64,000 bases of DNA from Marinobacterium jannaschii DSM 6295 (lineage in GTDB: Bacteria > Pseudomonadota > Gammaproteobacteria > Pseudomonadales > Balneatricaceae), in NCBI RefSeq assembly GCF_000620085.1, contig NZ_JHVJ01000007.1, forward strand, positions 1 to 64,000, in the 5' to 3' direction. Shown here in pieces: positions 1-64,000 of the stretch. The notes beneath the pieces were generated by a model. It worked only from the letters and a program-made list of their open reading frames with translations. It was not told the DNA's origin and searched no databases. Made by a program: the position numbers and the translations under genes. Numbering within the stretch: position 1 is the first letter of the stretch; each line of letters opens with the position of its first letter.

Positions 1-67
1 CTAACACTTAGTTCACGACGCGAGCTTGCGCTGTTTGCAAGCACGCCTCGTGTAACGGATTGTTGGA
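1..67 (-). other. Integron attC recombination site (cut by left window edge)
   Basis: Read on the minus strand, the site starts with ATCCAAC (67-61), which fits the R'' consensus RYYYAAC. It ends with GTTAG at 5-1, the first five bases of an R' box GTTRRRY whose last two bases lie outside the window. Between the boxes is an imperfect palindrome: CACGACGCGAGCTTGCG near 13-29 matches the reverse complement of the segment near 33-49 with few mismatches. This is the folded, single-strand architecture that integron integrases recognise. The integrase gene 640 bp away supports the call. Orientation was assigned from the usual layout, with cassettes pointing away from intI; the core boxes alone would allow either. 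Confidence 0.8.
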
Positions 68-96
68 TTGGGCCGCCGTGACCAAGTAGCAGTTAT

Positions 97-237
97 TCAT
101 GTACTTAAAGGCGGTTCCACTGGAATATAATAGGTGTGCGTTGTCTCCAATCCAGTCAAATACCCAGAAAAAACAAAGCCCATATCCCGCTTGGCCTTAC
201 GGTAAACCGCAGGGCGCGTCGTTCTGAACCAGTTCAT
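97..237 (-). CDS. Possible 46-aa cassette ORF, unknown function
   Basis: This is the only start-to-stop frame of note in the first cassette. It begins at ATG 237 (MNWFRTTRPAV...) and ends 30 bp before the attC site, a normal cassette layout. An AGGG lies 7 nt upstream of the ATG, but both it and the start codon fall inside the 198-261 palindrome, so initiation could be blocked by RNA folding. The same frame stays open upstream to about 357 but has no usable start codon there. No family is recognised. The product is basic at its N-terminus with no clear membrane segment. It may be a chance ORF across a non-coding cassette. Confidence 0.3.
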   Translation of the reverse strand: MNWFRTTRPAVYRKAKRDMGFVFSGYLTGLETTHTYYIPVEPPLST

Positions 238-261
238 ACGCGCGCCCTGCGGTTTACCGTA
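198..261. repeat. 64-bp palindrome with perfect 21-bp arms inside the first integron cassette
   Basis: The arm 198-218 (starts TACGGTAAACCGC) is the exact reverse complement of 241-261. They are separated by 22 nt holding a smaller inverted repeat (TGAAC / GTTCA). No T-run follows on either strand, so it is not an ordinary intrinsic terminator. It would form a very stable cruciform or RNA hairpin. Possible identities are a REP/MITE-like dispersed element, a translation-blocking hairpin over the small ORF, or a second folded recombination substrate. The sequence does not decide between them. Confidence 0.85.
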
Positions 262-387
262 TAGGAGAAAGGAAATCGGAGATATAGGACATTTTCTGAA
301 TCTTGCACGTTTCGGAGGCTCCTTCCCTGTTAACCCTAAAAACCACTTAACTATATGATACTTTTATATTTTTAGGGTAGGCATCAT

Positions 388-394
388 ATTCAAC
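388..394 (-). other. Candidate attI / first-cassette junction (core GTTGAAT)
   Basis: The minus strand reads TTAAAAC-T-GTTGAAT here. GTTGAAT fits the GTTRRRY core, and the preceding AAAAC resembles the L box of class 1 attI. The core differs by one base from the complement of the R'' box (ATCCAAC) at the end of this cassette, as expected if 394 to 5 is one cassette. A second match, GTTAAGT at 351-345, is a weaker alternative because it complements R'' less well. Position relative to intI (about 310 bp upstream of its start) is acceptable but on the long side. Confidence 0.45.
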
Positions 395-640
395 AGTTTT
401 AATACTGCGCATGCGCGTTTTCATGTCTTTAGGAAAAAGACAAAAAGCGTAAATTTTTGAGGAATATCAATAGCTTGCAGATACATCATGTATTTTTCCT
501 CCCTGAAAAACGAGCATGCGCGTATATATGAGATATCGCGCATTACCGATGTACTGCGCGTGTCCTTATAAGTGTCTGATTGTATAGCATATTTCCCCTG
601 ATTTTGTCATCGACTGAGGGCGGCCTTGCGCGTTATACCC
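395..640. other. AT-rich attI/intI control region with repeated GCATGCGCG
   Basis: No gene was found. The stretch is clearly richer in A and T than the rest of the window. It contains a perfect 10-bp palindrome GCGCATGCGC (407-416). The 9-mer GCATGCGCG occurs at 409-417 and again at 513-521, and a partial copy TACTGCGCGTG lies near 551. Such direct repeats beside intI could be accessory integrase-binding sites of attI or a second regulator's sites. The outward promoter for the cassettes should also lie here, but no confident pair of hexamers was picked. Confidence 0.4.
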
Positions 641-684
641 TTGGCAAACTTCGCTTTTTTGAAATACACTGTATATCCATACAG
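641..684 (+). promoter_or_regulatory. intI promoter with overlapping LexA (SOS) box
   Basis: A sigma70-like pair is visible: TTGGCA (641-646), 18 bp, TACACT (665-670). CTGTATATCCATACAG at 669-684 fits the LexA consensus CTG-N10-CAG with AT-rich middle and the full CTGT...ACAG ends. It overlaps the -10 element and lies 21 bp before the intI start, so bound LexA should block transcription. SOS control of intI through a promoter LexA box is established for Vibrio and class 1 integrons. Its action here is inferred from sequence. Confidence 0.82.
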
Positions 685-705
685 TTTTACAGGGAGTGTG
701 AAACA

Positions 706-1665
706 ATGGCAGCAAGCCCCTTTTTGAACCGGATTCGATCAGAAATCCGCTTACGCGGCTATAGCCTGGCAACCGAGAAAAGCTATATCAGCTGGATCAA
801 GCGCTATATCTACTTTCATAACAAACGCCATCCTCAAGAGATGGGCGCTGCTGAGGTACGGGCTTTTCTTAATCATTTGGCAACTAACCGCGAGGTCGCG
901 GTCAATACCCAGAAGTCAGCGCTGAACGCTCTCGCCTTTCTTTATAATCAAGTGTTTAAGCAACCCTTGGGAGACCTTGGTTTCAGGTATACGAAAAGCC
1001 CTCAGCGCCTGCCGACTGTTCTGACAACGGACGAAGTTTCCAGTATCCTTGCCCAGCTAAAGGGCCGCGACAGCATCATCTTCCAGCTTTTATATGGCAG
1101 CGGATTACGTATCAGCGAGTGCCTGCGGTTACGGGTGATGGATATCGACTTTGATCAATGCAGCCTGACAGTCCGATCAGGGAAGGGGGATAAAGATCGT
1201 GTCACGATTCTGAGCCCTTCCCTACTACCTGCTCTGCGCGCTTTAAAAGATAGCGCCATCGCTCTGCAGCAGAAGGATAACCTCAGCGGAGTAGGCCCTT
1301 CCCTGCCCTATGCTCTGGGCCGTAAATATCCAAATGCATTTCGCACCCCGGCCTGGATGTATATCTTTCCTTCGACATCGATCTCTGCGCACCCGATCAC
1401 AGAACAGAGCTGCCGTCATCATCTGCACCCTTCAGTGCCACGTAAGGCGTTGAAGAAAGCCACTATCGCAGCTGAGATAACGTACAAAAAGATAAGCTGC
1501 CATACCTTCAGACATTCGTTTGCCACCCATCTGCTGCAGGCAGGGCGTGATATCAGGACAGTACAGGAGTTGCTGGGACACAGCGATGTCGCGACGACAC
1601 AGATCTATACCCATGTGCTGGGACAGCGGTTTGCCGGTACTTCCAGCCCGCTGGATCGGCTTTGA
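706..1665 (+). CDS. intI: Integron integrase (tyrosine recombinase, IntI family)
   Basis: This 319-aa enzyme excises and inserts gene cassettes by recombining attC hairpins with attI. The tyrosine-recombinase catalytic set is complete: R135 (GLRISE), H266 and R269 (CHTFRH), H292 (LLGH) and nucleophile Y301 (IYTHV). The extra segment at about 203-245 (ALGRKYPNAFRTPAW ... RHHLHPSVPRKALKKA) is the domain that separates IntI from XerC/D and phage integrases. An open frame extends upstream to 580, but ATG 706 is chosen. It has AGGGAG nine nt before it, follows the promoter/LexA box, and gives the usual IntI length and start. The gene is intact and oriented away from attC, as in normal integrons. 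Cassettes should therefore extend beyond the left edge. Confidence 0.93.
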   Translation: MAASPFLNRIRSEIRLRGYSLATEKSYISWIKRYIYFHNKRHPQEMGAAEVRAFLNHLATNREVAVNTQKSALNALAFLYNQVFKQPLGDLGFRYTKSPQRLPTVLTTDEVSSILAQLKGRDSIIFQLLYGSGLRISECLRLRVMDIDFDQCSLTVRSGKGDKDRVTILSPSLLPALRALKDSAIALQQKDNLSGVGPSLPYALGRKYPNAFRTPAWMYIFPSTSISAHPITEQSCRHHLHPSVPRKALKKATIAAEITYKKISCHTFRHSFATHLLQAGRDIRTVQELLGHSDVATTQIYTHVLGQRFAGTSSPLDRL

Positions 1666-1689
1666 GAGGCTGTAACAGAGAAGGAAAAA

Positions 1690-1785
1690 GGGGGAATCCG
1701 GTCGCCAGACTCTGAATCAATCTTCAGATTCCCCAAGGGGAGCACTTCACTTCAGGAGCCTGCGGACAGGACTCCCGGGTGAAGT
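1690..1785 (+). repeat. Inverted repeats downstream of intI (possible transcript end)
   Basis: Two stem-loops follow the intI stop codon. One pairs GGGGGAATC (1690-1698) with GATTCCCC (1727-1734), in competition with TCTGAA/TTCAGA (1711-1716 / 1723-1728). The other pairs ACTTCAC (1744-1750) with GTGAAGT (1779-1785), with inner GGAG-CCTG / CAGG-A-CTCC stems. Neither has a following T-run, so Rho-dependent or convergent termination between intI and ridA is as likely as intrinsic termination. Confidence 0.5.
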
Positions 1786-1828
1786 AAGGTAAACATGTAA
1801 CAGAAAGCCAAAGGGTGGTTAAACCCTG

Positions 1829-2206
1829 TTACTGTGGCACGGCCGCGTAGGCAACGATTTCACACAGCATCTCTTCGCGGGCCAGGCCGGCGACGATCAT
1901 TGCAGCGCGGTTCGGGTACGGCGCTTCAAAGTATTCAGCGTAAACCTTGTTGAAGACCGGCAGCTGGCTGCGGTCGGTGACGTAGATCAGTACCTGGGTC
2001 ACGTCAGCCATGCTCAGCTCGGCGGCTTCGATGGTGTGTTTGAAGTTTTCCATCGTCTGACGCGCCTGGGCTTCGATACCGCCCTCTACCACTTTACCCT
2101 CAGCATCGATCGGGATCTGCGCGGTGGAGAGCTGTCCATTGGCGATAACAGCCCATTCCAGTGGTGCTTTGGAAGCGTAGAGGTCGGTTTTTACTACAGT
2201 TTTCAT
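1829..2206 (-). CDS. ridA: RidA/YjgF family protein
   Basis: This 125-aa protein has the Rid trimer fold. Family members hydrolyse reactive 2-aminoacrylate and other enamine/imine intermediates in the cytosol. Visible signatures are the SxQIP-like stretch (STAQIPID), the central QARQTMENFKHTIEAA helix, and PYPNRAAMIVAGL with the conserved Arg that binds the substrate carboxylate in active RidA. It follows the ALDH-dipeptidase-BCCT set on the same strand, but a strong terminator (2294-2319) lies between, so it may be expressed separately or by read-through. Rid proteins are common beside amine and amino-acid catabolic genes. The exact subgroup was not determined, and its Shine-Dalgarno is weak. 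Confidence 0.85.
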   Translation of the reverse strand: MKTVVKTDLYASKAPLEWAVIANGQLSTAQIPIDAEGKVVEGGIEAQARQTMENFKHTIEAAELSMADVTQVLIYVTDRSQLPVFNKVYAEYFEAPYPNRAAMIVAGLAREEMLCEIVAYAAVPQ

Positions 2207-2293
2207 TTCAGTATCGACTTTAGATAAGTTGGGGAGTGTGTCGTTTCTGGCTTTCCGATAAATCGAAAAGCCTTAAAAATCCGGAATTTTGGC

Positions 2294-2319
2294 AAAAAAA
2301 AGGAGCGCCGAAGCGCTCC
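2294..2319 (-). terminator. Intrinsic terminator after the BCCT gene
   Basis: On the minus strand, GGAGCGC - TTCG - GCGCTCC is followed by eight T residues. The UUCG tetraloop and T-run make this a textbook Rho-independent terminator, 26 bp after the BCCT stop. Confidence 0.9.
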
Positions 2320-2344
2320 CTTGCTCTTCAGTTGTTCAGCGTTA

Positions 2345-3907
2345 TTACAAGCCCTGCTCGTCCGCCATCTTTCTGGCGATCTGCGGTGCGGTCCAGAGTG
2401 ATGGCAGCAGTACCAGAGATACAGGTACGGCCGTTACCACGATGAAGGACTGCAGTGCGGAGATACCGCCGGAGCCGATGGAGATCAGCAGCGCGGCAAC
2501 CACACCCATCATGATGCCCCAGAACACACGCACAGAGCTCTGTGGGTGGTCAGTACCGGTCATAACCATGGACACTGCGTAGGTCATGGAGTCACCGGTG
2601 GTGGCGACGAAGATCGTCGTCAGGATCAGGAACAGTACTGAGATGAAGAAGCCCATCGGCAGCTGTTCTGTGATCGCCAGCAGTGCCGCCGGCAGGTTGA
2701 AACCGGTGAACGGCTCGGAGATCACGCCTGGGTTCTGCAGTTCGAACGCCAGACCGCTGCCACCGACGATGGTGAACCAGAAGCAGGTGATTACCGGTGC
2801 AACTACAGAGATCAGCAGGATCATCTCGCGGATAGTACGGCCGCGGGAGATACGCGCTACAAACATCGCCATCAGCGGGCCGTAACCCAGGAACCAGCCC
2901 CAGAAGAACACGGTCCACCAGTCCAGCCAACCCGGGCTTGCACGGAAGGTCGCCATCGGGATGAACTCATTCAGGTAGATACCGAAAGAGTGCAGGTAGC
3001 TGTCAATGATGAAGGCCGTTGGGCCGAAGATCAGGATGAAGGCCATCAGGATCACAGCCAGGATTACGTTCGCAGAACTCAGAATCTGGATACCACGGGT
3101 CACACCGCTCACGGCGGAGATGGTGTAGATACCGATCAGGCCGATCAGGATAGACACCTGAGTACCGTAGGTGTTCGGGATACCAAACAGTTTTTCCAGA
3201 CCGAAGCTGACCTGCAGGCCGAGGAAGCCGATCGGACCAACCGTACCGGCAACAACGGCCAGGACACAGCTAGCGTCAACAATCGCGCCCAGTGGGCCAG
3301 TCATCACTTTGTCACCGAATAACGGGTACAGCAGGGTACGCGGTTTCAGCGGCAGGCCTTTTTCATAGTGCAGGTACATGAATACCACACCGGTCAGGCT
3401 GCCCAGAATCGCCCAGGCCAGGAAGCCCCAGTGCATAAAGCTCTGTGCCAGCGCGTTGTACGCAGCATCGGTTGTGCCGGTCTCACCACCAAACAGCGGT
3501 GGCGGAGAGGTGAAGTGTGCCATCGGCTCAGCAGCAGCCCAGAAGACGCCGCCACCTGCCAGCAGGGTACACATGATCACGGAGATCCATTTGAAGCTGG
3601 TCATCTCGGGGGTTTTAACACCACCCAGAACCACAGAGCCGGTGCGACCCAGTGCCAGTACCAGACCAATAACAAAGGTCAGCAGCAACAGTACCTGCCA
3701 GTAGGCACCGAAGTATTTAGTCGAAGTGGCGAAGGCGCTGTTTACCCAGGCGGATACCATTTCGATATCGTAGAGGGCCAGTACGGCAAACAGTGCCAGT
3801 ACGCCTCCACTGATCAGGAATACCGGCATATCAACTCCGGCAAACAGACCACCCTTATTGGTGTCTGAATCACGCATGGCCATGGAGGCCTCGGACGCAT
3901 TACTCAT
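2345..3907 (-). CDS. BCCT-family betaine/carnitine/choline transporter
   Basis: This 520-aa inner-membrane carrier should have about 12 membrane segments. It imports a trimethylammonium-type solute (glycine betaine, choline, carnitine, or DMSP-like) with Na+ or H+. The BCCT signature lies around residues 320-360 (WTVFFWGWFLGYGPLMAMFVARISRGRTI), with conserved tryptophans of the aromatic substrate cage. The hydrophilic N-terminus is short and no long regulatory C-terminal tail is present, which fits a nutrient-uptake carrier better than an osmosensor such as BetP. ATG 3907 has AGGAG 6 nt upstream. It is the third gene of a leftward operon after the aldehyde dehydrogenase and dipeptidase, 86 bp from the latter. 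The substrate cannot be read from sequence. Confidence 0.9.
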   Translation of the reverse strand: MSNASEASMAMRDSDTNKGGLFAGVDMPVFLISGGVLALFAVLALYDIEMVSAWVNSAFATSTKYFGAYWQVLLLLTFVIGLVLALGRTGSVVLGGVKTPEMTSFKWISVIMCTLLAGGGVFWAAAEPMAHFTSPPPLFGGETGTTDAAYNALAQSFMHWGFLAWAILGSLTGVVFMYLHYEKGLPLKPRTLLYPLFGDKVMTGPLGAIVDASCVLAVVAGTVGPIGFLGLQVSFGLEKLFGIPNTYGTQVSILIGLIGIYTISAVSGVTRGIQILSSANVILAVILMAFILIFGPTAFIIDSYLHSFGIYLNEFIPMATFRASPGWLDWWTVFFWGWFLGYGPLMAMFVARISRGRTIREMILLISVVAPVITCFWFTIVGGSGLAFELQNPGVISEPFTGFNLPAALLAITEQLPMGFFISVLFLILTTIFVATTGDSMTYAVSMVMTGTDHPQSSVRVFWGIMMGVVAALLISIGSGGISALQSFIVVTAVPVSLVLLPSLWTAPQIARKMADEQGL

Positions 3908-3993
3908 ATTAGTCTCCTGATGGATCTCTTATTTTTATGTATCAGAGCTCTAATCAACCTGCCGGGGAGAGTCGGGGGCCCTCCCCGGCAGTA

Positions 3994-5004
3994 TCAATTA
4001 CCGGTTGCCTGCGGCTGCAGGCCATCATCCAGGAAGTTGAGCCAGTTCAGGCCCATGATTTTGGCCACTTCTTCAGCGCTGAAGCCGCGAGCCAACAACC
4101 CTTCGGTGATGTTCGGGAAGTCTCTGCTGTCCTTAAACCAGGACAGTGGACGCGGCCAGTCCGCATTGGACTTAGAGCCTTCACCGTAATCCATGGACTT
4201 GGACCAGCGACCGTTACGCATCCACTCCAGTACGGACAGGGGCTGCTCCTGGCATAGGTCAGTACCGATACCGATGTTGTCTACGCCCATCAGGTCAGCC
4301 GTGCTGGCTACCATGTCGCAGAACTCTGCCAGGGTGCAGTCCGGGCCGTTCTTCAGGTGGAACGGGTAGAGACTGAAGCCCAGCAGGCCACCGGATTCGC
4401 CCAGCGCCTTCAGAACAGTGTCTGATTTGTTGCGCTTGGCAGCGTGGAAGCTGGTCGGGTTGGCGTGGGAGATCACGATTGGACGCTCGGAAATTTCGAT
4501 CGCATCCAGTGTGCTTCGCTCGCCGCTGTGGCTCATGTCCACAATCATGCCAACACGGTTCATCTCTTTGATCGCCTGGCGACCAAAGCGGGTGACACCG
4601 CTGTCTTCTGCTTCGTAACAACCGCAAGCCAGCAGGCTCTGGTTGTTGTACGTCAGCTGCATGATCATCAGGTTCAGCTCGCGCATCACCTCAACCATGC
4701 CGATGTCGTCTTCGATTGGAGAGCAGTTCTGCGCTCCGAACATGACACCGACCTTGCCCAGTTCTTTGGCGCGACGGATATCCGCCGCGCCCTTAACTGG
4801 CATGATCAGGTCGCTGTTCATTTCGAAGTGACGGTTCCACTCTGCGATGCGTAACAGTGTTTCGCGGATCTGCTCGTGGTACACGATGGTGGCGTGAACC
4901 ATGGTCACACCGCCTGCGTGCAGCTGTTCGAAGATCTCACGGTTCCAGTTGGAGTACTGGAGGCCGTCGATCACGATCATTTCGTTATGAAGCTCTCTGC
5001 TCAT
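3994..5004 (-). CDS. M19 (renal/membrane) dipeptidase-like protein, PA5396 type
   Basis: This 336-aa TIM-barrel protein belongs to peptidase family M19. It keeps the later half of the family pattern: SGVTRFGRQAIKEMNRVGMIVDMSH, SHANP, and the GIGTD strand. The usual first zinc motif (DGHND) reads DGLQYSN, and the bridging Glu region reads GVMFGAQN. Three classical metal ligands are therefore absent, while the two later His residues remain. The same changes are remembered in the Pseudomonas PA5396-type protein of the glycine-betaine/dimethylglycine locus, so they mark a subgroup rather than decay. Function is unlikely to be ordinary dinuclear-zinc dipeptide hydrolysis; action on a betaine-derived amide or N-methyl compound is inference. 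Starts 13 bp after the ALDH stop. Confidence 0.75.
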   Translation of the reverse strand: MSRELHNEMIVIDGLQYSNWNREIFEQLHAGGVTMVHATIVYHEQIRETLLRIAEWNRHFEMNSDLIMPVKGAADIRRAKELGKVGVMFGAQNCSPIEDDIGMVEVMRELNLMIMQLTYNNQSLLACGCYEAEDSGVTRFGRQAIKEMNRVGMIVDMSHSGERSTLDAIEISERPIVISHANPTSFHAAKRNKSDTVLKALGESGGLLGFSLYPFHLKNGPDCTLAEFCDMVASTADLMGVDNIGIGTDLCQEQPLSVLEWMRNGRWSKSMDYGEGSKSNADWPRPLSWFKDSRDFPNITEGLLARGFSAEEVAKIMGLNWLNFLDDGLQPQATGN

Positions 5005-5017
5005 TGACCTGCCCCCG

Positions 5018-6463
5018 TTATGCGCGGATGTAGGTGGTTTTCACAACGGTGTAGAATTCCTTGGCGTAAGTACCCTGTTCACGAGGACCGAAGCTGGAAT
5101 CTTTACGGCCGCCGAACGGTACGTGGTAATCGGTGCCGGCAGTTGCCAGGTTCACCATTACACAGCCTGTCTTAGCGTTGCGTTTGAAGTCAGTGGCGTA
5201 CTTCAGAGATTCGGTGCAGATACCACCGGTCAGGCCGAAGTTAGTGTCGTTCAGAGTCGCCAGTGCTTCTTCGTAGTCTTTAACCTTGATGACACAAGCG
5301 ATCGGCGCGAAGGCTTCTTCACGGTTGATAGTCATGTCGTTAGTGGTTTCAGTGAACAGAGCCGGCTGCATGTAGTAGCCTTCTTTCTCTTCGTTCAGGA
5401 CTTCACCACCGTAAACCAGCTTGCCGCCTTCGCTCTTAGCCAGTTCCAGGTATTTCAGGTTGGATTCCATCTGACGGGCATCAGCCACGGCACCGATGTG
5501 AACGCCTTCTTTCAGAGGGTGACCCACAACCAGTTTCTTCATGCGCTCTACAACAGCTTCTACGAAGCGGTCGTGGATGCCTTCAGTCACGATCAGACGG
5601 GAGGAAGCAGTACATTTCTGACCGGTACCGCCGTAAGCGCCACCCACTGCGCACTCAACCGCGTTCTCCAGGTCAGCGTCATCCAGTACAACCAGGGCGT
5701 TCTTGGAGCCCATTTCCAGCTGACACTTAACCAGGTTAACGGCCGTCGCAGCAGCCACCTTGCGGCCAGTCTCCAGGGAGCCGGTGAAGGTCAGTGCGTT
5801 GATATCGCGGGAGTTGATCAGTACATCACCCACTTCAGCACCCGGACCCATTACCAGGTTGAAAGTACCGGCTGGCAGCCCCTGACGGGAGATGATTTCA
5901 GTCAGTGCCCATGCAGATGCAGGTACCTGGTTAGCAGGTTTCCAGACGATGGCGTTACCGAATGCCAGCGCAGGCGCGATCTTCCAGGCACCTGTTGCAG
6001 TCGGGAAGTTCCAGGGCGTGATAATACCGACAACACCCACCGGCTCGCGGCGTGTTTCGATTTCGATACCCGGACGTACGGAGTCAGCCGTTTCGCCCAT
6101 CTGACGCAGCACTTCAGCGGCGTAGTAGTGGAAGAACTGACCGGAACGGTAAGTTTCGCCGATACCTTCAGCCAGCGTCTTACCCTCTTCACGGGCCAGG
6201 ATTTCACCCAGCTCGTTTTTACGTGCGATCAGCTCGTCACCGATAGCCATCAGGACGCTGTAACGCTGTTCCAGGCCGCTCTTAGCCCACTCAACCTGAC
6301 CAGCAGTCGCCGCAGCGATTGCAGCTTCAGTCTGAGCTTTGTCAGCCTGAGCGTATTGACCGATTACGTCGCTGGTGTCGGCAGGGCTGATGTTTGCCAC
6401 GCTGCCTTTGTTACCTTCTACCCACTCACCTGCGATGTAATTACGAAAAACTGAATCAGACAT
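5018..6463 (-). CDS. NAD(P)-dependent aldehyde dehydrogenase (ketoglutarate-semialdehyde DH-like)
   Basis: This 481-aa cytosolic aldehyde dehydrogenase oxidises a semialdehyde to the acid. Family motifs are present: TPWNFPTATGAWKIAPAL, the cofactor loop FTGSLETGRKV, catalytic Glu in LEMGSKN, and catalytic Cys in GQKCTASSR. The C-terminal VPFGGRKDSSFGPREQG and the overall pattern recall the Bacillus YcbD-type alpha-ketoglutaric semialdehyde dehydrogenases. An upstream in-frame start at 6517 exists, but ATG 6463 has a perfect AGGAGGT 4 nt away and is the better start. First gene of the leftward operon and divergent from a LysR gene. Substrate is inferred only; a betaine- or amino-acid-derived semialdehyde suits the neighbours. 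Confidence 0.88.
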   Translation of the reverse strand: MSDSVFRNYIAGEWVEGNKGSVANISPADTSDVIGQYAQADKAQTEAAIAAATAGQVEWAKSGLEQRYSVLMAIGDELIARKNELGEILAREEGKTLAEGIGETYRSGQFFHYYAAEVLRQMGETADSVRPGIEIETRREPVGVVGIITPWNFPTATGAWKIAPALAFGNAIVWKPANQVPASAWALTEIISRQGLPAGTFNLVMGPGAEVGDVLINSRDINALTFTGSLETGRKVAAATAVNLVKCQLEMGSKNALVVLDDADLENAVECAVGGAYGGTGQKCTASSRLIVTEGIHDRFVEAVVERMKKLVVGHPLKEGVHIGAVADARQMESNLKYLELAKSEGGKLVYGGEVLNEEKEGYYMQPALFTETTNDMTINREEAFAPIACVIKVKDYEEALATLNDTNFGLTGGICTESLKYATDFKRNAKTGCVMVNLATAGTDYHVPFGGRKDSSFGPREQGTYAKEFYTVVKTTYIRA

Positions 6464-6537
6464 ATTGACCTCCTGAAAGTGATTGGAAGCATCATATGCC
6501 CTGTGCTTTAATAACAAAAATTAATAAATAATATTCC

Positions 6538-6557
6538 TTGATAAGGAAGACTTATCA
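6538..6557. promoter_or_regulatory. Candidate LysR operator (TTGATAAG-N5-CTTATCA)
   Basis: A perfect 7-bp dyad, TGATAAG / CTTATCA with a 5-bp spacer, sits in the 93-bp gap between the divergent ALDH and lysR genes and touches the lysR start codon. LysR regulators commonly bind such dyads and repress their own gene. The same motif with the same spacing recurs at 7768-7786. Confidence 0.6.
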
Positions 6558-7453
6558 TGCTGCCAGAACTTAAAATTACTCAGCTGCGCCACTTTGTCTG
6601 GGTCGCAGAACTCAAGGGCTTCCACGCCGCTGCAGAGAAAGCGCACCGCACCCAGCCGGCGATCTCGCTTTCTATAAGAGACCTGGAAAATAAGCTGGGC
6701 GAGTCCCTGTTTGAAAAGCGAAACGCCAAAACAGCCAAGACCGAGCTGACCCCGTTCGGCCAGCATTTCCTGCCCAAGGCCAAGGAGCTGATCGCCCATC
6801 ACGATCGCATCGCCGAAGATATGACCTTGCTGGCGGAGCATAAGACCGGCCACCTGCGTCTGGCCTCAGTACCTTCTATTGCCAGCCAGGTGTTACCCGA
6901 GTTGCTGCTGGAGTTTGTCGCCGAAGCACCTGAGCTGCATGTGAGCTTCTTCGACGACAATTCCGATGCCGTCCTGAAGATGGTGGAAAACCAGCAGGTG
7001 GATTTTGGTATCGCCAACCTGTTCCATGAGCATGAGCACAGCGACAAGACCTTCACTCCGATCTGGGAAGACCATATCGGCGTGGTATGCCCCCAGGACC
7101 ATCCACTGGCACAGCAGAAAGAGGTGCACTGGAAAGCGTTGCGCGAACACCGTCATATTAGTAACGGCACCTCGCGACTGCTGGAAGATACCGAAGCGCG
7201 CTCGCTGCTGGGTCACTCCCAGTTCTATGTCTCTAACATGATTTCACTGGTGGCGATGCTGGAAGCCGGGTTTGGGGTCACCACCCTGCCCCGCTACGCC
7301 TTTCCGAAAGAGAGCAATACCCTGACCTTTGTCCCGCTGGTAACGCCCGAAGTGATCCGGCGCATCGGCATTGTAAAGCTGACCAACAAGTCGCTGACAC
7401 CACCCGCCCAGGCGCTGGTGGATTTTATTCTGAGTAAAAGCGCCAAACAGTAA
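6557..7453 (+). CDS. LysR-family regulator divergent from the ALDH operon
   Basis: This 298-aa DNA-binding protein has an N-terminal winged helix-turn-helix (about 8-65: QLRHFVWVAELKGFHAAAEKAHRTQPAIS) and a two-lobed effector domain (about 95-295). It begins right at the dyad 6538-6557, which suggests autorepression. By the usual LysR logic it controls the divergent aldehyde dehydrogenase-dipeptidase-BCCT operon in response to a pathway compound. A second copy of the dyad downstream suggests that it may also control the 8105-10600 operon. The effector is not predictable from sequence. Confidence 0.9.
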   Translation: MLPELKITQLRHFVWVAELKGFHAAAEKAHRTQPAISLSIRDLENKLGESLFEKRNAKTAKTELTPFGQHFLPKAKELIAHHDRIAEDMTLLAEHKTGHLRLASVPSIASQVLPELLLEFVAEAPELHVSFFDDNSDAVLKMVENQQVDFGIANLFHEHEHSDKTFTPIWEDHIGVVCPQDHPLAQQKEVHWKALREHRHISNGTSRLLEDTEARSLLGHSQFYVSNMISLVAMLEAGFGVTTLPRYAFPKESNTLTFVPLVTPEVIRRIGIVKLTNKSLTPPAQALVDFILSKSAKQ

Positions 7454-8104
7454 CCCTCTGCCTGATATGCACTGCCCGGCAGAAACACACTCGGCCCTGT
7501 GGAAGCGATTTCGAATCTGTTGCCAGATCGATCGCCCCCGGGGTTAGCCGTCATAAAAGCCACGGCTAAACAGCCGCTGGCGCAGCCCTGCCCCCTCCCG
7601 AATCAGTCATTTTTCCGAAAATAACGACAAGTGCATTATTTCCAGCATCACTTGCCTGACTGCTGCGGCATTAGCCGCGCGCGATACCCTGACTTCTATT
7701 TTCTGGCAACCCGAATAAGTTGATCTGACCCCAACTAAGCTTAGAAAAAATAATACCTTTCATGCTTTTGATAAGTTGCACTTATCGAACGATTTAACCT
7801 TTTGATTTGTGCCGCGTCTGTCGTTGCCCGATTATGAACAGGCAGCCGGGGTGTTATGGAACGATCCCTCTCCGACTGTCACCGGATAGATCACCTGAAA
7901 TGCGCAACGGAGATTGTCCTCAGGTGCAGCGCCCTCTGACAACAACGATTACAAACGGAACCGACAGAGGATAAAGCTGGACATGCCGGGCCGGGTGTAG
8001 CCCGACATGATCAAACACAGGTTCCGACACATCTATGCTGCCGCTGGTGATAGCACCGGCTTTTTAAAAAAGAGATGTGTAGCAAATTAACGAGGACAAA
8101 AATA
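7454..8104 (+). promoter_or_regulatory. 650-bp control region with a second dyad and a structured leader
   Basis: No ORF with coding character was found. Three things stand out. A copy of the lysR dyad (TTGATAAG-N5-CTTATC) lies at 7768-7786. A hairpin pairs CATGCCGGG (7982-7990) with CCCGACATG (8001-8009), with one mismatch. Just before the ribosome site, GCC...GGTG (8040-8049) pairs with CACCGGC (8054-8060) and runs into five T's, enclosed by ACACATCT (8027-8034) / AGATGTGT (8073-8080). The last resembles an attenuator. No known riboswitch class was recognised. Confidence 0.5.
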
Positions 8105-9826
8105 ATGACGACGCCTGCAGCCATTAACGCCTCCCTTCGGGGTGACAATGCACTGCCGCTACGACCAGCACGCCAGGTAATGAATCTGGAACGTCTGGGC
8201 GCCATGCATCAGAGCCGATTGAGTTTCATGCGCACTCTGGTGCGTCGCATCATGCGTGAGCGCTGGCAGATTGAGCCGGCCCGCTTTGAGCTGGACGAAC
8301 AGGGCTACGGCACTGTGGTCTACGAGATCAAGGCGCCTCACGGCCTGTTCAGTTTCGTACTGTTTTCCAACTACCTTGCACCGGAAGACCGTAACGACCG
8401 CGTAATCGCCACCCAGTGGGACCTGACCATGGCACTGGTCGATGGCGACGTGGACGATATCTATCTGGAGAAACTGCGCCAGAACGTCCCTAAACAGGAA
8501 GCCGGCCGCGTCGACTCCCGTGTTTTTGTTCTCTCCCGCGCCAACCGCAGTGCGCGTAATTTTGACTATGTCGTCAATCAGCTGGCACAGGGTGAACAAC
8601 CTGACGTGCAGAAAATTGCTGAGGTCGGCTACCTGTACCGTACCACCGCTGTGTATGGCAGCGGTAAGCTGGGCATGGCTGACTGGGAGAAAGTACGCTC
8701 CCGCTGGCCAGACTTCGCCCGTCCGTTTGCGGCCGAGATGTTTGTCTGCCTGATGCTGCGTAACTTCAGCCTGCTGCAGGCAGAACATATCGCCCAGCAT
8801 AAGGCTCCGGACAGCTACAAGCCGATGGACCCACAGATCAAGCGCTACTTCGGGATCGGTAACTCCACCGGTCTGGGTATGGCGCCTTACCTGATCAACC
8901 ATCCGCTGCTGATTAACCAGTGGGTTGAGATGCGCGAACTGGCGCTGGCACGCGTGCGTGTGCTGGGGAATATCGATGCCCGCCTGCGCACCCGTCTGGT
9001 TGAACTGCTGGCACGCAGTGAAGTCCACACCTCCCAGATCGTGACTGAAGATGAGTGGCAGACAGCTAATAACCAGCAGGTACTGCTTGATCTGGCTGCA
9101 ATGAAACAGCAGATCGATGACAGCTTTGACAACTGGGATACGCTGCTGAAATGGAGCGAAGAGAACTGCTCCCTGCAGGGCCAGGAGTTGCTGGTCTCCG
9201 TGATGCTGGAACTCTATCCGGAGCTGGTAGACGACGTAGAAGACTACACCTGCGCCGAAGAATTCCTCGACCTGGACCCGTTGATGCCGGTGCAGCAGCT
9301 GAAGGAAGTCATCGAAACCCGTTACGACTGGGCACTGGAGATCGACTTTGGTGCCGATGGCGCCCGTGAGATCTTCTGGTACCGCTCCGAAGAGAAGATG
9401 GAGCCGCGCCTGGGCAACACCAACGAAGAAGATGGCAAAGAGAAGCAGATGGCACTGGGCGTGGGTTACGCGGTGCGCAAATGCTACGACCAGCTGTGCG
9501 AATACGTTGAGCAAAACCCTGAACACAGCACTGCCCGCTTTATGGTGGCCCGGCCTAAACTGCGTGGCATCGTGCGTCGAATCCAGAGCATGAACCGCTG
9601 CATCTATGGCGACATCCAGGCGAACCTGCTGGACCGTGACGTACTGCCGATGCACCTGCTGCGCGCCAAGCTGGCCTTCTTCGGTGTCAGCAAGTTCGAT
9701 CCACGCTCCCGTCTGTGGGTACGTAATACGATGTTCCAGGGCGCGCCGCTGCTGGAAGACATTGGGAAGACGTTCAATGATGACTGGTTTATGCCGCTGG
9801 CCCCTGAACAGTCCAACCCACAATAA
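8105..9826 (+). CDS. Conserved-looking 573-aa cytosolic protein, function unknown
   Basis: I do not recognise this family. The protein is hydrophilic, rich in Arg, Asp and Glu, without a signal peptide or membrane segment. The stretch FELDEQGYGTVVYEIKAPHGLFSFVLFSNYL (about 60-92) looks like a beta-rich domain. Later parts are mainly helical. Notable clusters are IKRYFGIGNSTGLGMAPYLINHP (about 243-265) and a Trp/Tyr-rich acidic segment around 395-435. ATG 8105 is chosen over an upstream start at 8075 because GAGG lies 9 nt before it, after the leader hairpins. It ends 24 bp before the next gene and the two probably form one operon. Codon use matches the neighbours, so it does not look recently acquired. 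Confidence 0.8.
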   Translation: MTTPAAINASLRGDNALPLRPARQVMNLERLGAMHQSRLSFMRTLVRRIMRERWQIEPARFELDEQGYGTVVYEIKAPHGLFSFVLFSNYLAPEDRNDRVIATQWDLTMALVDGDVDDIYLEKLRQNVPKQEAGRVDSRVFVLSRANRSARNFDYVVNQLAQGEQPDVQKIAEVGYLYRTTAVYGSGKLGMADWEKVRSRWPDFARPFAAEMFVCLMLRNFSLLQAEHIAQHKAPDSYKPMDPQIKRYFGIGNSTGLGMAPYLINHPLLINQWVEMRELALARVRVLGNIDARLRTRLVELLARSEVHTSQIVTEDEWQTANNQQVLLDLAAMKQQIDDSFDNWDTLLKWSEENCSLQGQELLVSVMLELYPELVDDVEDYTCAEEFLDLDPLMPVQQLKEVIETRYDWALEIDFGADGAREIFWYRSEEKMEPRLGNTNEEDGKEKQMALGVGYAVRKCYDQLCEYVEQNPEHSTARFMVARPKLRGIVRRIQSMNRCIYGDIQANLLDRDVLPMHLLRAKLAFFGVSKFDPRSRLWVRNTMFQGAPLLEDIGKTFNDDWFMPLAPEQSNPQ

Positions 9827-9850
9827 GCACGGCAGTTAAGGAGAGTACCC

Positions 9851-10600
9851 ATGATTGTATCCATGAATGAACTGAAAGCTGCCCTGCGTCGCTGCTTTGA
9901 AGCCACCGGCTACTACGTTGGCAACTATGAAGACGCCGCCAATATGATCCTGTGGCTGGAAAAGCACGGACTGAATGGCCTGGGTGAGCTGGAACGCGCC
10001 CTGCCGTATATCGGCGAGGACAACAACAAGCCGCTCAGCACGGTAGTGTACGAAGACAGCACTTCGGCGATTATCGACAGCAACGGTCGCAGCGCGCTGA
10101 ACTGCATCGCCGCCTCCGTCGACCTGGCCCACGCTAAGGCGCTGGAGTGCGGTATTGCAACCGTGACAGTGCATAACTGCCACAACCGTATGTTTATCCT
10201 CAAGGCACTGACCGATTGTGGTCGCCGCGGCATCAGTGTTGCGGCTTACTGGCAGAACGGCAGCCAGACGGTAACCGAGCACACTGCCGCCATCAAGGCC
10301 GGTGCCCGCTACCCTAGCTACAGCGAAGCCACCACGACACTGGAATCCAACCCCGACGACAAGCAGGCGCTGACGATTATCTGCAGTTCCCGTGTCGACC
10401 TGACCTCTTCATTGCAGAAGTCCAAAGGCAACCGCAACTCGCGCTATGTCAGCGCCAAACAGGTTGCCGAGAACAAGGAGCTGAGTGTCGATAACGGCAT
10501 CGAGCTCAGCGACGAGCTGTGGGCCGAGATCAATCGTATCGGTGAAGGTATCCTGGTAGAAAACAGCGAGCGCTCCCGCCAGGGCGCTGGTGGCCGCTAA
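9851..10600 (+). CDS. 249-aa protein, DUF3726-like (recalled), function unknown
   Basis: Second gene of the pair, with AAGGAG 8 nt before ATG 9851. The N-terminal pattern (MNELKAALRRCFEATGY, then NYEDAANMILWLEKHGLNGL) recalls both the DUF3726 annotation and the first helices of the malate/L-lactate dehydrogenase-2 (Ldh_2) fold, where such a segment precedes a substrate-binding core. The middle part (SALNCIAASVDLAHAKALECGIATVTVHNCHNRMFI) is also reminiscent of Ldh_2 enzymes, including the NCHN stretch at about 107-110. At 249 aa it is shorter than the roughly 340-aa dehydrogenases, so it may be a reduced, non-catalytic or differently acting relative. Cytosolic, with no signal peptide. The assignment is from memory and only moderately sure. 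Confidence 0.7.
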   Translation: MIVSMNELKAALRRCFEATGYYVGNYEDAANMILWLEKHGLNGLGELERALPYIGEDNNKPLSTVVYEDSTSAIIDSNGRSALNCIAASVDLAHAKALECGIATVTVHNCHNRMFILKALTDCGRRGISVAAYWQNGSQTVTEHTAAIKAGARYPSYSEATTTLESNPDDKQALTIICSSRVDLTSSLQKSKGNRNSRYVSAKQVAENKELSVDNGIELSDELWAEINRIGEGILVENSERSRQGAGGR

Positions 10601-10688
10601 GCCTGAGGCTTAGCAAGCAAGACCCGGGAGGTGCCCTGGCCGGCATCTCCTGAAGCGGTTTAATCAGATCCCCTGTATTGAACCGCTT
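10599..10688 (+). repeat. Hairpins at the end of the 8105-10600 operon
   Basis: CTAAGCCTGAGGCTTAG spans the stop codon and is a near-perfect palindrome. Further on, AAGCGGTT pairs with AACCGCTT (about 10655-10688). Neither is followed by T's, so they may protect the 3' end of the mRNA or act in Rho-dependent termination. Confidence 0.5.
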
Positions 10689-10754
10689 CATCCCCTGATG
10701 ATCTGACCGGCGATAGAGGCAATCATCAAACTGCTTTAGGATGCTCCTATGCAA

Positions 10755-10841
10755 GGGAATCAGCGAACCAGTCAGAAGTATTTCGGGCTTATTCGCAGAT
10801 TCCCCTTTATCCACAGCCCTCGCCCTGAGGGCTGTTTTTTT
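10755..10841 (+). ncRNA. Candidate structured RNA ending in an intrinsic terminator
   Basis: GGGAATC-A-GCGAA (10755-10767) pairs with TTCGC-A-GATTCCC (10792-10804), a 12-bp stem with an A.A mismatch and a 24-nt loop. Eight nt later, ACAGCCCTC (10813-10821) pairs with GAGGGCTGT (10827-10835) and is followed by a T-run to 10841. The TauE-like gene starts 20 bp further on. This is the layout of a small RNA or of a terminating 5' leader (riboswitch or attenuator). No known class was recognised and no clear promoter was assigned. Confidence 0.5.
10813..10841 (+). terminator. Intrinsic terminator upstream of the TauE/SafE gene
   Basis: A 9-bp stem ACAGCCCTC / GAGGGCTGT with loop GCCCT runs straight into seven T's. 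Its position inside the longer open frame that begins at 10741 argues that translation of the permease starts after it. Confidence 0.9.
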
Positions 10842-10860
10842 GCCTGTCACGGAGCTTTTT

Positions 10861-11595
10861 TTGCTGTCATTCTCTCTCTATGACCTGCTGGCACTGCTGA
10901 TCGTCACCTGCGGTATTACCCTGCAGGGCCTGGTGGGTATCGGCTTTGGCCTGGTTGCCGCACCACTGCTTTACCTGATCAACCCGGCTTATGTTCCGGC
11001 ACCAATCCTGATCTCCGGCTTTCTGCTGTCAGTGTTACTGGTACTTGGAGAACGCAATAGCGTCGACTGGCGACGGGTGCTCACCGCTTCCCTGTTCCGC
11101 CTGCCCGGTGCCTATCTCGGCACCCTGCTATTGCTAACCCTGCCCCAGCAAAGCCTGAGCATCCTGTTCGGACTGACACTGCTATTTGCCATTGCAGTCA
11201 GCTGGCGCGCCTTCAGCATTCAGATCACCCCCTTTAACCTGGCCACCGGCGGCTTTTTCTCCGGCCTGATCGGCACCGCCACTTCGGTCGGTGGCCCCCC
11301 GATCGCGCTGGTATATCAGCAGCTGGACCGCCTCACGGTCCGCAATGAACTGGCCGCGTTTTTCCTCATCGGTACACCGGTCTCGATCCTGATGCTGTTC
11401 TCGCAGGATGCCGTCAGTGATGAAAGCCTCGCCCTGACAGTAAAGATTCTGCCTGCGGTCATCGCAGGCTGGGGACTGTCACGCATCCTAAACGGCAGAC
11501 TGAAAGCCGGCTCGGCAAAACCGGCTTTGCTTGGCATCTCCCTGCTGTCTGCTCTGGTGGTACTGATTGACGGGTTGTCCAGCAGCCTGGGGTGA
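10861..11595 (+). CDS. TauE/SafE-family membrane permease
   Basis: This 244-aa protein has about seven to eight hydrophobic segments and belongs to the TauE/SafE (COG0730) group, which exports or imports sulfite, sulfoacetate and other organic anions. The family's two half-repeats are visible: TLQGLVGIGFGLVAAPLLYLINP near the start and GGFFSGLIGTATSVGGPPIALVYQ in the second half. The frame is open from 10741, but that region holds a terminator. TTG 10861, with CGGAG 7 nt upstream, gives a normal family length. The substrate is unknown. It is separated from the preceding operon by the structured RNA and terminator, so it is likely a separate or conditionally read-through unit. Confidence 0.82.
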   Translation: MLSFSLYDLLALLIVTCGITLQGLVGIGFGLVAAPLLYLINPAYVPAPILISGFLLSVLLVLGERNSVDWRRVLTASLFRLPGAYLGTLLLLTLPQQSLSILFGLTLLFAIAVSWRAFSIQITPFNLATGGFFSGLIGTATSVGGPPIALVYQQLDRLTVRNELAAFFLIGTPVSILMLFSQDAVSDESLALTVKILPAVIAGWGLSRILNGRLKAGSAKPALLGISLLSALVVLIDGLSSSLG

Positions 11596-11615
11596 CAGCG
11601 CCCGATATCAGCGGG

Positions 11616-13358
11616 CTAGCGTGACATTGCCTGATGAGCGTCATAGGCGGCGATCACCGTGGCCATCTGAATACTGTGTGCCTTGATGAAATCCTTACCA
11701 TAGATGGTCTCATCCGGGTACTCAGTGATCAGTTGCAGCGGCACGTCCGGTGCCTCATCGGCTGAGATCATACAGGGAAAACCATTTACCACCCTGAAGC
11801 CGCTCTCTCCGGCATAGATCCGGAAATGCTCCAGCTGGGATCGGTTAAAGGCCATCAATTCAGGAATGGCCGCCAGAGATGCGGTCACCCGATGTATAAA
11901 CTGCTCCGCCTGCTCCCGCCATTGGCTGCAATGACGCAGAATCAGGAAGAACCCCTTCGGCAATGTCCACATATCAAAGCCACGCGGGACATAGCCCGAC
12001 AGTGGCCGGGTCCACTCATGGGATGGATAGCCATGCAGGTTGATATGCAGCCGGGCCTGACTTAGCGCCTGCGCCTTACGGCGAATCTCCTTTTCATACA
12101 ACGGACCGCCTGTACGGTACCCGAGGTCATCCCCCAGAGCGGTGTAGCGCGCAGCATGGTGCATATGATGCGGGTTTTCGACGATCAGGCGCTGGTGCAG
12201 CGCATAACCATCCGGATTTTCCAGTGGCGAAATTGTAAAGTGGCAGTTATCCCGCTGAGCCAGCTTTTGTGCCGCACGCAACGCCCCGACCACTCCGGTG
12301 GTCTCGTTGGAGTGTTGCCCGCCACTGATCATCACCGGTGCATCGGCACCCTTACGGTAGCGGGCGAGAATCCTGCGCCCGGCTCGCGACTCGGCGCTGA
12401 ACGGGTCTCCATCCACTTTTGCCAGCTCGGTTGCAATCTGAGCAGTACTGAGGGGAGCGACGGCGGCATCCAGCTCCTGTAGCGGGCCTTCAATTTCCTG
12501 CCCGGACAGGCTGCGGCTCTCCACTACCACGGACAGGGCACGGCCCCCACTACGGATCTCAGGCACAATCTGCCCCGGCTGGCCCTCGCGGTCATCGACC
12601 GTTCGTCCGGCCCTGACCTGAAAGTACTCCTGGGCTGAGAAGTATAGGTCTTCATGAAGCGCCTCAAACAGGCTGATCACTTCATGATCATGAGCGATCG
12701 TATGATCAGCTCCCGGCAGTCGGACACTGATATTCAGCTCACCAAAGTAGGGTTCCTGCACGCCCCAGTCATGCCGGACGATGGCGGCCATCGTATCGGA
12801 GAACAAGCGCTCGTAATCGGTTTCCAGACGTTCATCCTGCAGCAGCCTGTTATCGGCGTCGAATACTCTCAGCCAGCCGGTCGGCGAATAGTGAGTGGCA
12901 CCGATAGCGTCCTGATGCAGCCGGTTAGGCGCAAAAACCCGGTGCTGGGTTTGCAGGCCCGATGCCCGGCTCAGGGTTATCTCATAGTAGCTGTCGCAAC
13001 CGGAGTTGGGCTCGAAACGAACCGGCGTCTCCCCCACTAATGCCGACAGCGGGTACGCTTCCAGCCTAAAGCGCTTTTCGGTCGCCTGCTCATGTTGCGG
13101 ATAGCGGATATGGATATCGGTCACACCACAGGCTTTCAGGCCGATCTCTTCCAGAAAGAAATGCAGCAACGGCTTATAAGCGCTGTGAAAGCGCGCTTTT
13201 ATGCCCCGACGGACAAAGGCCGCTTCAGCAGCCTGACGGCTTGCCAGGTCATTAAACAGCCAGGCCTCTATCATCTGACCCTGCCGCGCAGGGACGGCGT
13301 ACTGCGCAATCAGTTGATCTATCGTCGGCGCGATGGTGCGCGAGAAAATCCGTGTCAT
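11616..13358 (-). CDS. M14-family zinc carboxypeptidase-like protein
   Basis: This 580-aa protein has a C-terminal metallocarboxypeptidase domain (about 335-575). The zinc motif HxxE is in GGQHSNETTGV, the third ligand in INLHGYPSHEW, and a Glu in TEYPDE is placed like the catalytic base. The first 330 residues are a mixed region that I do not recognise. There is no signal peptide, so it should act in the cytosol on imported peptides. It is the last gene of the peptide ABC operon; its start overlaps the DppC-like stop by 4 bp, a translational-coupling layout. It probably trims the C-terminal residue, or an amide, from the transported compound. Confidence 0.8.
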   Translation of the reverse strand: MTRIFSRTIAPTIDQLIAQYAVPARQGQMIEAWLFNDLASRQAAEAAFVRRGIKARFHSAYKPLLHFFLEEIGLKACGVTDIHIRYPQHEQATEKRFRLEAYPLSALVGETPVRFEPNSGCDSYYEITLSRASGLQTQHRVFAPNRLHQDAIGATHYSPTGWLRVFDADNRLLQDERLETDYERLFSDTMAAIVRHDWGVQEPYFGELNISVRLPGADHTIAHDHEVISLFEALHEDLYFSAQEYFQVRAGRTVDDREGQPGQIVPEIRSGGRALSVVVESRSLSGQEIEGPLQELDAAVAPLSTAQIATELAKVDGDPFSAESRAGRRILARYRKGADAPVMISGGQHSNETTGVVGALRAAQKLAQRDNCHFTISPLENPDGYALHQRLIVENPHHMHHAARYTALGDDLGYRTGGPLYEKEIRRKAQALSQARLHINLHGYPSHEWTRPLSGYVPRGFDMWTLPKGFFLILRHCSQWREQAEQFIHRVTASLAAIPELMAFNRSQLEHFRIYAGESGFRVVNGFPCMISADEAPDVPLQLITEYPDETIYGKDFIKAHSIQMATVIAAYDAHQAMSR

Positions 13359-14209
13359 CGCGAAGTCCTGCCGGTCGGGTCCAGCGTATCGCGTAGCCAG
13401 TCACCCAGCAGGTTCAGGCCCAATACGGTGAGCAGGATAGCCAGTCCCGGGAATACACTGACCCACCAGGCATTCTGCAGGTAGGTGCGCCCGTCGGCCA
13501 GCATGCCGCCCCAGCTCGGCGTCAGCGGATCAACGCCCAGGCCAAGAAAGGTGAGGCTGCTTTCCAGCAGGATATTGTTGGCCACGTTCAGGGTCATCAG
13601 CACGATCACCGGCCCCACCAGATTCGGCAGCAGGTGGCGGAACAGGATATTAAAATCACTGACACCGATTGCCTGGGCCGACTGGATAAACTCCCGGTCG
13701 CGCAATGCCAGTACAGAGCCCCGAACCAGGCGGGCGTACTGAACCCATTGCGAGATGATCAGCAGAATAATCATATTGCTGAGTCCTCCACCCACGATGG
13801 CAATAAAGGTAATCGCCAGCAGGATAAAGGGCATTGCCAGCTGAACATCGGCAAAGCGCATCACCACCATATCCCAGAAACCACGGTAGTAGCCGGAGAC
13901 CAGCCCCATAATCACCCCCACCACCACGGCTCCGGCCACCGAGACCAGGCCCACCTGCAGCGAGATCTGCCCGCCGGCGACCACCCGGGCCAGTACGTCA
14001 CGGCCCAGTGGATCGGTACCGAACAGATGTTCAGGACTGGCAAACGGTGCCAGCAGGCGCGCAGACAGGTCGATCCGGTCTGCTGCTCCCGGAAACAGCA
14101 GGTCGGACAACAGCACCAGCAAGCAGATACCGCCGGTCAGGACGGCGCCGAGAATAAATTCGAGATTTTTAAAGCGTGAGAAATTCATTACAGATACAAC
14201 GGCAGACAT
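13355..14209 (-). CDS. Peptide/opine ABC transporter permease, DppC type
   Basis: This 284-aa inner-membrane permease has about six membrane segments. It carries the DppC/OppC hallmarks: HLFGTDPLGRDVLARV after the first segment, and the EAA-like loop around QSAQAIGVSDFNILFRHLLPN that contacts the ATPases. It pairs with the DppB-type permease 6 bp upstream. An alternative start is ATG 14188 (MNFSRF). Neither start has a strong ribosome site, and coupling to the upstream gene is likely. Substrate is probably a peptide or amino-acid conjugate, given the M14 enzyme that follows. Confidence 0.9.
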   Translation of the reverse strand: MSAVVSVMNFSRFKNLEFILGAVLTGGICLLVLLSDLLFPGAADRIDLSARLLAPFASPEHLFGTDPLGRDVLARVVAGGQISLQVGLVSVAGAVVVGVIMGLVSGYYRGFWDMVVMRFADVQLAMPFILLAITFIAIVGGGLSNMIILLIISQWVQYARLVRGSVLALRDREFIQSAQAIGVSDFNILFRHLLPNLVGPVIVLMTLNVANNILLESSLTFLGLGVDPLTPSWGGMLADGRTYLQNAWWVSVFPGLAILLTVLGLNLLGDWLRDTLDPTGRTSR

Positions 14210-14215
14210 AACAAC

Positions 14216-15139
14216 TTACTCCGTACGAATACGTGGATCGACCAGGCCATAAGCGATGTCCACCAGCAGGTTCACCGCAACGATCATCATCGACAGCACG
14301 GTAATTACCGCCTGCAGCACCGGGTAGTCGCGGGCGCCGACAGCATCAAACGCAAGGGTGCCGAGTCCGGGCCAGTTAAATACCCGCTCAATCACCACGA
14401 TGCCCCCCAGCAAGCCACCAAACTGCAGGCCGAAGTAGGTAATTAATGGAATCGCACAGTTACGCAGGGCGTGCTTATACAACACGCTGCGCTCACTGAG
14501 CCCCTTGGCACGGGCCACCATGATGTACTGGGATTGCAGCGTCTCCAGCATGGAGGTTCGGACCAGACGTACATTGGTTGCGGTCAGGATGATGCCCATA
14601 GTCACCGCGGGCATCAGGAAGCTGGAGAAGCCATCCATTCCGCTGGGCGGCAGCCACTGCAGGGTGATAGAAAACAGCAGCACCAGCATCAGCGCCAGCC
14701 AGAAGTTGGGAAATGACAGTCCCAGCAGCGAGAGAATACGGATGAGCTGATCAGGCCACTTGCCGCGGGCAACAGCGGCTTTAATCCCCAGCGGAATAGA
14801 GACCACGATAGACACGACCATCACTGCCAGCGCCAGCATCAGTGTCGCGGGCAATGCGGTACCGATCAGTTGGGAAACGGGAGTCCCGCCAAGAAAGCTG
14901 CGGCCGAAATCCAGCGAGAAGATACCGATCAGAAAGTCGGAATATTGCACCAGAAAGGGCTTATTCAGTCCCAGACCTTCACGGATCTGAGCCAGATCCG
15001 CTTCCGTCACACTGCCTGCGCCCTGGGTCAGCATCAGAGCCGGATCGCCGGTAAGGCGAATGGCAAATGCAACGATCAGCGTGATCGCCAGCAGCACGAA
15101 AGCCGCCTGCAGAAAACGCTTAAGTAAAAAGTTAACCAT
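14216..15139 (-). CDS. Peptide/opine ABC transporter permease, DppB type
   Basis: This 307-aa permease starts MVNFLLKRFLQAAFVLLAI, the typical DppB/GsiC N-terminus. It has the GDPALML segment and the EAA-like loop (MVARAKGLSERSVLYKHALRNCAIP) near residues 185-215. A GTG precedes the ATG, but ATG 15139 has AAGGAA 8 nt away and is preferred. Third gene of the operon after the fused ATPase and the binding protein. Confidence 0.9.
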   Translation of the reverse strand: MVNFLLKRFLQAAFVLLAITLIVAFAIRLTGDPALMLTQGAGSVTEADLAQIREGLGLNKPFLVQYSDFLIGIFSLDFGRSFLGGTPVSQLIGTALPATLMLALAVMVVSIVVSIPLGIKAAVARGKWPDQLIRILSLLGLSFPNFWLALMLVLLFSITLQWLPPSGMDGFSSFLMPAVTMGIILTATNVRLVRTSMLETLQSQYIMVARAKGLSERSVLYKHALRNCAIPLITYFGLQFGGLLGGIVVIERVFNWPGLGTLAFDAVGARDYPVLQAVITVLSMMIVAVNLLVDIAYGLVDPRIRTE

Positions 15140-15205
15140 CACTTTTTTCCTTCAACATAAGCAGGGGCTGCCTTCAGCTCATCTGATCCGGCAGCCCCAA
15201 TCAGG

Positions 15206-16732
15206 TCAGTCGACAGTCACGTCGCTCAGGCGCAGACGGCTGTCAGGCACGGGAGTAAAATTCTTCACCCGCTTGGAGATGCCATAGATCGCATTGACGT
15301 TGTACAGCGGAAGCTCCAGAGCCCGGTCGGCTGTGTAATTGGCAATGGATTTGAGAATCTGCTCACGCTGGCTGCGATCGGTCAGGCCACGCTGTGATTC
15401 GAGCATCTGATCCAGTTCCGCATCGCTGTCGTACGGATTCCACTTTTCACCGCTGTGATACATGAAGTAGGCCGTATTATCGTAGTCCAGCGTCCAGCCA
15501 CCCCAGGCCTGCTGGAACATGGCGCCGGTTTTACCGGCCGGGATAATATCGTTCAGCAATACGTTGGTTTCATAGGGCTTGATAATGGCGTTCAACCCGA
15601 TCAACTGCAGGTAGCTGGCAACCGCCTGCGCCACTTCATTAAAGGTTGCGTTATCACCACGGATATCGATCTGGATCTTGCTGCCGGGGGCCACGCCTGC
15701 CTGTTTCAGCAGCTGCTGCGCCTTGTTGGGGTCATAGGGCAGCGGCTTCATCTCAGGATCGTTGCCAAATGACAGTTCACTCTGGAAGCTGGCAATCGGT
15801 GCCGCCTGTCCGCCCAGGATGGAATCGATAATCGCCTGACGGTCGACTCCGTAGATCATCGCTTTACGCACCCGCTCATCGGCGGTAATCCCGCTACGGG
15901 TGTTAAAGCGCAGGGCGTATACGGTCGGGCTGACGGAGGTTGCGATCTCCAGCGTTTGATCGCCTTCAATCGTCGGAATCATGCCAATCGGAATAGTCGG
16001 CGGGATCACCATATCGACCCGACCCGCCTGCAACTCGGCGACTGCGGTAGAAGGCTCACTGATAAAACGGTAGTTCAGGTTGGAAAGCTTAGGCGCGCCG
16101 CCCCAGTGACGGGCAAAGCCTTCCAGTTTAACGCCGACCTTAGGCTGATAAGACACCAGCTTGAACGGACCGGTGCCGACCGGGTGAGCGTTGAAATACT
16201 CTTCGCCTTTCTCGGCAATATATTGTGGCGGCACGATCATCGCACCGTAGCCGGCCAGTTTAGTCAGCAAAACAGGATCAGCTGCATTCAGGTGGAAGTC
16301 CACCGTGTAGTCGTCGATGATCTCGACCCGTTCGATGGCGGCATAGTTGGATCGCTGAGGCCCCTTCCTGCCCTCTTCTCCCATCAACCGATCAAAAGTA
16401 AATTTGACCGAATCAGCATTGAACGGCTCACCGTTATGGAACACGACCTCTTCACGCAACCTGAAGCGGATACGCTTACCGTTGTCGAGTTCCTCCCAGG
16501 CGATAGCCAGTCCCGGCTCCAGCATCAGGTCCGGTCCGCGATAGGTCAGGCCATCATAGATATTGGTGGCAACGGATGCCCAGTTAACCAAAAAGGTATC
16601 GATAGGGTCCCAGCTACCCGGGTCCTGCGGTGACGACACCGTCAGCGTGCTGGCAAACGAAAAGGTTGATACGGCCAGGCTACTGGTTAGGGCGACGGCC
16701 TTGAGGGCTGTCCCCAGACGCTTTTGAGTCAT
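15206..16732 (-). CDS. Periplasmic peptide-binding protein (SBP family 5, DppA/OppA type)
   Basis: This 508-aa exported receptor delivers substrate to the DppBC permease. Residues 1-27 form a Sec signal peptide ending FSFA. The family-5 signature FNAHPVGTGPFKLVSYQP lies near 165-185. The usual IRFRLREEVVFHNGEPFNADSVKFTFDR region is clear near 85-115. GGAG stands 9 nt before ATG 16732. The cleft specificity cannot be read here; family 5 members bind peptides, nickel, glutathione, opines or glycosides. Confidence 0.92.
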   Translation of the reverse strand: MTQKRLGTALKAVALTSSLAVSTFSFASTLTVSSPQDPGSWDPIDTFLVNWASVATNIYDGLTYRGPDLMLEPGLAIAWEELDNGKRIRFRLREEVVFHNGEPFNADSVKFTFDRLMGEEGRKGPQRSNYAAIERVEIIDDYTVDFHLNAADPVLLTKLAGYGAMIVPPQYIAEKGEEYFNAHPVGTGPFKLVSYQPKVGVKLEGFARHWGGAPKLSNLNYRFISEPSTAVAELQAGRVDMVIPPTIPIGMIPTIEGDQTLEIATSVSPTVYALRFNTRSGITADERVRKAMIYGVDRQAIIDSILGGQAAPIASFQSELSFGNDPEMKPLPYDPNKAQQLLKQAGVAPGSKIQIDIRGDNATFNEVAQAVASYLQLIGLNAIIKPYETNVLLNDIIPAGKTGAMFQQAWGGWTLDYDNTAYFMYHSGEKWNPYDSDAELDQMLESQRGLTDRSQREQILKSIANYTADRALELPLYNVNAIYGISKRVKNFTPVPDSRLRLSDVTVD

Positions 16733-16779
16733 TTTATTATTCTCCGATGTGTAGTGGCTTAACGGTAAGACGGTGCGAG

Positions 16780-18633
16780 TCAGTGCGCTTCGGCAACAAA
16801 ATGGCCGGGCGCTATCTCCTGATGCGGCACTATGGCGGGCTCATCTCCAACCCGGCGGACCGGACTTGGGATTTCACCGTTGAGACGCCGGTGGTCACGC
16901 ACCAGCGTTGGATCGGCAACCGGAACGGCACTGAGCAAACGCTGGGTGTAGGGGTGTGTCGGGGTTTCCAATACCTGCTGGCGGGTTCCGAGTTCGGCGA
17001 CTTGTCCAAGGTAGAGTACCGCCACCCGGTGGCTCATCTTCTCCACCACCGCCATATCATGGCTGATGAAGAGATAGGCCAGGCCATGCTCCTCCTGCAG
17101 CTCCATAAACAGGTTGATGATCTGTGCCTGAATCGAAACATCCAGGGCGGACAATGCCTCATCGGCGATAATCAGCCGTGGGTTTGATGCCAGCGCCCTG
17201 GCGATACAGATCCGCTGGCGCTGGCCGCCGGAAAACTCATGAGGGTATCGGCTGGCGTGCTCCGCCGTCAGCCCGACGCGCTCCAGCAGCTGGTGCAGCC
17301 GGTACTGAACCTGCTTATTACCCGCAATCAGCTGATGGGTATGGATCGGCTCGGCAATCGAAAAGCCGACGGTTTTACGCGGATCCAGGGAAGCAAAGGG
17401 ATCCTGGAAAATGTACTGGATCTCCTGCCGTAGTCGCTGTCGCTCGGCACGTCCCATACTTGTGAACGACTGGCCATCAAATGAGATATTGCCGCTGGTT
17501 GCGCTTTGCAGCTGCTGAATGGTGCGGCCGATAGTGGACTTACCGGAACCGGACTCGCCCACCAGCGCCAGGGTTTCGCCCCGATAGATATCGAAGCTGA
17601 CGTTCTCTACCGCATGTACGCGATGCGTCACGCCGCCAAAGAAGCCTTTCTTGATATCAAAGCGGGTCACCAGATTCCGTACGGACAGCAGCGGCGACTG
17701 GTCATAGCGCGCCGTATCCTGGGTATGCTCTGCGCCGATAATCCGCGGTACGCCTTCATCCATCACCGTAACAGGGAAGCGCTTAGGCGACGTTTCACCT
17801 TTCATACTGCCGAGCTTGGGCACGGCAGATAGCAACGTCTGGGTATAGGGGTGCTCTGGACAGGCAAAGATCTCCCTTACCGGCCCCTCTTCGACCTTGC
17901 GGCCTTTCCACATCACCACCACGTCATCGGCGATTTCCGCAACCACGCCCATATCATGGGTGATAAAAATCACTGCCATGCCAAGCTCTTGCTGCAGGTC
18001 ACGAATAATCGTCAGAATCTGAGCCTGAATGGTGACATCCAACGCGGTTGTCGGCTCATCGGCAATCAGGATCTTGGGGCGACAGGCCAGGGCCATCGCA
18101 ATCATCACACGCTGTCGCATACCACCGGACAGCTGATGGGGATAGCGTTTCAGGATCTCAGCCGCATCGGGCAGGCGGACCATTTCCAGCAGCTTCTGCC
18201 CTTCCTGCATCGCCGCGGCCTTGCTCAGCCCAGCATGCAGAATCAATGACTCCGCAATCTGGTCACCAATGGTGAAGACAGGGTTCAGCGACGTCATCGG
18301 CTCCTGAAAAATCATCGCGATATCGTTACCACGGATATCACGCATCTGTTTCTGCGTCAGTGTCAGCAGGTCTGTCTTGCCAGCCTCGGTATGGAAATTG
18401 ATCTTTCCACTGGGGTAGGTCGCGCCCGTCGTTTCAGCCAGTCGCATAATCGATTGGGAAGTCACAGACTTGCCAGACCCCGACTCCCCTACGATTGCCA
18501 GGGTTCGGCCCGGCATGACGGAAAAACTGAGCTCATTGATAACACGGGCTGCGCCAAACTGCACTGTGAGGCCTTCAACAGTCAGGATCGGGGCGGGTGA
18601 AACATCAGTCACAGGACTATCCTCGATGATCAT
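16780..18633 (-). CDS. Fused double ABC ATPase (DppD-DppF type)
   Basis: This 617-aa cytosolic ATPase powers the peptide transporter. It has two complete ATPase halves in one chain, each with Walker A (GESGSGKS), signature (LSGGMRQR and FSGGQRQR) and Walker B ([11 protein letters not shown] and [12 protein letters not shown]). This resembles GsiA, whereas Dpp and Opp use two separate proteins. The frame is open to 18735. ATG 18633 (MIIEDSPV) is chosen because it leaves a normal 18-residue lead to the first strand, but no start here has a good ribosome site, so the longer 651-aa form is possible. First gene of the five-gene leftward operon. Confidence 0.88.
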
Positions 18634-18735
18634 TATCGGATGTGCATATCGCACTCCGCTCGAACCGATATCAGGCGCCGGAGCTTCCCCATACCCTAAA
18701 AGGCCGGGGGAAGTGCCTGCGGTCGCTCTCGTCAT

Positions 18736-19033
18736 TCCGGCATAAAAAAGCCGATTAAATGCCTTCTATTGCAGGGAAAACGTGCACTCTGTTGTCAGGT
18801 TCGATGGCGTTTTAAATTTATTTTTCTGGTTACCACTGCGGCATGAACTAATCAGCCTGACAATGGATAGCTTCCGACCAACGGTGGCTGTAACAGGTGC
18901 TGCGGCAGCACCCGAACCGACGCAATCGCTTTGGACAATCGGGCCGGTTACCTGAGCACATGATGCAAACTTAACTTAATGACATCCACTCATATTAAGG
19001 TATTATCTATGCATAAATGTTATAGGTTATGTG
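18736..19033. promoter_or_regulatory. Divergent control region of the peptide ABC operon and lysR
   Basis: No gene was found. A dyad CTTAAT (18975-18980) / ATTAAG (18994-18999) lies about 35 bp before lysR, fitting a LysR-type site. A perfect palindrome GGTGCTGCGGCAGCACC covers 18896-18912. Promoter hexamers were not assigned with confidence. Confidence 0.45.
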
Positions 19034-19948
19034 ATGCGATTCAGACAGATTGAAGCCTTTCGCTGCGTTATGTTACGCGGCACTACCGCTGCTGCTGCGG
19101 CCGAGATGCACGTCTCCCAGCCCGCGATCAGCAGGCTGATCAGCGACCTCGAACACTCACTCGGATTTATGCTGTTCGAGCGCCGCAAAGGGCGCTTGCA
19201 CCCGACACTGGAAGCCACAGAGTTTTTCCGCTCTGTAGAAGAGAGCTTTCTGGGGTTTGAGAGACTGGAAGCGGTGGCAGAAAAGATTCGCACCCGGGTT
19301 CCGAGCGAGCTGAAGATTGCCAGCACGCCCGCTATCGCCAGTTCATTACTGCCACTGGCGATTAAGGAACATAAAAAGTACTACCCCGATGAGCGCATCA
19401 CCCTATACACCGAAAATATGTCTCAGGTGGTGGTCAAGCTGCAGGCAAACGCTGTCGACTTAGGCGTCGGCCTTGAGTTGCCTAATCTGATCGGCATTGA
19501 AAATGAATTTATCGGCAATGCCCGATTTGTCTTCGCCATGCAGGCGGGCCACGCGCTGGCCAAAAAGGACGTTATACAGGCCAGTGATCTGACCGGTGAA
19601 TCAGTGCTGACGGTGATGGATTCTGATCCCGCTTACTGGGACAAACTGGGGCACGCCTATAAGCTGATTAAAGGGCAGATTCAGGAGCATATCGCTATCG
19701 ATACGGCGCATACCGGCTATGCGATGATTGCGGAAGGCATGGCGGTAGGAGTCGTCGAACCTTTTGCCGCCAGGGTTTGGCGAGGCAATAACGTTATCAC
19801 CCGTCCTTTTGAACCTGCCGTACACTACTCCTATGGTCTAGCGTACCCCACGGGCACCCGACAGCATAAATCGCTGCATTTCTTTGCTGAGACTATCAAA
19901 CAGGTTGCCAGACAGATGCCCGAGTTCAATGAAACCGTTAGTGGGTAG
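19034..19948 (+). CDS. LysR-family regulator divergent from the peptide ABC operon
   Basis: This 304-aa regulator has an N-terminal helix-turn-helix (RQIEAFRCVMLRGTTAAAAAEMHVSQPAIS) and an effector domain (about 90-295). The N-terminal pattern is close to the opine/arginine regulators of the OccR/NocR/ArgP group. That fits control of an opine- or peptide-type ABC transporter. A GTG stands immediately before the ATG at 19034. The ATG is preferred, although the ribosome site is weak for both. Acts in the cytosol on the divergent operon; the effector is unknown. Confidence 0.88.
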   Translation: MRFRQIEAFRCVMLRGTTAAAAAEMHVSQPAISRLISDLEHSLGFMLFERRKGRLHPTLEATEFFRSVEESFLGFERLEAVAEKIRTRVPSELKIASTPAIASSLLPLAIKEHKKYYPDERITLYTENMSQVVVKLQANAVDLGVGLELPNLIGIENEFIGNARFVFAMQAGHALAKKDVIQASDLTGESVLTVMDSDPAYWDKLGHAYKLIKGQIQEHIAIDTAHTGYAMIAEGMAVGVVEPFAARVWRGNNVITRPFEPAVHYSYGLAYPTGTRQHKSLHFFAETIKQVARQMPEFNETVSG

Positions 19949-20192
19949 CAGTTATCCGGCAACAGCCGATCGCTCGATCGATCAGGCATTGCGGTAGCAA
20001 AAGGCCGCCCCGCACCGTGTGAATGCCAATTTATCAACTGCGACCGGGCTTTTCAGGCCCGGGCAGGCAGTATTAGAGCCTGCTTTCAAAAACCATTTGA
20101 TTATTGCCCGGTAAGCATTGATATTAATCTCAGATCGCTTAGCGACCCCGTGTTCGTTTCTGCTAAATCCCTCCCTGACCCGGAATTTCAGG

Positions 20193-21308
20193 ATGTTCAA
20201 TATAATAAGAAATACAATCTGCTTTCTTTCCTGCCTTTTATTTACCTCTTCAAGTTTCGCCTTCAGTGTGACCTTCATCAATCCCGGCAAAGAAGGTGAA
20301 CGCTTCTGGGATATGGTGACCGAAACAATGCAGGCGGCGGCCTCGGATCTCGATATAGAGTTGGAAGTACTTTATGCACAACGTAACCGCCTGCAGATGA
20401 AACAGCTGGGTATTGCGGCCACACAACGGCCGCTGCCACCGGATTATCTGATCCTGGTGAACGAAGAGCAGGCCGCTGTCGATATTCTCGAAGCGGCAGC
20501 CGACAGTCAGATCCCCACCCTGATGCTGCTGAACGACTTTCTGCCCAGCCAACGCCAGCGGGTTGGCTTTCCCGGTGGAAAACATCCCCATCTGCTCGGC
20601 GCGGTCACACCGGATAACTATGCCGCCGGCAGGCGGATGATGCAGGCACTGGCTAAATGTTCCCGGGAAAATAACCCAGACAGTTCCGATCACCATATTC
20701 TGATGATCGCCGGCGATCGCCTGACACCGGCCTCGATCGACCGAAATAACGGTGCAATCGCGGCCCTGGAATCTGATCCCCGACTGAAGCTCGACCGGCT
20801 GCTGTTTGCTAACTGGAACCGGACTGAAGCCCGTCAGCTCACCATTAACTACCTGAACTGGGCAGAACGGAATAATCTCAGACCCGGGGCAATCTGGGCC
20901 GCCAATGACCCGATTGCTGCAGGTGCAGCTGAAGCGCTGCAGGCAAGGAACCTTCAGGCAGGTCAGGATCTCTGCCTGGTGGGGCTGAACTGGTCTGCTG
21001 AAGGGCTGGATATGGTGCACAGTGGCACCATGGTTCTTACGGATGGCGGTCACTTTCTTGCCGGCGCCTGGTCAATGATTGCGCTCTACGACTATCAGCA
21101 GCGCCGCCTGGCCGGCGATTCAACGCCGGTTGGTGAGCTTTCCTTCGATATGCAAAGTATCGATGCAACCCTGGTACAGGATTATCGGGATACCCTGGGG
21201 GATGAACGCTGGGAGAAAATCGACTTCCGCAGTTTCACCCTGTCTGGCAAAGACCGGGATCACTACGACTTTTCATTACCAGCCCTGTTTAGCAGCGTAC
21301 GCTCATGA
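20193..21308 (+). CDS. Periplasmic sugar-type binding protein (Peripla_BP family) paired with a GGDEF-EAL protein
   Basis: This 371-aa exported protein has a signal peptide (about 1-22, ending SSFA) and a type I periplasmic-binding fold. It resembles the ribose/LuxP group: [23 protein letters not shown], a hinge-proximal [11 protein letters not shown], and [20 protein letters not shown] 20193 is preferred to the frame-open start at 20118 because it begins the signal peptide directly and has GGA upstream. There is no ABC permease or ATPase beside it. Its stop overlaps the start of a membrane GGDEF-EAL gene (ATGA), so it is inferred to be a ligand receptor for c-di-GMP signalling rather than a transport protein. 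Confidence 0.85.
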
Positions 21309-23701
21309 TGAGATCTGCTCTGCGTTCTGTGCAGCTGAAATTCCTGTTCATTCTGATTCCGGGCATGCTGCTGGCATTTGTTCTCTCCTACGGATTGACC
21401 TATTACGGTTCGACACAACACTTCAAGGCTCAGCAGGATGCCCAACATGCAAACCTGAAGGTTTACCCCGACATACTGGCCGAGCCGGTGTGGAATTTTA
21501 ACGCGCCCGTCGTCCGCAGCATTTTGCAGGGGATGATGACTGATCCGGATATTCTGCTGATAGAGGTCTACGACGAAGGGAATAACCTGCTCGACAGGGT
21601 TAAGTCAGACCAGCACGCTGAGACAGCCACCGCACTGGAATTCAGCGCACCGATTATCTACCGCAATGCACATATCCGCCAAACCGCCGGCAGCCTGAAA
21701 GTGCTGGTAGGCAATGCCAGCCTGCGGGGGGAACAACAGCGGCACCTCAATGATGCAATCGTCTCGCTGGTCCTTTCAATCATCGCCATATCACTCGGCG
21801 TGATGCTGATGCAGTACCGTGTTTTTGGTGAGCCGATCCGGCGCCTGATGAAAGCAATCAATACCAGCCAGCACCAGACCCGTTTTGACAAGGTCGACCT
21901 CACCGGCCTGCACGATGACCAGTTGAGCGATATTATCCGCGCCTTCAACGTTATGCAGTCGCAGCTGGAACAGCAACACCAGCACCTGCTCAGCAGTGAG
22001 CAGCGTTTCCGCAAACTCTACCACACCACACCGGCGCTGCTGTTTACCCTGGACCATCAGGGCACCATCCTTCATACCAGCCGCTATTTCCTGCACTATC
22101 TGGGTTTTGACAGGGACACAGTAAATGGCCGCTTGCTGCGGGACTTCTGTGATATGCCCGAAGAACAGTGGGCCGGGCTTACGCGCGACCTTTTATGTGC
22201 CAGCTCAATCCATAAGCTCCCTCTCCGTCTGCGCAACAGCCAGGATAAGTGGCTGGATATGCAGCTGGACGCAAGCTGCTCACCCGATGACCCGGACATG
22301 GCCGCGCTGGCAATCATGACTGACGTGACCAGCCTGAAAGATGCCCACCGCGAGATCAATCGACAGGCCAATACCGACAGTTTGTCCGGCCTGCCTAACC
22401 GCAGCAACTTTATTCAGCAACTCACACGACAGATCAGAGAATCGCGGAAGGCCCACTCTGATCTGAGCGTTATGTTTATCGACCTGGATCGATTTAAGTC
22501 GGTTAACGATACCTTTGGTCATAAAATAGGTGACGAACTGATCAGCATCGCCGGTATGCGCATCAGGCACGCCCTCCGCCCGGGAGACCTGCTGGCGAGA
22601 CTGGGTGGCGATGAGTTTGCAGTGTTGCTGCACGACAGCAGTGCCGACCAGTGCGCCAACATCGCCAAACGTATTATCAGCAGTCTCGAAAGCGCGTTTC
22701 CACTGGCTGACAGCGATATCTATATCGCTGCGTCCGTTGGTATATCGCGCTTCCCTCAGGACGCGGCATCACCCGAGGAGTTGCTGCAGAAAGCGGATAT
22801 CGCCATGTACCGGGCTAAGGAGGAAGGCGGCAACCGCTATGAATGCTATATCCCGGAACAGGATGAAAAAGCCAGAGACCGCGCCCGCATCGAAAACCTG
22901 TTGCGCCACGCACTGGAAGACAACTTGCTGGAGTTGCACTTCCAGCCCATCGTCGACCTGGCCAGTGGTGAGCTTCGCGGCGCAGAAGCACTGGCAAGAC
23001 TACGCGATTATGATGGCAAGCTGATACCGCCTAACCTGTTTATCCCGCTGGCAGAAGAGTCCGGACTGATAGTCCCGATCGGCTCCTGGATTTTGCATCA
23101 GGCCTGTGCACAACTCTCGACATGGCAAAAACAGCATGGTGAGCAGCTGTATATGTCGGTCAACGTTTCATCCCGCCAGCTTCAGTCCAAACAGTTCCTG
23201 CCTGCACTGAAACACGCCTTGAAAAACAGCGCTATCTGCAGCGAGACTCTGGTACTGGAGATCACCGAAAGCCTGCTGATGCATGACAGCCAGAGTAACC
23301 GACAGATATTCAGCGAAATAGACCAGACCGGTTGCCATATCGCCATCGATGACTTCGGTACCGGGTATTCTGCGCTCAGCTATCTGATGAATTTTCCGCT
23401 GGATCTGCTGAAAATCGATCGTTCCTTTATCAGCAACTGTGTCGAAAATGAAACCCATCGCGGGCTGGTGGAAACCATCCTCAATATGGGCCGCAGCCTG
23501 AAACTGGATGTGATTATTGAAGGGGTTGAGACTGCTGAACAGCAGGCCCTGCTCTCCGGTTTAGGGGGACAAACCGCGCAAGGTTTCTATTTCAGCCGTC
23601 CACTGTTAGCCGCAGAATTCAGTCAACGGTATATCGTGGATACCTCAGCGCAGGACAACCAGACGGAAGAACCAACAGAGGCGGATAAGGCCCCGCTGTG
23701 A
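21305..23701 (+). CDS. Membrane PAS-GGDEF-EAL protein (c-di-GMP enzyme)
   Basis: This 798-aa inner-membrane protein has membrane segment 1 at about 14-33, a periplasmic domain of about 120 aa, segment 2 at about 157-175, a HAMP-like linker, PAS (about 235-345), GGDEF (about 365-530) and EAL (about 545-790). The cyclase motif is intact ([11 protein letters not shown]). The phosphodiesterase side keeps GAEALARL and [13 protein letters not shown]. Both halves could therefore be active, with direction set by the sensor. The ATGA overlap with the binding protein implies coupled translation. The periplasmic domain is the likely docking surface for that protein, as in the LuxP-LuxQ principle, but the fold was not identified. 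Confidence 0.92.
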
Positions 23702-23727
23702 TCGCGCATTCAACGGTATCCTGAAAC

Positions 23728-23755
23728 ACAACTGCCGCTATCAAGCGGCAGTTGT
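23728..23755. terminator. Strong hairpin between convergent genes
   Basis: A perfect 12-bp stem ACAACTGCCGCT / AGCGGCAGTTGT with a 4-nt loop lies 27 bp after the GGDEF-EAL stop. No T-run follows on either side, so its role as a terminator is likely but not certain. Confidence 0.6.
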
Positions 23756-23804
23756 GCTACATCCCGTCAGCCAGCGCCGGCGGGCACTGAACTGCAGCAG
23801 ATAA

Positions 23805-25784
23805 CTAAACCTTAAACTCGTTGACCATTCGGTCGAGCTCGCTGGCCATCTCCGACTGGCTTGAAGCATGCCCGGCAATACTGCTGGAGCCACTGGCTAC
23901 CTGCTGCGTACTGGTATCGATCTGGGAGATACTGCGACTGACATCGCTGATCACTGCGACCTGTTCTTCCGCTGCCGTGGCGATCTGCGCCGACATCTGG
24001 TTAACCTCGTTAATGGCGCCGGAGATCTGCTGTAACGACTGCTCGACTTTCTCGCCACAATCCAGCGACTCCTCCATCTTCACGCGGTTGGCGCTGACCA
24101 TCGCATCCGCCTCGGACACCTCCTGCTGAATCTGCCGCATAATGCTGTCAATCTCAGTCGTCGAAGCCTGAGTCCGCTGCGCCAGCGTGCGGACCTCATC
24201 TGCCACCACCGAAAATCCACGTCCATATTCACCGGCACGGGCCGCTTCTATCGCTGCGTTCAGTGCCAGCAGGTTCGTCTGTTCAGACACATCATTGATC
24301 ACGCTGACCACGTTGGAGATCTTACCGCTGCTGATATTCAATCGTTCGATCAGGGCATTCAGCTTCGCTATATCCTCCGCCAGCGCCTGGGTTGCCGAGA
24401 GAGACTGCTGTACCACCCCCATCCCCTCATCAGTCAGTCGATGCACTGCATCCGCAGAGTCCGCTGCCCGGGTGGTGGAGTTCGCGACCTCCTGTACAGC
24501 ACTGGCCATCTGCTCCACCGCAGTGGCAACCATGGTTGTCTCATGCTGTTGTTGATTCAGGCTTTCGGCATTCTGCTCTACCGTTATAGCGGTCTCGCCG
24601 GAGATAGAGGAAAGACTGCCACAGGTTGTCCTGATACGCTGCACCGCATTACCGAAAGTTTCCAGCGTCTGGTTAAGGCTTTCAGCAACCGCTCCCAGCT
24701 CATCACGCCCCATGACCTGCGCGCGCGCCTGCAGATCATTTTCATCCCGAACCCGGCGCATGGTTTCTGACAGTGAATTCACCTGCCCCTGGATGCCCCG
24801 GATCACCCACATCGCCACAACCACCAGAGCCGTCAGCACGAAAATAGTGATTACCGTATCCCAGATCAGGCGAGAACTGGATTCACTGTGCAGCAGAGCG
24901 GCACGGGCCAGAATATCTGCTGTCACCTGATCTTCCACCTCTTTAAGCAGATTGATCCTCTCGGTAGACATACGGAACCAGTGTTGGCTATCGATACCGA
25001 AGCCACCCTTCTCCGCGTTACTGCGCGCGACATCGCGCATCTGCATCACTTCAGTGATGGCCGGACCGCTCATTCTGGCGTTATAGAATTGCAGCTGGTC
25101 TGCACTGGCGATCGCCCTGAAGACATCCGAAAAGGCCTCCTGCTGACTCACCAGCTGTATAAAGCGGCTATAGAATCCCTCACCAAAACTGTCCCTGGCA
25201 AAGACACCACTCAATACCGCACGCTCAATTCCCGACCGTTCCTTACTCTGCAGCAGCGCATAGAATGCGGCGGTCTGACGGGTCACGTTGGCATCGCTGC
25301 TGGCACCCGCCACCTGGGGAGCTGTATCCAGCAAAATACGATTAAGGTCGGTATAGAAGCTGATGCCGGCGGCAGTACCGATACTCTGCTGATCGACCCG
25401 GGCACGGACACGGGTGAGTTCTGAAAGCTTCTGCCTGGCCTGGGTAAGGCCGCGTTTGATAAGTTCGCTATCGGCGTCATAGCCAATCAGGAAATCAGTC
25501 CAGTTTTCATAGGCCTGATCCGATTTCTGCCGCTGAGTCGTGAGCTCATTGCGGAATTTCTTACCTTCGGAGCCGAGAAAACCGGCGGTAGTGCCACGTT
25601 CCTTCTGAAGTTCATGCACCAGGGAACTGCTGACTGCGACTAATTCGGTCAGCCCTTCCAGGCGCTGAACCTCCTGCAATGTGGATATCTCGGTACTAAT
25701 ACGACTAAAAAGGGAAATAGCAAAGGCAATCAGGGGGATAGCGACAAGCAATAGTAGCTTGTGGGCGAATTTCAGATCCTTCAT
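23805..25784 (-). CDS. Methyl-accepting chemotaxis protein with NIT sensor domain
   Basis: This 659-aa chemoreceptor has an N-terminal membrane segment (about 8-28) and a periplasmic NIT domain (about 45-295). The NIT signature is [18 protein letters not shown]; the domain is known from nitrate/nitrite-sensing proteins. A second membrane segment follows (about 303-322), then a HAMP region and the signalling coiled coil. The MCP tip is conserved ([31 protein letters not shown]). No C-terminal CheR-docking pentapeptide is seen; the chain ends MVNEFKV. GTG precedes the ATG, and ATG 25784 with GGAG 6 nt away is chosen. The ligand may be nitrate or nitrite, but NIT domains also sense other small molecules. 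Confidence 0.92.
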
Positions 25785-25974
25785 CACTAACTCCGGGCTG
25801 TGGACTCCTGGCGATTCAGCACAGATCCCGGCAGACCGCCCGGTCTAGGGATAATTTCCTATGCTGAGATCGATATCATCGAACGATATTCCAGAAAGAA
25901 GTATAGATGGCGGCCCATAAAACACCGAAAAATAATCTCGTATTACGAAAGAAAGCTGAATCAGTAATGGCCAT

Positions 25975-26004
25975 AAAAAACCGGGCCTCTGGGGTGAGGC
26001 CCGG
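25975..26004 (-). terminator. Intrinsic terminator of trmA
   Basis: On the minus strand, CCGGGCCTC pairs with GAGGCCCGG around a 6-nt loop, followed by six T's. It lies 27 bp after the trmA stop. The other strand has only TTT after the stem. Confidence 0.9.
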
Positions 26005-26031
26005 TTTCTGCTGTGGCGATCGCAGTGGAGG

Positions 26032-27120
26032 TTATTTCCGCGTCAGGTAAACACCACATTCCAGGTGATGGGTATATGGGAACTGGTCAAACACGGCAAA
26101 TCGCTGAATGTTATGGGTCTTGGTCAGTTCCTGCAGGTTCGTTTTCAGGGTCTCCGGGTTACAGGAGATATAAAGGATATTGGTATATTCCTTCACCTGC
26201 TGCACGGTATCGTCATCCAGTCCGGCACGTGGCGGATCAACCAGCACTGTGGTGAAGTCACAGGCCTCAATATTCAGCCCTTGCATACGGCGCTTCTTCA
26301 GTTTGCCCATCAGTACCTGGGAAAACTCCTCTGAACTGATCCGCACCACATCAACGTTATCGACGTTGTTCACCTCGATGTTGAACTGAGCCGCATGTAC
26401 CGAAGTTTTTGAGATCTCTGTGGCCACGACTCGACGGAAGTTCTGAGCCAGCGGCATAGTGAAGGTACCGGCCCCACAGTAAAACTCCACCAGGTCGCCG
26501 CCCGCGTCTTTAGAAGCATCCAGTGCCCATTCAATCATCGACTGACAAACCACGGCATTGGGCTGGGTAAAGCTGTTCTCAACCTGTTTAAAGGTATATT
26601 CACGGCCATTGATCGGCATTTTTTCCAGCACAAAATCCCGCTCCAGCAGGATTTTGGTTTTACGGGCACGACCCACAATGTCGATATTGAACTTATCACG
26701 CAGCTTACGGGCTTCCACGGCCCACTCTTCACCGATGGCGCGATGATAAAGCAGGCTGACCAGCAGCTCGCCGCTGAGCGTGCTGAGGAAATCCACCTGA
26801 AAAAGGCGACGACGCAGCTGCTCATTCGGGCGGATCTCATCCAGCAATGCGAACATCACATCGTGAATACGCTCCGATACCATCGGGCAGCTTTCCAGTT
26901 TCGTATGCTTATACTTGTTGCCCGGCTCAAACATGATGTAATCGAGGTCATCTCCCTCATGCCAGGTCCGGAATTCGGCGCGCATACGGTAGTGCTCGCG
27001 CGGAGATTCGTAAATCTCCAGCGCCGGGATATCAAAAGCAGAGAACTCCTGCTCGACCCAGGCTTTCTTTTCTGCCAGCAACGCTTCGTAATTTTCCGGT
27101 TCCACCTTGGGAATGGCCAT
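26032..27120 (-). CDS. trmA: tRNA (uracil-54-C5)-methyltransferase
   Basis: This 362-aa enzyme makes ribothymidine at position 54 of the tRNA T-loop using S-adenosylmethionine. The SAM pocket is VEFYCGAGTFTMPLA, the catalytic region is VLVDPPRAGLD, and the nucleophile Cys is in ILYISCNPETL. Length and lack of a TRAM domain or iron-sulfur Cys cluster separate TrmA from RlmC/RlmD. Cytosolic housekeeping enzyme, with AGAGGT upstream of ATG 27120. Divergent from metG. Confidence 0.95.
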   Translation of the reverse strand: MAIPKVEPENYEALLAEKKAWVEQEFSAFDIPALEIYESPREHYRMRAEFRTWHEGDDLDYIMFEPGNKYKHTKLESCPMVSERIHDVMFALLDEIRPNEQLRRRLFQVDFLSTLSGELLVSLLYHRAIGEEWAVEARKLRDKFNIDIVGRARKTKILLERDFVLEKMPINGREYTFKQVENSFTQPNAVVCQSMIEWALDASKDAGGDLVEFYCGAGTFTMPLAQNFRRVVATEISKTSVHAAQFNIEVNNVDNVDVVRISSEEFSQVLMGKLKKRRMQGLNIEACDFTTVLVDPPRAGLDDDTVQQVKEYTNILYISCNPETLKTNLQELTKTHNIQRFAVFDQFPYTHHLECGVYLTRK

Positions 27121-27316
27121 CTCTACCTCTTACACCTTCTGAACATCAAAAATTAAGCCCGATTTCACCAGCACAAAGCTGGCGCTGAAATCTGAGGGCG
27201 CAGATTTTACCCTATTCCGCGCCGAATTCCGCCTCTAATTGGTTCATATAGCAGATCAAAAAGCGTAAACTCTCGTACCTTATTCGTGTGACATAATTCA
27301 GGTTTTACACCCCACC

Positions 27317-29362
27317 ATGACTGACAGTAAGCGTAAGATTCTCGTTACCAGCGCCCTGCCGTATGCCAATGGCCCAATCCATCTGGGTCATCTGGTGGAA
27401 TATATCCAGACTGATATCTGGGTACGCTTCCAGAAACAACGCGGCCACAACTGCACCTACGTCTGTGCAGACGATGCCCACGGCACCCCGATCATGCTTA
27501 AGGCTGACCAGATGGGGATCTCCCCACAACAGCTGATCGATCAGGTTAGCCAGGAACATCAGCGGGATTTTGCCGGCTTTATGGTGGGTTTTGACAACTA
27601 TTACAGCACCCACTCCGAAGAGAACCGCGAGTTCGCGTCGACCATCTACACCCGCTTGCGTGATAAGGGCCATATCGCCCGTAAAACCATCACCCAGGCA
27701 TATGATCCGGAAAAAGAGATGTTCCTGCCGGACCGTTTCGTTAAGGGTGACTGCCCGAAATGTAACGCGCCGGACCAGTACGGTGATTCCTGCGAGAAAT
27801 GTGGCGCCACCTACAGCCCGGTCGATATGAAGAACGCCTACTCGGCGGTCTCCGGTGCCAAGCCGATTGAGAAGGAGTCCGAGCACTACTTCTTCAAGCT
27901 GGGTGACTTCGAACAGTTCCTGCGTGGCTGGGTTGATGCCCATGTGCAGGAGCAGATGATCCACAAGCTGAACGAGTGGTTCGAGTCCGGCCTGCAGAAC
28001 TGGGACATCTCCCGCGACGCGCCTTACTGGGGTTTCGAAATCCCGGATGCGCCAGGCAAGTACTTCTATGTCTGGCTGGACGCGCCAATCGGTTATATGG
28101 CCAGCTTTAAAAACTGGTGCGATAAGAACGGCGTCGACTTCGACGAATACTGGAACGAAGCCTCCAACACCGAGCTGTACCACTTTATCGGTAAGGATAT
28201 CGCCTATTTCCATACCCTGTTCTGGCCTGCAATGCTGGAAGGTGCCGGTTTCCGTAAGCCAAACGGTGTGTTCTGTCATGGCTTCCTGACCGTCGATGGC
28301 CAGAAAATGTCCAAGTCACGCGGCACCTTTATCATGGCTGAGACCTATCTCAACCATCTGCGCCCGGAATATCTGCGTTACTACTTCGCAGCGAAGCTAG
28401 GTTCCGGTATCGACGACATCGACCTCAACCTTGAAGACTTCCGCATGCGCGTCAATGCGGATCTGGTCAACAAGGTTGTAAACATCGCCTCACGTTGTGC
28501 AGGCTTCATCAAGAAGAAGTTTGACGGTCAGCTGGGTGCAACCCTGGTTAACCAGCCACTCTACGACGAAGCCGTTGCTGCGGGCGAATCGATCGCTCAG
28601 GCCTACGAGAACCGTGAATACTCCCGGGCCATGCGCGAGATTATGGCGATTGCCGATAAAGCCAACGTCTATATCGATGCGGCCGAACCATGGGTACTGG
28701 CTAAGCAGGAAGGCAAAGAACAGGAAGTGCAGGACTGCTGCACTATGGGTATCAACCTGTTCCGAGTCATTCTTTCCTACCTGACCCCTATCCTGCCTGA
28801 GGTTTCGGCTGAAGCAGCGAAGTTCCTCAACATCGAGAGCTTTGACTGGGATGCGATCCAGCAGCCACTGCTGAATCACCCGATCAACAAATTCAAGCCG
28901 CTGATGCAGCGTGTCGAAGAAGATAAAGTGAACGCGATGATCGAAGACAGCAAGCAGACTCTGGCAGCCGCAGCGGCGGCCGCACCAGCGCCTGCCAGCG
29001 CAGAAAAGACACCACTGCAGGAAGAACCGATCGCAGATGAGATCAGCTTCGATGATTTCGCTAAGGTCGACCTGCGAATCGCCCGTATCGTCAAAGCGGA
29101 ACACGTCGATGGTGCTAAGAAGCTGCTGCAGCTGACTCTCGATATCGGTGGCGAGACACGTAATGTCTTTGCCGGTATCAAGTCGGCCTACAGCCCTGAA
29201 GACCTGGAAGGTAAGCTGACCGTGATGGTAGCTAACCTGGCCCCGCGTAAGATGAAGTTTGGCATGTCTGAAGGCATGGTGCTGGCAGCCGGCCCTGGCG
29301 GCAAGGACCTGTGGATTCTTGAGCCACACGAAGGTGCCCAGCCAGGCATGCGCGTGATGTAA
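27317..29362 (+). CDS. metG: Methionyl-tRNA synthetase
   Basis: This 681-aa class I synthetase charges tRNA-Met. The HIGH-type motif is in [11 protein letters not shown], the KMSKS motif is in GQKMSKSRG, and the connective-peptide zinc knuckle has paired Cys ([19 protein letters not shown]). An Ala/Pro-rich linker near 555-575 leads to a C-terminal tRNA-binding (EMAP/Trbp111-like) dimerisation domain. Full family length for the long bacterial form. The ribosome site before ATG 27317 is weak. No T-box or other leader was recognised. Confidence 0.97.
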
Positions 29363-29400
29363 CAACAGCAACCCGGGCGCTGATGCCCGCTGCTGAACAG

Positions 29401-29428
29401 AAAACCCGGTGCACCCACCGGGTTTTTT
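29401..29428 (+). terminator. Intrinsic terminator of metG
   Basis: AAAACCCGGTG (29401-29411) pairs with CACCGGGTTTT (29416-29426) and six T's close the structure. It lies 39 bp after the metG stop. Confidence 0.92.
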
Positions 29429-29575
29429 AATATCCGCTACAAAAAAACTTAACGAATTTGTCATAATTTTTTCCTTTCATCGCCTGCTTCAGGCCAACAC
29501 CATCTGCCCCAAAGCCCTGAAATGGCGGGCCTCAGGGACAAACACAGTTATTTTCAGGCGGTAGCTAAAAAAGAT

Positions 29576-29787
29576 TCGACATCCGTCTATTTTGGTGTAA
29601 TATGCATCTGGGCCTGCGAAACAGACCTACCGATGCAACAAATTTGAATCCTCTGTTACACCATTGCAATAAGTCATGTTGTCCTGAAGATTTTTCTCTC
29701 GCTTGTCATCGTAAGTAAATCTGAACTCCGGCTCAGAGCGCATAACGCGTAAAGTTTTTCATTTGCAAAAAAGATTCAGGAGACATC
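29576..29787 (+). promoter_or_regulatory. Promoter and long 5' leader of the cold-shock gene
   Basis: TCGACA (29576-29581), 16 bp, TAATAT (29598-29603) is the best promoter here. It would give a leader of about 175 nt before the cold-shock start. Long leaders that refold at low temperature are characteristic of cspA-type mRNAs. The rest of the metG-csp gap holds nothing else that I can identify. Confidence 0.5.
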
Positions 29788-29997
29788 ATGTCTAAATCTA
29801 CTGGCACAGTTAAGTGGTTCAACGACGATAAAGGTTTCGGTTTCATCTCTCAGGATGACGGCGGCGCTGACGTATTCGTTCACTTCCGTGCTATCGTTGC
29901 TGAAGGTTTCAAAACTCTGGCTGAAGGCCAGAAAGTAAGCTTCGAAATCGAACAGGGCCCTAAAGGCCTGCAGGCTGCAAACGTTACTATCCTGTAA
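29788..29997 (+). CDS. Cold-shock domain protein (CspA family)
   Basis: This 69-aa OB-fold protein binds single-stranded RNA or DNA and acts as an RNA chaperone in the cytosol. Both RNA-binding motifs are intact: KGFGFI (RNP1) and VFVHF (RNP2). CAGGAG lies 7-8 nt before ATG 29788. A long leader and its own terminator make it a single-gene unit. Which numbered csp it corresponds to, and whether it is cold-induced, cannot be told from the protein alone. Confidence 0.95.
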
Positions 29998-30045
29998 CAT
30001 TGCCCCTGACATTACCGGCCAGCTCTGCTGAGACGGTAATTGTTT

Positions 30046-30074
30046 AAAAAAGCCCGACTTGATCGGGCTTTTTT
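30046..30074 (+). terminator. Intrinsic terminator of the cold-shock gene
   Basis: AAAAAAGCCCGA pairs with TCGGGCTTTTTT around a 5-nt loop. A-run and T-run on opposite sides would let it work in both directions. Confidence 0.93.
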
Positions 30075-30129
30075 GTGTCTGACTGAAACAGCGTCAACAA
30101 AGTCTCCTGAATCCATATAAGGCCTGAGT

Positions 30130-30534
30130 ATGGAAGATATCTATGAGAGCCTGCGCGAAAACAACGCGGAGTGCCTGATCCCACTTGAACTGCCCGATGC
30201 AGACCAGATGGTTGAGGTGGAAGAACAGATCCTGATCCCTATTCCACGTGAGTTTCGTGAATTCCTGATGCAGGTAAGCGATGTGGTATGCGGCTCACTG
30301 GAACCGGTTACCTGTGCCGACCCGCATTCCCACACCTATTTGCCGGAAGTCGCAGCCAATGCCTGGGATGCGGGTATGCCGCGTGAGTTTATTCCGGTAT
30401 GCCAGTCTGGTGATGATTACTACTGCATTTCACAGGAAGGCGAAGTACTGTTCTGGCGTGACGGGCTGATTGATGACTCTGAAACCTGGGAGTCTATCTG
30501 GTACTGGGCAAGGGATGTGTGGCTGGAGAGCTGA
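30130..30534 (+). CDS. SMI1/KNR4 (SUKH) family protein
   Basis: This 134-aa cytosolic protein has the SUKH fold. The pattern IPIPREFREFLMQVSDVVCGSLEPVT near the start, followed by FIPVCQSGDDYYCISQEGEVLFW, is the typical conserved core. SUKH proteins occur as immunity proteins to polymorphic toxins and also as stand-alone housekeeping members. No toxin gene is adjacent, so the second sort is more likely. It is very acidic. It has its own unit between the csp terminator and a convergent AraC gene. Confidence 0.8.
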   Translation: MEDIYESLRENNAECLIPLELPDADQMVEVEEQILIPIPREFREFLMQVSDVVCGSLEPVTCADPHSHTYLPEVAANAWDAGMPREFIPVCQSGDDYYCISQEGEVLFWRDGLIDDSETWESIWYWARDVWLES

Positions 30535-30741
30535 GCCGGAAACACCCGGAGTCTTTCAGCACAGACATTGGAAAAAAGCCGGTTACCAGGCTGGGAAGTT
30601 TGATAACCGGTGTTTCCTAATAGAAAGGACACAACTGCATCGGAATAGCCGCGGGCTTTCCCGAAATTTGCAGCTACTTTAAACAGGTTTCTGTCCTACA
30701 TCTTCACTGCCTGCGCCAATTCCTATACTGCAGCAGCCAGT

Positions 30742-31770
30742 CTAAAGACTTCCAGCCAGCCGCTCGCTGCGATAGAGGCCCGGAGACATACTGGTCCAGC
30801 GTTTAAAGGCCCTCGAGAAGGCGCTCAGCGATGAGAAGCCCAGCATAAAGGCGATCTCACTAAGTCCCAGGTGAGACTGACCGAGATAATTACAGGCCAG
30901 ATCGTAACGCAGCGTTTCCACCAACTCAGTAAACGAGGTATCACGCTGACTCAGCCTTCGCTGCAGCTGCCGTGAACTCATACAGAGCATGGCGGCAATC
31001 GAATCCTGTGACGGAACCCCCTCCGCCAGCAAGGCAGCAACTGCCTGCCTTACCTGAGTAACGATGTCACTTTTTTCTAACCTACTGAGATAGTCAGCAA
31101 TAATAGTTTCACTTTGCGACGCCAGTTCCGGGTTACCCGTTGGCAATGATATGCCTAACGAGCGACAACAAAATACGATGCCCGTACTAGAGGCATTAAA
31201 CACAACAGGGCAGCGAAAGTAATTCATCCAGGGAGCAGGGTCGACAGGCTGGTCTCGCTCGAAATGGACACTGAGCGGCACATAGTGCTCCCCTCTCAAC
31301 TCACGGCAGAGAGAGATGACCGTCGCGCAAAGTGCATCAAGCGATTGCTCTGCAATAACGCTCTTGCCCTCCCGGTTCTTACGGACATTAAAGCGCAGAT
31401 AGAGTTTGCCATTATCCTGGACACTACTCATCCAACCGCCACTGGTAATCACCGGTGTATATCGCACCAACCGGTCGATTACCTCTCTTAAACTTGAGCT
31501 GGCCCAGATAGAGAAGCCCAGCGCATGAAAGGTGGTTGGCTTGACGAATTTTGCCACCTCCAGACCGAAGGCTTCATTTTCGGTTGCATCTGCGGATAGC
31601 CTTAGAAGGCGGGCCGTACTCTCAACCGGAAAGCGGCTATTGGGATCAAAAGCCTGTTCTAACTTTATGTCAGCGCTGGAACACAATGCCCCGCTGTCTA
31701 TCCCGGCAGCCTCCAATGCACGAGCAACTGCGACAACCCAACCTCCGGTCGTGGTTCCATTCGGTGACAT
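30742..31770 (-). CDS. AraC-family transcriptional regulator (OruR-like)
   Basis: This 342-aa regulator has an N-terminal ligand/dimerisation domain of the Arabinose_bd type (about 15-200) and two C-terminal helix-turn-helix motifs (about 240-335: SIAAMLCMSSRQLQRRLSQRDTSF and LSEIAFMLGFSSLSAFSRAFKRWTSMSP). This domain order is that of OruR/ArgR and virulence regulators such as those of Pseudomonas. The target is unclear because no catabolic gene stands next to it. The AT-rich 31771-32083 stretch upstream should carry its promoter. Confidence 0.9.
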   Translation of the reverse strand: MSPNGTTTGGWVVAVARALEAAGIDSGALCSSADIKLEQAFDPNSRFPVESTARLLRLSADATENEAFGLEVAKFVKPTTFHALGFSIWASSSLREVIDRLVRYTPVITSGGWMSSVQDNGKLYLRFNVRKNREGKSVIAEQSLDALCATVISLCRELRGEHYVPLSVHFERDQPVDPAPWMNYFRCPVVFNASSTGIVFCCRSLGISLPTGNPELASQSETIIADYLSRLEKSDIVTQVRQAVAALLAEGVPSQDSIAAMLCMSSRQLQRRLSQRDTSFTELVETLRYDLACNYLGQSHLGLSEIAFMLGFSSLSAFSRAFKRWTSMSPGLYRSERLAGSL

Positions 31771-32083
31771 ACAGTTACTCCGGCATCAGCAGTCTAGGTT
31801 TAACGAGCGCCCTTTTTTAAACTAATTAGTAAAACTATACAATTGATGGGGGTTAACCTTTAGTTCAATAAAATCAAACCCATTTCAACAGAAATTCAGA
31901 ACCTAAGTACTATACATTTCTGATAATACAGGCATTTTGCCAACCATCCCCTTACCCGCAACCAAGCAATCTGCTCGACACTTTAGTTTAACATTCTTAG
32001 ATTTCCGCCCGTATCTACAGAGGTCGACCGGACTACGAGCAGTCATCCGGCCACTGAAAAACCACAAAGCGACTATTTAACAG
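31771..32083. other. AT-rich gap between the araC-type gene and a small lipoprotein gene
   Basis: No ORF with coding features or clear RNA structure is seen. The half near the regulator is AT-rich and probably holds its promoter. I see nothing else in it. Confidence 0.5.
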
Positions 32084-32191
32084 TCAGATTCCCGGGATAC
32101 CGATCGGACCGGGCAGGTCGGGGATTGGGGAGCAGGCCATCAGGGCCATCGTTGCCATTACCACGAGCAGCAGTTTCATCCGGTTAACCAT
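32084..32191 (-). CDS. 35-aa predicted small lipoprotein
   Basis: The translation begins MVNRMKLLLVVMATMAL and continues MACSPIPDLPGP. It has a basic start, a hydrophobic stretch and a lipobox LMAC with Ser after the Cys, so it should be cleaved by signal peptidase II and lipid-anchored. The mature part is only 16 residues, rich in Pro and Gly. AAGGAT lies 8-9 nt before ATG 32191, which is strong support for a real gene. The size and type recall entericidin-like and other tiny envelope lipoproteins, but I do not recognise a named family. It may be single-gene, and it is divergent from purC. Confidence 0.75.
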   Translation of the reverse strand: MVNRMKLLLVVMATMALMACSPIPDLPGPIGIPGI

Positions 32192-32537
32192 TGTTTTTAT
32201 CCTTTAAGTGGCCAGAAGCGGCATACATTCTACCCAAATTGTTATTAAAAAAGCGCGCTCTTCACTCACCATCTAAGCGTCATCCCGTCCCGCCGCAGGA
32301 CAGCAGGCAGGCGATGCAAAGGTGGCAGTTACTGCCATATCTGGTAGTATCCCCATCTTGGAATCAGGCCCAGATATCGAGTCCATAAAACCTCGTCCCG
32401 CCGCCTGTTGAGAGTTTTCCAGGGAGCCACTGAATATCGCCATCCCACTGTGGGCAAGCACCGGCCAAGGCCAGTGTTTGCGGGTAATTCGGAGACTCCC
32501 TTCCCCTTTGATTCACACTGAATACAGGACAGTTTGA
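32192..32537 (+). promoter_or_regulatory. Upstream region of purC
   Basis: No gene was found in these 346 bp. A GGCAGT-T-ACTGCC palindrome lies at 32324-32336. A match to the PurR operator (ACGCAAACGTTTGCGT) was looked for and not found, so purine control here would need another mechanism. Confidence 0.4.
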
Positions 32538-33641
32538 ATGAGTCTTGCTGATAAAGTGTTGGCAGTGAATAACGACCTGCCAATCCGCACCGATGCCCCG
32601 GTTCATAGTGGTAAAGTCCGCTCCGTTTACTGGCTGACTAAAGAAGACAGCGCCCGCCTGATCAAAGAGAAAGGCTACGACGTCCAAGAAGGTGCCGAAC
32701 TGGCCGTGATGGTGATCAGCGACCGGATCTCTGCGTTCGAGTGTATCTGGACGGGCGAAGGTGGCATGAAGGGCGTACCCGGCAAAGGTGCGGCACTGAA
32801 CGCAATCTCCAACCACTGGTTCAAACTGTTCCGCGAAAACGGCCTGGCCGACAGTCATATCCTGGACATTCCGCATCCGTTAGTATGGGTAGTACAGAAA
32901 GCCAAACCGGTAATGATCGAGGCGATCTGCCGCCAGTACATCACCGGCTCCATGTGGCGCGCCTACGCTAAGGGCGAGCGTGAATTCTGCGGCATCCAGA
33001 TCGCCGAGGGACTGCAGAAAGACCAGAAGCTGCCTGAACTACTGATCACGCCATCGACCAAAGGCATCCTGAGCGGTATCCCGGGCGTGCCTGAAGTCGA
33101 CGATGTCAACGTCACCCGCGACGATATCGTCAACAACCACGAAGCGTTCCGCTTTAAGTCGAAAGGGGATGTCGACCGCTACGAGCAGCTGCTGAAAGAG
33201 GGCTTCAACCTGATCAGCGACGCACTGGCAGAGATCGATCAGGTATTTGTCGATACCAAGTTCGAGTTCGGCTACGTCACCGATGCCGACGGCAACGAGA
33301 AGCTGATCTATATGGACGAGGTCGGCACCCCTGACTCCTCCCGTATCTGGGATGGCCCGTCCTATCGCGACGGTAAGGTGGTCGAGAATTCTAAGGAAGT
33401 GTTCCGACAGGAGCTGCTGAACTACTTCCCCGATGCCGACATCCTGGTCAACAAAGACCGTATGGAAGAGCGCTACGCCCTGGCCCGTGACAACGAACTG
33501 CCTGCGGCGCTGATCCAGAAGGTTTCCGACACTTACGTCGGCATTGCCGAGAAGATCATCGGCAAAAAGCTGGTTCAGTCTGACAACCCGAAAGCAGAGA
33601 TTATCGAAGTCCTGCGTAACGACTTCGGCCTGATCGACTGA
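32538..33641 (+). CDS. purC: SAICAR synthetase (phosphoribosylaminoimidazole-succinocarboxamide synthase), long form
   Basis: This 367-aa cytosolic enzyme joins aspartate to CAIR in de novo purine synthesis using ATP. Motifs are KVRSVYWL near the start, [24 protein letters not shown] and KFEFGYV with the nucleotide-binding acids. It is about 130 residues longer than the E. coli enzyme, with the long inserts seen in Vibrio and many marine gammaproteobacteria. AGGA lies before ATG 32538. It stands alone, flanked by a terminator, rather than in a pur operon. Confidence 0.95.
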
Positions 33642-33657
33642 ACAAAAGCGCCGCAAT

Positions 33658-33684
33658 AAAAAAAGCACCTTCGGGTGCTTTTTT
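33658..33684. terminator. Bidirectional intrinsic terminator (purC / membrane hydroxylase)
   Basis: GCACC-TTCG-GGTGC is flanked by seven A's on the left and six T's on the right. It can end purC rightwards and the convergent 33705-34685 gene leftwards. Confidence 0.93.
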
Positions 33685-33704
33685 GTATCTGCTTTACTCC
33701 ACGC

Positions 33705-34685
33705 CTAGAGACTACGATCCGGCAACAGCTGAGCAATACTCCCCTTCAATATTCCAAAAGATTCCCCGAACGGTGTCAGGTAAAGCCGTTTAAGGCTGTG
33801 TTCGCCCTCCTCAACCCGTTCGCGGATGCCAAAGCGGATATCGGCACCGGGTTCCGACAAGTGCAGGCTGCCGCCCAGCCAGTCCCAGATTGCCAGTACG
33901 GCACCGAAGTTCTTATCGAAGTGACGCGGGGTCGTGGAGTGGTGGATCTGGTGTTGCGCCGGAGAGATCAGCAGGTGCTCCACCGCTTTCGGATACCATA
34001 GCTGGACATGACTGTGACGCAGGTTGGAGCCGGCCACGTTGAAGGCAAATACCGCAATGTTTACGCCCAGCACCGTCACCAGATCAACCTGACTGCCAAA
34101 CAGGTAGAGGAAGCTGCCGATGGTCACACCCTGCACCAGCGCGCTGCGCAAGGTGAACAGCACGCCCTCCACCGGATGGGTGCGCATCACGGTCAGCGGC
34201 GTCAGGCTGCGGGCACTGTGGTGCACCTTATGAAAGGCCCATAGCGCGGGAACCTCGTGCATTACACGGTGCACCAGGTAGCGGGCAAAGTCATCCAGCA
34301 GGAACAGGGTCAGAGTAAAAGCCGCCGCTACTCCCCAATCGGGTAGCAGACTTCCTGCAGAGGGAGGCATCCCGAACTGGCTAAAGAAGAAGCCAAATAG
34401 CCAGGTGGCCAACACGGTCTGGGTTAGCAGCGCCGGGGCTATCAGGATCATCAGCAGCTTGTTGATCAGCACCAGCAGGTAGTCGGCCCGGGCTGAAGCT
34501 GACCACCAGATTCCGGGCGACAGCGTAGTAGCGATCACCCGACGCCAGCCCTGCCCCAGCTTCCAACGCAGCCAGATTGTGCCAATACCTAACGCAAGCA
34601 GCAGGTAGCCCCAGAACACCCGTTTGCGGGGCTCGGTAAAGGTGTCGCTCAGTTGATCCAGGTAATCGAGAACTATCGCTTCCAT
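33705..34685 (-). CDS. Fatty-acid hydroxylase / sterol-desaturase family membrane protein
   Basis: This 326-aa integral membrane protein carries the three diiron histidine motifs of the family: HRVMH, HKVHH and HQIHH. Five to six hydrophobic segments surround them. Relatives hydroxylate or desaturate lipids, sterols or carotenoids using O2. The substrate is not predictable; in bacteria many act on fatty acyl chains of lipids. The gene stands alone between terminators. No strong ribosome site precedes ATG 34685. Confidence 0.88.
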   Translation of the reverse strand: MEAIVLDYLDQLSDTFTEPRKRVFWGYLLLALGIGTIWLRWKLGQGWRRVIATTLSPGIWWSASARADYLLVLINKLLMILIAPALLTQTVLATWLFGFFFSQFGMPPSAGSLLPDWGVAAAFTLTLFLLDDFARYLVHRVMHEVPALWAFHKVHHSARSLTPLTVMRTHPVEGVLFTLRSALVQGVTIGSFLYLFGSQVDLVTVLGVNIAVFAFNVAGSNLRHSHVQLWYPKAVEHLLISPAQHQIHHSTTPRHFDKNFGAVLAIWDWLGGSLHLSEPGADIRFGIRERVEEGEHSLKRLYLTPFGESFGILKGSIAQLLPDRSL

Positions 34686-34732
34686 CTTGCTGTGTTGCTG
34701 CGCCGGTTGAACAAGGAATGACGGCTACAAAA

Positions 34733-34760
34733 AAGCCAGCTCCGGTCAGGGAGCTGGCTT
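34733..34760 (-). terminator. Intrinsic terminator after the DUF4856-like gene
   Basis: On the minus strand, AAGCCAGCTCC pairs with GGAGCTGGCTT and a T-run follows. It lies 28 bp after the stop. Confidence 0.9.
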
Positions 34761-34787
34761 TCGTATCAGCCTGAGAGGGGTCTGATT

Positions 34788-36212
34788 TTAGTCGTTTTCA
34801 GCGCTGGTCGCAGCTTTGGCACCCAGTTTCTCAACCAGGTCGCCCATGCCTGCCAGTACATCGTTGCTACGTGCCTTAACACCGTACTGATCAACCATCA
34901 GCTGCTGAACTTTCAGCATGTGCAGCATGTACTCTTCCATATCGATGGAAGCGCTCTGTACATAGTTGCCGTTAGCATCGATACCGGATACCTGAGTGTT
35001 ACCCAGCAGTACCGGAGAGTAACCCACCAGACGGTTCAGCTTAACGCCGGTTTCGCCCAGATCCTTACCACCCATCTGCAGCGCCATCGCAAAGCCTTTC
35101 AGCTCGCCCCAGTGCTTGGAGTACTTACGGAAGTTGTCACCCAGGTCACCATTGGCTTCCAGGATAGTGTTGATCTTCTGCAGATCTTTGTAAGTCGAGC
35201 CCGCGTACTTAAATACCGCTTCTGCGATCACTTTTTCCCAGTTGGTCTTGATCACATCGGCGTAGCCTTTCAGCTCGGCACGCTGTGCATCGGTCAGATT
35301 TTCGCCTTTGGCATCAGCCAGCAGCTGACGACCGTCGATGAACGCTTTAGTGATTGTGTGCAGGTAGTCAGTTTTACCACCTTTGTCCGCACCCGCTGCA
35401 TAGTAAGCGTGGGCATAGGTCATTTCGGTGTACAGGCTTACCTTGCCATCGTTGTTGGCATCAGCAATATCGAAGGCATCGCCTTTCTGCTTAGCGATCG
35501 CGTAAACCTGCTTGGCAGACAGCTCCATAGTGTGCGCCGGAGTACCGAAGTAACCGAAGGCTTCATCCCAGACATGCTCTTTACCGGTGTATGGCTTGCC
35601 TGGCTTGTAAGCCATACCGTTTGGCTTAATGTTGGCTTCCAGTTTCTCATCCAGGTAGTTATCAACCGCCTGGTTGTAGAAAACCGCACCCATTGCAAAC
35701 TTGGAGATCAGCTGCGCGTAGTCCAGACCATTCAGTGGGTCGTAGCCTTTGTCCGCAGCAGAAGCCTTGTCGATCATGAACGCCAGCACTTCGGCAGCGG
35801 TCATGTTGCCTGGCCAGCTGGTTACCGCGCCTTTATAGGCCTTACCTGCCAGGTTCTTCTTCTTGGACAGCTGGTCTACTTCGGTCTGAGCAACCGCGAA
35901 CTCACCCTTGGTCTTAGGATCGATGATTGCGCGGCCCGCTTCCTTACCTTCAAAGTAAGCCATCATCTGAGCTTTCAACTCAGGGTTGGCTTCGCCATTA
36001 CCTTTACCCGCCAGCTTCTTCAGGGAGTTATGCAGTGCATGACGCGCCATCTGGCCGCCGTAGGAGACAGAATGCTTAGCGTCGCCTTTGTAATCCTTTA
36101 CCGTTACCGGGAAATCAGCATAGACAGGTCCGTGTTCATGCGCCTGTGCAGATACAGCAATAGAGCTCAGTGAGGCAATTGCCAGTGCGGATACGATTTT
36201 TTTTAGTTTCAC
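34788..36212 (-). CDS. Exported DUF4856-like protein with an EF-hand-like loop
   Basis: This 474-aa protein starts at GTG 36212 (KLKKIVSALAIASLSSIAVSAQA), with AGGG 8 nt upstream; a second in-frame GTG lies two codons before. The signal peptide should be cleaved after AQA, giving a soluble periplasmic or secreted protein. A stretch DANNDGKVS near residue 245 looks like a Ca-binding loop of EF-hand or dockerin type, with the final acid displaced by one. The rest is helical and Lys-rich. I place it in DUF4856 from memory; that group is remembered near imelysin-type iron-regulated proteins. A Fur-like site upstream points to iron control. Reaction unknown. Confidence 0.75.
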   Translation of the reverse strand: MKLKKIVSALAIASLSSIAVSAQAHEHGPVYADFPVTVKDYKGDAKHSVSYGGQMARHALHNSLKKLAGKGNGEANPELKAQMMAYFEGKEAGRAIIDPKTKGEFAVAQTEVDQLSKKKNLAGKAYKGAVTSWPGNMTAAEVLAFMIDKASAADKGYDPLNGLDYAQLISKFAMGAVFYNQAVDNYLDEKLEANIKPNGMAYKPGKPYTGKEHVWDEAFGYFGTPAHTMELSAKQVYAIAKQKGDAFDIADANNDGKVSLYTEMTYAHAYYAAGADKGGKTDYLHTITKAFIDGRQLLADAKGENLTDAQRAELKGYADVIKTNWEKVIAEAVFKYAGSTYKDLQKINTILEANGDLGDNFRKYSKHWGELKGFAMALQMGGKDLGETGVKLNRLVGYSPVLLGNTQVSGIDANGNYVQSASIDMEEYMLHMLKVQQLMVDQYGVKARSNDVLAGMGDLVEKLGAKAATSAEND

Positions 36213-36337
36213 AGTCACTACCCTAACTTGAAGAATGGCCGTACAGCCCCCGGAAACGGGACCGGCTATAAATTTGCGAAGTAAGTTAGCATAGCAGAAA
36301 GGCAAATACCACTGATAAACATTCCCATTTGCACAAT

Positions 36338-36356
36338 GAGAATGGCGATTATTAAT
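36338..36356 (-). promoter_or_regulatory. Candidate Fur box
   Basis: The 19-mer GAGAATGGCGATTATTAAT matches the classical GATAATGATAATCATTATC at 12 of 19 positions, counted by eye. It lies 126 bp upstream of the DUF4856-like start. Matches of this level occur in true Fur sites but also by chance in AT-rich DNA. Confidence 0.4.
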
Positions 36357-36442
36357 ATTTACTGACCCCGATCAATAGAGCTCCTGTGACTCTCAAAACC
36401 CGGTACCTGGCGGGACAATCAGCGCCCCGATGCGGATAATTA

Positions 36443-37414
36443 TTATCGCTCCGGGGCGGACAGATTCCCGGCCGGATCCTGCCCGGCGATACTCAGGCTC
36501 TCACTGTCGCGGATAAACAGCGCCATCAGAATCAGCACTACGGCGGTAATCTCCAGCCTGCCCAGACTGTCTCCCAGCAATAAAGCACCACAACACATAG
36601 CTACAATCAGCTCCAGTGCCCCGGCAACTGCGGTTCTCTCCGGCTGGCAACGGGCCGCCCCGACGATAAACAGCAGCTGAGGCAACACTGCCGCGGCGAT
36701 CGCGATACCCAGCGTTGCCATCACCGCGATATCGCTTTGAGGCAACAGCCGTACCGGTGCCAGCCACACCACCAGCGGAATCAGCACCAACAGGTGTCCG
36801 AGCGAACCCCAGGCGATCCGTGACAGCGGCTTCATATCCAGCCGCGGCGCCGAGAGATACTGAATCTGCAGAGCGATCATCAAAGGGGCCAGAAAGCTGC
36901 CCGCCAGAGCAAGACCCTGACCGGCGCTCAGGCCTTCAGGTCGTACCGCCAGCGATGCCGCCACCGCAATCAGCAGAGCGGCGACAATGGTATTGCCTCC
37001 CGGCATGCGCCCGAACAGCAACCAACCCACAATCACGCTGAATACCGGATAGGTATAGTAGATAACGATCACGCTGGCCGCCGGAATCACCTCCAGTGCA
37101 TAGAAGTAGCCGAAGATAGCAACACCGTTACCGGCCCCCAGCAAGAGCATTCGCCCAACCTCTGGCCGCAATGCCGGCGCGACCCGAAGCGCCCAGCACA
37201 GCAGCACGGCAGGAATGATAAAACGATACAGGCTGATCATCTCAGCCCCGAGACCATCCGCAATCAGCAGCCGTGCAAACAGGGGGTTCAGGCCAAAGCC
37301 CATCGCTGCCATGACGATCAGCCCGGTACCGCTAATACCGGGCAACTGCCATAAAGGCCCGCGACTGAGAATAGCGCTCTTTGGGTCAGCGCCAGATAAA
37401 GGCCTTAAGCTCAT
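36443..37414 (-). CDS. EamA/DMT-family transporter
   Basis: This 323-aa inner-membrane protein has ten hydrophobic segments in two EamA repeats. Conserved stretches are FGLNPLFARLLIADGL and VIPAASVIVIYYTYPVF. DMT members mostly export amino acids, nucleosides or other metabolites. GAGG lies before ATG 37414. It is divergent from a LysR gene 125 bp away, the usual layout of a regulated exporter with its own regulator. The substrate is not known. Confidence 0.88.
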   Translation of the reverse strand: MSLRPLSGADPKSAILSRGPLWQLPGISGTGLIVMAAMGFGLNPLFARLLIADGLGAEMISLYRFIIPAVLLCWALRVAPALRPEVGRMLLLGAGNGVAIFGYFYALEVIPAASVIVIYYTYPVFSVIVGWLLFGRMPGGNTIVAALLIAVAASLAVRPEGLSAGQGLALAGSFLAPLMIALQIQYLSAPRLDMKPLSRIAWGSLGHLLVLIPLVVWLAPVRLLPQSDIAVMATLGIAIAAAVLPQLLFIVGAARCQPERTAVAGALELIVAMCCGALLLGDSLGRLEITAVVLILMALFIRDSESLSIAGQDPAGNLSAPER

Positions 37415-37539
37415 GGGTCATCCCTCTCTCTGCAATGAACGCCTGAAGGATAGAACCTAAATGATTAGAGATATATTGAATAACTCGCGATATAGTTGAG
37501 AGATACTAATCAACAGGTCAACCAAGGGCAGAAGCATAG

Positions 37540-38460
37540 GTGCGACTGGATATCCGACACTGGGAATTACTCAAAGCGATCCATGAGAGCGGCACCCTGC
37601 ATAAGGCAGCCGATCAGCTGGGCATCACCCAGTCCGCTCTCAGCCACCGGCTGGCCGAAGCGGAGCGACGCCTGGGGAGCGCAATCTATGAACGTGAAGG
37701 CCGTCGCCTGCGCTTACTGCCGGCCGCGGAACAACTGACCCGCACGGCACTGGAACTCCTCCCTGCCCTGCAGCGGGCGGAATCCGACTTTATGCAGTAC
37801 AGCCGGGATGCTACCACCGTAGTGCGCTTCGGCGTCGCCGCCTACAGTTGCTATCACTGGCTACCGGGCTTTATGCGCTGGCTGGAAAAACAGGCACCAG
37901 GCCTGCAACTGGAGCTGGTCGCCTCAGCTACCCAGCATCCGGTACGCAGTCTGCAGGATGGCAGTGTTGATCTGGTAATGGCCCCGGGAGATCTGTCTGC
38001 GGCCAGCATCGACAGCACGCCCCTGTTTGATGATGAGCTGGTATTAGTCGTGCCACCAGATCACCCGCTGGCAACCCGGTCGTGGATCAAGGCGGAAGAC
38101 CTGCTTCAGCAAACCTACCTGACCTACAGCGGTTCCGCCCAGCCCGGCTTCGAATATGAGCGATTCATCCGTCCATCAGGGATCATTCCGTTGCAGGTGA
38201 AGGTGGTTGAGATGACCGACGCCATTGTCGAACTGATCGCCGCCGGCTTTGGCGTCAGTATCCTTTCCCGCTGGGCGGTCAGTGCGGCACTGGAAACTAA
38301 TCGCGTTGCGGTGGTTCAGGTCAGCAGTCAGGGGCTGGATCTGGGCTGGTCGTCACTGGCCCGGGAGTCGGGCAAAGAAGTATCTGCCGCGGGGGTATTG
38401 CGCAATCATCTGGAACGCTGGTTTCAGGACTCCCATCCCGCTACAACGACTAAGGCCTGA
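37540..38460 (+). CDS. LysR-family regulator (MetR-like) divergent from an EamA exporter
   Basis: This 306-aa regulator starts at GTG 37540 (MRLDIRHWELLKAI), with AGGGCAG about 10 nt upstream. The N-terminal helix-turn-helix (SGTLHKAADQLGITQSALSHRLAEAERRLG) resembles MetR, and the effector domain covers about 95-295. Probably controls the divergent DMT exporter. If the MetR likeness reflects function, the effector could be linked to methionine or homocysteine; this is only a guess. Confidence 0.87.
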   Translation: MRLDIRHWELLKAIHESGTLHKAADQLGITQSALSHRLAEAERRLGSAIYEREGRRLRLLPAAEQLTRTALELLPALQRAESDFMQYSRDATTVVRFGVAAYSCYHWLPGFMRWLEKQAPGLQLELVASATQHPVRSLQDGSVDLVMAPGDLSAASIDSTPLFDDELVLVVPPDHPLATRSWIKAEDLLQQTYLTYSGSAQPGFEYERFIRPSGIIPLQVKVVEMTDAIVELIAAGFGVSILSRWAVSAALETNRVAVVQVSSQGLDLGWSSLARESGKEVSAAGVLRNHLERWFQDSHPATTTKA

Positions 38461-38491
38461 AGCCCCTGAATTGACGGCGGGGCGGCCAGTG

Positions 38492-40915
38492 TCAGTCAGA
38501 CACAATCGCCCACTCCCCTTCCAGCAGGTTATAGAACGTGCCGGCCGGTACTGGTTTTGAGAACAGATAGCCCTGAAAACAATGGCACCCCAGTTCGGTC
38601 AGCGTATCGCGCTCCGAATAGGTTTCCACACCTTCTGCGATCACCGCCAGATCAAGCCGGTCGGCGGTCGCAATAATGGCCTCGACAATGGCGGCCGCTT
38701 CGGATGAAGGTGACAGGTTGGAGACGAAGGAGCGGTCGATCTTAAGGATATCCAGCGGCAGGTAACGCAGGTATTTCAGTGATGAATAACCGGTGCCGAA
38801 GTCATCAATGGCAAAAGAGATACCGCGCTGGCGCAACAGCTTCATTTTACTGCTGGCCACCTCAAAGTTGTTCAGCAGCATATTTTCCGTGATTTCCAGC
38901 TCAACCATCAGCCCCGGCAAGTCCAGATCATCCAGTAAACGGAACAACCGCTCGACAAAATCCACCTGCATAAACTGCATCGGACTGATGTTGATCGCCA
39001 GCCGTCTGAAGTGCTCAGGCAAGCCCTGTTTACGCCAGGCCGCCAGCTGGCCCAGGGCACGGGACAGTACCCAGTAACCGATTTCGATAATCTGACCGCT
39101 TTCTTCGGCAATCTGAATAAATTCCGCCGGCGGCACCATGCCCTTGACCGGATGCTGCCAGCGCAACAGCGCTTCAGCCCCGATAATCCGACTCTGTCCA
39201 TCCACCTGGGGCTGAAACCAGAGCTCAAGCTCGCCTTGCTCAAGCGCCTGATGCAGCCCCTTCTCTATCTGCAGCCGCTCCTGGGCGGAAGACTGCATCT
39301 CCGGATCATAGAACTGGAAACCATTACGCCCCAGCGCCTTAACACGATAAAGCGCGGTATCGGCATGACGCAGTACATCCATCGCGGTCGAATCCCCGGC
39401 CGGAAATACCGATATTCCGATACTGGTCGAGCTATACAGCAGGTGTTCGTCTATCTCGAAGGGGGTCGTCATCTGATCGAGGATCTGCTGCGCGATCTGC
39501 GCGGCGACTTCGGCGCAGGCATCCGCAGAACGTCCCGCTTCAGGCAGCAGGATCACGAACTCATCACCGCCAAATCGGGCGCAGGTCGCTTCTACCGGCA
39601 GGATAGCTTTCAACCGATCGGCAATACCGCAGAGCAGCCTGTCTCCGACACCATGTCCCAGCGAGTCATTGATGGTCTTGAAGCGATCCAGATCCATAAA
39701 CAGCACCGCACCGCAGCGATAGTTCACATGATGCAGCTCCAGTGACGATGTCAGCCGGTCGAGAAACAGACGCCGGTTCGCCAGACCGGTCAGGGTATCG
39801 AAAAACGCCAGTTCATAGATTTTCTGCTCGGCCTCTTTGCGCACCGAAATATCACGCGCCTGAATCAGGATATAGCTCTGGTCATTCAGGTTAAGCCTGA
39901 TCGCACGGGCCTCAACAGGAAAGTGCTTGCCGTCCGAACGTAACTGGATATCTTCGAAAGTCAGCGGCTGTTTTTCATCCAGCTCGCTGAACATGCTCTG
40001 GAAATCGCTGCGTGAGTAGTTCTGGCTGAAAGCTGCCAGCCCCTCACCCAGCAGAAACTCCCGCGCCCGCGCCAGTGTTTCGATCGCCTGGTTATTGACC
40101 CGCACAATAGTGGAATCCGGCCGGCACAGGAACATCGCATCACCGGCATTTTCCATCAGTGAGCGGGAGAAGTGCTCACTCTTGGACAACTCCTGAACCG
40201 TATTGCTGAGCCGGTTTGTCATAAGCTGGCGATCGTGCCAGAGCCCGGAGAAACTGCGGACCAGGTCTCCGATCTCATCGTCTTCGGCGTACGGCAGCTT
40301 CGAACTGTCGGTTGTGTGACGCAGGCCATTGACCCATTCCACGATATTCAATACCGGTTTGGAAAGGTAGCGATAGAACAGCAGCAGAAAGATACCGGCC
40401 AGTACCACATTGTGTAACAGCCCCAGCATCAGACCGGTAATCGCCCGCCGGGCAAAGTTGCTGGCGATATATGCCGCATCCAGATCGATAACCAGGTTAC
40501 CTGAGCCATTATTTGACGAGGGCACCCAGAGCCGGGTATTGATATGGGTATTGACTTCAAAGAAGTAGCCGCCGATACCTGAAAACACCCCTTCAGCCGG
40601 CAATGGTTCGCGAAGACTTTCAGCCAGTGTGTCGCCGAAATCATCCACCAGCTGGGCATGAAAGATCGCCGGATGCGAGATCAGCGTGCGGGTAATCTCT
40701 TCCGCCTGCATCAGGTTAAGGTTATAGATAGCACGCTGAGCCGTGTCTTTATGTAGCGATACAATTCGCTCAATCTCAGCCACTGAGCGCTGCCGTTCCT
40801 CCCCCAGATCCAGCCAGATCTGCCAGCTGGTAGAAAGCAGTCCCAGCACCAATGAGATAAGCAGAACCGAGCGGGCCTGTTTATAAGCGATTCGATCTCT
40901 GAACCTAATACCCAT
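38492..40915 (-). CDS. Membrane PAS-GGDEF-EAL protein, second copy of the receptor-linked type
   Basis: This 807-aa inner-membrane protein has segment 1 at about 15-34, a periplasmic domain of about 125 aa, segment 2 at about 158-180, HAMP, PAS (about 250-365), GGDEF (about 375-540) and EAL (about 555-800). Both catalytic motifs are intact: RFGGDEFVILL and GAEALLRW with [17 protein letters not shown] lies before ATG 40915. It follows a periplasmic binding protein by 33 bp on the same strand, so the two should be co-transcribed. Its overall plan is like that of the 21305-23701 protein, but the sequences are too different for a recent duplication. Confidence 0.92.
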   Translation of the reverse strand: MGIRFRDRIAYKQARSVLLISLVLGLLSTSWQIWLDLGEERQRSVAEIERIVSLHKDTAQRAIYNLNLMQAEEITRTLISHPAIFHAQLVDDFGDTLAESLREPLPAEGVFSGIGGYFFEVNTHINTRLWVPSSNNGSGNLVIDLDAAYIASNFARRAITGLMLGLLHNVVLAGIFLLLFYRYLSKPVLNIVEWVNGLRHTTDSSKLPYAEDDEIGDLVRSFSGLWHDRQLMTNRLSNTVQELSKSEHFSRSLMENAGDAMFLCRPDSTIVRVNNQAIETLARAREFLLGEGLAAFSQNYSRSDFQSMFSELDEKQPLTFEDIQLRSDGKHFPVEARAIRLNLNDQSYILIQARDISVRKEAEQKIYELAFFDTLTGLANRRLFLDRLTSSLELHHVNYRCGAVLFMDLDRFKTINDSLGHGVGDRLLCGIADRLKAILPVEATCARFGGDEFVILLPEAGRSADACAEVAAQIAQQILDQMTTPFEIDEHLLYSSTSIGISVFPAGDSTAMDVLRHADTALYRVKALGRNGFQFYDPEMQSSAQERLQIEKGLHQALEQGELELWFQPQVDGQSRIIGAEALLRWQHPVKGMVPPAEFIQIAEESGQIIEIGYWVLSRALGQLAAWRKQGLPEHFRRLAINISPMQFMQVDFVERLFRLLDDLDLPGLMVELEITENMLLNNFEVASSKMKLLRQRGISFAIDDFGTGYSSLKYLRYLPLDILKIDRSFVSNLSPSSEAAAIVEAIIATADRLDLAVIAEGVETYSERDTLTELGCHCFQGYLFSKPVPAGTFYNLLEGEWAIVSD

Positions 40916-40948
40916 TCGGGATAATCCTGTCTGAAAAGCCGTTCTCGG

Positions 40949-41701
40949 TTAAAGATATTTTGAATAGATCGCTTTGAAGACACCGTTGGCCTTTATAATG
41001 CCAAGCCCTTCGTTGAACTTTTCAGTCAATACAGCAGCACCCGGATACTTTTTACTCAGGCAAAGGTGAAGCGGGGTACTTTTCTTATCTGACAATCTTT
41101 TTGCCTTAATATTGTCATGTAACCCCAGCTGGCGGGCGCGGTATTTAGTCGACATTTCACCGTTATAAAACACATCGACATCTCTGAATACAACAGAGTT
41201 AATACCATTATCCATTTCACCCGTAGTCTGGTGTTCAACTCCCCGGCGGGCCAGCTCTCTCTGGTTTCCCCAGTCTTCCACAGCGATCACCCGGAAGTTC
41301 TTCAGATCATCCAGCTTATTAAGCTGACTGTCATCCCGGCTACGCGACATAATCGCAACCTGATTGATTTCGTTGACTTTATCGCTAAAGAAAATAAATT
41401 CTTCACGATCCGGCCGCCTTGAACAGCTCAGAGTACCGGCAATACGACCATGCTCAATATTTTTCAGAATCCGCTTCCAGGGCGCGGTCTTCACATCCGT
41501 AGTAATACCCACTGCAGCAAATGCGGCCTGTGTTACCTCGACATCGATGCCACTGATATTATCGTCAGACTCAACCACCATATAGGGTGGATAATCCACA
41601 GCGTAAAGCACCACTGTCTCAAATTCAGCCAGAGCAGGAGCGGTGTAAAGAAGAATTAGAAGAGGGGAAAACAAGCGTTTAAACAGCGAACAAAAGAGCA
41701 T
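40949..41701 (-). CDS. Periplasmic binding protein family 3 (amino-acid-type), paired with GGDEF-EAL
   Basis: This 250-aa exported protein starts at ATG 41701 (MLFCSLFKRLFSPLLILLYTAPALA), with AGGGGGA just upstream; the longer frame to 41779 is not needed. The signal peptide ends at ALA. The body has the SBP_bac_3 fold: VDYPPYMVVESDDNISGIDVEVTQAAFAAVG, then RIAGTLSCSRRPDREEFIFFSD. No ABC permease or ATPase is nearby. With the GGDEF-EAL gene 33 bp downstream it is inferred to be a sensor subunit. Family members bind polar amino acids, but some stand-alone forms bind other small acids. Confidence 0.87.
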   Translation of the reverse strand: MLFCSLFKRLFSPLLILLYTAPALAEFETVVLYAVDYPPYMVVESDDNISGIDVEVTQAAFAAVGITTDVKTAPWKRILKNIEHGRIAGTLSCSRRPDREEFIFFSDKVNEINQVAIMSRSRDDSQLNKLDDLKNFRVIAVEDWGNQRELARRGVEHQTTGEMDNGINSVVFRDVDVFYNGEMSTKYRARQLGLHDNIKAKRLSDKKSTPLHLCLSKKYPGAAVLTEKFNEGLGIIKANGVFKAIYSKYL

Positions 41702-41951
41702 CCATTCCCCCTGGTACTGCGGATTATTTAGCACATTATCAAATATAGGGTAATTGATGTAAACATAGACAGCAGTCAATACGGTACCATTTATTAATCT
41801 GTATCAACCCCCAAAATATATAGCTTATTTATCAATAACTTATACTTTAGTCTAGCATGCGTTTGAGCCTCTCCCCCGGGCCGGACACAGCAGTAGCCCC
41901 TCTACACGGCACCTCGCCGCCCTTCTGAGGCGGGTTAATGCCATATACGAG

Positions 41952-41980
41952 AAAGCCCCGGCAGGTGATGCCGGGGCTTT
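41952..41980 (-). terminator. Hairpin terminator after rapA
   Basis: AAAGCCCCGGC (41952-41962) pairs with GCCGGGGCTTT (41970-41980). It is 50 bp after the rapA stop. The T-run is short. Confidence 0.75.
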
Positions 41981-42030
41981 GCAAAGGAGGCTTCAGAGCA
42001 GGCTGGCTGTCTAAGCAACCCGATCAGGGA

Positions 42031-44898
42031 TCAGTCGCTGACGACTGCCACCCGGATCGCTTCCATCTTCAGGCTGGCTCCGCTCAGATGTCCGAGAACA
42101 GTTTCGATCTGTTCCTGCTGGGCATCGATCTCCTCTTCACGGATACTCGGATTCGCTTTGGCCAGTGCTTCCAGCCGCAGCAGCTCATCACCCAGCAGGG
42201 TCTGGGCTTTGTCCACAGCCTGTGAGACCAGCTCGTCCTGCTGGCCTTTGGCGACGGTATCGCACTTGTCGATCAGGCCATTGATATCTTCACGGGCATG
42301 GCGCACCAGATTCTGAGCGACTGAGCGAGGCAACCGTTCACCCAGCTTGTTCAGGTGTCCGACGGTGATAATGCCACTCAGGTCATTGCCGTTGCTGTCG
42401 AACAGCACCCGCAGGCTGGCCTGCGGCATATAACGTTTTACCTGCAGCTCACGCGGTGCCGCACAGTGCAGCGAGTAGATCGCTTCCACCAACAACGTCC
42501 CCGGCTTCAGCGGTGGCAGTTTCATGCTGCAGACCGTGGCGTTACCGTACTCGGAGCCCAGGATCATTTCGATCGCGCCGCTGACCATCGGGTGCTCCCA
42601 GGTCAGGTACTGCATATCCTCACGGCTCAGCGCCTCGGTGCGGCTGTAGGTTGCTGTGCAGCCCTCTTCCGGCAAGCCCGGGAAGTGAGAGTGCAGCATC
42701 TTATCGGTCGGGTGCAGTACCACTGAATTAGCGCTATGATCCTGCTGGTCAACACCAAACTGGTCGTAGACCCGCTCCATGTAGCTTTCCAGTGTCAGAC
42801 GCTCGCTGATCACCTCCACTTCCTGTAAAAGCGCTTCCGCCTTTTCGCTGTTACAGGAGTTCATCTCCAACAGGCGGTCACGCCCCTGCTGCAGCTCTTC
42901 CAGTACCAGCTGGGTTTCAATACGGCTGTCATGCAACAGCTGCTCAATCATGGCGTAGTCCTGTGGCTGATGCAGGCAGGCATTCAGCGGCTCGGCAAAC
43001 TTCAGATAGAGGTTCTGTCCGGCCGGGCCAGCACGTTCAAAGGCATCGATCCCTTCGTGATACCACTGCACCAGCACATCCTGGGCGCTGTCGACGTAGT
43101 ATGGCACATGAATCTTCACCGTATCCTTCTGGCCGATACGGTCGAGACGACCGATACGCTGCTCCAGCAGGTCCGGGTTCAGCGGCAGGTCGAACATGAT
43201 CAGGTGGCTGGCGAACTGGAAGTTACGGCCTTCGCTGCCGATTTCGGAGCAGACCAGAATCTGGGCATACTCCTCCTCATCTGCGAAATACGCCGCGGCC
43301 CGGTCACGGTTTACCAGGGTCATCTTTTCGTGGAAGACCGCAGAACGAATGCCCTTACGCAGGCGCATATGCTCTTCCAGCGCCTGGGCCGTATCAGCCC
43401 GGGCACAGATCACCAGTGCCTTGTCATAGCGATGCTCTTTCAGCCATTCCGCCATCCACTCGACACGCGGGTCCTGATCCAGCCAGTCATCGCCCAGCAG
43501 GGTTTCCGGGTGCAGCACCTTATCCAGTGGCGCATCCGCTGCCTCGGCAACGAAGGCATCCGGTGCCTGCAGCGCGTAGCTGTTCAGTTCGCGGCCCGGG
43601 AAGCCCGGGATCGCATCACGGGTGTTGCGGAACAACACGCGGCCGGTGCCATGGCGATCGAGCAGGCTGCTGATGCAGCGCTGACGGGCGCTTTCCGGAT
43701 CGATAGTCTCGATCTCATGCAGTAGCTTGTCAGCGGCATCATCACCCAGATAGCTGTTCAGACGCTGTTGCAGCTGCGGATTGTCGTGCAGCTCGGTCAT
43801 GGCGTCTTCATGCAGCAGCGCCTGTACCAGATCGCTCACCGAGCGGTAGTCTTTCTCTTCGGCGCGGAACTGCTCCAACGAGTTGTAACGATCAGGATCG
43901 AGCAGGCGCAGGCGGGCAAAATGGCTCTCGATACCCAGCTGCTCCGGTGTCGCGGTCAGCAGCAGCAGGCTTGGGATCGCCTCGGCCAGTTGTTCAATGG
44001 TGAGATAGAGGTGACTCGGCGCCTCCTCGCTCCAGCCCAGATGGTGGGCCTCGTCGACAATCAGCATATCCCAGTCGCATTCCAGCGCCTGGTTCAGGCG
44101 GGTTTCGCTGCTGGCCAGGAAAGACTGGCTACAGAGTACCAGCTGGGCGCTTTCAAACGGGTTATCGGTGCCGGACAGCTCCATCGCAGTGCAACGCAGT
44201 TCATCCATAATGCTGAACTTCAGGTTGAAGCGACGCAGCATCTCCACCAGCCACTGGTAAACCAGGCTGTCTGGCACCGCGATCAGGGCGCGCCGGGCAC
44301 GGCCACTGATCAGCTGCTGATGCAGGATCAGGCCGGCTTCAATGGTCTTACCCAGGCCCACTTCATCGGCCAGCAATACACGGGGGGCGTAACGGCCGGA
44401 AACTTCCTTGGCAATATAGAACTGATGCGGCAGCGGCTGTACCCGGCCACCCAGCAAGCCAAAACTGTCTGACTGCTGCAGGCGATGCTGGTGCTCCAGA
44501 GTGTCCAGGCGCAGGCGGTAACGGTTGAGTTTGTCGATCTGACCGGCAAACAGGCGATCCTGCGGCTTGCTGAACTGCACCGCGCTTTCCAGTTCGATCT
44601 CAGGCACGACCTGAATATCGCCTTCACCATCTTCGCCCATATAGATATACAGGCCGTTGTTCTCGATGCGCTCTTTTACGGTAAGCTGCACACCTTCGCT
44701 GGTGCTGATCTGATCGCCTACCGCATAGGCAACACGCCCGACCGGGGCGTTGTTGATCGCGTAGGTGCGGTCTTCTTCTGCGGCGGGAAAGTGGATGGTG
44801 ACACGGCGGTCGGCGTTTTCAACTACGATGCCAAGCCCCAATTCTGACTCGGTATTACTCACCCAACGCTGACCGGGAACGAACTCTGCTGCTGCCAA
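42031..44898 (-). CDS. rapA: RNA polymerase-recycling SWI2/SNF2 ATPase RapA
   Basis: This 955-aa protein binds RNA polymerase and uses ATP to release stalled post-termination complexes. The N-terminus FVPGQRWVSNTESELGLGIV matches RapA. Helicase motifs are LADEVGLGKTIEAG (I), VDEAHHL (II), LLTATPEQLG (III) and RIGRLDRIGQ (VI), followed by the long C-terminal region. The frame is open to 45006, but family alignment puts the start near LAAAEFVPGQRW, where TTG 44898 follows GAG by about 9 nt. That gives 955 aa against 968 in E. coli. The upstream 36 codons look non-coding. Confidence 0.93.
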   Translation of the reverse strand: MAAAEFVPGQRWVSNTESELGLGIVVENADRRVTIHFPAAEEDRTYAINNAPVGRVAYAVGDQISTSEGVQLTVKERIENNGLYIYMGEDGEGDIQVVPEIELESAVQFSKPQDRLFAGQIDKLNRYRLRLDTLEHQHRLQQSDSFGLLGGRVQPLPHQFYIAKEVSGRYAPRVLLADEVGLGKTIEAGLILHQQLISGRARRALIAVPDSLVYQWLVEMLRRFNLKFSIMDELRCTAMELSGTDNPFESAQLVLCSQSFLASSETRLNQALECDWDMLIVDEAHHLGWSEEAPSHLYLTIEQLAEAIPSLLLLTATPEQLGIESHFARLRLLDPDRYNSLEQFRAEEKDYRSVSDLVQALLHEDAMTELHDNPQLQQRLNSYLGDDAADKLLHEIETIDPESARQRCISSLLDRHGTGRVLFRNTRDAIPGFPGRELNSYALQAPDAFVAEAADAPLDKVLHPETLLGDDWLDQDPRVEWMAEWLKEHRYDKALVICARADTAQALEEHMRLRKGIRSAVFHEKMTLVNRDRAAAYFADEEEYAQILVCSEIGSEGRNFQFASHLIMFDLPLNPDLLEQRIGRLDRIGQKDTVKIHVPYYVDSAQDVLVQWYHEGIDAFERAGPAGQNLYLKFAEPLNACLHQPQDYAMIEQLLHDSRIETQLVLEELQQGRDRLLEMNSCNSEKAEALLQEVEVISERLTLESYMERVYDQFGVDQQDHSANSVVLHPTDKMLHSHFPGLPEEGCTATYSRTEALSREDMQYLTWEHPMVSGAIEMILGSEYGNATVCSMKLPPLKPGTLLVEAIYSLHCAAPRELQVKRYMPQASLRVLFDSNGNDLSGIITVGHLNKLGERLPRSVAQNLVRHAREDINGLIDKCDTVAKGQQDELVSQAVDKAQTLLGDELLRLEALAKANPSIREEEIDAQQEQIETVLGHLSGASLKMEAIRVAVVSD

Positions 44899-45183
44899 GG
44901 TGATTGCTCTCGCTTCTGATCGTGAAAAGGTTGCGCATGATAGGGGTTTAGGGGCAAAGATTAAAGGACTCTGTCCCGGTAATTTCCCCGGCAGCCCATG
45001 CTTCAACTAAGTACAGGCGCCTCCACAGTGTAATAGCAGATTCAGCGGCCTGCCGGAAGAGGGCAGAAAAAACCGATCACACTCAGAAGGGTGTAGGCGT
45101 GGCTGACACAAGATGTAATAATTGCCCCACTTTATTCACCCCCGGCGGGTGCCTCACTTTTCAGTACAGCAGCAAAATACCCT

Positions 45184-46488
45184 ATGTCTTTTCTTGATCT
45201 TCAGTTAGACCTGGAACTGGTCCAGGCCCTGGCCGAGAACGGTTTTACCGTTGCCACAGAGATTCAGCAGCAGGCGATTCCCGCCATGATGGATGGCCTG
45301 GATCTTCTGGCCTCTGCCCCGACCGGCACCGGAAAAACCCTGGCCTTTGTCCTGCCGGCTGTGCAGCATGTACTGGATCGGGATGAGCGCGCCACCAACG
45401 CCCCTAAAGTACTGATTCTGAGTCCGACCCGCGAGCTGGCGCGCCAGACCTTTCAGGTCGCAGAGCAGCAGTGCAGCTTCACCAGCCTGACCAGCAACCT
45501 GATTGTCGGTGGTGTTCCCTACGGCATGCAGCAGGCTGAGCTGGAGCAGGACTGCGATATCCTCGTCGCCACGCCGGGTCGCCTGCTGGAGCTGGATGAA
45601 AAAGGCTGGCTGGACCTGAGCGATGTCAGCATTCTGGTGATCGATGAGGCTGACCGTATGCTGGATATGGGCTTTATCGAACCGATCCGTAAGATCGCCG
45701 CCCTGACCCCGGAAAAACGCCAGACCGCAATGTTTTCCGCCACGCTGGAAAGCGAGAAAGTCCGCCACCTTGCCGCCGAGCTGCTGAATGATGAAGCAGT
45801 CACTGTGGAGGTCAGCAAACCCCGGGCGGTCGCCAGCAATATCGTGCAGCGCATCTACCGTGCCGATAACGACGATCACAAACAGGCCCTGCTGAAGCAC
45901 CTGATCACTCAGGAGAATGTCCGCCAGGCGCTGGTGTTTGTAGCCAGCCGTAATCAGGTCGACAGCTGGAACAACTTTATCCGCGAACAGAATCTGATGT
46001 GTGATGGCCTGCACGGCGAGCTGCCACAGGGCGAACGCAACCTGCGCCTGAAGAACTTCCGTCGCGGCCGCCTGAAAGTCCTGGTCGCCACCGATATCGC
46101 GGCGCGCGGACTGGATCTGTCCGAAATCAGCCACGTTATCAACCTCTACCTGCCACTGAAAGGCGACATCTACGTGCACCGTGCCGGTCGTGCCGGGCGC
46201 GATGGCAGCACCGGTTACGCCTACTCCATCGTCGACAGCAATGACTGGGATCGCCTGGGCCGGATCGAGCGCTACCTGGGCGAGCCGATCCGTCACAGCA
46301 AGATAGAAGGCCTGGAGGCGAAAAAGAAAGCGCCGCACCGCGATCCGGCTAAAACCAAACCGAAAAAGAAAAAGGCCAGCGCGGCGAAATCGGCTAAAAG
46401 CAGCAAGAGTACCAAGAGCCGGGGCGCCAGGCCCGGCGCGAAGAAAATTGCCGAGAATGTCGCCGCTAAAAAGAACAAACAGCGCTGA
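45184..46488 (+). CDS. DEAD-box RNA helicase, SrmB-like
   Basis: This 434-aa ATP-dependent RNA helicase is likely involved in ribosome assembly or mRNA decay. Motifs are SAPTGTGKT (I), PTRELA (Ia), VIDEADRMLDMGF (II), FSATLES (III) and HRAGRAGRDG (VI). The order and the MLDMGFIEPI stretch are closest to SrmB. The last 60 residues are a Lys/Ala/Ser-rich basic tail (KPKKKKASAAKSAKSS), probably disordered and RNA-binding. Divergent from rapA. A symmetric hairpin CGCTGCGATCC / GGATCGCAGCG (46502-46527) follows the gene. Confidence 0.92.
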   Translation: MSFLDLQLDLELVQALAENGFTVATEIQQQAIPAMMDGLDLLASAPTGTGKTLAFVLPAVQHVLDRDERATNAPKVLILSPTRELARQTFQVAEQQCSFTSLTSNLIVGGVPYGMQQAELEQDCDILVATPGRLLELDEKGWLDLSDVSILVIDEADRMLDMGFIEPIRKIAALTPEKRQTAMFSATLESEKVRHLAAELLNDEAVTVEVSKPRAVASNIVQRIYRADNDDHKQALLKHLITQENVRQALVFVASRNQVDSWNNFIREQNLMCDGLHGELPQGERNLRLKNFRRGRLKVLVATDIAARGLDLSEISHVINLYLPLKGDIYVHRAGRAGRDGSTGYAYSIVDSNDWDRLGRIERYLGEPIRHSKIEGLEAKKKAPHRDPAKTKPKKKKASAAKSAKSSKSTKSRGARPGAKKIAENVAAKKNKQR

Positions 46489-46501
46489 TTTTTGCCGCTA
46501 T

Positions 46502-46527
46502 CGCTGCGATCCGCCCGGATCGCAGCG
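46502..46527 (+). terminator. Hairpin after the SrmB-like gene
   Basis: A perfect 11-bp stem with a 4-nt loop, 13 bp after the stop codon. There is no T-run after it, but the position fits a transcript end. Confidence 0.55.
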
Positions 46528-46704
46528 GACTGACCTGCCACCAGATTCACCCTCTCCAGCCGCCTGAACCACCGCTTTACAGTCAGCGACTTAATCGAAA
46601 CATTTCTGATAATCCCAACTAAACTTCAAACACAGAGCGCCCAGATTTTGAGCGAATAGTCACAAATCTGTCTTCATTGTCCACGTCCTCTGGAATGGAG
46701 AAAA

Positions 46705-48597
46705 ATGACCCGATTAATTGGGATCTACGGATTTTCCGGTATTATCCGGCGTATAAGACGCCTTAGCCTGGCCCCCGGCGGCCCCCTGTTTCTGCTGATC
46801 TGGTGCGCCAGCCTGATTGCGGCGGTTTTCAGCGGCATTGCCGTTGTCGTCTACCAATGGTCCGGTATCGCACTGCAACACAGTGATACGACGCTGCATA
46901 TCACCCTCTACCCGCCCATGCTGATCGCCACCCTCTGGGTGCTCTGGTTTGGCTTCTGGTGGGGCGCCAGTATCGCCTTTCTGTCGACCCTGAGTCTGTC
47001 GCTGTACAGCGGCATGCTGGCACCGCTGGCAATCATTTTCTCCTTTGCCGATCCTCTGGGACTGGCCGTGCTGGCAGTGGCTTACCGCGCGATGCCCTTC
47101 AATATCGACCTGCACAGCCTGCGCAACCTGACATTTTTCATAATGATCTCCTTTGTCGCAGCGATTTTCAGCTCGTCCGGAGCTTTCATCTGGACCTACA
47201 GCGAGCAACTCAGCATGCAGGATGCCCATGCAATCTGGGAGGGATGGTGGATAGGCGCACTGGCACAGAACCTGATCGTCATTGCCCCGCTGCTCTGGCT
47301 GGGCACCCGCAGCGTCCGGCGCTGGCGCGAATTCCACCTGCGCCGTCTGGACCCACCGCCATTGGGGGCTGAAAATGCGCTGGCGATCGTCGCCCTGATA
47401 TTCTGCGCCATCATTGGCTACCTGCTGATCTCGCTGCAGCTGGGACGGCTGATGTTCCTGCAGATCGATACCAACAACCCGGCCTTCTCGCACAAGACTC
47501 TGATCAACGGCCTGGCCGATACCACCAGTGGCTTTATCGGCATTATCTGCGTGGTGATCGGTTTCGTTACTTTTTTCGGACTCAAGCTGTTTGGCTACCG
47601 CACCAAGGCATTGCAGAGTGAGGTTAAACAGAGACGTTCCATGCAGCGTCAGCTGGAGCGCCAGAACAAGCTGCTGGCTCAGATCGCCGAAATCAGTGCC
47701 GAAATCCAGTCCGCAAAGTCCTTTTCCGAAGCACTGGAGCGGGTCCAGTACCATTTCCCCAGGCTGATGCCGGAGACTTCAGGTATTCTCTATATCCGTA
47801 ACGAAGATGACCACCTGCAGCGCTACCTGCACTGGGGCACCTTCCAGGGCGCGATCCCCCACCTGGATGAAGAAGCCAGCGGCGCCATGCCAGACAGCCC
47901 CTATCCGCAATCAGCCCTCTGCCTGCCCCTGATGCATACTGACACCCAGTTTGGCGTACTCTGGCTCAGCCATATGCCCAACAACCTGATGGAAGACCCG
48001 GGCGTAACCCAGAACCTGCTGGAACAGCTCACCCTCTCCCTCAGTAACCGCAAGCTGCAGGATCAGCTCGCCCATGAAGCAACCCACGACCTGTTAACAG
48101 GCCTGTTTAACCGCCGTCATATGCAGGAGTGGATGATCAAAGAGATTGCCCGCAGCAAACGTACCGGCGAGCAGATCAGCGCCCTGATGGTGGATATCGA
48201 CAAATTCAAACAGTTGAATGATCACTACGGGCACCAGATGGGTGATCAGGCACTGCAGGTCGTCAGCCGCTACCTGAGCCAGCATATCAGGGAGCATGAC
48301 CTGAGCTGTCGCTATGGCGGAGAGGAGTTTCTGCTGCTGATGACCGATTCAGACCAGCAACAGGCCTGTGACCGTGCCGAAGCGATACGTCAGGGGGTAG
48401 AGGGATTGTTTGTGCGTCAGGGCGAGCAGCGCATCTCCGGCATTACCGTCTCCATCGGCATTGCCACCTTCCCGGACCACGGTCAGGATGCGGAGTCGCT
48501 GTTGCTGGCCGCCGATATGGCGCTTTATGCCGCCAAGAACAGCGGCCGAAACCGCTGTATGATCGCGCCTCGCCCCGCCAATAGTAACGAGACCTAG
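46705..48597 (+). CDS. MASE1-GAF-GGEEF diguanylate cyclase
   Basis: This 630-aa inner-membrane protein has about eight N-terminal hydrophobic segments (about 25-300) of the MASE1 sensor type, a short coiled linker (about 305-335), a GAF-like domain (about 340-455) and a GGDEF domain (about 465-630). The active-site motif is RYGGEEFLLL, so cyclase activity is expected. No EAL domain is present. TGGAG lies 4-5 nt before ATG 46705. It is the third c-di-GMP enzyme in the window. The signal sensed by MASE1 is unknown. Confidence 0.9.
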   Translation: MTRLIGIYGFSGIIRRIRRLSLAPGGPLFLLIWCASLIAAVFSGIAVVVYQWSGIALQHSDTTLHITLYPPMLIATLWVLWFGFWWGASIAFLSTLSLSLYSGMLAPLAIIFSFADPLGLAVLAVAYRAMPFNIDLHSLRNLTFFIMISFVAAIFSSSGAFIWTYSEQLSMQDAHAIWEGWWIGALAQNLIVIAPLLWLGTRSVRRWREFHLRRLDPPPLGAENALAIVALIFCAIIGYLLISLQLGRLMFLQIDTNNPAFSHKTLINGLADTTSGFIGIICVVIGFVTFFGLKLFGYRTKALQSEVKQRRSMQRQLERQNKLLAQIAEISAEIQSAKSFSEALERVQYHFPRLMPETSGILYIRNEDDHLQRYLHWGTFQGAIPHLDEEASGAMPDSPYPQSALCLPLMHTDTQFGVLWLSHMPNNLMEDPGVTQNLLEQLTLSLSNRKLQDQLAHEATHDLLTGLFNRRHMQEWMIKEIARSKRTGEQISALMVDIDKFKQLNDHYGHQMGDQALQVVSRYLSQHIREHDLSCRYGGEEFLLLMTDSDQQQACDRAEAIRQGVEGLFVRQGEQRISGITVSIGIATFPDHGQDAESLLLAADMALYAAKNSGRNRCMIAPRPANSNET

Positions 48598-48885
48598 CCT
48601 GAGCCGATAATAACGACACACAACGCAAGGAGATGTTGCAAAACCGGTAAAAAATAAAGACAATGCCGCACCTTTGCCCCTGTCTCTTTACCGGCACCCA
48701 ATCATCCCGGGCTCCAACCGGTTACGGCAAAGCACGTTTTCTACTCTGTTTTTTGTTTTCCGCAACCTGCTCAGCATAGCCTGAACAGCTACCCCAGCCT
48801 TGTCGGCGGCACGTCCCTGTCCGTTGTCTGAGAGGATAGCTCCTGCGTTGACGGAAGTTCATGCCTTTGATGGCAGGAGACCCGA

Positions 48886-49926
48886 ATGAAGATATGCTTC
48901 CTGATGTACCCCTGGGAACGTGTAAACCCGGAATCAGACTCCACCCTGCGTCTGATCCACGAATCAGCCAGCCGCGGTCACACGGTCGCGATTACCACGC
49001 CCGGCAGCCTGACCATTCGCGATAGTGTCGCCCATGCATTTTGCAGTGTGCTGCGCAAGGATATGAAGATCTCCTCCAGTCCAGCCACTTTCTATAAGCA
49101 AGCACAGTTTAACCGCGCCAAGCTGCCACTGGCTGGCTTTGACGTCATAGTGATGCGCGCCAACCCGCCGCTGGATACGGTGGCCCTTAACTTCCTCGAT
49201 TCTGTCCGCAGCGATACTTTTATCTTCAACGATATCGACGGCCTGCGTATCGCCAACAACAAGCTCTATACCGCCTCCTTTTCCGGTGAAGCCAGCCGCT
49301 ATATCCCGGCAACGCACGTCTCCAAGAACAAGGATTACCTGGAACGAATCCTGCTGGATTCCGCCTCCGATAAGATGATCATGAAGCCACTGAACGGCTT
49401 TGGCGGCGAAGGCGTCATCGTTATTGAGAAGAGTGCCACTCAGAGTTTCAGGTCGCTGCTGGACTTCTATATCGGCGGCGAAGGCGATGGTGGCAACTAT
49501 GTGATACTGCAGGAATATGTCGAGGGTGCAGAGAACGGCGATGTGCGCATCCTGATGCTCAATGGCGAACCGATCGGCGCAATGCGCCGCGTACCGGCCA
49601 GCAACGACCTGCGTTCTAATATCAGTGTCGGCGGCAAAGAAGTTAAGCATGTTCTGACGAAAGAAGAGAAACTGCTGTGCAGGCATATCGGCCCTAAGCT
49701 GGTGCGCGATGGCCTGTTCTTTGTTGGTCTGGATGTGATTAACGGTAAACTGATTGAGGTGAATGTCCTCAGCCCGGGCGGTATCACCCGTATCAATCGC
49801 CTCAATCGCACTAAGCTGCAGACAAAAGTGATCGACTTTATCGAAAATGTGGTTAATACCAAGGACGCGGTGCTAGAGCGCAAGAACGCCTTCCGCAAGG
49901 TGATTGAAGATGCTGACGCTGTCTGA
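48886..49926 (+). CDS. GshB-like ATP-grasp ligase
   Basis: This 346-aa cytosolic ATP-grasp enzyme should form a peptide or amide bond from a carboxylate and an amine. The pattern is that of prokaryotic glutathione synthetase: NDIDGLRIANNKLYTA, KPLNGFGGEGV, QEYVEGAENGDVRILMLNGEP, and the metal-binding IEVNVLSPGGI. It differs from true GshB at many places, and the neighbour is a DUF1704 protein rather than gshA. It is therefore likely a paralogue with another substrate. AGGAG is 6 nt before ATG 48886. The downstream gene starts 17 nt inside its end, so the two should be made and used together. Confidence 0.85.
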   Translation: MKICFLMYPWERVNPESDSTLRLIHESASRGHTVAITTPGSLTIRDSVAHAFCSVLRKDMKISSSPATFYKQAQFNRAKLPLAGFDVIVMRANPPLDTVALNFLDSVRSDTFIFNDIDGLRIANNKLYTASFSGEASRYIPATHVSKNKDYLERILLDSASDKMIMKPLNGFGGEGVIVIEKSATQSFRSLLDFYIGGEGDGGNYVILQEYVEGAENGDVRILMLNGEPIGAMRRVPASNDLRSNISVGGKEVKHVLTKEEKLLCRHIGPKLVRDGLFFVGLDVINGKLIEVNVLSPGGITRINRLNRTKLQTKVIDFIENVVNTKDAVLERKNAFRKVIEDADAV

Positions 49927-51901
49927 GCAGGAGATCCTGCGGTTAATCGAATCCGGCGAGCCGTTTGAAGCCACCTTGAATGACGGCTCCTTCCGCATCA
50001 AGGTCGAGGACTATGTACCGGTAATCTGCACGGCAGTGCATGATGGCAGCCGCTTGCGCAGCGAATTGCACGGCAACTGTATGCTCGATGAAGCAGAGCG
50101 TTACTACGAAGAGGACCCCTATACCGGTGAGATGATCGATGCCATGCCGATCACCCTGGTGGGTTGCGATTCTCGCTACGAGTACGACCTCAACCGTCCG
50201 CTTTCGCTCTGCGTCTACAAACACGCCTGGGGCAAACAGGTTTGGCGGCGTAAGCCAGGCAGTACTCACCTGAAGCGCAGCCACGATAAACACCGTTGCT
50301 TCTTCCGGGTGCTGGATGCCCTGATCAGCAAACTGCAGAAGCAGTTTCGTAGCTGTGTCCTGTTTGATATTCATTCCTACAATCACCTGCGTCGGGGTGA
50401 TAATGCAGTCACCTTTAACCTCGGCACTGAACAGATCGATATGGAGCGCTGGGGCCCGGTTGTGCGCCAGTTCCGCAAGGCGCTGGCGGCAGTCAGCCTG
50501 CCGAATATAGAAGTCACAGCCGCGATAGACCGCGTATTCCTGGGCAAGGGCTACCTGATCAGCCATGTCAACAGCCGCTTCGAGAACACCCTGGTTCTGC
50601 CAGCCGAAGTCGCTAAGGTCTATATGGATGAGCTCAGCGGCGAACCCTACCCGCTGGTCATAAACCAGCTGAAGGAAGAATTGAAGCAGGTAATATCCGG
50701 GACGGCAGCCCTGTTTGCCCGCCGCCACACCCGCCAGCACCGAATGAACCGCTCCGACATCCTCTCCTCAGCAGAAGATCCGGTGCTGATGCGGGTAGAC
50801 AGAGAGCTGTTTCGAATCGCCCGAGGCGTCGAGACCCTGCAATATATTAACCCGATCAATATCCGCCAGGAGCGCAAGCTGTTTCTCGCCCGCAACGGTA
50901 ATTACCAGCCTGATTTTCGCTATCGCCAGCTAGAGATCGATCCCTACCTGTTCCGCGAACAGCTCTACCGGCTGCCCGTCGAGGATATCCGTGATCCGAG
51001 CGTGCAACAGCTTTATCGAAGCGTCATCGACGGCTTTGCCGAAAAAATCGATCTGTTAGTCAGCATAGGCGGTGGCCAGTTCCTCTATAACTCCCTGCGT
51101 TACTATGGCGAACCCAGCGAGCAGGATATAGCCAATGCCCGCTTCCTGCTCTATGCCCCACCGGAGGAAGAAACAACCGAACCGGCCTCGATCCCTGCGG
51201 ATGAGATGGTAGCCTATTTCCGCCAGACCGCTGAGGACTGGGGGCTCGACTGCAAGGTAGAGACCAGTAACCGCCTGGTGGCAGCCGCCATGGTCAACAA
51301 CAGCCGCAAGACCCTGCTGGTACGCAGGGATGCCACGGTGACCCAGACTGAACTGAATGCCCTGGCACACCATGAGCTGGGCGTGCATATGGTGACCACC
51401 CTGAATGCGCGCGAACAGCCACTTAAGGTGTTCTCGCTTGGCCTGCCCTCCAACACCCATACCCAGGAGGGGCTGGCAATCCTCAGCGAGTACCTGTCCG
51501 GTAATATCTCCCTGAAACGTCTGCAGACGTTGTCATTGAGAGTGCTGGCGGTACACGAAATGCTGCGCCACGGTGACTTTCGTCGTACCTGGCTCTACCT
51601 GCATGAAGAACAGGGTATGGCGCGGGAGAAAGCCTTTAGCCTGGCAATCCGGGTACACCGTGGCGGCGGCTTTACCAAGGATTACCTCTACCTGAAGGGA
51701 TTGCGAGATGCTCTGCATCACTACCAGCAACAGGATATTACCGGCCTCTTTATTGGTAAGACCGGCTTTGAATACCTGCCGATTATCGACGAACTGATTG
51801 AGCGCGGGATTCTTATGCGACCCCGCTTCCTGCCCGGGTTTATGCAACAACCGCGCGACTCATCAGCCATCCTCAACTACCTGATCTCAGCGATTCGCTA
51901 A
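49910..51901 (+). CDS. N-formylglutamate-amidohydrolase-like / DUF1704 'QEGLA' protein (HExxxH metallopeptidase-like)
   Basis: This 663-aa protein has two halves. Residues about 1-260 resemble N-formylglutamate amidohydrolase (YEYDLNRP, LFDIHSYNH). Residues about 290-663 are DUF1704, annotated elsewhere as flavohemoglobin expression-modulating QEGLA protein. The QEGLA motif is present (HTQEGLAILSEYLSG). So is HHELGVH, which contains HExxxH, the zinc motif of the eukaryotic DUF1704 tubulin carboxypeptidase MATCAP; the Glu of QEGLA would be the third ligand. A C-terminal peptidase or amidase is thus likely. A TTG lies two codons upstream. ATG 49910 with AAGG about 9 nt away is chosen. It overlaps the ATP-grasp gene by 17 nt. 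Substrate unknown. Confidence 0.85.
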   Translation: MLTLSEQEILRLIESGEPFEATLNDGSFRIKVEDYVPVICTAVHDGSRLRSELHGNCMLDEAERYYEEDPYTGEMIDAMPITLVGCDSRYEYDLNRPLSLCVYKHAWGKQVWRRKPGSTHLKRSHDKHRCFFRVLDALISKLQKQFRSCVLFDIHSYNHLRRGDNAVTFNLGTEQIDMERWGPVVRQFRKALAAVSLPNIEVTAAIDRVFLGKGYLISHVNSRFENTLVLPAEVAKVYMDELSGEPYPLVINQLKEELKQVISGTAALFARRHTRQHRMNRSDILSSAEDPVLMRVDRELFRIARGVETLQYINPINIRQERKLFLARNGNYQPDFRYRQLEIDPYLFREQLYRLPVEDIRDPSVQQLYRSVIDGFAEKIDLLVSIGGGQFLYNSLRYYGEPSEQDIANARFLLYAPPEEETTEPASIPADEMVAYFRQTAEDWGLDCKVETSNRLVAAAMVNNSRKTLLVRRDATVTQTELNALAHHELGVHMVTTLNAREQPLKVFSLGLPSNTHTQEGLAILSEYLSGNISLKRLQTLSLRVLAVHEMLRHGDFRRTWLYLHEEQGMAREKAFSLAIRVHRGGGFTKDYLYLKGLRDALHHYQQQDITGLFIGKTGFEYLPIIDELIERGILMRPRFLPGFMQQPRDSSAILNYLISAIR

Positions 51902-51958
51902 GGTTAGATGCCCCGGCAGATCTGCCGGAGCCCGCTCCTCCGATGCCGGAGGACAGCC

Positions 51959-53191
51959 TCAGGCCAGCTCCGCGTCCTTCTCCATCAGCGTCTCCAGCTG
52001 ATCGATAATATGGCCGCCAATCGGAATCGCCGAGGTTGCCGCCGGGGACGGCGCATTGCACACTACCAGCGCGCGGCGGCTGTTGCGGAACAGGAAATCA
52101 TCCACCAGGGAGCCATCCCGCGCTACCGCCTGGGCCCGGATACCGGCCGGATAGGCCTGCAGATCGGAAAGCTTCAATTGTGGACAGTACTTCTGTACCT
52201 GTTTCAGGTAGCCCGGCTTGGAAAGGCTGTTTTTCAGCTCAGTCAGGCTGCTGCGGTAGTGACGTTTCAGCAACCGCAACATGCCGGGCCAGCTGAAGGT
52301 CTCGATGCTGTCACGCAGGCTGAAATCCCGCCGGCGGTAACCTTCGCGACGGAACGCCAGCACCGCATTGGGCCCCACCGTGACGCTGCCATCGATCATC
52401 CGCGTCAGATGCACACCGAGGAATGGCAGGGTCGGATCGGGGATCGGATAGATCAGGTGATTAACGATCTGGTTATGCTGGCTGTCGAGCTGATAGTACT
52501 CGCCGCGAAACGGGATGATGCGGAAGTCCGGTTCGATGCCGAGCATCCGTACGATACGGTCCGACTGCAGGCCGCCGCAGGCCACCAGAAAGCGCGCCTG
52601 AAAACGACCTGCCGCAGTATAGGCGGTGACACGGTCGGTGAACTCCTCCAGCTTATCCACCTCGGTTGCCAACTCAATATCGGCACCGTTTTCCCGCACG
52701 ATCTGCGCCATCTTCTCAACAATAGCGGCATAACTGACAATACCGGTGGAAGGCACATAGATCGCACCAACACCGCTGATATTGGGCTCGCGCTCACGCA
52801 GCTGTTCAGCATCCAGTACTTCGATCTCAATCTCATTTTCGGCGCAACGCTCAATCAGGCCCTGCATCCGCTGCAGTTCGGTGTCGTTGGTCGCCACCAG
52901 CAGCTTGCCGAACTCATCAAAAGCGATACCGTGCTCACGGCAGAATGCCTTGGTGGCGATATTACCCTGTTTACAGAACTTCGCCTTCAGGCTGCCCGGC
53001 TTGTAGTAGACCCCGGCGTGGATCACACCGCTGTTGCGGCCGGTCTGATGACGCGACAGTACCGCTTCCTTTTCCAACACCAGCAGGGAGCAGCCGGGGT
53101 GACGCTGTTGCAGCTGCATCGCCGTCGACAGGCCGAGGATACCGCCGCCGATCACCATAAAGTCATAGATCTTTTTCAACTGCTGCTCCAT
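51959..53191 (-). CDS. lhgO: L-2-hydroxyglutarate oxidase / dehydrogenase (LhgO family)
   Basis: This 410-aa FAD enzyme of the DAO family oxidises L-2-hydroxyglutarate to 2-oxoglutarate, passing electrons to quinone or O2. The dinucleotide motif is VIGGGILGLSTAMQL. The family hallmark NSGVIHAGVYYKPGSLKAKFC follows at about 55-75, and the C-terminal YPAGIRAQAVARDG is also typical. Convergent with the DUF1704 gene and 97 bp downstream of the LivF gene on the same strand, so it may be the last gene of the leftward transporter operon. In other bacteria it often goes with csiD or glutarate use; none of those genes is here. Confidence 0.9.
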   Translation of the reverse strand: MEQQLKKIYDFMVIGGGILGLSTAMQLQQRHPGCSLLVLEKEAVLSRHQTGRNSGVIHAGVYYKPGSLKAKFCKQGNIATKAFCREHGIAFDEFGKLLVATNDTELQRMQGLIERCAENEIEIEVLDAEQLREREPNISGVGAIYVPSTGIVSYAAIVEKMAQIVRENGADIELATEVDKLEEFTDRVTAYTAAGRFQARFLVACGGLQSDRIVRMLGIEPDFRIIPFRGEYYQLDSQHNQIVNHLIYPIPDPTLPFLGVHLTRMIDGSVTVGPNAVLAFRREGYRRRDFSLRDSIETFSWPGMLRLLKRHYRSSLTELKNSLSKPGYLKQVQKYCPQLKLSDLQAYPAGIRAQAVARDGSLVDDFLFRNSRRALVVCNAPSPAATSAIPIGGHIIDQLETLMEKDAELA

Positions 53192-53288
53192 CAGGCCAGA
53201 GAAGTGGATAAGCGCTAAATGATATAGGATCTGCTGGAAAAATCAGCGCCTGACAGCAAATCCGGTCTCCGGGCCGAAAGGGCTGGTA

Positions 53289-54608
53289 TCAGATACCGAG
53301 ATAGGCCTCCTGCACCTTCTTGTTCGAAAGCAGCTCCTGCCCCTTACCACTCAGGACAATGCGGCCCGTTTCGATCACATAGCCCCGGTCGGCGATCGCC
53401 AGCGCCCCGGCGGCGTTCTGCTCCACCAGGAAGATCGTCATCCCCTCCTTCCGCAGGCGGCGCACCGCATTGAAGATCTCCTCCACCAACAGCGGCGCCA
53501 GCCCCATACTGGGTTCATCCAGCAGCAACACCCGAGGCCTTGCCATCAGGGCCCGGGCCATCGCCAGCATCTGCTGCTGTCCGCCCGACAAGGTGCCTGC
53601 CGCCAGGCCACGCTTCTCCTTCAGGATCGGAAACAGCCGGTACATCTTCTCCAGGTCGGCCTTGACTGAATCATCGCGCCTGCGGCTATAGGCCCCCAGC
53701 AGCAGGTTATCCTCCACCGTCATCGGGCCAAACACCTGCCGTCCCTCAGGGATCTGAGACACCCCGGCAGCCACCCGCTTGTCGGCTCGCAGCCTGGTGA
53801 TCTCCTCGCCATAGAGATGGACACTGCCGCCGCTGACCGGCTGGATACCGGACAGGCTGCGCAGCAGGGTGGTCTTGCCAGCCCCATTTGCGCCCACCAG
53901 GGCCACCAGCTCACCTTCATTAATCTCGATATCGATCTGTTCTAATGCCTGGATCTGGCCGTAGTGGCTGCTTAGCCCCGCTACCTTCAGTACCGGCGGC
54001 ACCACCTCCGGCATGGTTTCCGCCACCGGCTGGGAGGCCCCCAGCCCGATCGGGGCCGGTGCCAAATTGATAATCCGGCTGCGCAGCATGCGGAAATGCT
54101 CCTCGGCATCGTCGCTGAACAGCGGATCGCTGTTTTCCAGAAAGGCGCTGTTGATCTCATCCCAGTCGGCCTCGGTCAGGTATTGGCGTGCCAGCGGAAT
54201 CACCTCCCCTTCCTCTTTGTTGATATGCTCACGCACAGACTGGGAATAGTCCCGCAGCAACTGGCTGAAGCGCTCACGCTGGCTGCCGAAATCCGCGATA
54301 CAGTCATGCAGCGCGGCGCGCAGCCGGGCCATGATCAGGTCGCTGCCGCGGTGCTCCCGCTGCAGCTCATCGATCACCCTGGCCGCTTCGGGATGGCGCT
54401 GCAACAGCCGGGCGAAGAGGTATTTGTCCTCTTTGGGGTGGTGCATTTTGTCAGAGAACTGTTCGGTATAGTCGAAAATCGCGCTGAACAAGCGAGCATC
54501 CGGCGCAACTTCATCACAGTCCATCCGCTGGCGCAGTTCATCGATCAGGTTGAGCAGTTTCCAGGTCCGGGCATGTTCGGTGCTGATCACTCGGATAGCC
54601 GCAGTCAT
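53289..54608 (-). CDS. Hemerythrin-LivF fusion: ABC ATPase with N-terminal HHE domain
   Basis: This 439-aa protein joins two families in one frame. Residues 1-175 form a hemerythrin-like HHE domain with candidate diiron ligands H12, H56/H57, E60, H86, H128 and E132/E134. Residues about 205-439 form a LivF-type ABC ATPase with Walker A GANGAGKTT (239-247), signature LSGGQQQ and Walker B LLLDEPSMG. GGAGG lies 8 nt before ATG 54608, so the fused start is real. An internal ATG at residue 199, with GGCGGA upstream, might also give a short LivF. It is the last gene of the liv set. An O2- or NO-responsive control of uptake is inferred. Confidence 0.88.
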   Translation of the reverse strand: MTAAIRVISTEHARTWKLLNLIDELRQRMDCDEVAPDARLFSAIFDYTEQFSDKMHHPKEDKYLFARLLQRHPEAARVIDELQREHRGSDLIMARLRAALHDCIADFGSQRERFSQLLRDYSQSVREHINKEEGEVIPLARQYLTEADWDEINSAFLENSDPLFSDDAEEHFRMLRSRIINLAPAPIGLGASQPVAETMPEVVPPVLKVAGLSSHYGQIQALEQIDIEINEGELVALVGANGAGKTTLLRSLSGIQPVSGGSVHLYGEEITRLRADKRVAAGVSQIPEGRQVFGPMTVEDNLLLGAYSRRRDDSVKADLEKMYRLFPILKEKRGLAAGTLSGGQQQMLAMARALMARPRVLLLDEPSMGLAPLLVEEIFNAVRRLRKEGMTIFLVEQNAAGALAIADRGYVIETGRIVLSGKGQELLSNKKVQEAYLGI

Positions 54609-54636
54609 ATCAGGTTCCTCCGTGTCGGATAGGGTA

Positions 54637-55395
54637 TCAGGCAGCGCCCAGGTAGGCGGCGATCACATCAGGGTTACAGCGGATCTGATCCGGACTGCCC
54701 TCGGCCAGCTTCTTGCCATAATCGAGCACCAGCAGGTGCTGGGAGATATTCATCACCAGCTTCATATCATGCTCCACCAGCACCACGGTGACACCGGACT
54801 GCGCCACCTTCTGGATCAGCTGATCAATCTCAGCGGTCTCGGTGCCGTTGAGTCCCGCCGCCGGTTCATCGAGGAACAGGATCTTCGGCTCCGAAGCCAG
54901 GGCGCGGGCGATCTCCAGCCGCTTCAGGGCGCCGTAAGGCATCGCATCGGCTTCGCTGCCGATATAGTGCCCCACCCCGGCAAACTCCATCAGCTCCTCG
55001 GCCTGCTCCCGGCAGGCGCGATCGCCCCGGGTGATTGAGGGCAGGCGCAGCATCGCCTTGAAGAAGCTGCTATCCAGACGCAGGTGGCTGCCCACCATCA
55101 CATTCTCAACCGCACTCATATTCATACAGATCTGCAGGTTCTGGAATGTACGGCTCATCCCCCGCCGCGCCAGCTGATGGGGCGCCAGGCCCCGGGTATT
55201 CTCACCCGCCAGCAGGATCTCTCCGCTGCTGGGGGTGTAGACGCCGCTGATCAGGTTAAACAGGGTGGTCTTCCCGGCCCCGTTGGGACCGATTACCGAG
55301 TACACCACCCCCTCCGGGATCTCAAAACTCAGATCCTGAATGGCATGCACGCCGCCAAAGGATTTCACCAGGTTTTCGACCCGTAACAGACTCAT
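54637..55395 (-). CDS. livG: Branched-chain-type ABC transporter ATPase, LivG
   Basis: This 252-aa cytosolic ATPase is one of the two that drive the LivHM permease. Walker A is GPNGAGKTT, and LFNLISGVYTP and FQNLQICMNMSAVENVMVG follow the LivG pattern. The signature motif is unusual: where LSYGxQR is expected the chain reads MPYGALKRLEIARAL. The Walker B LFLDEPAAGLN is normal. It overlaps the LivM stop by 4 bp. Substrate is probably phenylacetate or another aromatic acid rather than branched-chain amino acids, given the paa neighbours. Confidence 0.9.
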   Translation of the reverse strand: MSLLRVENLVKSFGGVHAIQDLSFEIPEGVVYSVIGPNGAGKTTLFNLISGVYTPSSGEILLAGENTRGLAPHQLARRGMSRTFQNLQICMNMSAVENVMVGSHLRLDSSFFKAMLRLPSITRGDRACREQAEELMEFAGVGHYIGSEADAMPYGALKRLEIARALASEPKILFLDEPAAGLNGTETAEIDQLIQKVAQSGVTVVLVEHDMKLVMNISQHLLVLDYGKKLAEGSPDQIRCNPDVIAAYLGAA

Positions 55396-56351
55396 GCCTT
55401 ACCTCCCTTCAGCCGCCCCGTCACAGTCGGCAGTAGCCCCTTGGGCATAAAGATCATCGTCAGCATCAGGATCAGGCCGAAGATGATCATCTCCAGATCC
55501 TCCAGGCCACTGAGCAGCTGTGGCAGCAGCACCAGAATCAGTGCGCCGAGGATGCCGCCATAGGTTGACGCCATGCCCCCCAGCACCACCATGGTAACCA
55601 GCTCTATCGAATGGAAAAATCCCGCCTCCGTAGGTGTAACAAAGCCGCTGTAATGGGCAAAGACGCTGCCCATTACACTGGCGATCACCGCCGAGAAGAC
55701 GAACACCAGCACCTTATAGTGAGTGGTATCGATACCGGCCACCTGGGCCGCCACCTCGGAACCATGCACCGCCCGTAATGCCCGCCCTACCGGCGAGTCG
55801 ATAATATTCAGCGCCAGCCAGACACTCAGCACCAGCAAAGCCGCCACCACCCAGTACCAGGCCTTCTCGCCATAGATCTCATAGTCAAACAGCATGAAGG
55901 GTCCCACCCCCATACCGTCCGGCCCGCCGGTAAGCCAGTCCTCGGTGGCGATCACGATGGAGATAATGATCCCCAGCCCCAGGGTCGCCATCGCCAGGTA
56001 GTGGCCCTTCAGCTTCAGGATCGGTCGTGCCAGCACAAAGGCGATCAGGCCAACACCCACGGAGCCTGCCAACAACGCCGCCAGGGCCGACCACTCATAG
56101 TTGACGGTAAGGATCGCCGAGCTATAGGCCCCGAGGCCAAAGAATCCGGCATGTCCCAGACTGATCTGACCGGTATAGCCGATCAGCAGGTTGAGGCCGA
56201 CCACCACCACGGCACTGATACCGACCTTGATCGCCACATCAAACTGGTAGGCGTTCTGCAGCAACAGCGGCAGCAACAGGCAGATCAACACCAGCGCCAG
56301 CAGGCCGCCATAACGGGGCGTCTTCAACAGATGCTTTATATGGCTCATCAC
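55392..56351 (-). CDS. livM: Branched-chain-type ABC transporter permease, LivM
   Basis: This 319-aa permease has about nine hydrophobic segments. LivM motifs are LNLLIGYTGQISLGHAGFFGLGAYSSA and GRALRAVHGSEVAAQVAGIDTTHYKVLVFVFSA. It overlaps LivH and LivG by 4 bp on either side, a tight operon. Confidence 0.92.
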   Translation of the reverse strand: MMSHIKHLLKTPRYGGLLALVLICLLLPLLLQNAYQFDVAIKVGISAVVVVGLNLLIGYTGQISLGHAGFFGLGAYSSAILTVNYEWSALAALLAGSVGVGLIAFVLARPILKLKGHYLAMATLGLGIIISIVIATEDWLTGGPDGMGVGPFMLFDYEIYGEKAWYWVVAALLVLSVWLALNIIDSPVGRALRAVHGSEVAAQVAGIDTTHYKVLVFVFSAVIASVMGSVFAHYSGFVTPTEAGFFHSIELVTMVVLGGMASTYGGILGALILVLLPQLLSGLEDLEMIIFGLILMLTMIFMPKGLLPTVTGRLKGGKA

Positions 56352-57223
56352 ACACGCTCCGTGCCGCGCAGGCCAAACAGGCCACTGGGCATAAAGAACA
56401 GGATCGCCAGGATGATCACGAAGGGCACCGCATCCTTGTAGTCGGAGGAGATATAGCCCGCCGCCATCGCTTCGGCGATCCCCAGGATCAGGCCACCGGC
56501 GATCGCACCGGCCCCACTGCCCAGGCCACCCAGTACCGCCGCCACAAAGCCCTTAAGGCCGAGCATAATGCCGACGTCATAGGAGGTCAGGGTGATCGGG
56601 GCCACCAGGATACCGGCGATCGCCCCCAGCATGGCGGAGAGGCCGAAACTGATCAGCAGGATAAAACCGGTGTTGATCCCCATCAGCTTGGCTGCATCCG
56701 GGTTATGGGAGGTCGCCAGGATCGCCTTACCCAGCAGGGTCTTGTTAAAGAACCAGCTCAGCGCCACCACGATCACCAGAGTGATCCCCAACACCCAGAG
56801 GCTCTGGGGCAGAATAGTGGCACCGCCGATAGTGATCGGCTCATCGCCGCTGAAGGCTGGCAGGGCATGGAACTCCTTGCCCCACACCAGCTGCACCAGG
56901 CCGCGCAGGAAGATAGACGCGCCGATGGTGATAATGATGATGGTCACCACTTCGGCATTGCGTGCCGGGGCCACGGCAAACTTCTGCAGCGCCAGCCCGG
57001 CCACGGCCGTGACCGCCACCGCCGCCAGGATCGCCACCGGCATCGGCAGGCCCGTGCCCACCAGTGCCACGGTACACATACCGCCGATCATCAGAAACTC
57101 GCCCTGGGCGAAGTTAATGACGTGGCTGGCGTTGTAGATAATTGAGAATCCCAGCCCCACCAGCGCATAGATGGCGCCGATAGTGATGCCGGTAAAGAGA
57201 TATTGCAGGAATTCGGCAGACAT
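56348..57223 (-). CDS. livH: Branched-chain-type ABC transporter permease, LivH
   Basis: This 291-aa permease has about eight hydrophobic segments. Typical LivH features are GAIYALVGLGFSIIYNASHVINFAQGEFLMIGG at the start and SYDVGIMLGLKGFVAAVLGGLGSGAGAIAGG near the end. GGGAGG precedes ATG 57223. It is 108 bp after the binding-protein stop, in the same direction. Confidence 0.92.
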   Translation of the reverse strand: MSAEFLQYLFTGITIGAIYALVGLGFSIIYNASHVINFAQGEFLMIGGMCTVALVGTGLPMPVAILAAVAVTAVAGLALQKFAVAPARNAEVVTIIIITIGASIFLRGLVQLVWGKEFHALPAFSGDEPITIGGATILPQSLWVLGITLVIVVALSWFFNKTLLGKAILATSHNPDAAKLMGINTGFILLISFGLSAMLGAIAGILVAPITLTSYDVGIMLGLKGFVAAVLGGLGSGAGAIAGGLILGIAEAMAAGYISSDYKDAVPFVIILAILFFMPSGLFGLRGTERV

Positions 57224-57331
57224 GGAGCATCCTCCCTGAGGCAGTCAGCAGCGCCCCAAGTGTCTCGATCGATAGATAGCAAACGGAAAAAACGGGGAGC
57301 AGCCGCGCCCCTCCCCTACAGCCCTATGACC

Positions 57332-58480
57332 TTAGTTCACCATCTGCCAGCTGCCGTTACGGATCTCCAGCATGCGGAAGGCAGTCAGATCCAGTCCCAG
57401 GTGGTCCTTCTCTGACATATTCACTTCACCGGCAGTGCCCATATAACCGCGGGTCTGCTCCAGCGCCGCGCGCACCGCTTCCTTATCCGTGGACCCTGCC
57501 TGCTTCATGGCATTCACCACCAGCATCAGGCCATCCAGCGCATGGCCACCAAAGCTGGATACCGGGCTGTTATATCTGGCTTCATACTTCTGCTTGTACG
57601 CCATGATCACCGGTTTCTGGGCATCGCCCTCCGGTAACTGCTCCGCCAGCAACAGCGCCGAGGCGGGCAGTTTCACCCCTTCCGCCGCATCACCGGCCAA
57701 CTCGATATATTTCTTCGAGGCCACACCGTGAGACTGGAACAGCGGCACCTGAATCCCCAGCTGCTTATAGTTTTTGGTGACGATCGCCGGTCCCTGACCA
57801 AAGCCGAAATTCAGCACCGCCTGCACCCCGGCCGTGTTCTTGATCTTGGTGAGCTGGGCAGTCATATCGGTATCCTTAGGCCCGTAGGTCTCGCTGCTGA
57901 GGATCTTGATGCCGTACTCACCGGCCACCTCTTTCGACTGTTTGAGGCCGGACTTACCAAAGCCGCCGGTGCCGGAGATCATGGCGATCTGGCTAATACC
58001 GTTCTGCTTCATATGGGCGAAGATCTTACCCGCCGCCATACGGTCGGTATGGGGCGTCTTGAACACCCAGCGCTTCACCGGGTCAACAATGGAGACGGCC
58101 CCGGCCAGGGAAACAAACGGCATGCCGGAACGCTCCATCAGCGGAATGACTGCCAGGGTTTCACCGGAAGCACTGCCGCCAACAATCACATCCACCTCGT
58201 CGGAATCGATCAGGCGCTTGACGAAGGTTCGCGCCTTGCCTGCACTGCCCTGGGAATCGTAGTGCACCAGCTCCAGCTGACGCCCCAGCACGCCGCCTTC
58301 GGCGTTGATCTCTTCGATGGTCATCTGCAGGGTTTTCAGCTCCGGGTCGCCGAGGAAAGAGGCGGGGCCGGTGACGGCGAGGAATGATCCGATCTTGATG
58401 TTATCAGCAGCCCAGGCACTGGGGGACAGCGCAACCAGTGACAGGGTTAAGCTACCGATGATTTGGCTCCATGGTTTCAT
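57332..58480 (-). CDS. Periplasmic binding protein of the Liv-type transporter (aromatic acid candidate)
   Basis: This 382-aa exported receptor has a signal peptide (about 1-24, ending AWA) and a Peripla_BP_6 (LivK/AmiC-like) body: IKIGSFLAVTGPASFLGDPELKTLQMTIEEIN, then VIVGGSASGETLAVIPLMERSGMPFVSLAG. AAGGAA lies 8 nt before ATG 58480. The gene is first in the leftward liv set and divergent from paaX. In aromatic degraders the same type of transporter is known to take up phenylacetate and related acids, which is the likely substrate here. Confidence 0.9.
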   Translation of the reverse strand: MKPWSQIIGSLTLSLVALSPSAWAADNIKIGSFLAVTGPASFLGDPELKTLQMTIEEINAEGGVLGRQLELVHYDSQGSAGKARTFVKRLIDSDEVDVIVGGSASGETLAVIPLMERSGMPFVSLAGAVSIVDPVKRWVFKTPHTDRMAAGKIFAHMKQNGISQIAMISGTGGFGKSGLKQSKEVAGEYGIKILSSETYGPKDTDMTAQLTKIKNTAGVQAVLNFGFGQGPAIVTKNYKQLGIQVPLFQSHGVASKKYIELAGDAAEGVKLPASALLLAEQLPEGDAQKPVIMAYKQKYEARYNSPVSSFGGHALDGLMLVVNAMKQAGSTDKEAVRAALEQTRGYMGTAGEVNMSEKDHLGLDLTAFRMLEIRNGSWQMVN

Positions 58481-58848
58481 GCGTTCGTTTCCTTTTATTT
58501 TTATATGAGTCGCGAACGGGCCGACTTCCGGTCCCTGCTAACAGCTTCCTTAACAGCCTCTGCATCGGGGCAGTGACTGTAACAGGCGCCAGGCAGTTTC
58601 CTAAATGCCGGCTCCATATCTGTATGGGTAATCCGGTCATGCGGGCGCTTATCAACGTTACCTGCCGATAACGTGATACAAAATAAACGCTGCAACAAAA
58701 CTTAAAGTGTCACATAAAGACTGTCAATCCGCTTTTCGCCAATAAATACAAAATCACACTATGCGTAATTTGCCTGTATTCAGGCGGCGCTATAGAATCC
58801 CCGGGGCCGGAGGTCACGGCCAGAAACCATTACAGAAACAGAAGCACA
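58481..58848. promoter_or_regulatory. Divergent control region of the liv operon and paaX
   Basis: No gene was found. TGTGATT (minus strand of 58752-58758) lies 90 bp before paaX. The same heptamer occurs in front of paaF (60206-60212). PaaX sites are remembered to contain a TGTGATTC-type half, so this is a candidate site. Confidence 0.4.
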
Positions 58849-59772
58849 ATGCCCGAATTCAGTTCACTCGACAGCCTGATCGAAACCTTCCGCAACCGCC
58901 GCCCGATCCGCGCCGGTTCTCTGATCATTTCGATATACGGCGATGCGATCGCACCGCGCGGTGGCACGGTCTGGCTGGGCAGTCTGATCCGCCTGGTCGA
59001 GCCGCTCGGCCTCAACCAGCGTCTGGTGCGTACCTCGGTGTTTCGCCTCGCCAAGGAAAACTGGCTGGCAGCGGAACAGGTTGGACGGCGCAGCTACTAC
59101 AGCCTGACCGGCTCCGGCCGACGCCGCTTCGAGAAGGCCTTTAAGCGGATCTATGCCGCCCAGAGCCCGGAATGGGATGGCCGCTGGACCATGGCCCTGC
59201 TGAACCAGCTCACCCCGGAGCAGCGCCAGGAACTGAAACAGGAACTGGAGTGGCAGGGCTTTGGCAGCCTGGCCCCGACCGTGATGCTGCACCCACAGAT
59301 CAGCCGCGCCGAGCTGCAGGGCATCCTGCAGGAGTTCGACTATATGGACAATGTAGTTGTGCTCGATACGCTGGGCGAAGAGGCTTCCGCCAGCCGGGCG
59401 ATGCGGCTTCAAACCCGCGAGTCCTGGAACCTGGAAAAACTGGCCGACAGCTACCAGCACTTCCTCTGCCAGTTCCGACCGGTGTGGCAGGAGCTGAGCG
59501 AGAACGGCCTGCCCGATCCGGAACAATGCTTCCAGATCCGTATCCTGCTGATCCATGAATACCGCCGCATCCTGCTGCGCGACCCCAACCTGCCGGACGA
59601 GTTACTGCCAGGAGACTGGGCCGGCAACGCCGCCCGCCAGCTCTGCAGCAACATCTACCGCAAGGTATGGCAGGACGCAGAAACCTACCTCGACCAGATG
59701 CTGGAAACCGCCGAAGGCCCGCTACCACCAGCCAATACCAGCTTCTACAAACGCTACGGCGGCCTGCGCTAG
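58849..59772 (+). CDS. paaX: Phenylacetate operon repressor PaaX
   Basis: This 307-aa winged-helix regulator represses phenylacetate genes and is released by phenylacetyl-CoA. The PaaX pattern is clear: IRAGSLIISIYGDAIAPRGGTVWLGSLIRLVEPLGLNQRLVRTSVFRL at the N-terminus, then YYSLTGSGRRRF and the WDGRWTMALL core. The C-terminal domain is complete and the length is normal (E. coli 316). It stands between the divergent liv transporter and the paaFGHI operon and is likely to control both. Confidence 0.95.
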   Translation: MPEFSSLDSLIETFRNRRPIRAGSLIISIYGDAIAPRGGTVWLGSLIRLVEPLGLNQRLVRTSVFRLAKENWLAAEQVGRRSYYSLTGSGRRRFEKAFKRIYAAQSPEWDGRWTMALLNQLTPEQRQELKQELEWQGFGSLAPTVMLHPQISRAELQGILQEFDYMDNVVVLDTLGEEASASRAMRLQTRESWNLEKLADSYQHFLCQFRPVWQELSENGLPDPEQCFQIRILLIHEYRRILLRDPNLPDELLPGDWAGNAARQLCSNIYRKVWQDAETYLDQMLETAEGPLPPANTSFYKRYGGLR

Positions 59773-59779
59773 GAAACAG

Positions 59780-59890
59780 GCATTGTTGAGTTGTGTCGCT
59801 GCGCGCCGCAATCCAACCTACAAAGCATCTTTCCAAGGTTGGGATAAGGCACGCAACCCAACATCAGACGTGACATCGCTGCGCTAACCA
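59780..59890. repeat. Dispersed palindromic repeat of the CAACCCAAC / GTTGGG type
   Basis: The stretch after paaX carries GTTGAGTTGTGTCGCTGCGC, CAATCCAACCTAC, AGGTTGGGATAAGGCACGC and AACCCAACATC in a row. Such runs are familiar from many proteobacterial genomes as short non-coding repeats between genes. Here it lies directly after the paaX stop. The assignment is from memory of that repeat type. Confidence 0.5.
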
Positions 59891-60392
59891 AAGGCCGACG
59901 ACCGCCCTACACGATTCCTGAAAATACTTATTACGTAATTTTCTGTATCTCGTAGCAAAAAGCTGTGCGGCCGAATTCACCTCCCTATCGCCCCCGAAGA
60001 CAACCCTGCAATAAAAACAACGGGTTAAAGCACTATCCAGCCACCTTTCCGGCCCCTCCCCACTGCCAGTTTCAGCAAACCCTTCCGGCCACCCCCTCTG
60101 CGCTTCGGTTCTGACCAGTCCCGGGAAAAATTCCATAAGCTGTTGTTTTTCAGGTGATAAATAACGATCTGGAGAAATATTCACGCCCAAACAAAAGCGA
60201 TACACAATCACATATCTATAATTGACTTTATGGATCACTTTGTTTTTTACTGGGCCTGCGCTGCGGTCGCGACCGGCTAAGGATCTGCTCAGGCAACCGG
60301 CCACTGTCACCCGGCGCAGTTTTACCGGTTTCCTTCTGCAGCCACCCGAAGCGAACCCGGCGTAATAAAAATAACAAGTACGGAAACTGAAT
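59891..60392 (+). promoter_or_regulatory. Promoter region of paaFGHI
   Basis: No coding region was found. TTGACT (60222-60227), 18 bp, TTTACT (60246-60251) is a plausible promoter, giving a leader of about 135 nt. TGTGATT (minus strand, 60206-60212) lies just upstream of the -35, placed for a regulator such as PaaX. Confidence 0.45.
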
Positions 60393-61172
60393 ATGGCTAC
60401 CCCCGAATACCTCAGGGTCACTGCACCCGAATCCGGCGTATTGACGATCGAGCTCTACCGCCCGGACAGCCTCAATGCCCTCAACACCCAGATGCTTGAG
60501 GAACTTTCAGCACAACTCCAGCGTGCCCAGCGGGATGATGCCGTGGGCGCCATCGTCCTCACCGGGTCAGAGCGTGCCTTTGCCGCCGGAGCTGATATCC
60601 GCGAGATGGCAGCGCTGGATACCGTGGGCGTGCTGAAGGATGCCCGCGTGGGCTACTGGCAGCAGATCAGCGCCTGCCGCAAGCCGCTGGTGGCGGCGGT
60701 CAACGGTTTCGCTTTAGGCGGTGGCTGCGAGCTGGCGATGCAGGCCGACATCATCATCGCCGGGGAAAACGCCCGCTTCGGCCAGCCGGAGATCAAGCTG
60801 GGAATCATGCCCGGCGCAGGTGGCACCCAACGCCTGCTGCGCGCCGTCGGCAAGTCACTGGCGATGCAGATGGTGCTGACCGGTGAGCCGATCAACGCCG
60901 AACAGGCTCAGGCCGCCGGACTGATCTCCGAGATCACCCCGCCGGAATTCACCCTGGAGCGCGCCCAGAGTATCGCCCGGCAGATCGCCGCCCATGCCCC
61001 GCTGGCAGTGGCCCTGGCCAAAGAGGCGGTGCTGAAGGCGGAAGATACCGATCTGGCTTCAGGCCTGCTGTATGAGCGCAAAGCCTTCACCCTGCTGGCG
61101 GCCACCGAAGACCGCAATGAGGGGATCAACGCCTTCCTGGAAAAACGCCAACCCCACTTCAAAGGACGATAA
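60393..61172 (+). CDS. paaF: 2,3-dehydroadipyl-CoA hydratase (enoyl-CoA hydratase)
   Basis: This 259-aa crotonase-fold enzyme hydrates 2,3-dehydroadipyl-CoA late in the phenylacetate pathway. [11 protein letters not shown] and [25 protein letters not shown] match E. coli PaaF closely, with both catalytic Glu positions (GGGCELAMQ and GQPEIKLG) kept. The C-terminus HFKGR is as in that protein. It is followed 4 bp later by paaG. The ribosome site before ATG 60393 is weak. Confidence 0.93.
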
Positions 61173-61176
61173 GACA

Positions 61177-61968
61177 ATGAACCTCAACACCCTGTCCCTC
61201 ACCGTTGAACATGGGGTCGCGCAGCTGACGCTGGACCGGCCGGATCGCCTCAACAGCTTTAATGACGAAATGCACAACGAGCTGCGCCAGGCACTGAAGA
61301 TGATCAAGCGCGACAGTGAGATTCGCTGCCTGCTGCTCACCGGCAACGGCCGGGGCTTTTGTGCCGGTCAGGACCTGGGCGACCGCAATGTGACGCCCGG
61401 CAGCGAAGCACCGGATCTGGGCGCCTCAATCGAGAACAACTACAACCCGCTGATCCGTACCCTACGTACCCTGCCGTTTCCGGTGGTCTGTGCCGTCAAC
61501 GGTGTCGCCGCCGGTGCCGGGGCTAATATTGCGCTGGCCTGTGACATCGTACTGGCCGCCCGCTCAGCCAGCTTTATACAGGCATTTAGCAAGATCGGCC
61601 TGATCCCCGATTCCGGTGGTACCTGGCTGCTGCCCCGGCTGATCGGCGATGCCCGCGCCCGCGCCCTGATGATGCTGGGTGAGAAACTGCCCGCCGAACA
61701 GGCGGAAGCCTGGGGGATGATCTGGCGCTGCGTCGATGACGAAGCCCTGATGGATGAAGCCCTAACCCTGGCCCGCCAGCTGGCAAGCCAGCCGACCCGG
61801 GGCTTTGAGCTGACCCGGCGCGCCCTGGCCGCCAGCAGCACCAACACCCTGGATCAGCAGCTCGATCTGGAACGCGACCTGCAGCGTCTGGCCGGGCGCA
61901 GTGAGGATTACCGCGAAGGTGTCGCCGCCTTTATGGAAAAGCGCAGCCCCCAGTTCAAAGGCAAATAA
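61177..61968 (+). CDS. paaG: Ring-epoxide / oxepin-CoA-forming isomerase
   Basis: This 263-aa crotonase-fold isomerase turns 1,2-epoxyphenylacetyl-CoA into oxepin-CoA and also moves double bonds later in the path. CAGQDLGDR and the catalytic Asp region [14 protein letters not shown] match PaaG. ATG 61177 (MNLNTLSL), with AAAGGA 9 nt away, is chosen. The frame is open further upstream inside paaF but that is not used. It is 19 bp before paaH. Confidence 0.93.
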
Positions 61969-61987
61969 GCGGTCACAGGTAGATAAC

Positions 61988-63532
61988 ATGGGCAATACAA
62001 CCACACAGCCACTGACAACCAGCAGCCCGGTCGCAGTGATCGGTGCCGGAACCATGGGCGCAGGCATCGCCCAGGTGGCGGCCAACGCCGGACACCCGGT
62101 GATGCTGTTCGACCAGAACCCGGCGGCCGTCGATAAAGGGATCGAAGGAATCACCGCTGGTCTGGCCCGACAGGTAGAGCGCGGCAAGCTGAGCGAGCAA
62201 CAGAAAGAGACCCTGCTGCAGCGTATCAAGCCGGTCACTCATCTTGGCGACCTGGCCGACTGTAAGCTGGTGATCGAAGCAATCATCGAAGACCTGACCA
62301 TCAAACGCAGCTTGCTAACCAAGCTGGAAAGCCTCTGCAGCGATGACTGCATCCTCGCCAGCAACACCTCCTCCATCTCCATTACCGCACTGGCAGCTGA
62401 GATGCGCCTGCCGGGACGCCTGCTGGGGATGCACTTTTTCAATCCGGCGCCGGTGATGAAACTGGTGGAAGTGGTGTCCGGACTGGCAACAGACCCCGGT
62501 GTGGCTGAAACGATCTATGCCACCGCCACCGCCTGGGGTAAACAGGCAGTGCATGCGCGCTCGACTCCCGGCTTTATCGTCAACCGGGTCGCCCGCCCCT
62601 TCTATGCCGAAGCCCTGCGGCTGCTTGAAGAGGGTGCCGCCGATGTCGCGACGCTGGATAGCCTGATCAAGGGTGCCGGCGGTTTCCGAATGGGGCCGTT
62701 CGAACTGATGGACCTGATCGGCCAGGACGTGAACTACGCCGTCACCTGCTCGGTATTCGATGCCTACTATCAGGACCCGCGCTTTCGCCCGTCACTGATT
62801 CAGAAGGCGCTGGTCGAAAGCGGCCGGCTGGGGCGTAAAACGGGACAAGGCTTCTATGACTACAGCCAGGACCTGAAACCTGCAATGGCTGCACTGTCCC
62901 ATCAAGCGGCACCCAGGGAGATCAGCGTCTATGGCGACCTTGGTATCGCCGAGCCTTTGTTGCAACGCGCCGCCGACGCCGGTATCCAGGTCTATCGCCA
63001 TAACCAGAGCACCTCTGAGAGTGCGGGCTTTATCGAGATCGGTGGCACCCGGCTTTACCTGACGGATGGCCGCTTTGCCAGCGAACGCGCCGCCCGGACC
63101 GGCCACACCGATCTGGCCCTGTTCGACCTGGCCCTCGACTACGCCAGCTGTGACCGCCTGGCACTCAGCTTCGCCGATCAGTGCCGTGAAACAGCGTGCC
63201 AGCAAGTGATCAGCCTGTTAAGCGCGCTGGGGATCAGCGTCCATATCGTCGATGACATCCCAGGCCTGGTGGTACTGCGCACCGTGGCGATGCTGGCCAA
63301 TGAAGCCTGCGATGCAGTGAACCAGGGCGTGTGCTCAGTCGCCGATGCCGACCGTGCCATGGTTGCGGGCCTCAACTATCCACAAGGCCCCCTCGCCTGG
63401 GCGGATCAGATCGGCATTGAGCGCGTTTTCGATTGTCTGAACAACCTGCAGCAGAGCTATGGCGAGGATCGCTACCGTCCCTCTGCGCTGCTGCGCCGAA
63501 TGAAATTCAGCGGGAGAACCTTCCATGGATGA
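61988..63532 (+). CDS. paaH: 3-hydroxyadipyl-CoA dehydrogenase
   Basis: This 514-aa NAD-dependent enzyme oxidises 3-hydroxyadipyl-CoA to 3-oxoadipyl-CoA. The NAD motif is [17 protein letters not shown], the catalytic His is in [17 protein letters not shown], and there are two C-terminal 3HCDH domains. ATG 61988 with ACAGGT upstream is preferred to the longer frame from 61901. It is somewhat longer than E. coli PaaH (475), as in Pseudomonas-type PaaC/PaaH. It overlaps paaI by 8 bp. Confidence 0.93.
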
Positions 63533-64000
63533 ATTGAACAGCCTGTTAAGCGATCCGCAAAAGGTCGCCGAGCGCTGTGCTGAGGAGATGTACCGACAGG
63601 ACCCGGCCTCCCAGCAGCTGGGGATGGAGATTGTCGCGATGGCACCGGGACTGGCCGAAGTACGCATGGCAATCCAGCCCTGGATGCTGAACGGCCACCA
63701 GACCTGCCACGGCGGCATGATCTTTTCACTGGCCGACAGCGCCTTCGCCTTTGCCTGTAACAGCGAGAACCATGCCACCGTCGCTGCGGGCTGCACCATC
63801 GACTACATTCAGCCCGGCCGGGGTAGCGACATCCTGATCGCCCGGGCCAGCAAGACCCAGCAGCGTGGCCGCACCGGTATCTACGATGTGCGGGTGGAAA
63901 ACCAGCAGGGCGAGCTGATCGCGCTGTTTCGCGGCCGCTCCCACCGTATCGCCGGTAGCGTGATACCCGGCACCCAACCTCCGGCAAAAGGTGAAACCCG
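63525..64000 (+). CDS. paaI: Phenylacetyl-CoA thioesterase PaaI (cut by right edge)
   Basis: The frame from ATG 63525 ([16 protein letters not shown]) is open for 158 codons to the window edge, without a stop. The hotdog thioesterase pattern is [23 protein letters not shown], with the catalytic Asp, and TIDYIQPGR. PaaI clears dead-end CoA thioesters of the pathway. Usual length is 140-150 aa, so the stop should be just outside. The rest of the paa operon (paaJ, paaK, the paaABCDE oxygenase and paaZ) would be expected beyond. Confidence 0.9.

Follow-up and report, generated by a model that had tools for sequence, protein, structure and literature searches.

A chromosomal integron of Marinobacterium jannaschii whose integrase probably acted on attI sites at different loci

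Introduction

Integron cassette arrays and their attachment sites have been described in several arrangements. In the usual picture, each integron has one attI (PMC3607928). Cassette arrays without intI, the so-called CALINs, lie elsewhere in the genome, and by one account a functional IntI can mobilise them in trans (PMC12444791). In delta-attI cassettes of mobile class 1 and class 2 integrons, an attI piece (14-18 bases for attI1) replaces the attC inside a cassette, and in one such record a cassette is followed by a complete attI1 (PMC12901181). Cassettes without an ORF have been reported to have promoter activity (PMC6557892). IntegronFinder detects no attI outside class 1 (PMC9024848).

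We analysed the first 64,000 bases of contig C6 of Marinobacterium jannaschii DSM 6295, hereafter the window. Its left end contains an IntI gene, an attI beside it and a cassette ending in attC, as expected of an integron. The locus resembles the sedentary integrons of the Vibrio cholerae superintegron type in the extra segment of IntI, in the attI beside intI, in the divergent cassettes with attC and in the LexA box at the intI promoter. At the same time, the genome has cassette arrays away from intI, as CALINs are, and attI sequences away from their usual place, as in delta-attI cassettes, and the first cassette is non-coding, like the ORF-less promoter cassettes. The locus is probably the integrase end of a chromosomal integron, and the sequences make it likely that the single intact integrase of this type acted on attI at different loci.

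Results

An intact integrase behind a LexA-type box

The preliminary description of this DNA had claimed an intact IntI with a LexA box over its promoter. Its first part is borne out: the product of the gene at 706-1665 scored 398.8 bits against the integron integrase profile TIGR02249 (cut-off 265), and its alignment with the solved integrase 2a3v (E 2e-83) spans the full length, the segment ALGRKYPNAFRTPAWMYIFPS being covered. We take ALGRKYPNAFRTPAWMYIFPS to be the integron-specific segment of IntI and likewise assume the identity of the catalytic residues. Regarding the second part, the perfect box stands and the promoter is less clear, being a weak pair that overlaps the box; sigma-70-like pairs in positions 1-2300 were no commoner than in shuffled sequence (3 vs a shuffle mean of 2.6). 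CTGT-N8-ACAG occurs in the window only at this position, where 0.84 occurrences per 64 kb are expected by chance, that is, about 5e-4 for a given 40 bases.

Perfect boxes were found just upstream of intI at 10 of 18 related loci checked, of which 17 are distinct (L032 and L108 are one locus taken twice), and the ten include the broken genes at L107 and L109 and the incomplete one at L116. This recurrence is as expected from published surveys, in which putative LexA sites were found in 624 of 1,103 integrase upstream regions (PMC3108266). Elsewhere in the same genome, CTGTATATN4ACAG occurs only on C4 (twice) and C17, and their gene context revealed no tie to known SOS genes. The two strong LexA-type boxes on C4 (G000:C4:95567 and C4:95737) are 170 bases apart, in a 3-kb stretch without an ORF of 150 aa. 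As far as can be read from the DNA, the box upstream of intI appears fit for SOS control of the gene.

Table 1 Features at the left end of the window
Feature	Position	Strand	Basis
attC closing cassette 1, truncated by the contig end; G^TT crossover between 5 and 4	1..68	-	hairpin and R''/R' boxes
Cassette 1, ORF-less, 389 bases between crossover points	5..393	-	longest ORF wholly inside is 46 aa
Conserved covarying hairpin, then T-rich tract (perfect arms 198-218 / 241-261)	155..300	-	fold, covariation, no Rfam family at gathering score
attI with its control region, 394/393 crossover	394..684	+	aligned with relatives' intI-linked attI, C14 and C35
First attI repeat GCGCATGCGCG	407..417	+	alignments and pattern search
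Second attI repeat AAAACGAGCATGCGCG	507..522	+	alignments and pattern search
Possible integrase promoter TTGGCA-18-TACACT	641..670	+	weak sigma-70-like pair, overlaps LexA-type box
LexA-type box CTGTATATCCATACAG	669..684	+	perfect CTGT-N8-ACAG, ends 21 bases upstream of intI
intI, intact integron integrase, 319 aa	706..1665	+	TIGR02249 profile and alignment to 2a3v

The cassette array continues on other contigs

Both attI repeats are common to the window and to the intI-linked sites of relatives. Across the crossover lies cassette 1; a protein-coding reading of this cassette was rejected, given its short ORFs and the gaps between homologues, which are not multiples of three. At the contig edge, where an attC hairpin had been noted before, we find that hairpin on the minus strand, with its R'' and R' boxes and with a complete copy on C36 (L016:3371-3441, -32.5 kcal/mol). 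It was also considered as the last attC of the array, a reading rejected on its minus-strand orientation and on C36 and C37, from which it closes the first cassette. The covariance model R1 did not report it at E <= 1, and the call rests on the R''/R' boxes, the hairpin and the recombination footprint. No minus-strand promoter-like site, as a cassette promoter (Pc) would be, appeared in positions 1-2300 at the scan threshold.

Position 1 is the end of C6, one of the 39 contigs of this 5.18-Mb genome. The terminal 95 bases of C36 and of C37, and no more, are identical to window positions 1-95, which looks like an assembly-graph overlap. Because both contigs share these bases and have additional attC sites oriented as expected (three on C36 and one on C37), the array continues left of position 1. 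The preliminary description had predicted this extension, which is hereby confirmed, the order of the array and the choice of which contig joins C6 being ambiguous; its reading of the locus as a chromosomal integron boundary also holds as far as sequence can tell, and the attI, the structured ORF-less first cassette and the extra attI sites had escaped it.

Model R1, built on 13 seeds, gave five attC at E <= 1 genome-wide among the 150 of 1,402 candidates that were scored, that of cassette 1 not being among them. Two earlier versions of our attC finder recovered little of the known array, and an initial alignment, of seven attC sites, was of low quality; the third version, which was used, gave 9 matches in 58 kb of shuffled sequence vs 3 in 56 kb of the window.

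The minus strand of C36 encodes ORFs of 268, 504, 88 and 137 aa. The 268-aa product has TPR repeats, and the 504-aa product (L016:925-2439) matches PADLOC HEC-07 (1.4e-26), making this cassette ORF a candidate defence gene; the ORFs of 88 and 137 aa had no match in Pfam or PADLOC. On C37, a 425-aa group II intron reverse transcriptase (L017:635-1909) adjoins the attC, and the ORFs of 161 and 190 aa had no matches. A second group II intron reverse transcriptase adjoins an attC on C35 (L021:1273-2622).

A conserved hairpin in the first cassette

The minus strand of positions 70-392 folds at -118.5 kcal/mol (z -6.13). The cassette 1 family comprises ten copies in 5 of the 116 family genomes, and nine of the ten lie directly at an attI, the copy on C15 of the same genome being at another attI type. 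Across six homologues, both partners have changed in 16 of 41 pairs, and none of 500 shuffles equalled the observed value of any of five measures; this covariation is strong but not independent, because the same six sequences served for both the alignment and the structure. In all six, the stem is followed by a T-rich tract, which is weakest in the C15 copy. The hairpin matched no Rfam family at gathering score. Its matches to microRNA families were weak (E 0.013-0.24, well short of the cut-offs) and reflect the perfect palindrome, and model R2 found no further hairpin in the loci searched beyond those already known. Elsewhere in the window, a cspA thermoregulator RNA (RF01766, 29608-30076) was the sole Rfam match at gathering score. 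The hairpin cassette is a candidate for an unnamed structured RNA tied to attI.

Extra attI sites in the same genome

The genome has one intact integrase of this type and at least three similar attI sites, each on a contig of its own (C6, C14 and C35). C14 matches window positions 1-421 with its first difference at 396, two bases past the 394/393 crossover; beyond the crossover, the two attI have little in common apart from the repeats, and no integrase match was found in the 11.6 kb that follow the C14 repeats. The third site, on C35, is followed by a first cassette different from cassette 1. Between its repeats and the contig end lie 729 bases with no integrase, part of which is sequence also present at the end of C30. 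The C14 contig ends after one attC, and C35 has two attC matches, one with E 0.047.

Among the three copies, identity is 82-91% in the two repeats and the box, vs 48-55% in the rest (48% between C6 and C14 outside the three motifs). Since the motifs were picked after seeing the alignments, shifting the motif mask is the sole control, and 1 to 4 of 324 shifts do as well. At both orphan sites, C14 and C35, the box is off by one base (CTGT-N8-ACAA). A second integrase, broken and of another type, lies on C30 (L020:9498-10456). A related attI region on C15 (L019:8988-9213) has repeats of another kind and is followed by a first cassette that is a 68% homologue of cassette 1.

One cassette at intI-linked and orphan attI in two species

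Cassette 1 is the same at C6 and C14, with 0 of 389 bases differing (5-393), and on its far side the sequences differ (C36 vs C37). A comparable case was found in a second species, G016, taken as Motiliproteus sp. SC1-56. Here the same first cassette stands at the intI-linked attI of C22 and at an orphan attI of C32, with two differences in 409 bases (at 1406 and 1742 of L237:1394-1802). On the attI side there are many differences, the last at 1391, and from 1806, beyond the attC, the sequences are unrelated; the copied stretch is bounded by both crossover points. We found no IntI match in the 10 kb around the C32 site, and the scan revealed no LexA-type box at this orphan attI. Exactly one cassette unit is therefore common to an intI-linked and an orphan attI in each of two species, which suggests that the remote attI was used in trans.

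In a third genome, G067, the likeness extends over attI as well as cassette (93% over 427 bases, with a contig end truncating one copy); this pair is compatible with plain duplication, and we thus did not count it as a trans case. Nine other multi-locus genomes had no near-identical cassette at two attI within the fetched flanks. G016 also has a third hairpin copy (L247:6794-6939, C32 near 130791), in a 270-base piece without attI whose ends are not crossover points, and part of the hairpin cassette may therefore move or be copied otherwise.

Solitary attI sites across the family

We designed a strict two-repeat pattern on these attI sites and searched 116 family genomes with it. Matches were found in 16 genomes, that of M. 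jannaschii included, and the reversed pattern gave 0; a stricter three-part pattern had no match and missed the known site too. Merging both strands of palindromic matches left 23 attI sites: three beside an intact intI (C6, G101 and G136), 19 without one, and one cut by a contig end (G074:C25, which ends 133 bases after the attI repeat and is not counted as orphan). Integrase remnants occur right behind two of the 19 orphan sites and at 3 kb from another. Searches of plasmids, phages and viral contigs gave no match.

Around the relatives' 20 sites, R1 gave 40 attC matches. Of these, 38 lie on the crossover side, all of them correctly oriented, and the remaining two, both at L170, lie on the opposite side. 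The model's own seeds account for 12 of the 40; without them, 26 of 28 matches are on the crossover side. A crossover-side attC accompanies 14 of the relatives' 17 orphan sites; L178 and L175 have none (at L175 only 1.3 kb was seen), and at L171 the only one is weak and distant (E 0.2). Some relatives' loci have at least two attC and no intI nearby, such as L169, whose site orientation was confirmed from its sequence, with eight and L184 with six. L170 itself (G017:C8) has two attI-like sites about 3 kb apart, near 5977-6034 and at 9018, in the same orientation and with an attC between them.

The attI unit is repeated within genus g7, where nine further copies match the 353-base stretch from crossover to box at 81-91% over at least 309 bases, and others less well or in part. 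The unit measures roughly 350-450 bases; similarity runs past the LexA-type box and then diverges, and several copies keep a perfect box with no integrase behind it. In V. cholerae, the cassette and integrase promoters partly overlap and the cassette promoter is outside the SOS regulon (PMC3948777), so the box region may be kept for cassette expression where the integrase is missing.

Many orphan-bearing genomes lack a clearly intact integrase of this type. At E <= 1e-16, none was found in G017, G073, G033 and G023; in G015 and G028 the integrase is broken; G059 has one of 64% identity with an in-frame TGA and an intact one of 50%; and in G060, G074, G075, G076, G082 and G035 the intact integrase is only 44-51% identical. 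Orphan sites in such genomes must be either relics or sites served by another enzyme, and use in trans cannot be general now, since most orphan-bearing genomes are of this kind. G073 has a weak tyrosine recombinase next to its attI (L171), sharing only 25.6% identity with an integron integrase. In the same genome, a single contig in which no integron integrase was found, a 695-aa ORF (L171:6891-8978) starts about 30 bases from the attI crossover.

Discussion

The mechanism that we propose would start with the cleavage of LexA, upon which IntI would be made. IntI would excise cassettes as single-stranded attC hairpins and insert them, in cis or in trans, wherever an attI has its repeats, such that one enzyme could feed several arrays. 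Solitary attI sites would have arisen as platform copies from which intI was lost and in which the recombination repeats and the promoter region were kept. With less confidence, we guess that a structured leader RNA or a terminator between attI and array is produced by the ORF-less first cassette. A wider proposal is tentative and, in our estimate, has somewhat less than an even chance: integrons of this family may commonly be distributed, with scattered solitary attI, each with its own control region, fed in trans by one SOS-triggered integrase, and with some sites having a non-coding leader cassette whose conserved hairpin RNA would end in a terminator-like tract and set array expression.

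The orphan sites could instead be relics of whole integrons that were duplicated long ago and lost intI from some copies, with the shared cassette spread between arrays by homologous recombination (gene conversion). Both the integrase remnants at relatives' sites (92 residues in G075:C29, 43 in G028/L185, and 90 in G082/L180 some 3 kb away) and the many orphan-bearing genomes without an intact cognate integrase agree with this history. Yet in both species, identity stops no more than two bases past the attI crossover and, at the other end, within attC-consensus bases; gene conversion tracts are not expected to end at both crossover points twice, and the attI motifs are better conserved than the rest of the site. 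We consider this account unlikely, and the possibility that cassette 1 was wrongly attached to C14 or C6, through assembly or a mixture of strains, as very remote. C6 and C14 do start at the same base, four contig ends share the 95 bases, and the contamination estimate of the genome is 2.15%, but the junctions of cassette 1 with attI lie about 395 bases inside each contig, the two attI and their flanks differ, and the G016 cassette lies inside contigs of 377 kb and 303 kb, less than 2 kb from the end of the latter.

It is also conceivable, if rather improbable, that the hairpin cassette is a mobile element targeting attI crossovers, in which case its presence at two sites would say nothing about ordinary cassettes. 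Such an element would account for nine of ten copies lying directly at attI, for the cassette being found at two attI loci in three genomes (in G067 with one copy cut by a contig end) and for the hairpin fragment away from any attI. Against it, the cassette ends in an attC-type hairpin and forms a unit from G^TT to G^TT as any cassette does, and C35 and 14 of the relatives' 17 orphan sites have crossover-side attC where R2 finds no hairpin at E <= 0.1. Integration in trans at attI by the single intact integrase is thus the reading that we prefer.

The departure from a sedentary chromosomal integron is that several attI of one type occur in one genome. Unlike CALINs, which are defined by attC only (PMC9024848), the arrays described here keep a complete attI and control region, and unlike in delta-attI cassettes, a complete attI heads an array at another locus. 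The first cassette differs from the ORF-less promoter cassettes in its long covarying hairpin, its T-rich tail and the lack of a minus-strand promoter-like match within it. In the open-access articles searched, we found no report of complete solitary attI heading arrays, which is weak evidence of absence. The chief interest of the locus lies in the set of integrase-less attI and in the evidence from two species of one cassette at an intI-linked and an orphan site. If many CALINs sit on working solitary attI, they would serve one integrase as additional landing sites, and a simple and testable cause would be at hand for conserved CALIN positions like those described for Xanthomonas (PMC12444791); the attI motif found here makes a direct test at the heads of CALINs possible.
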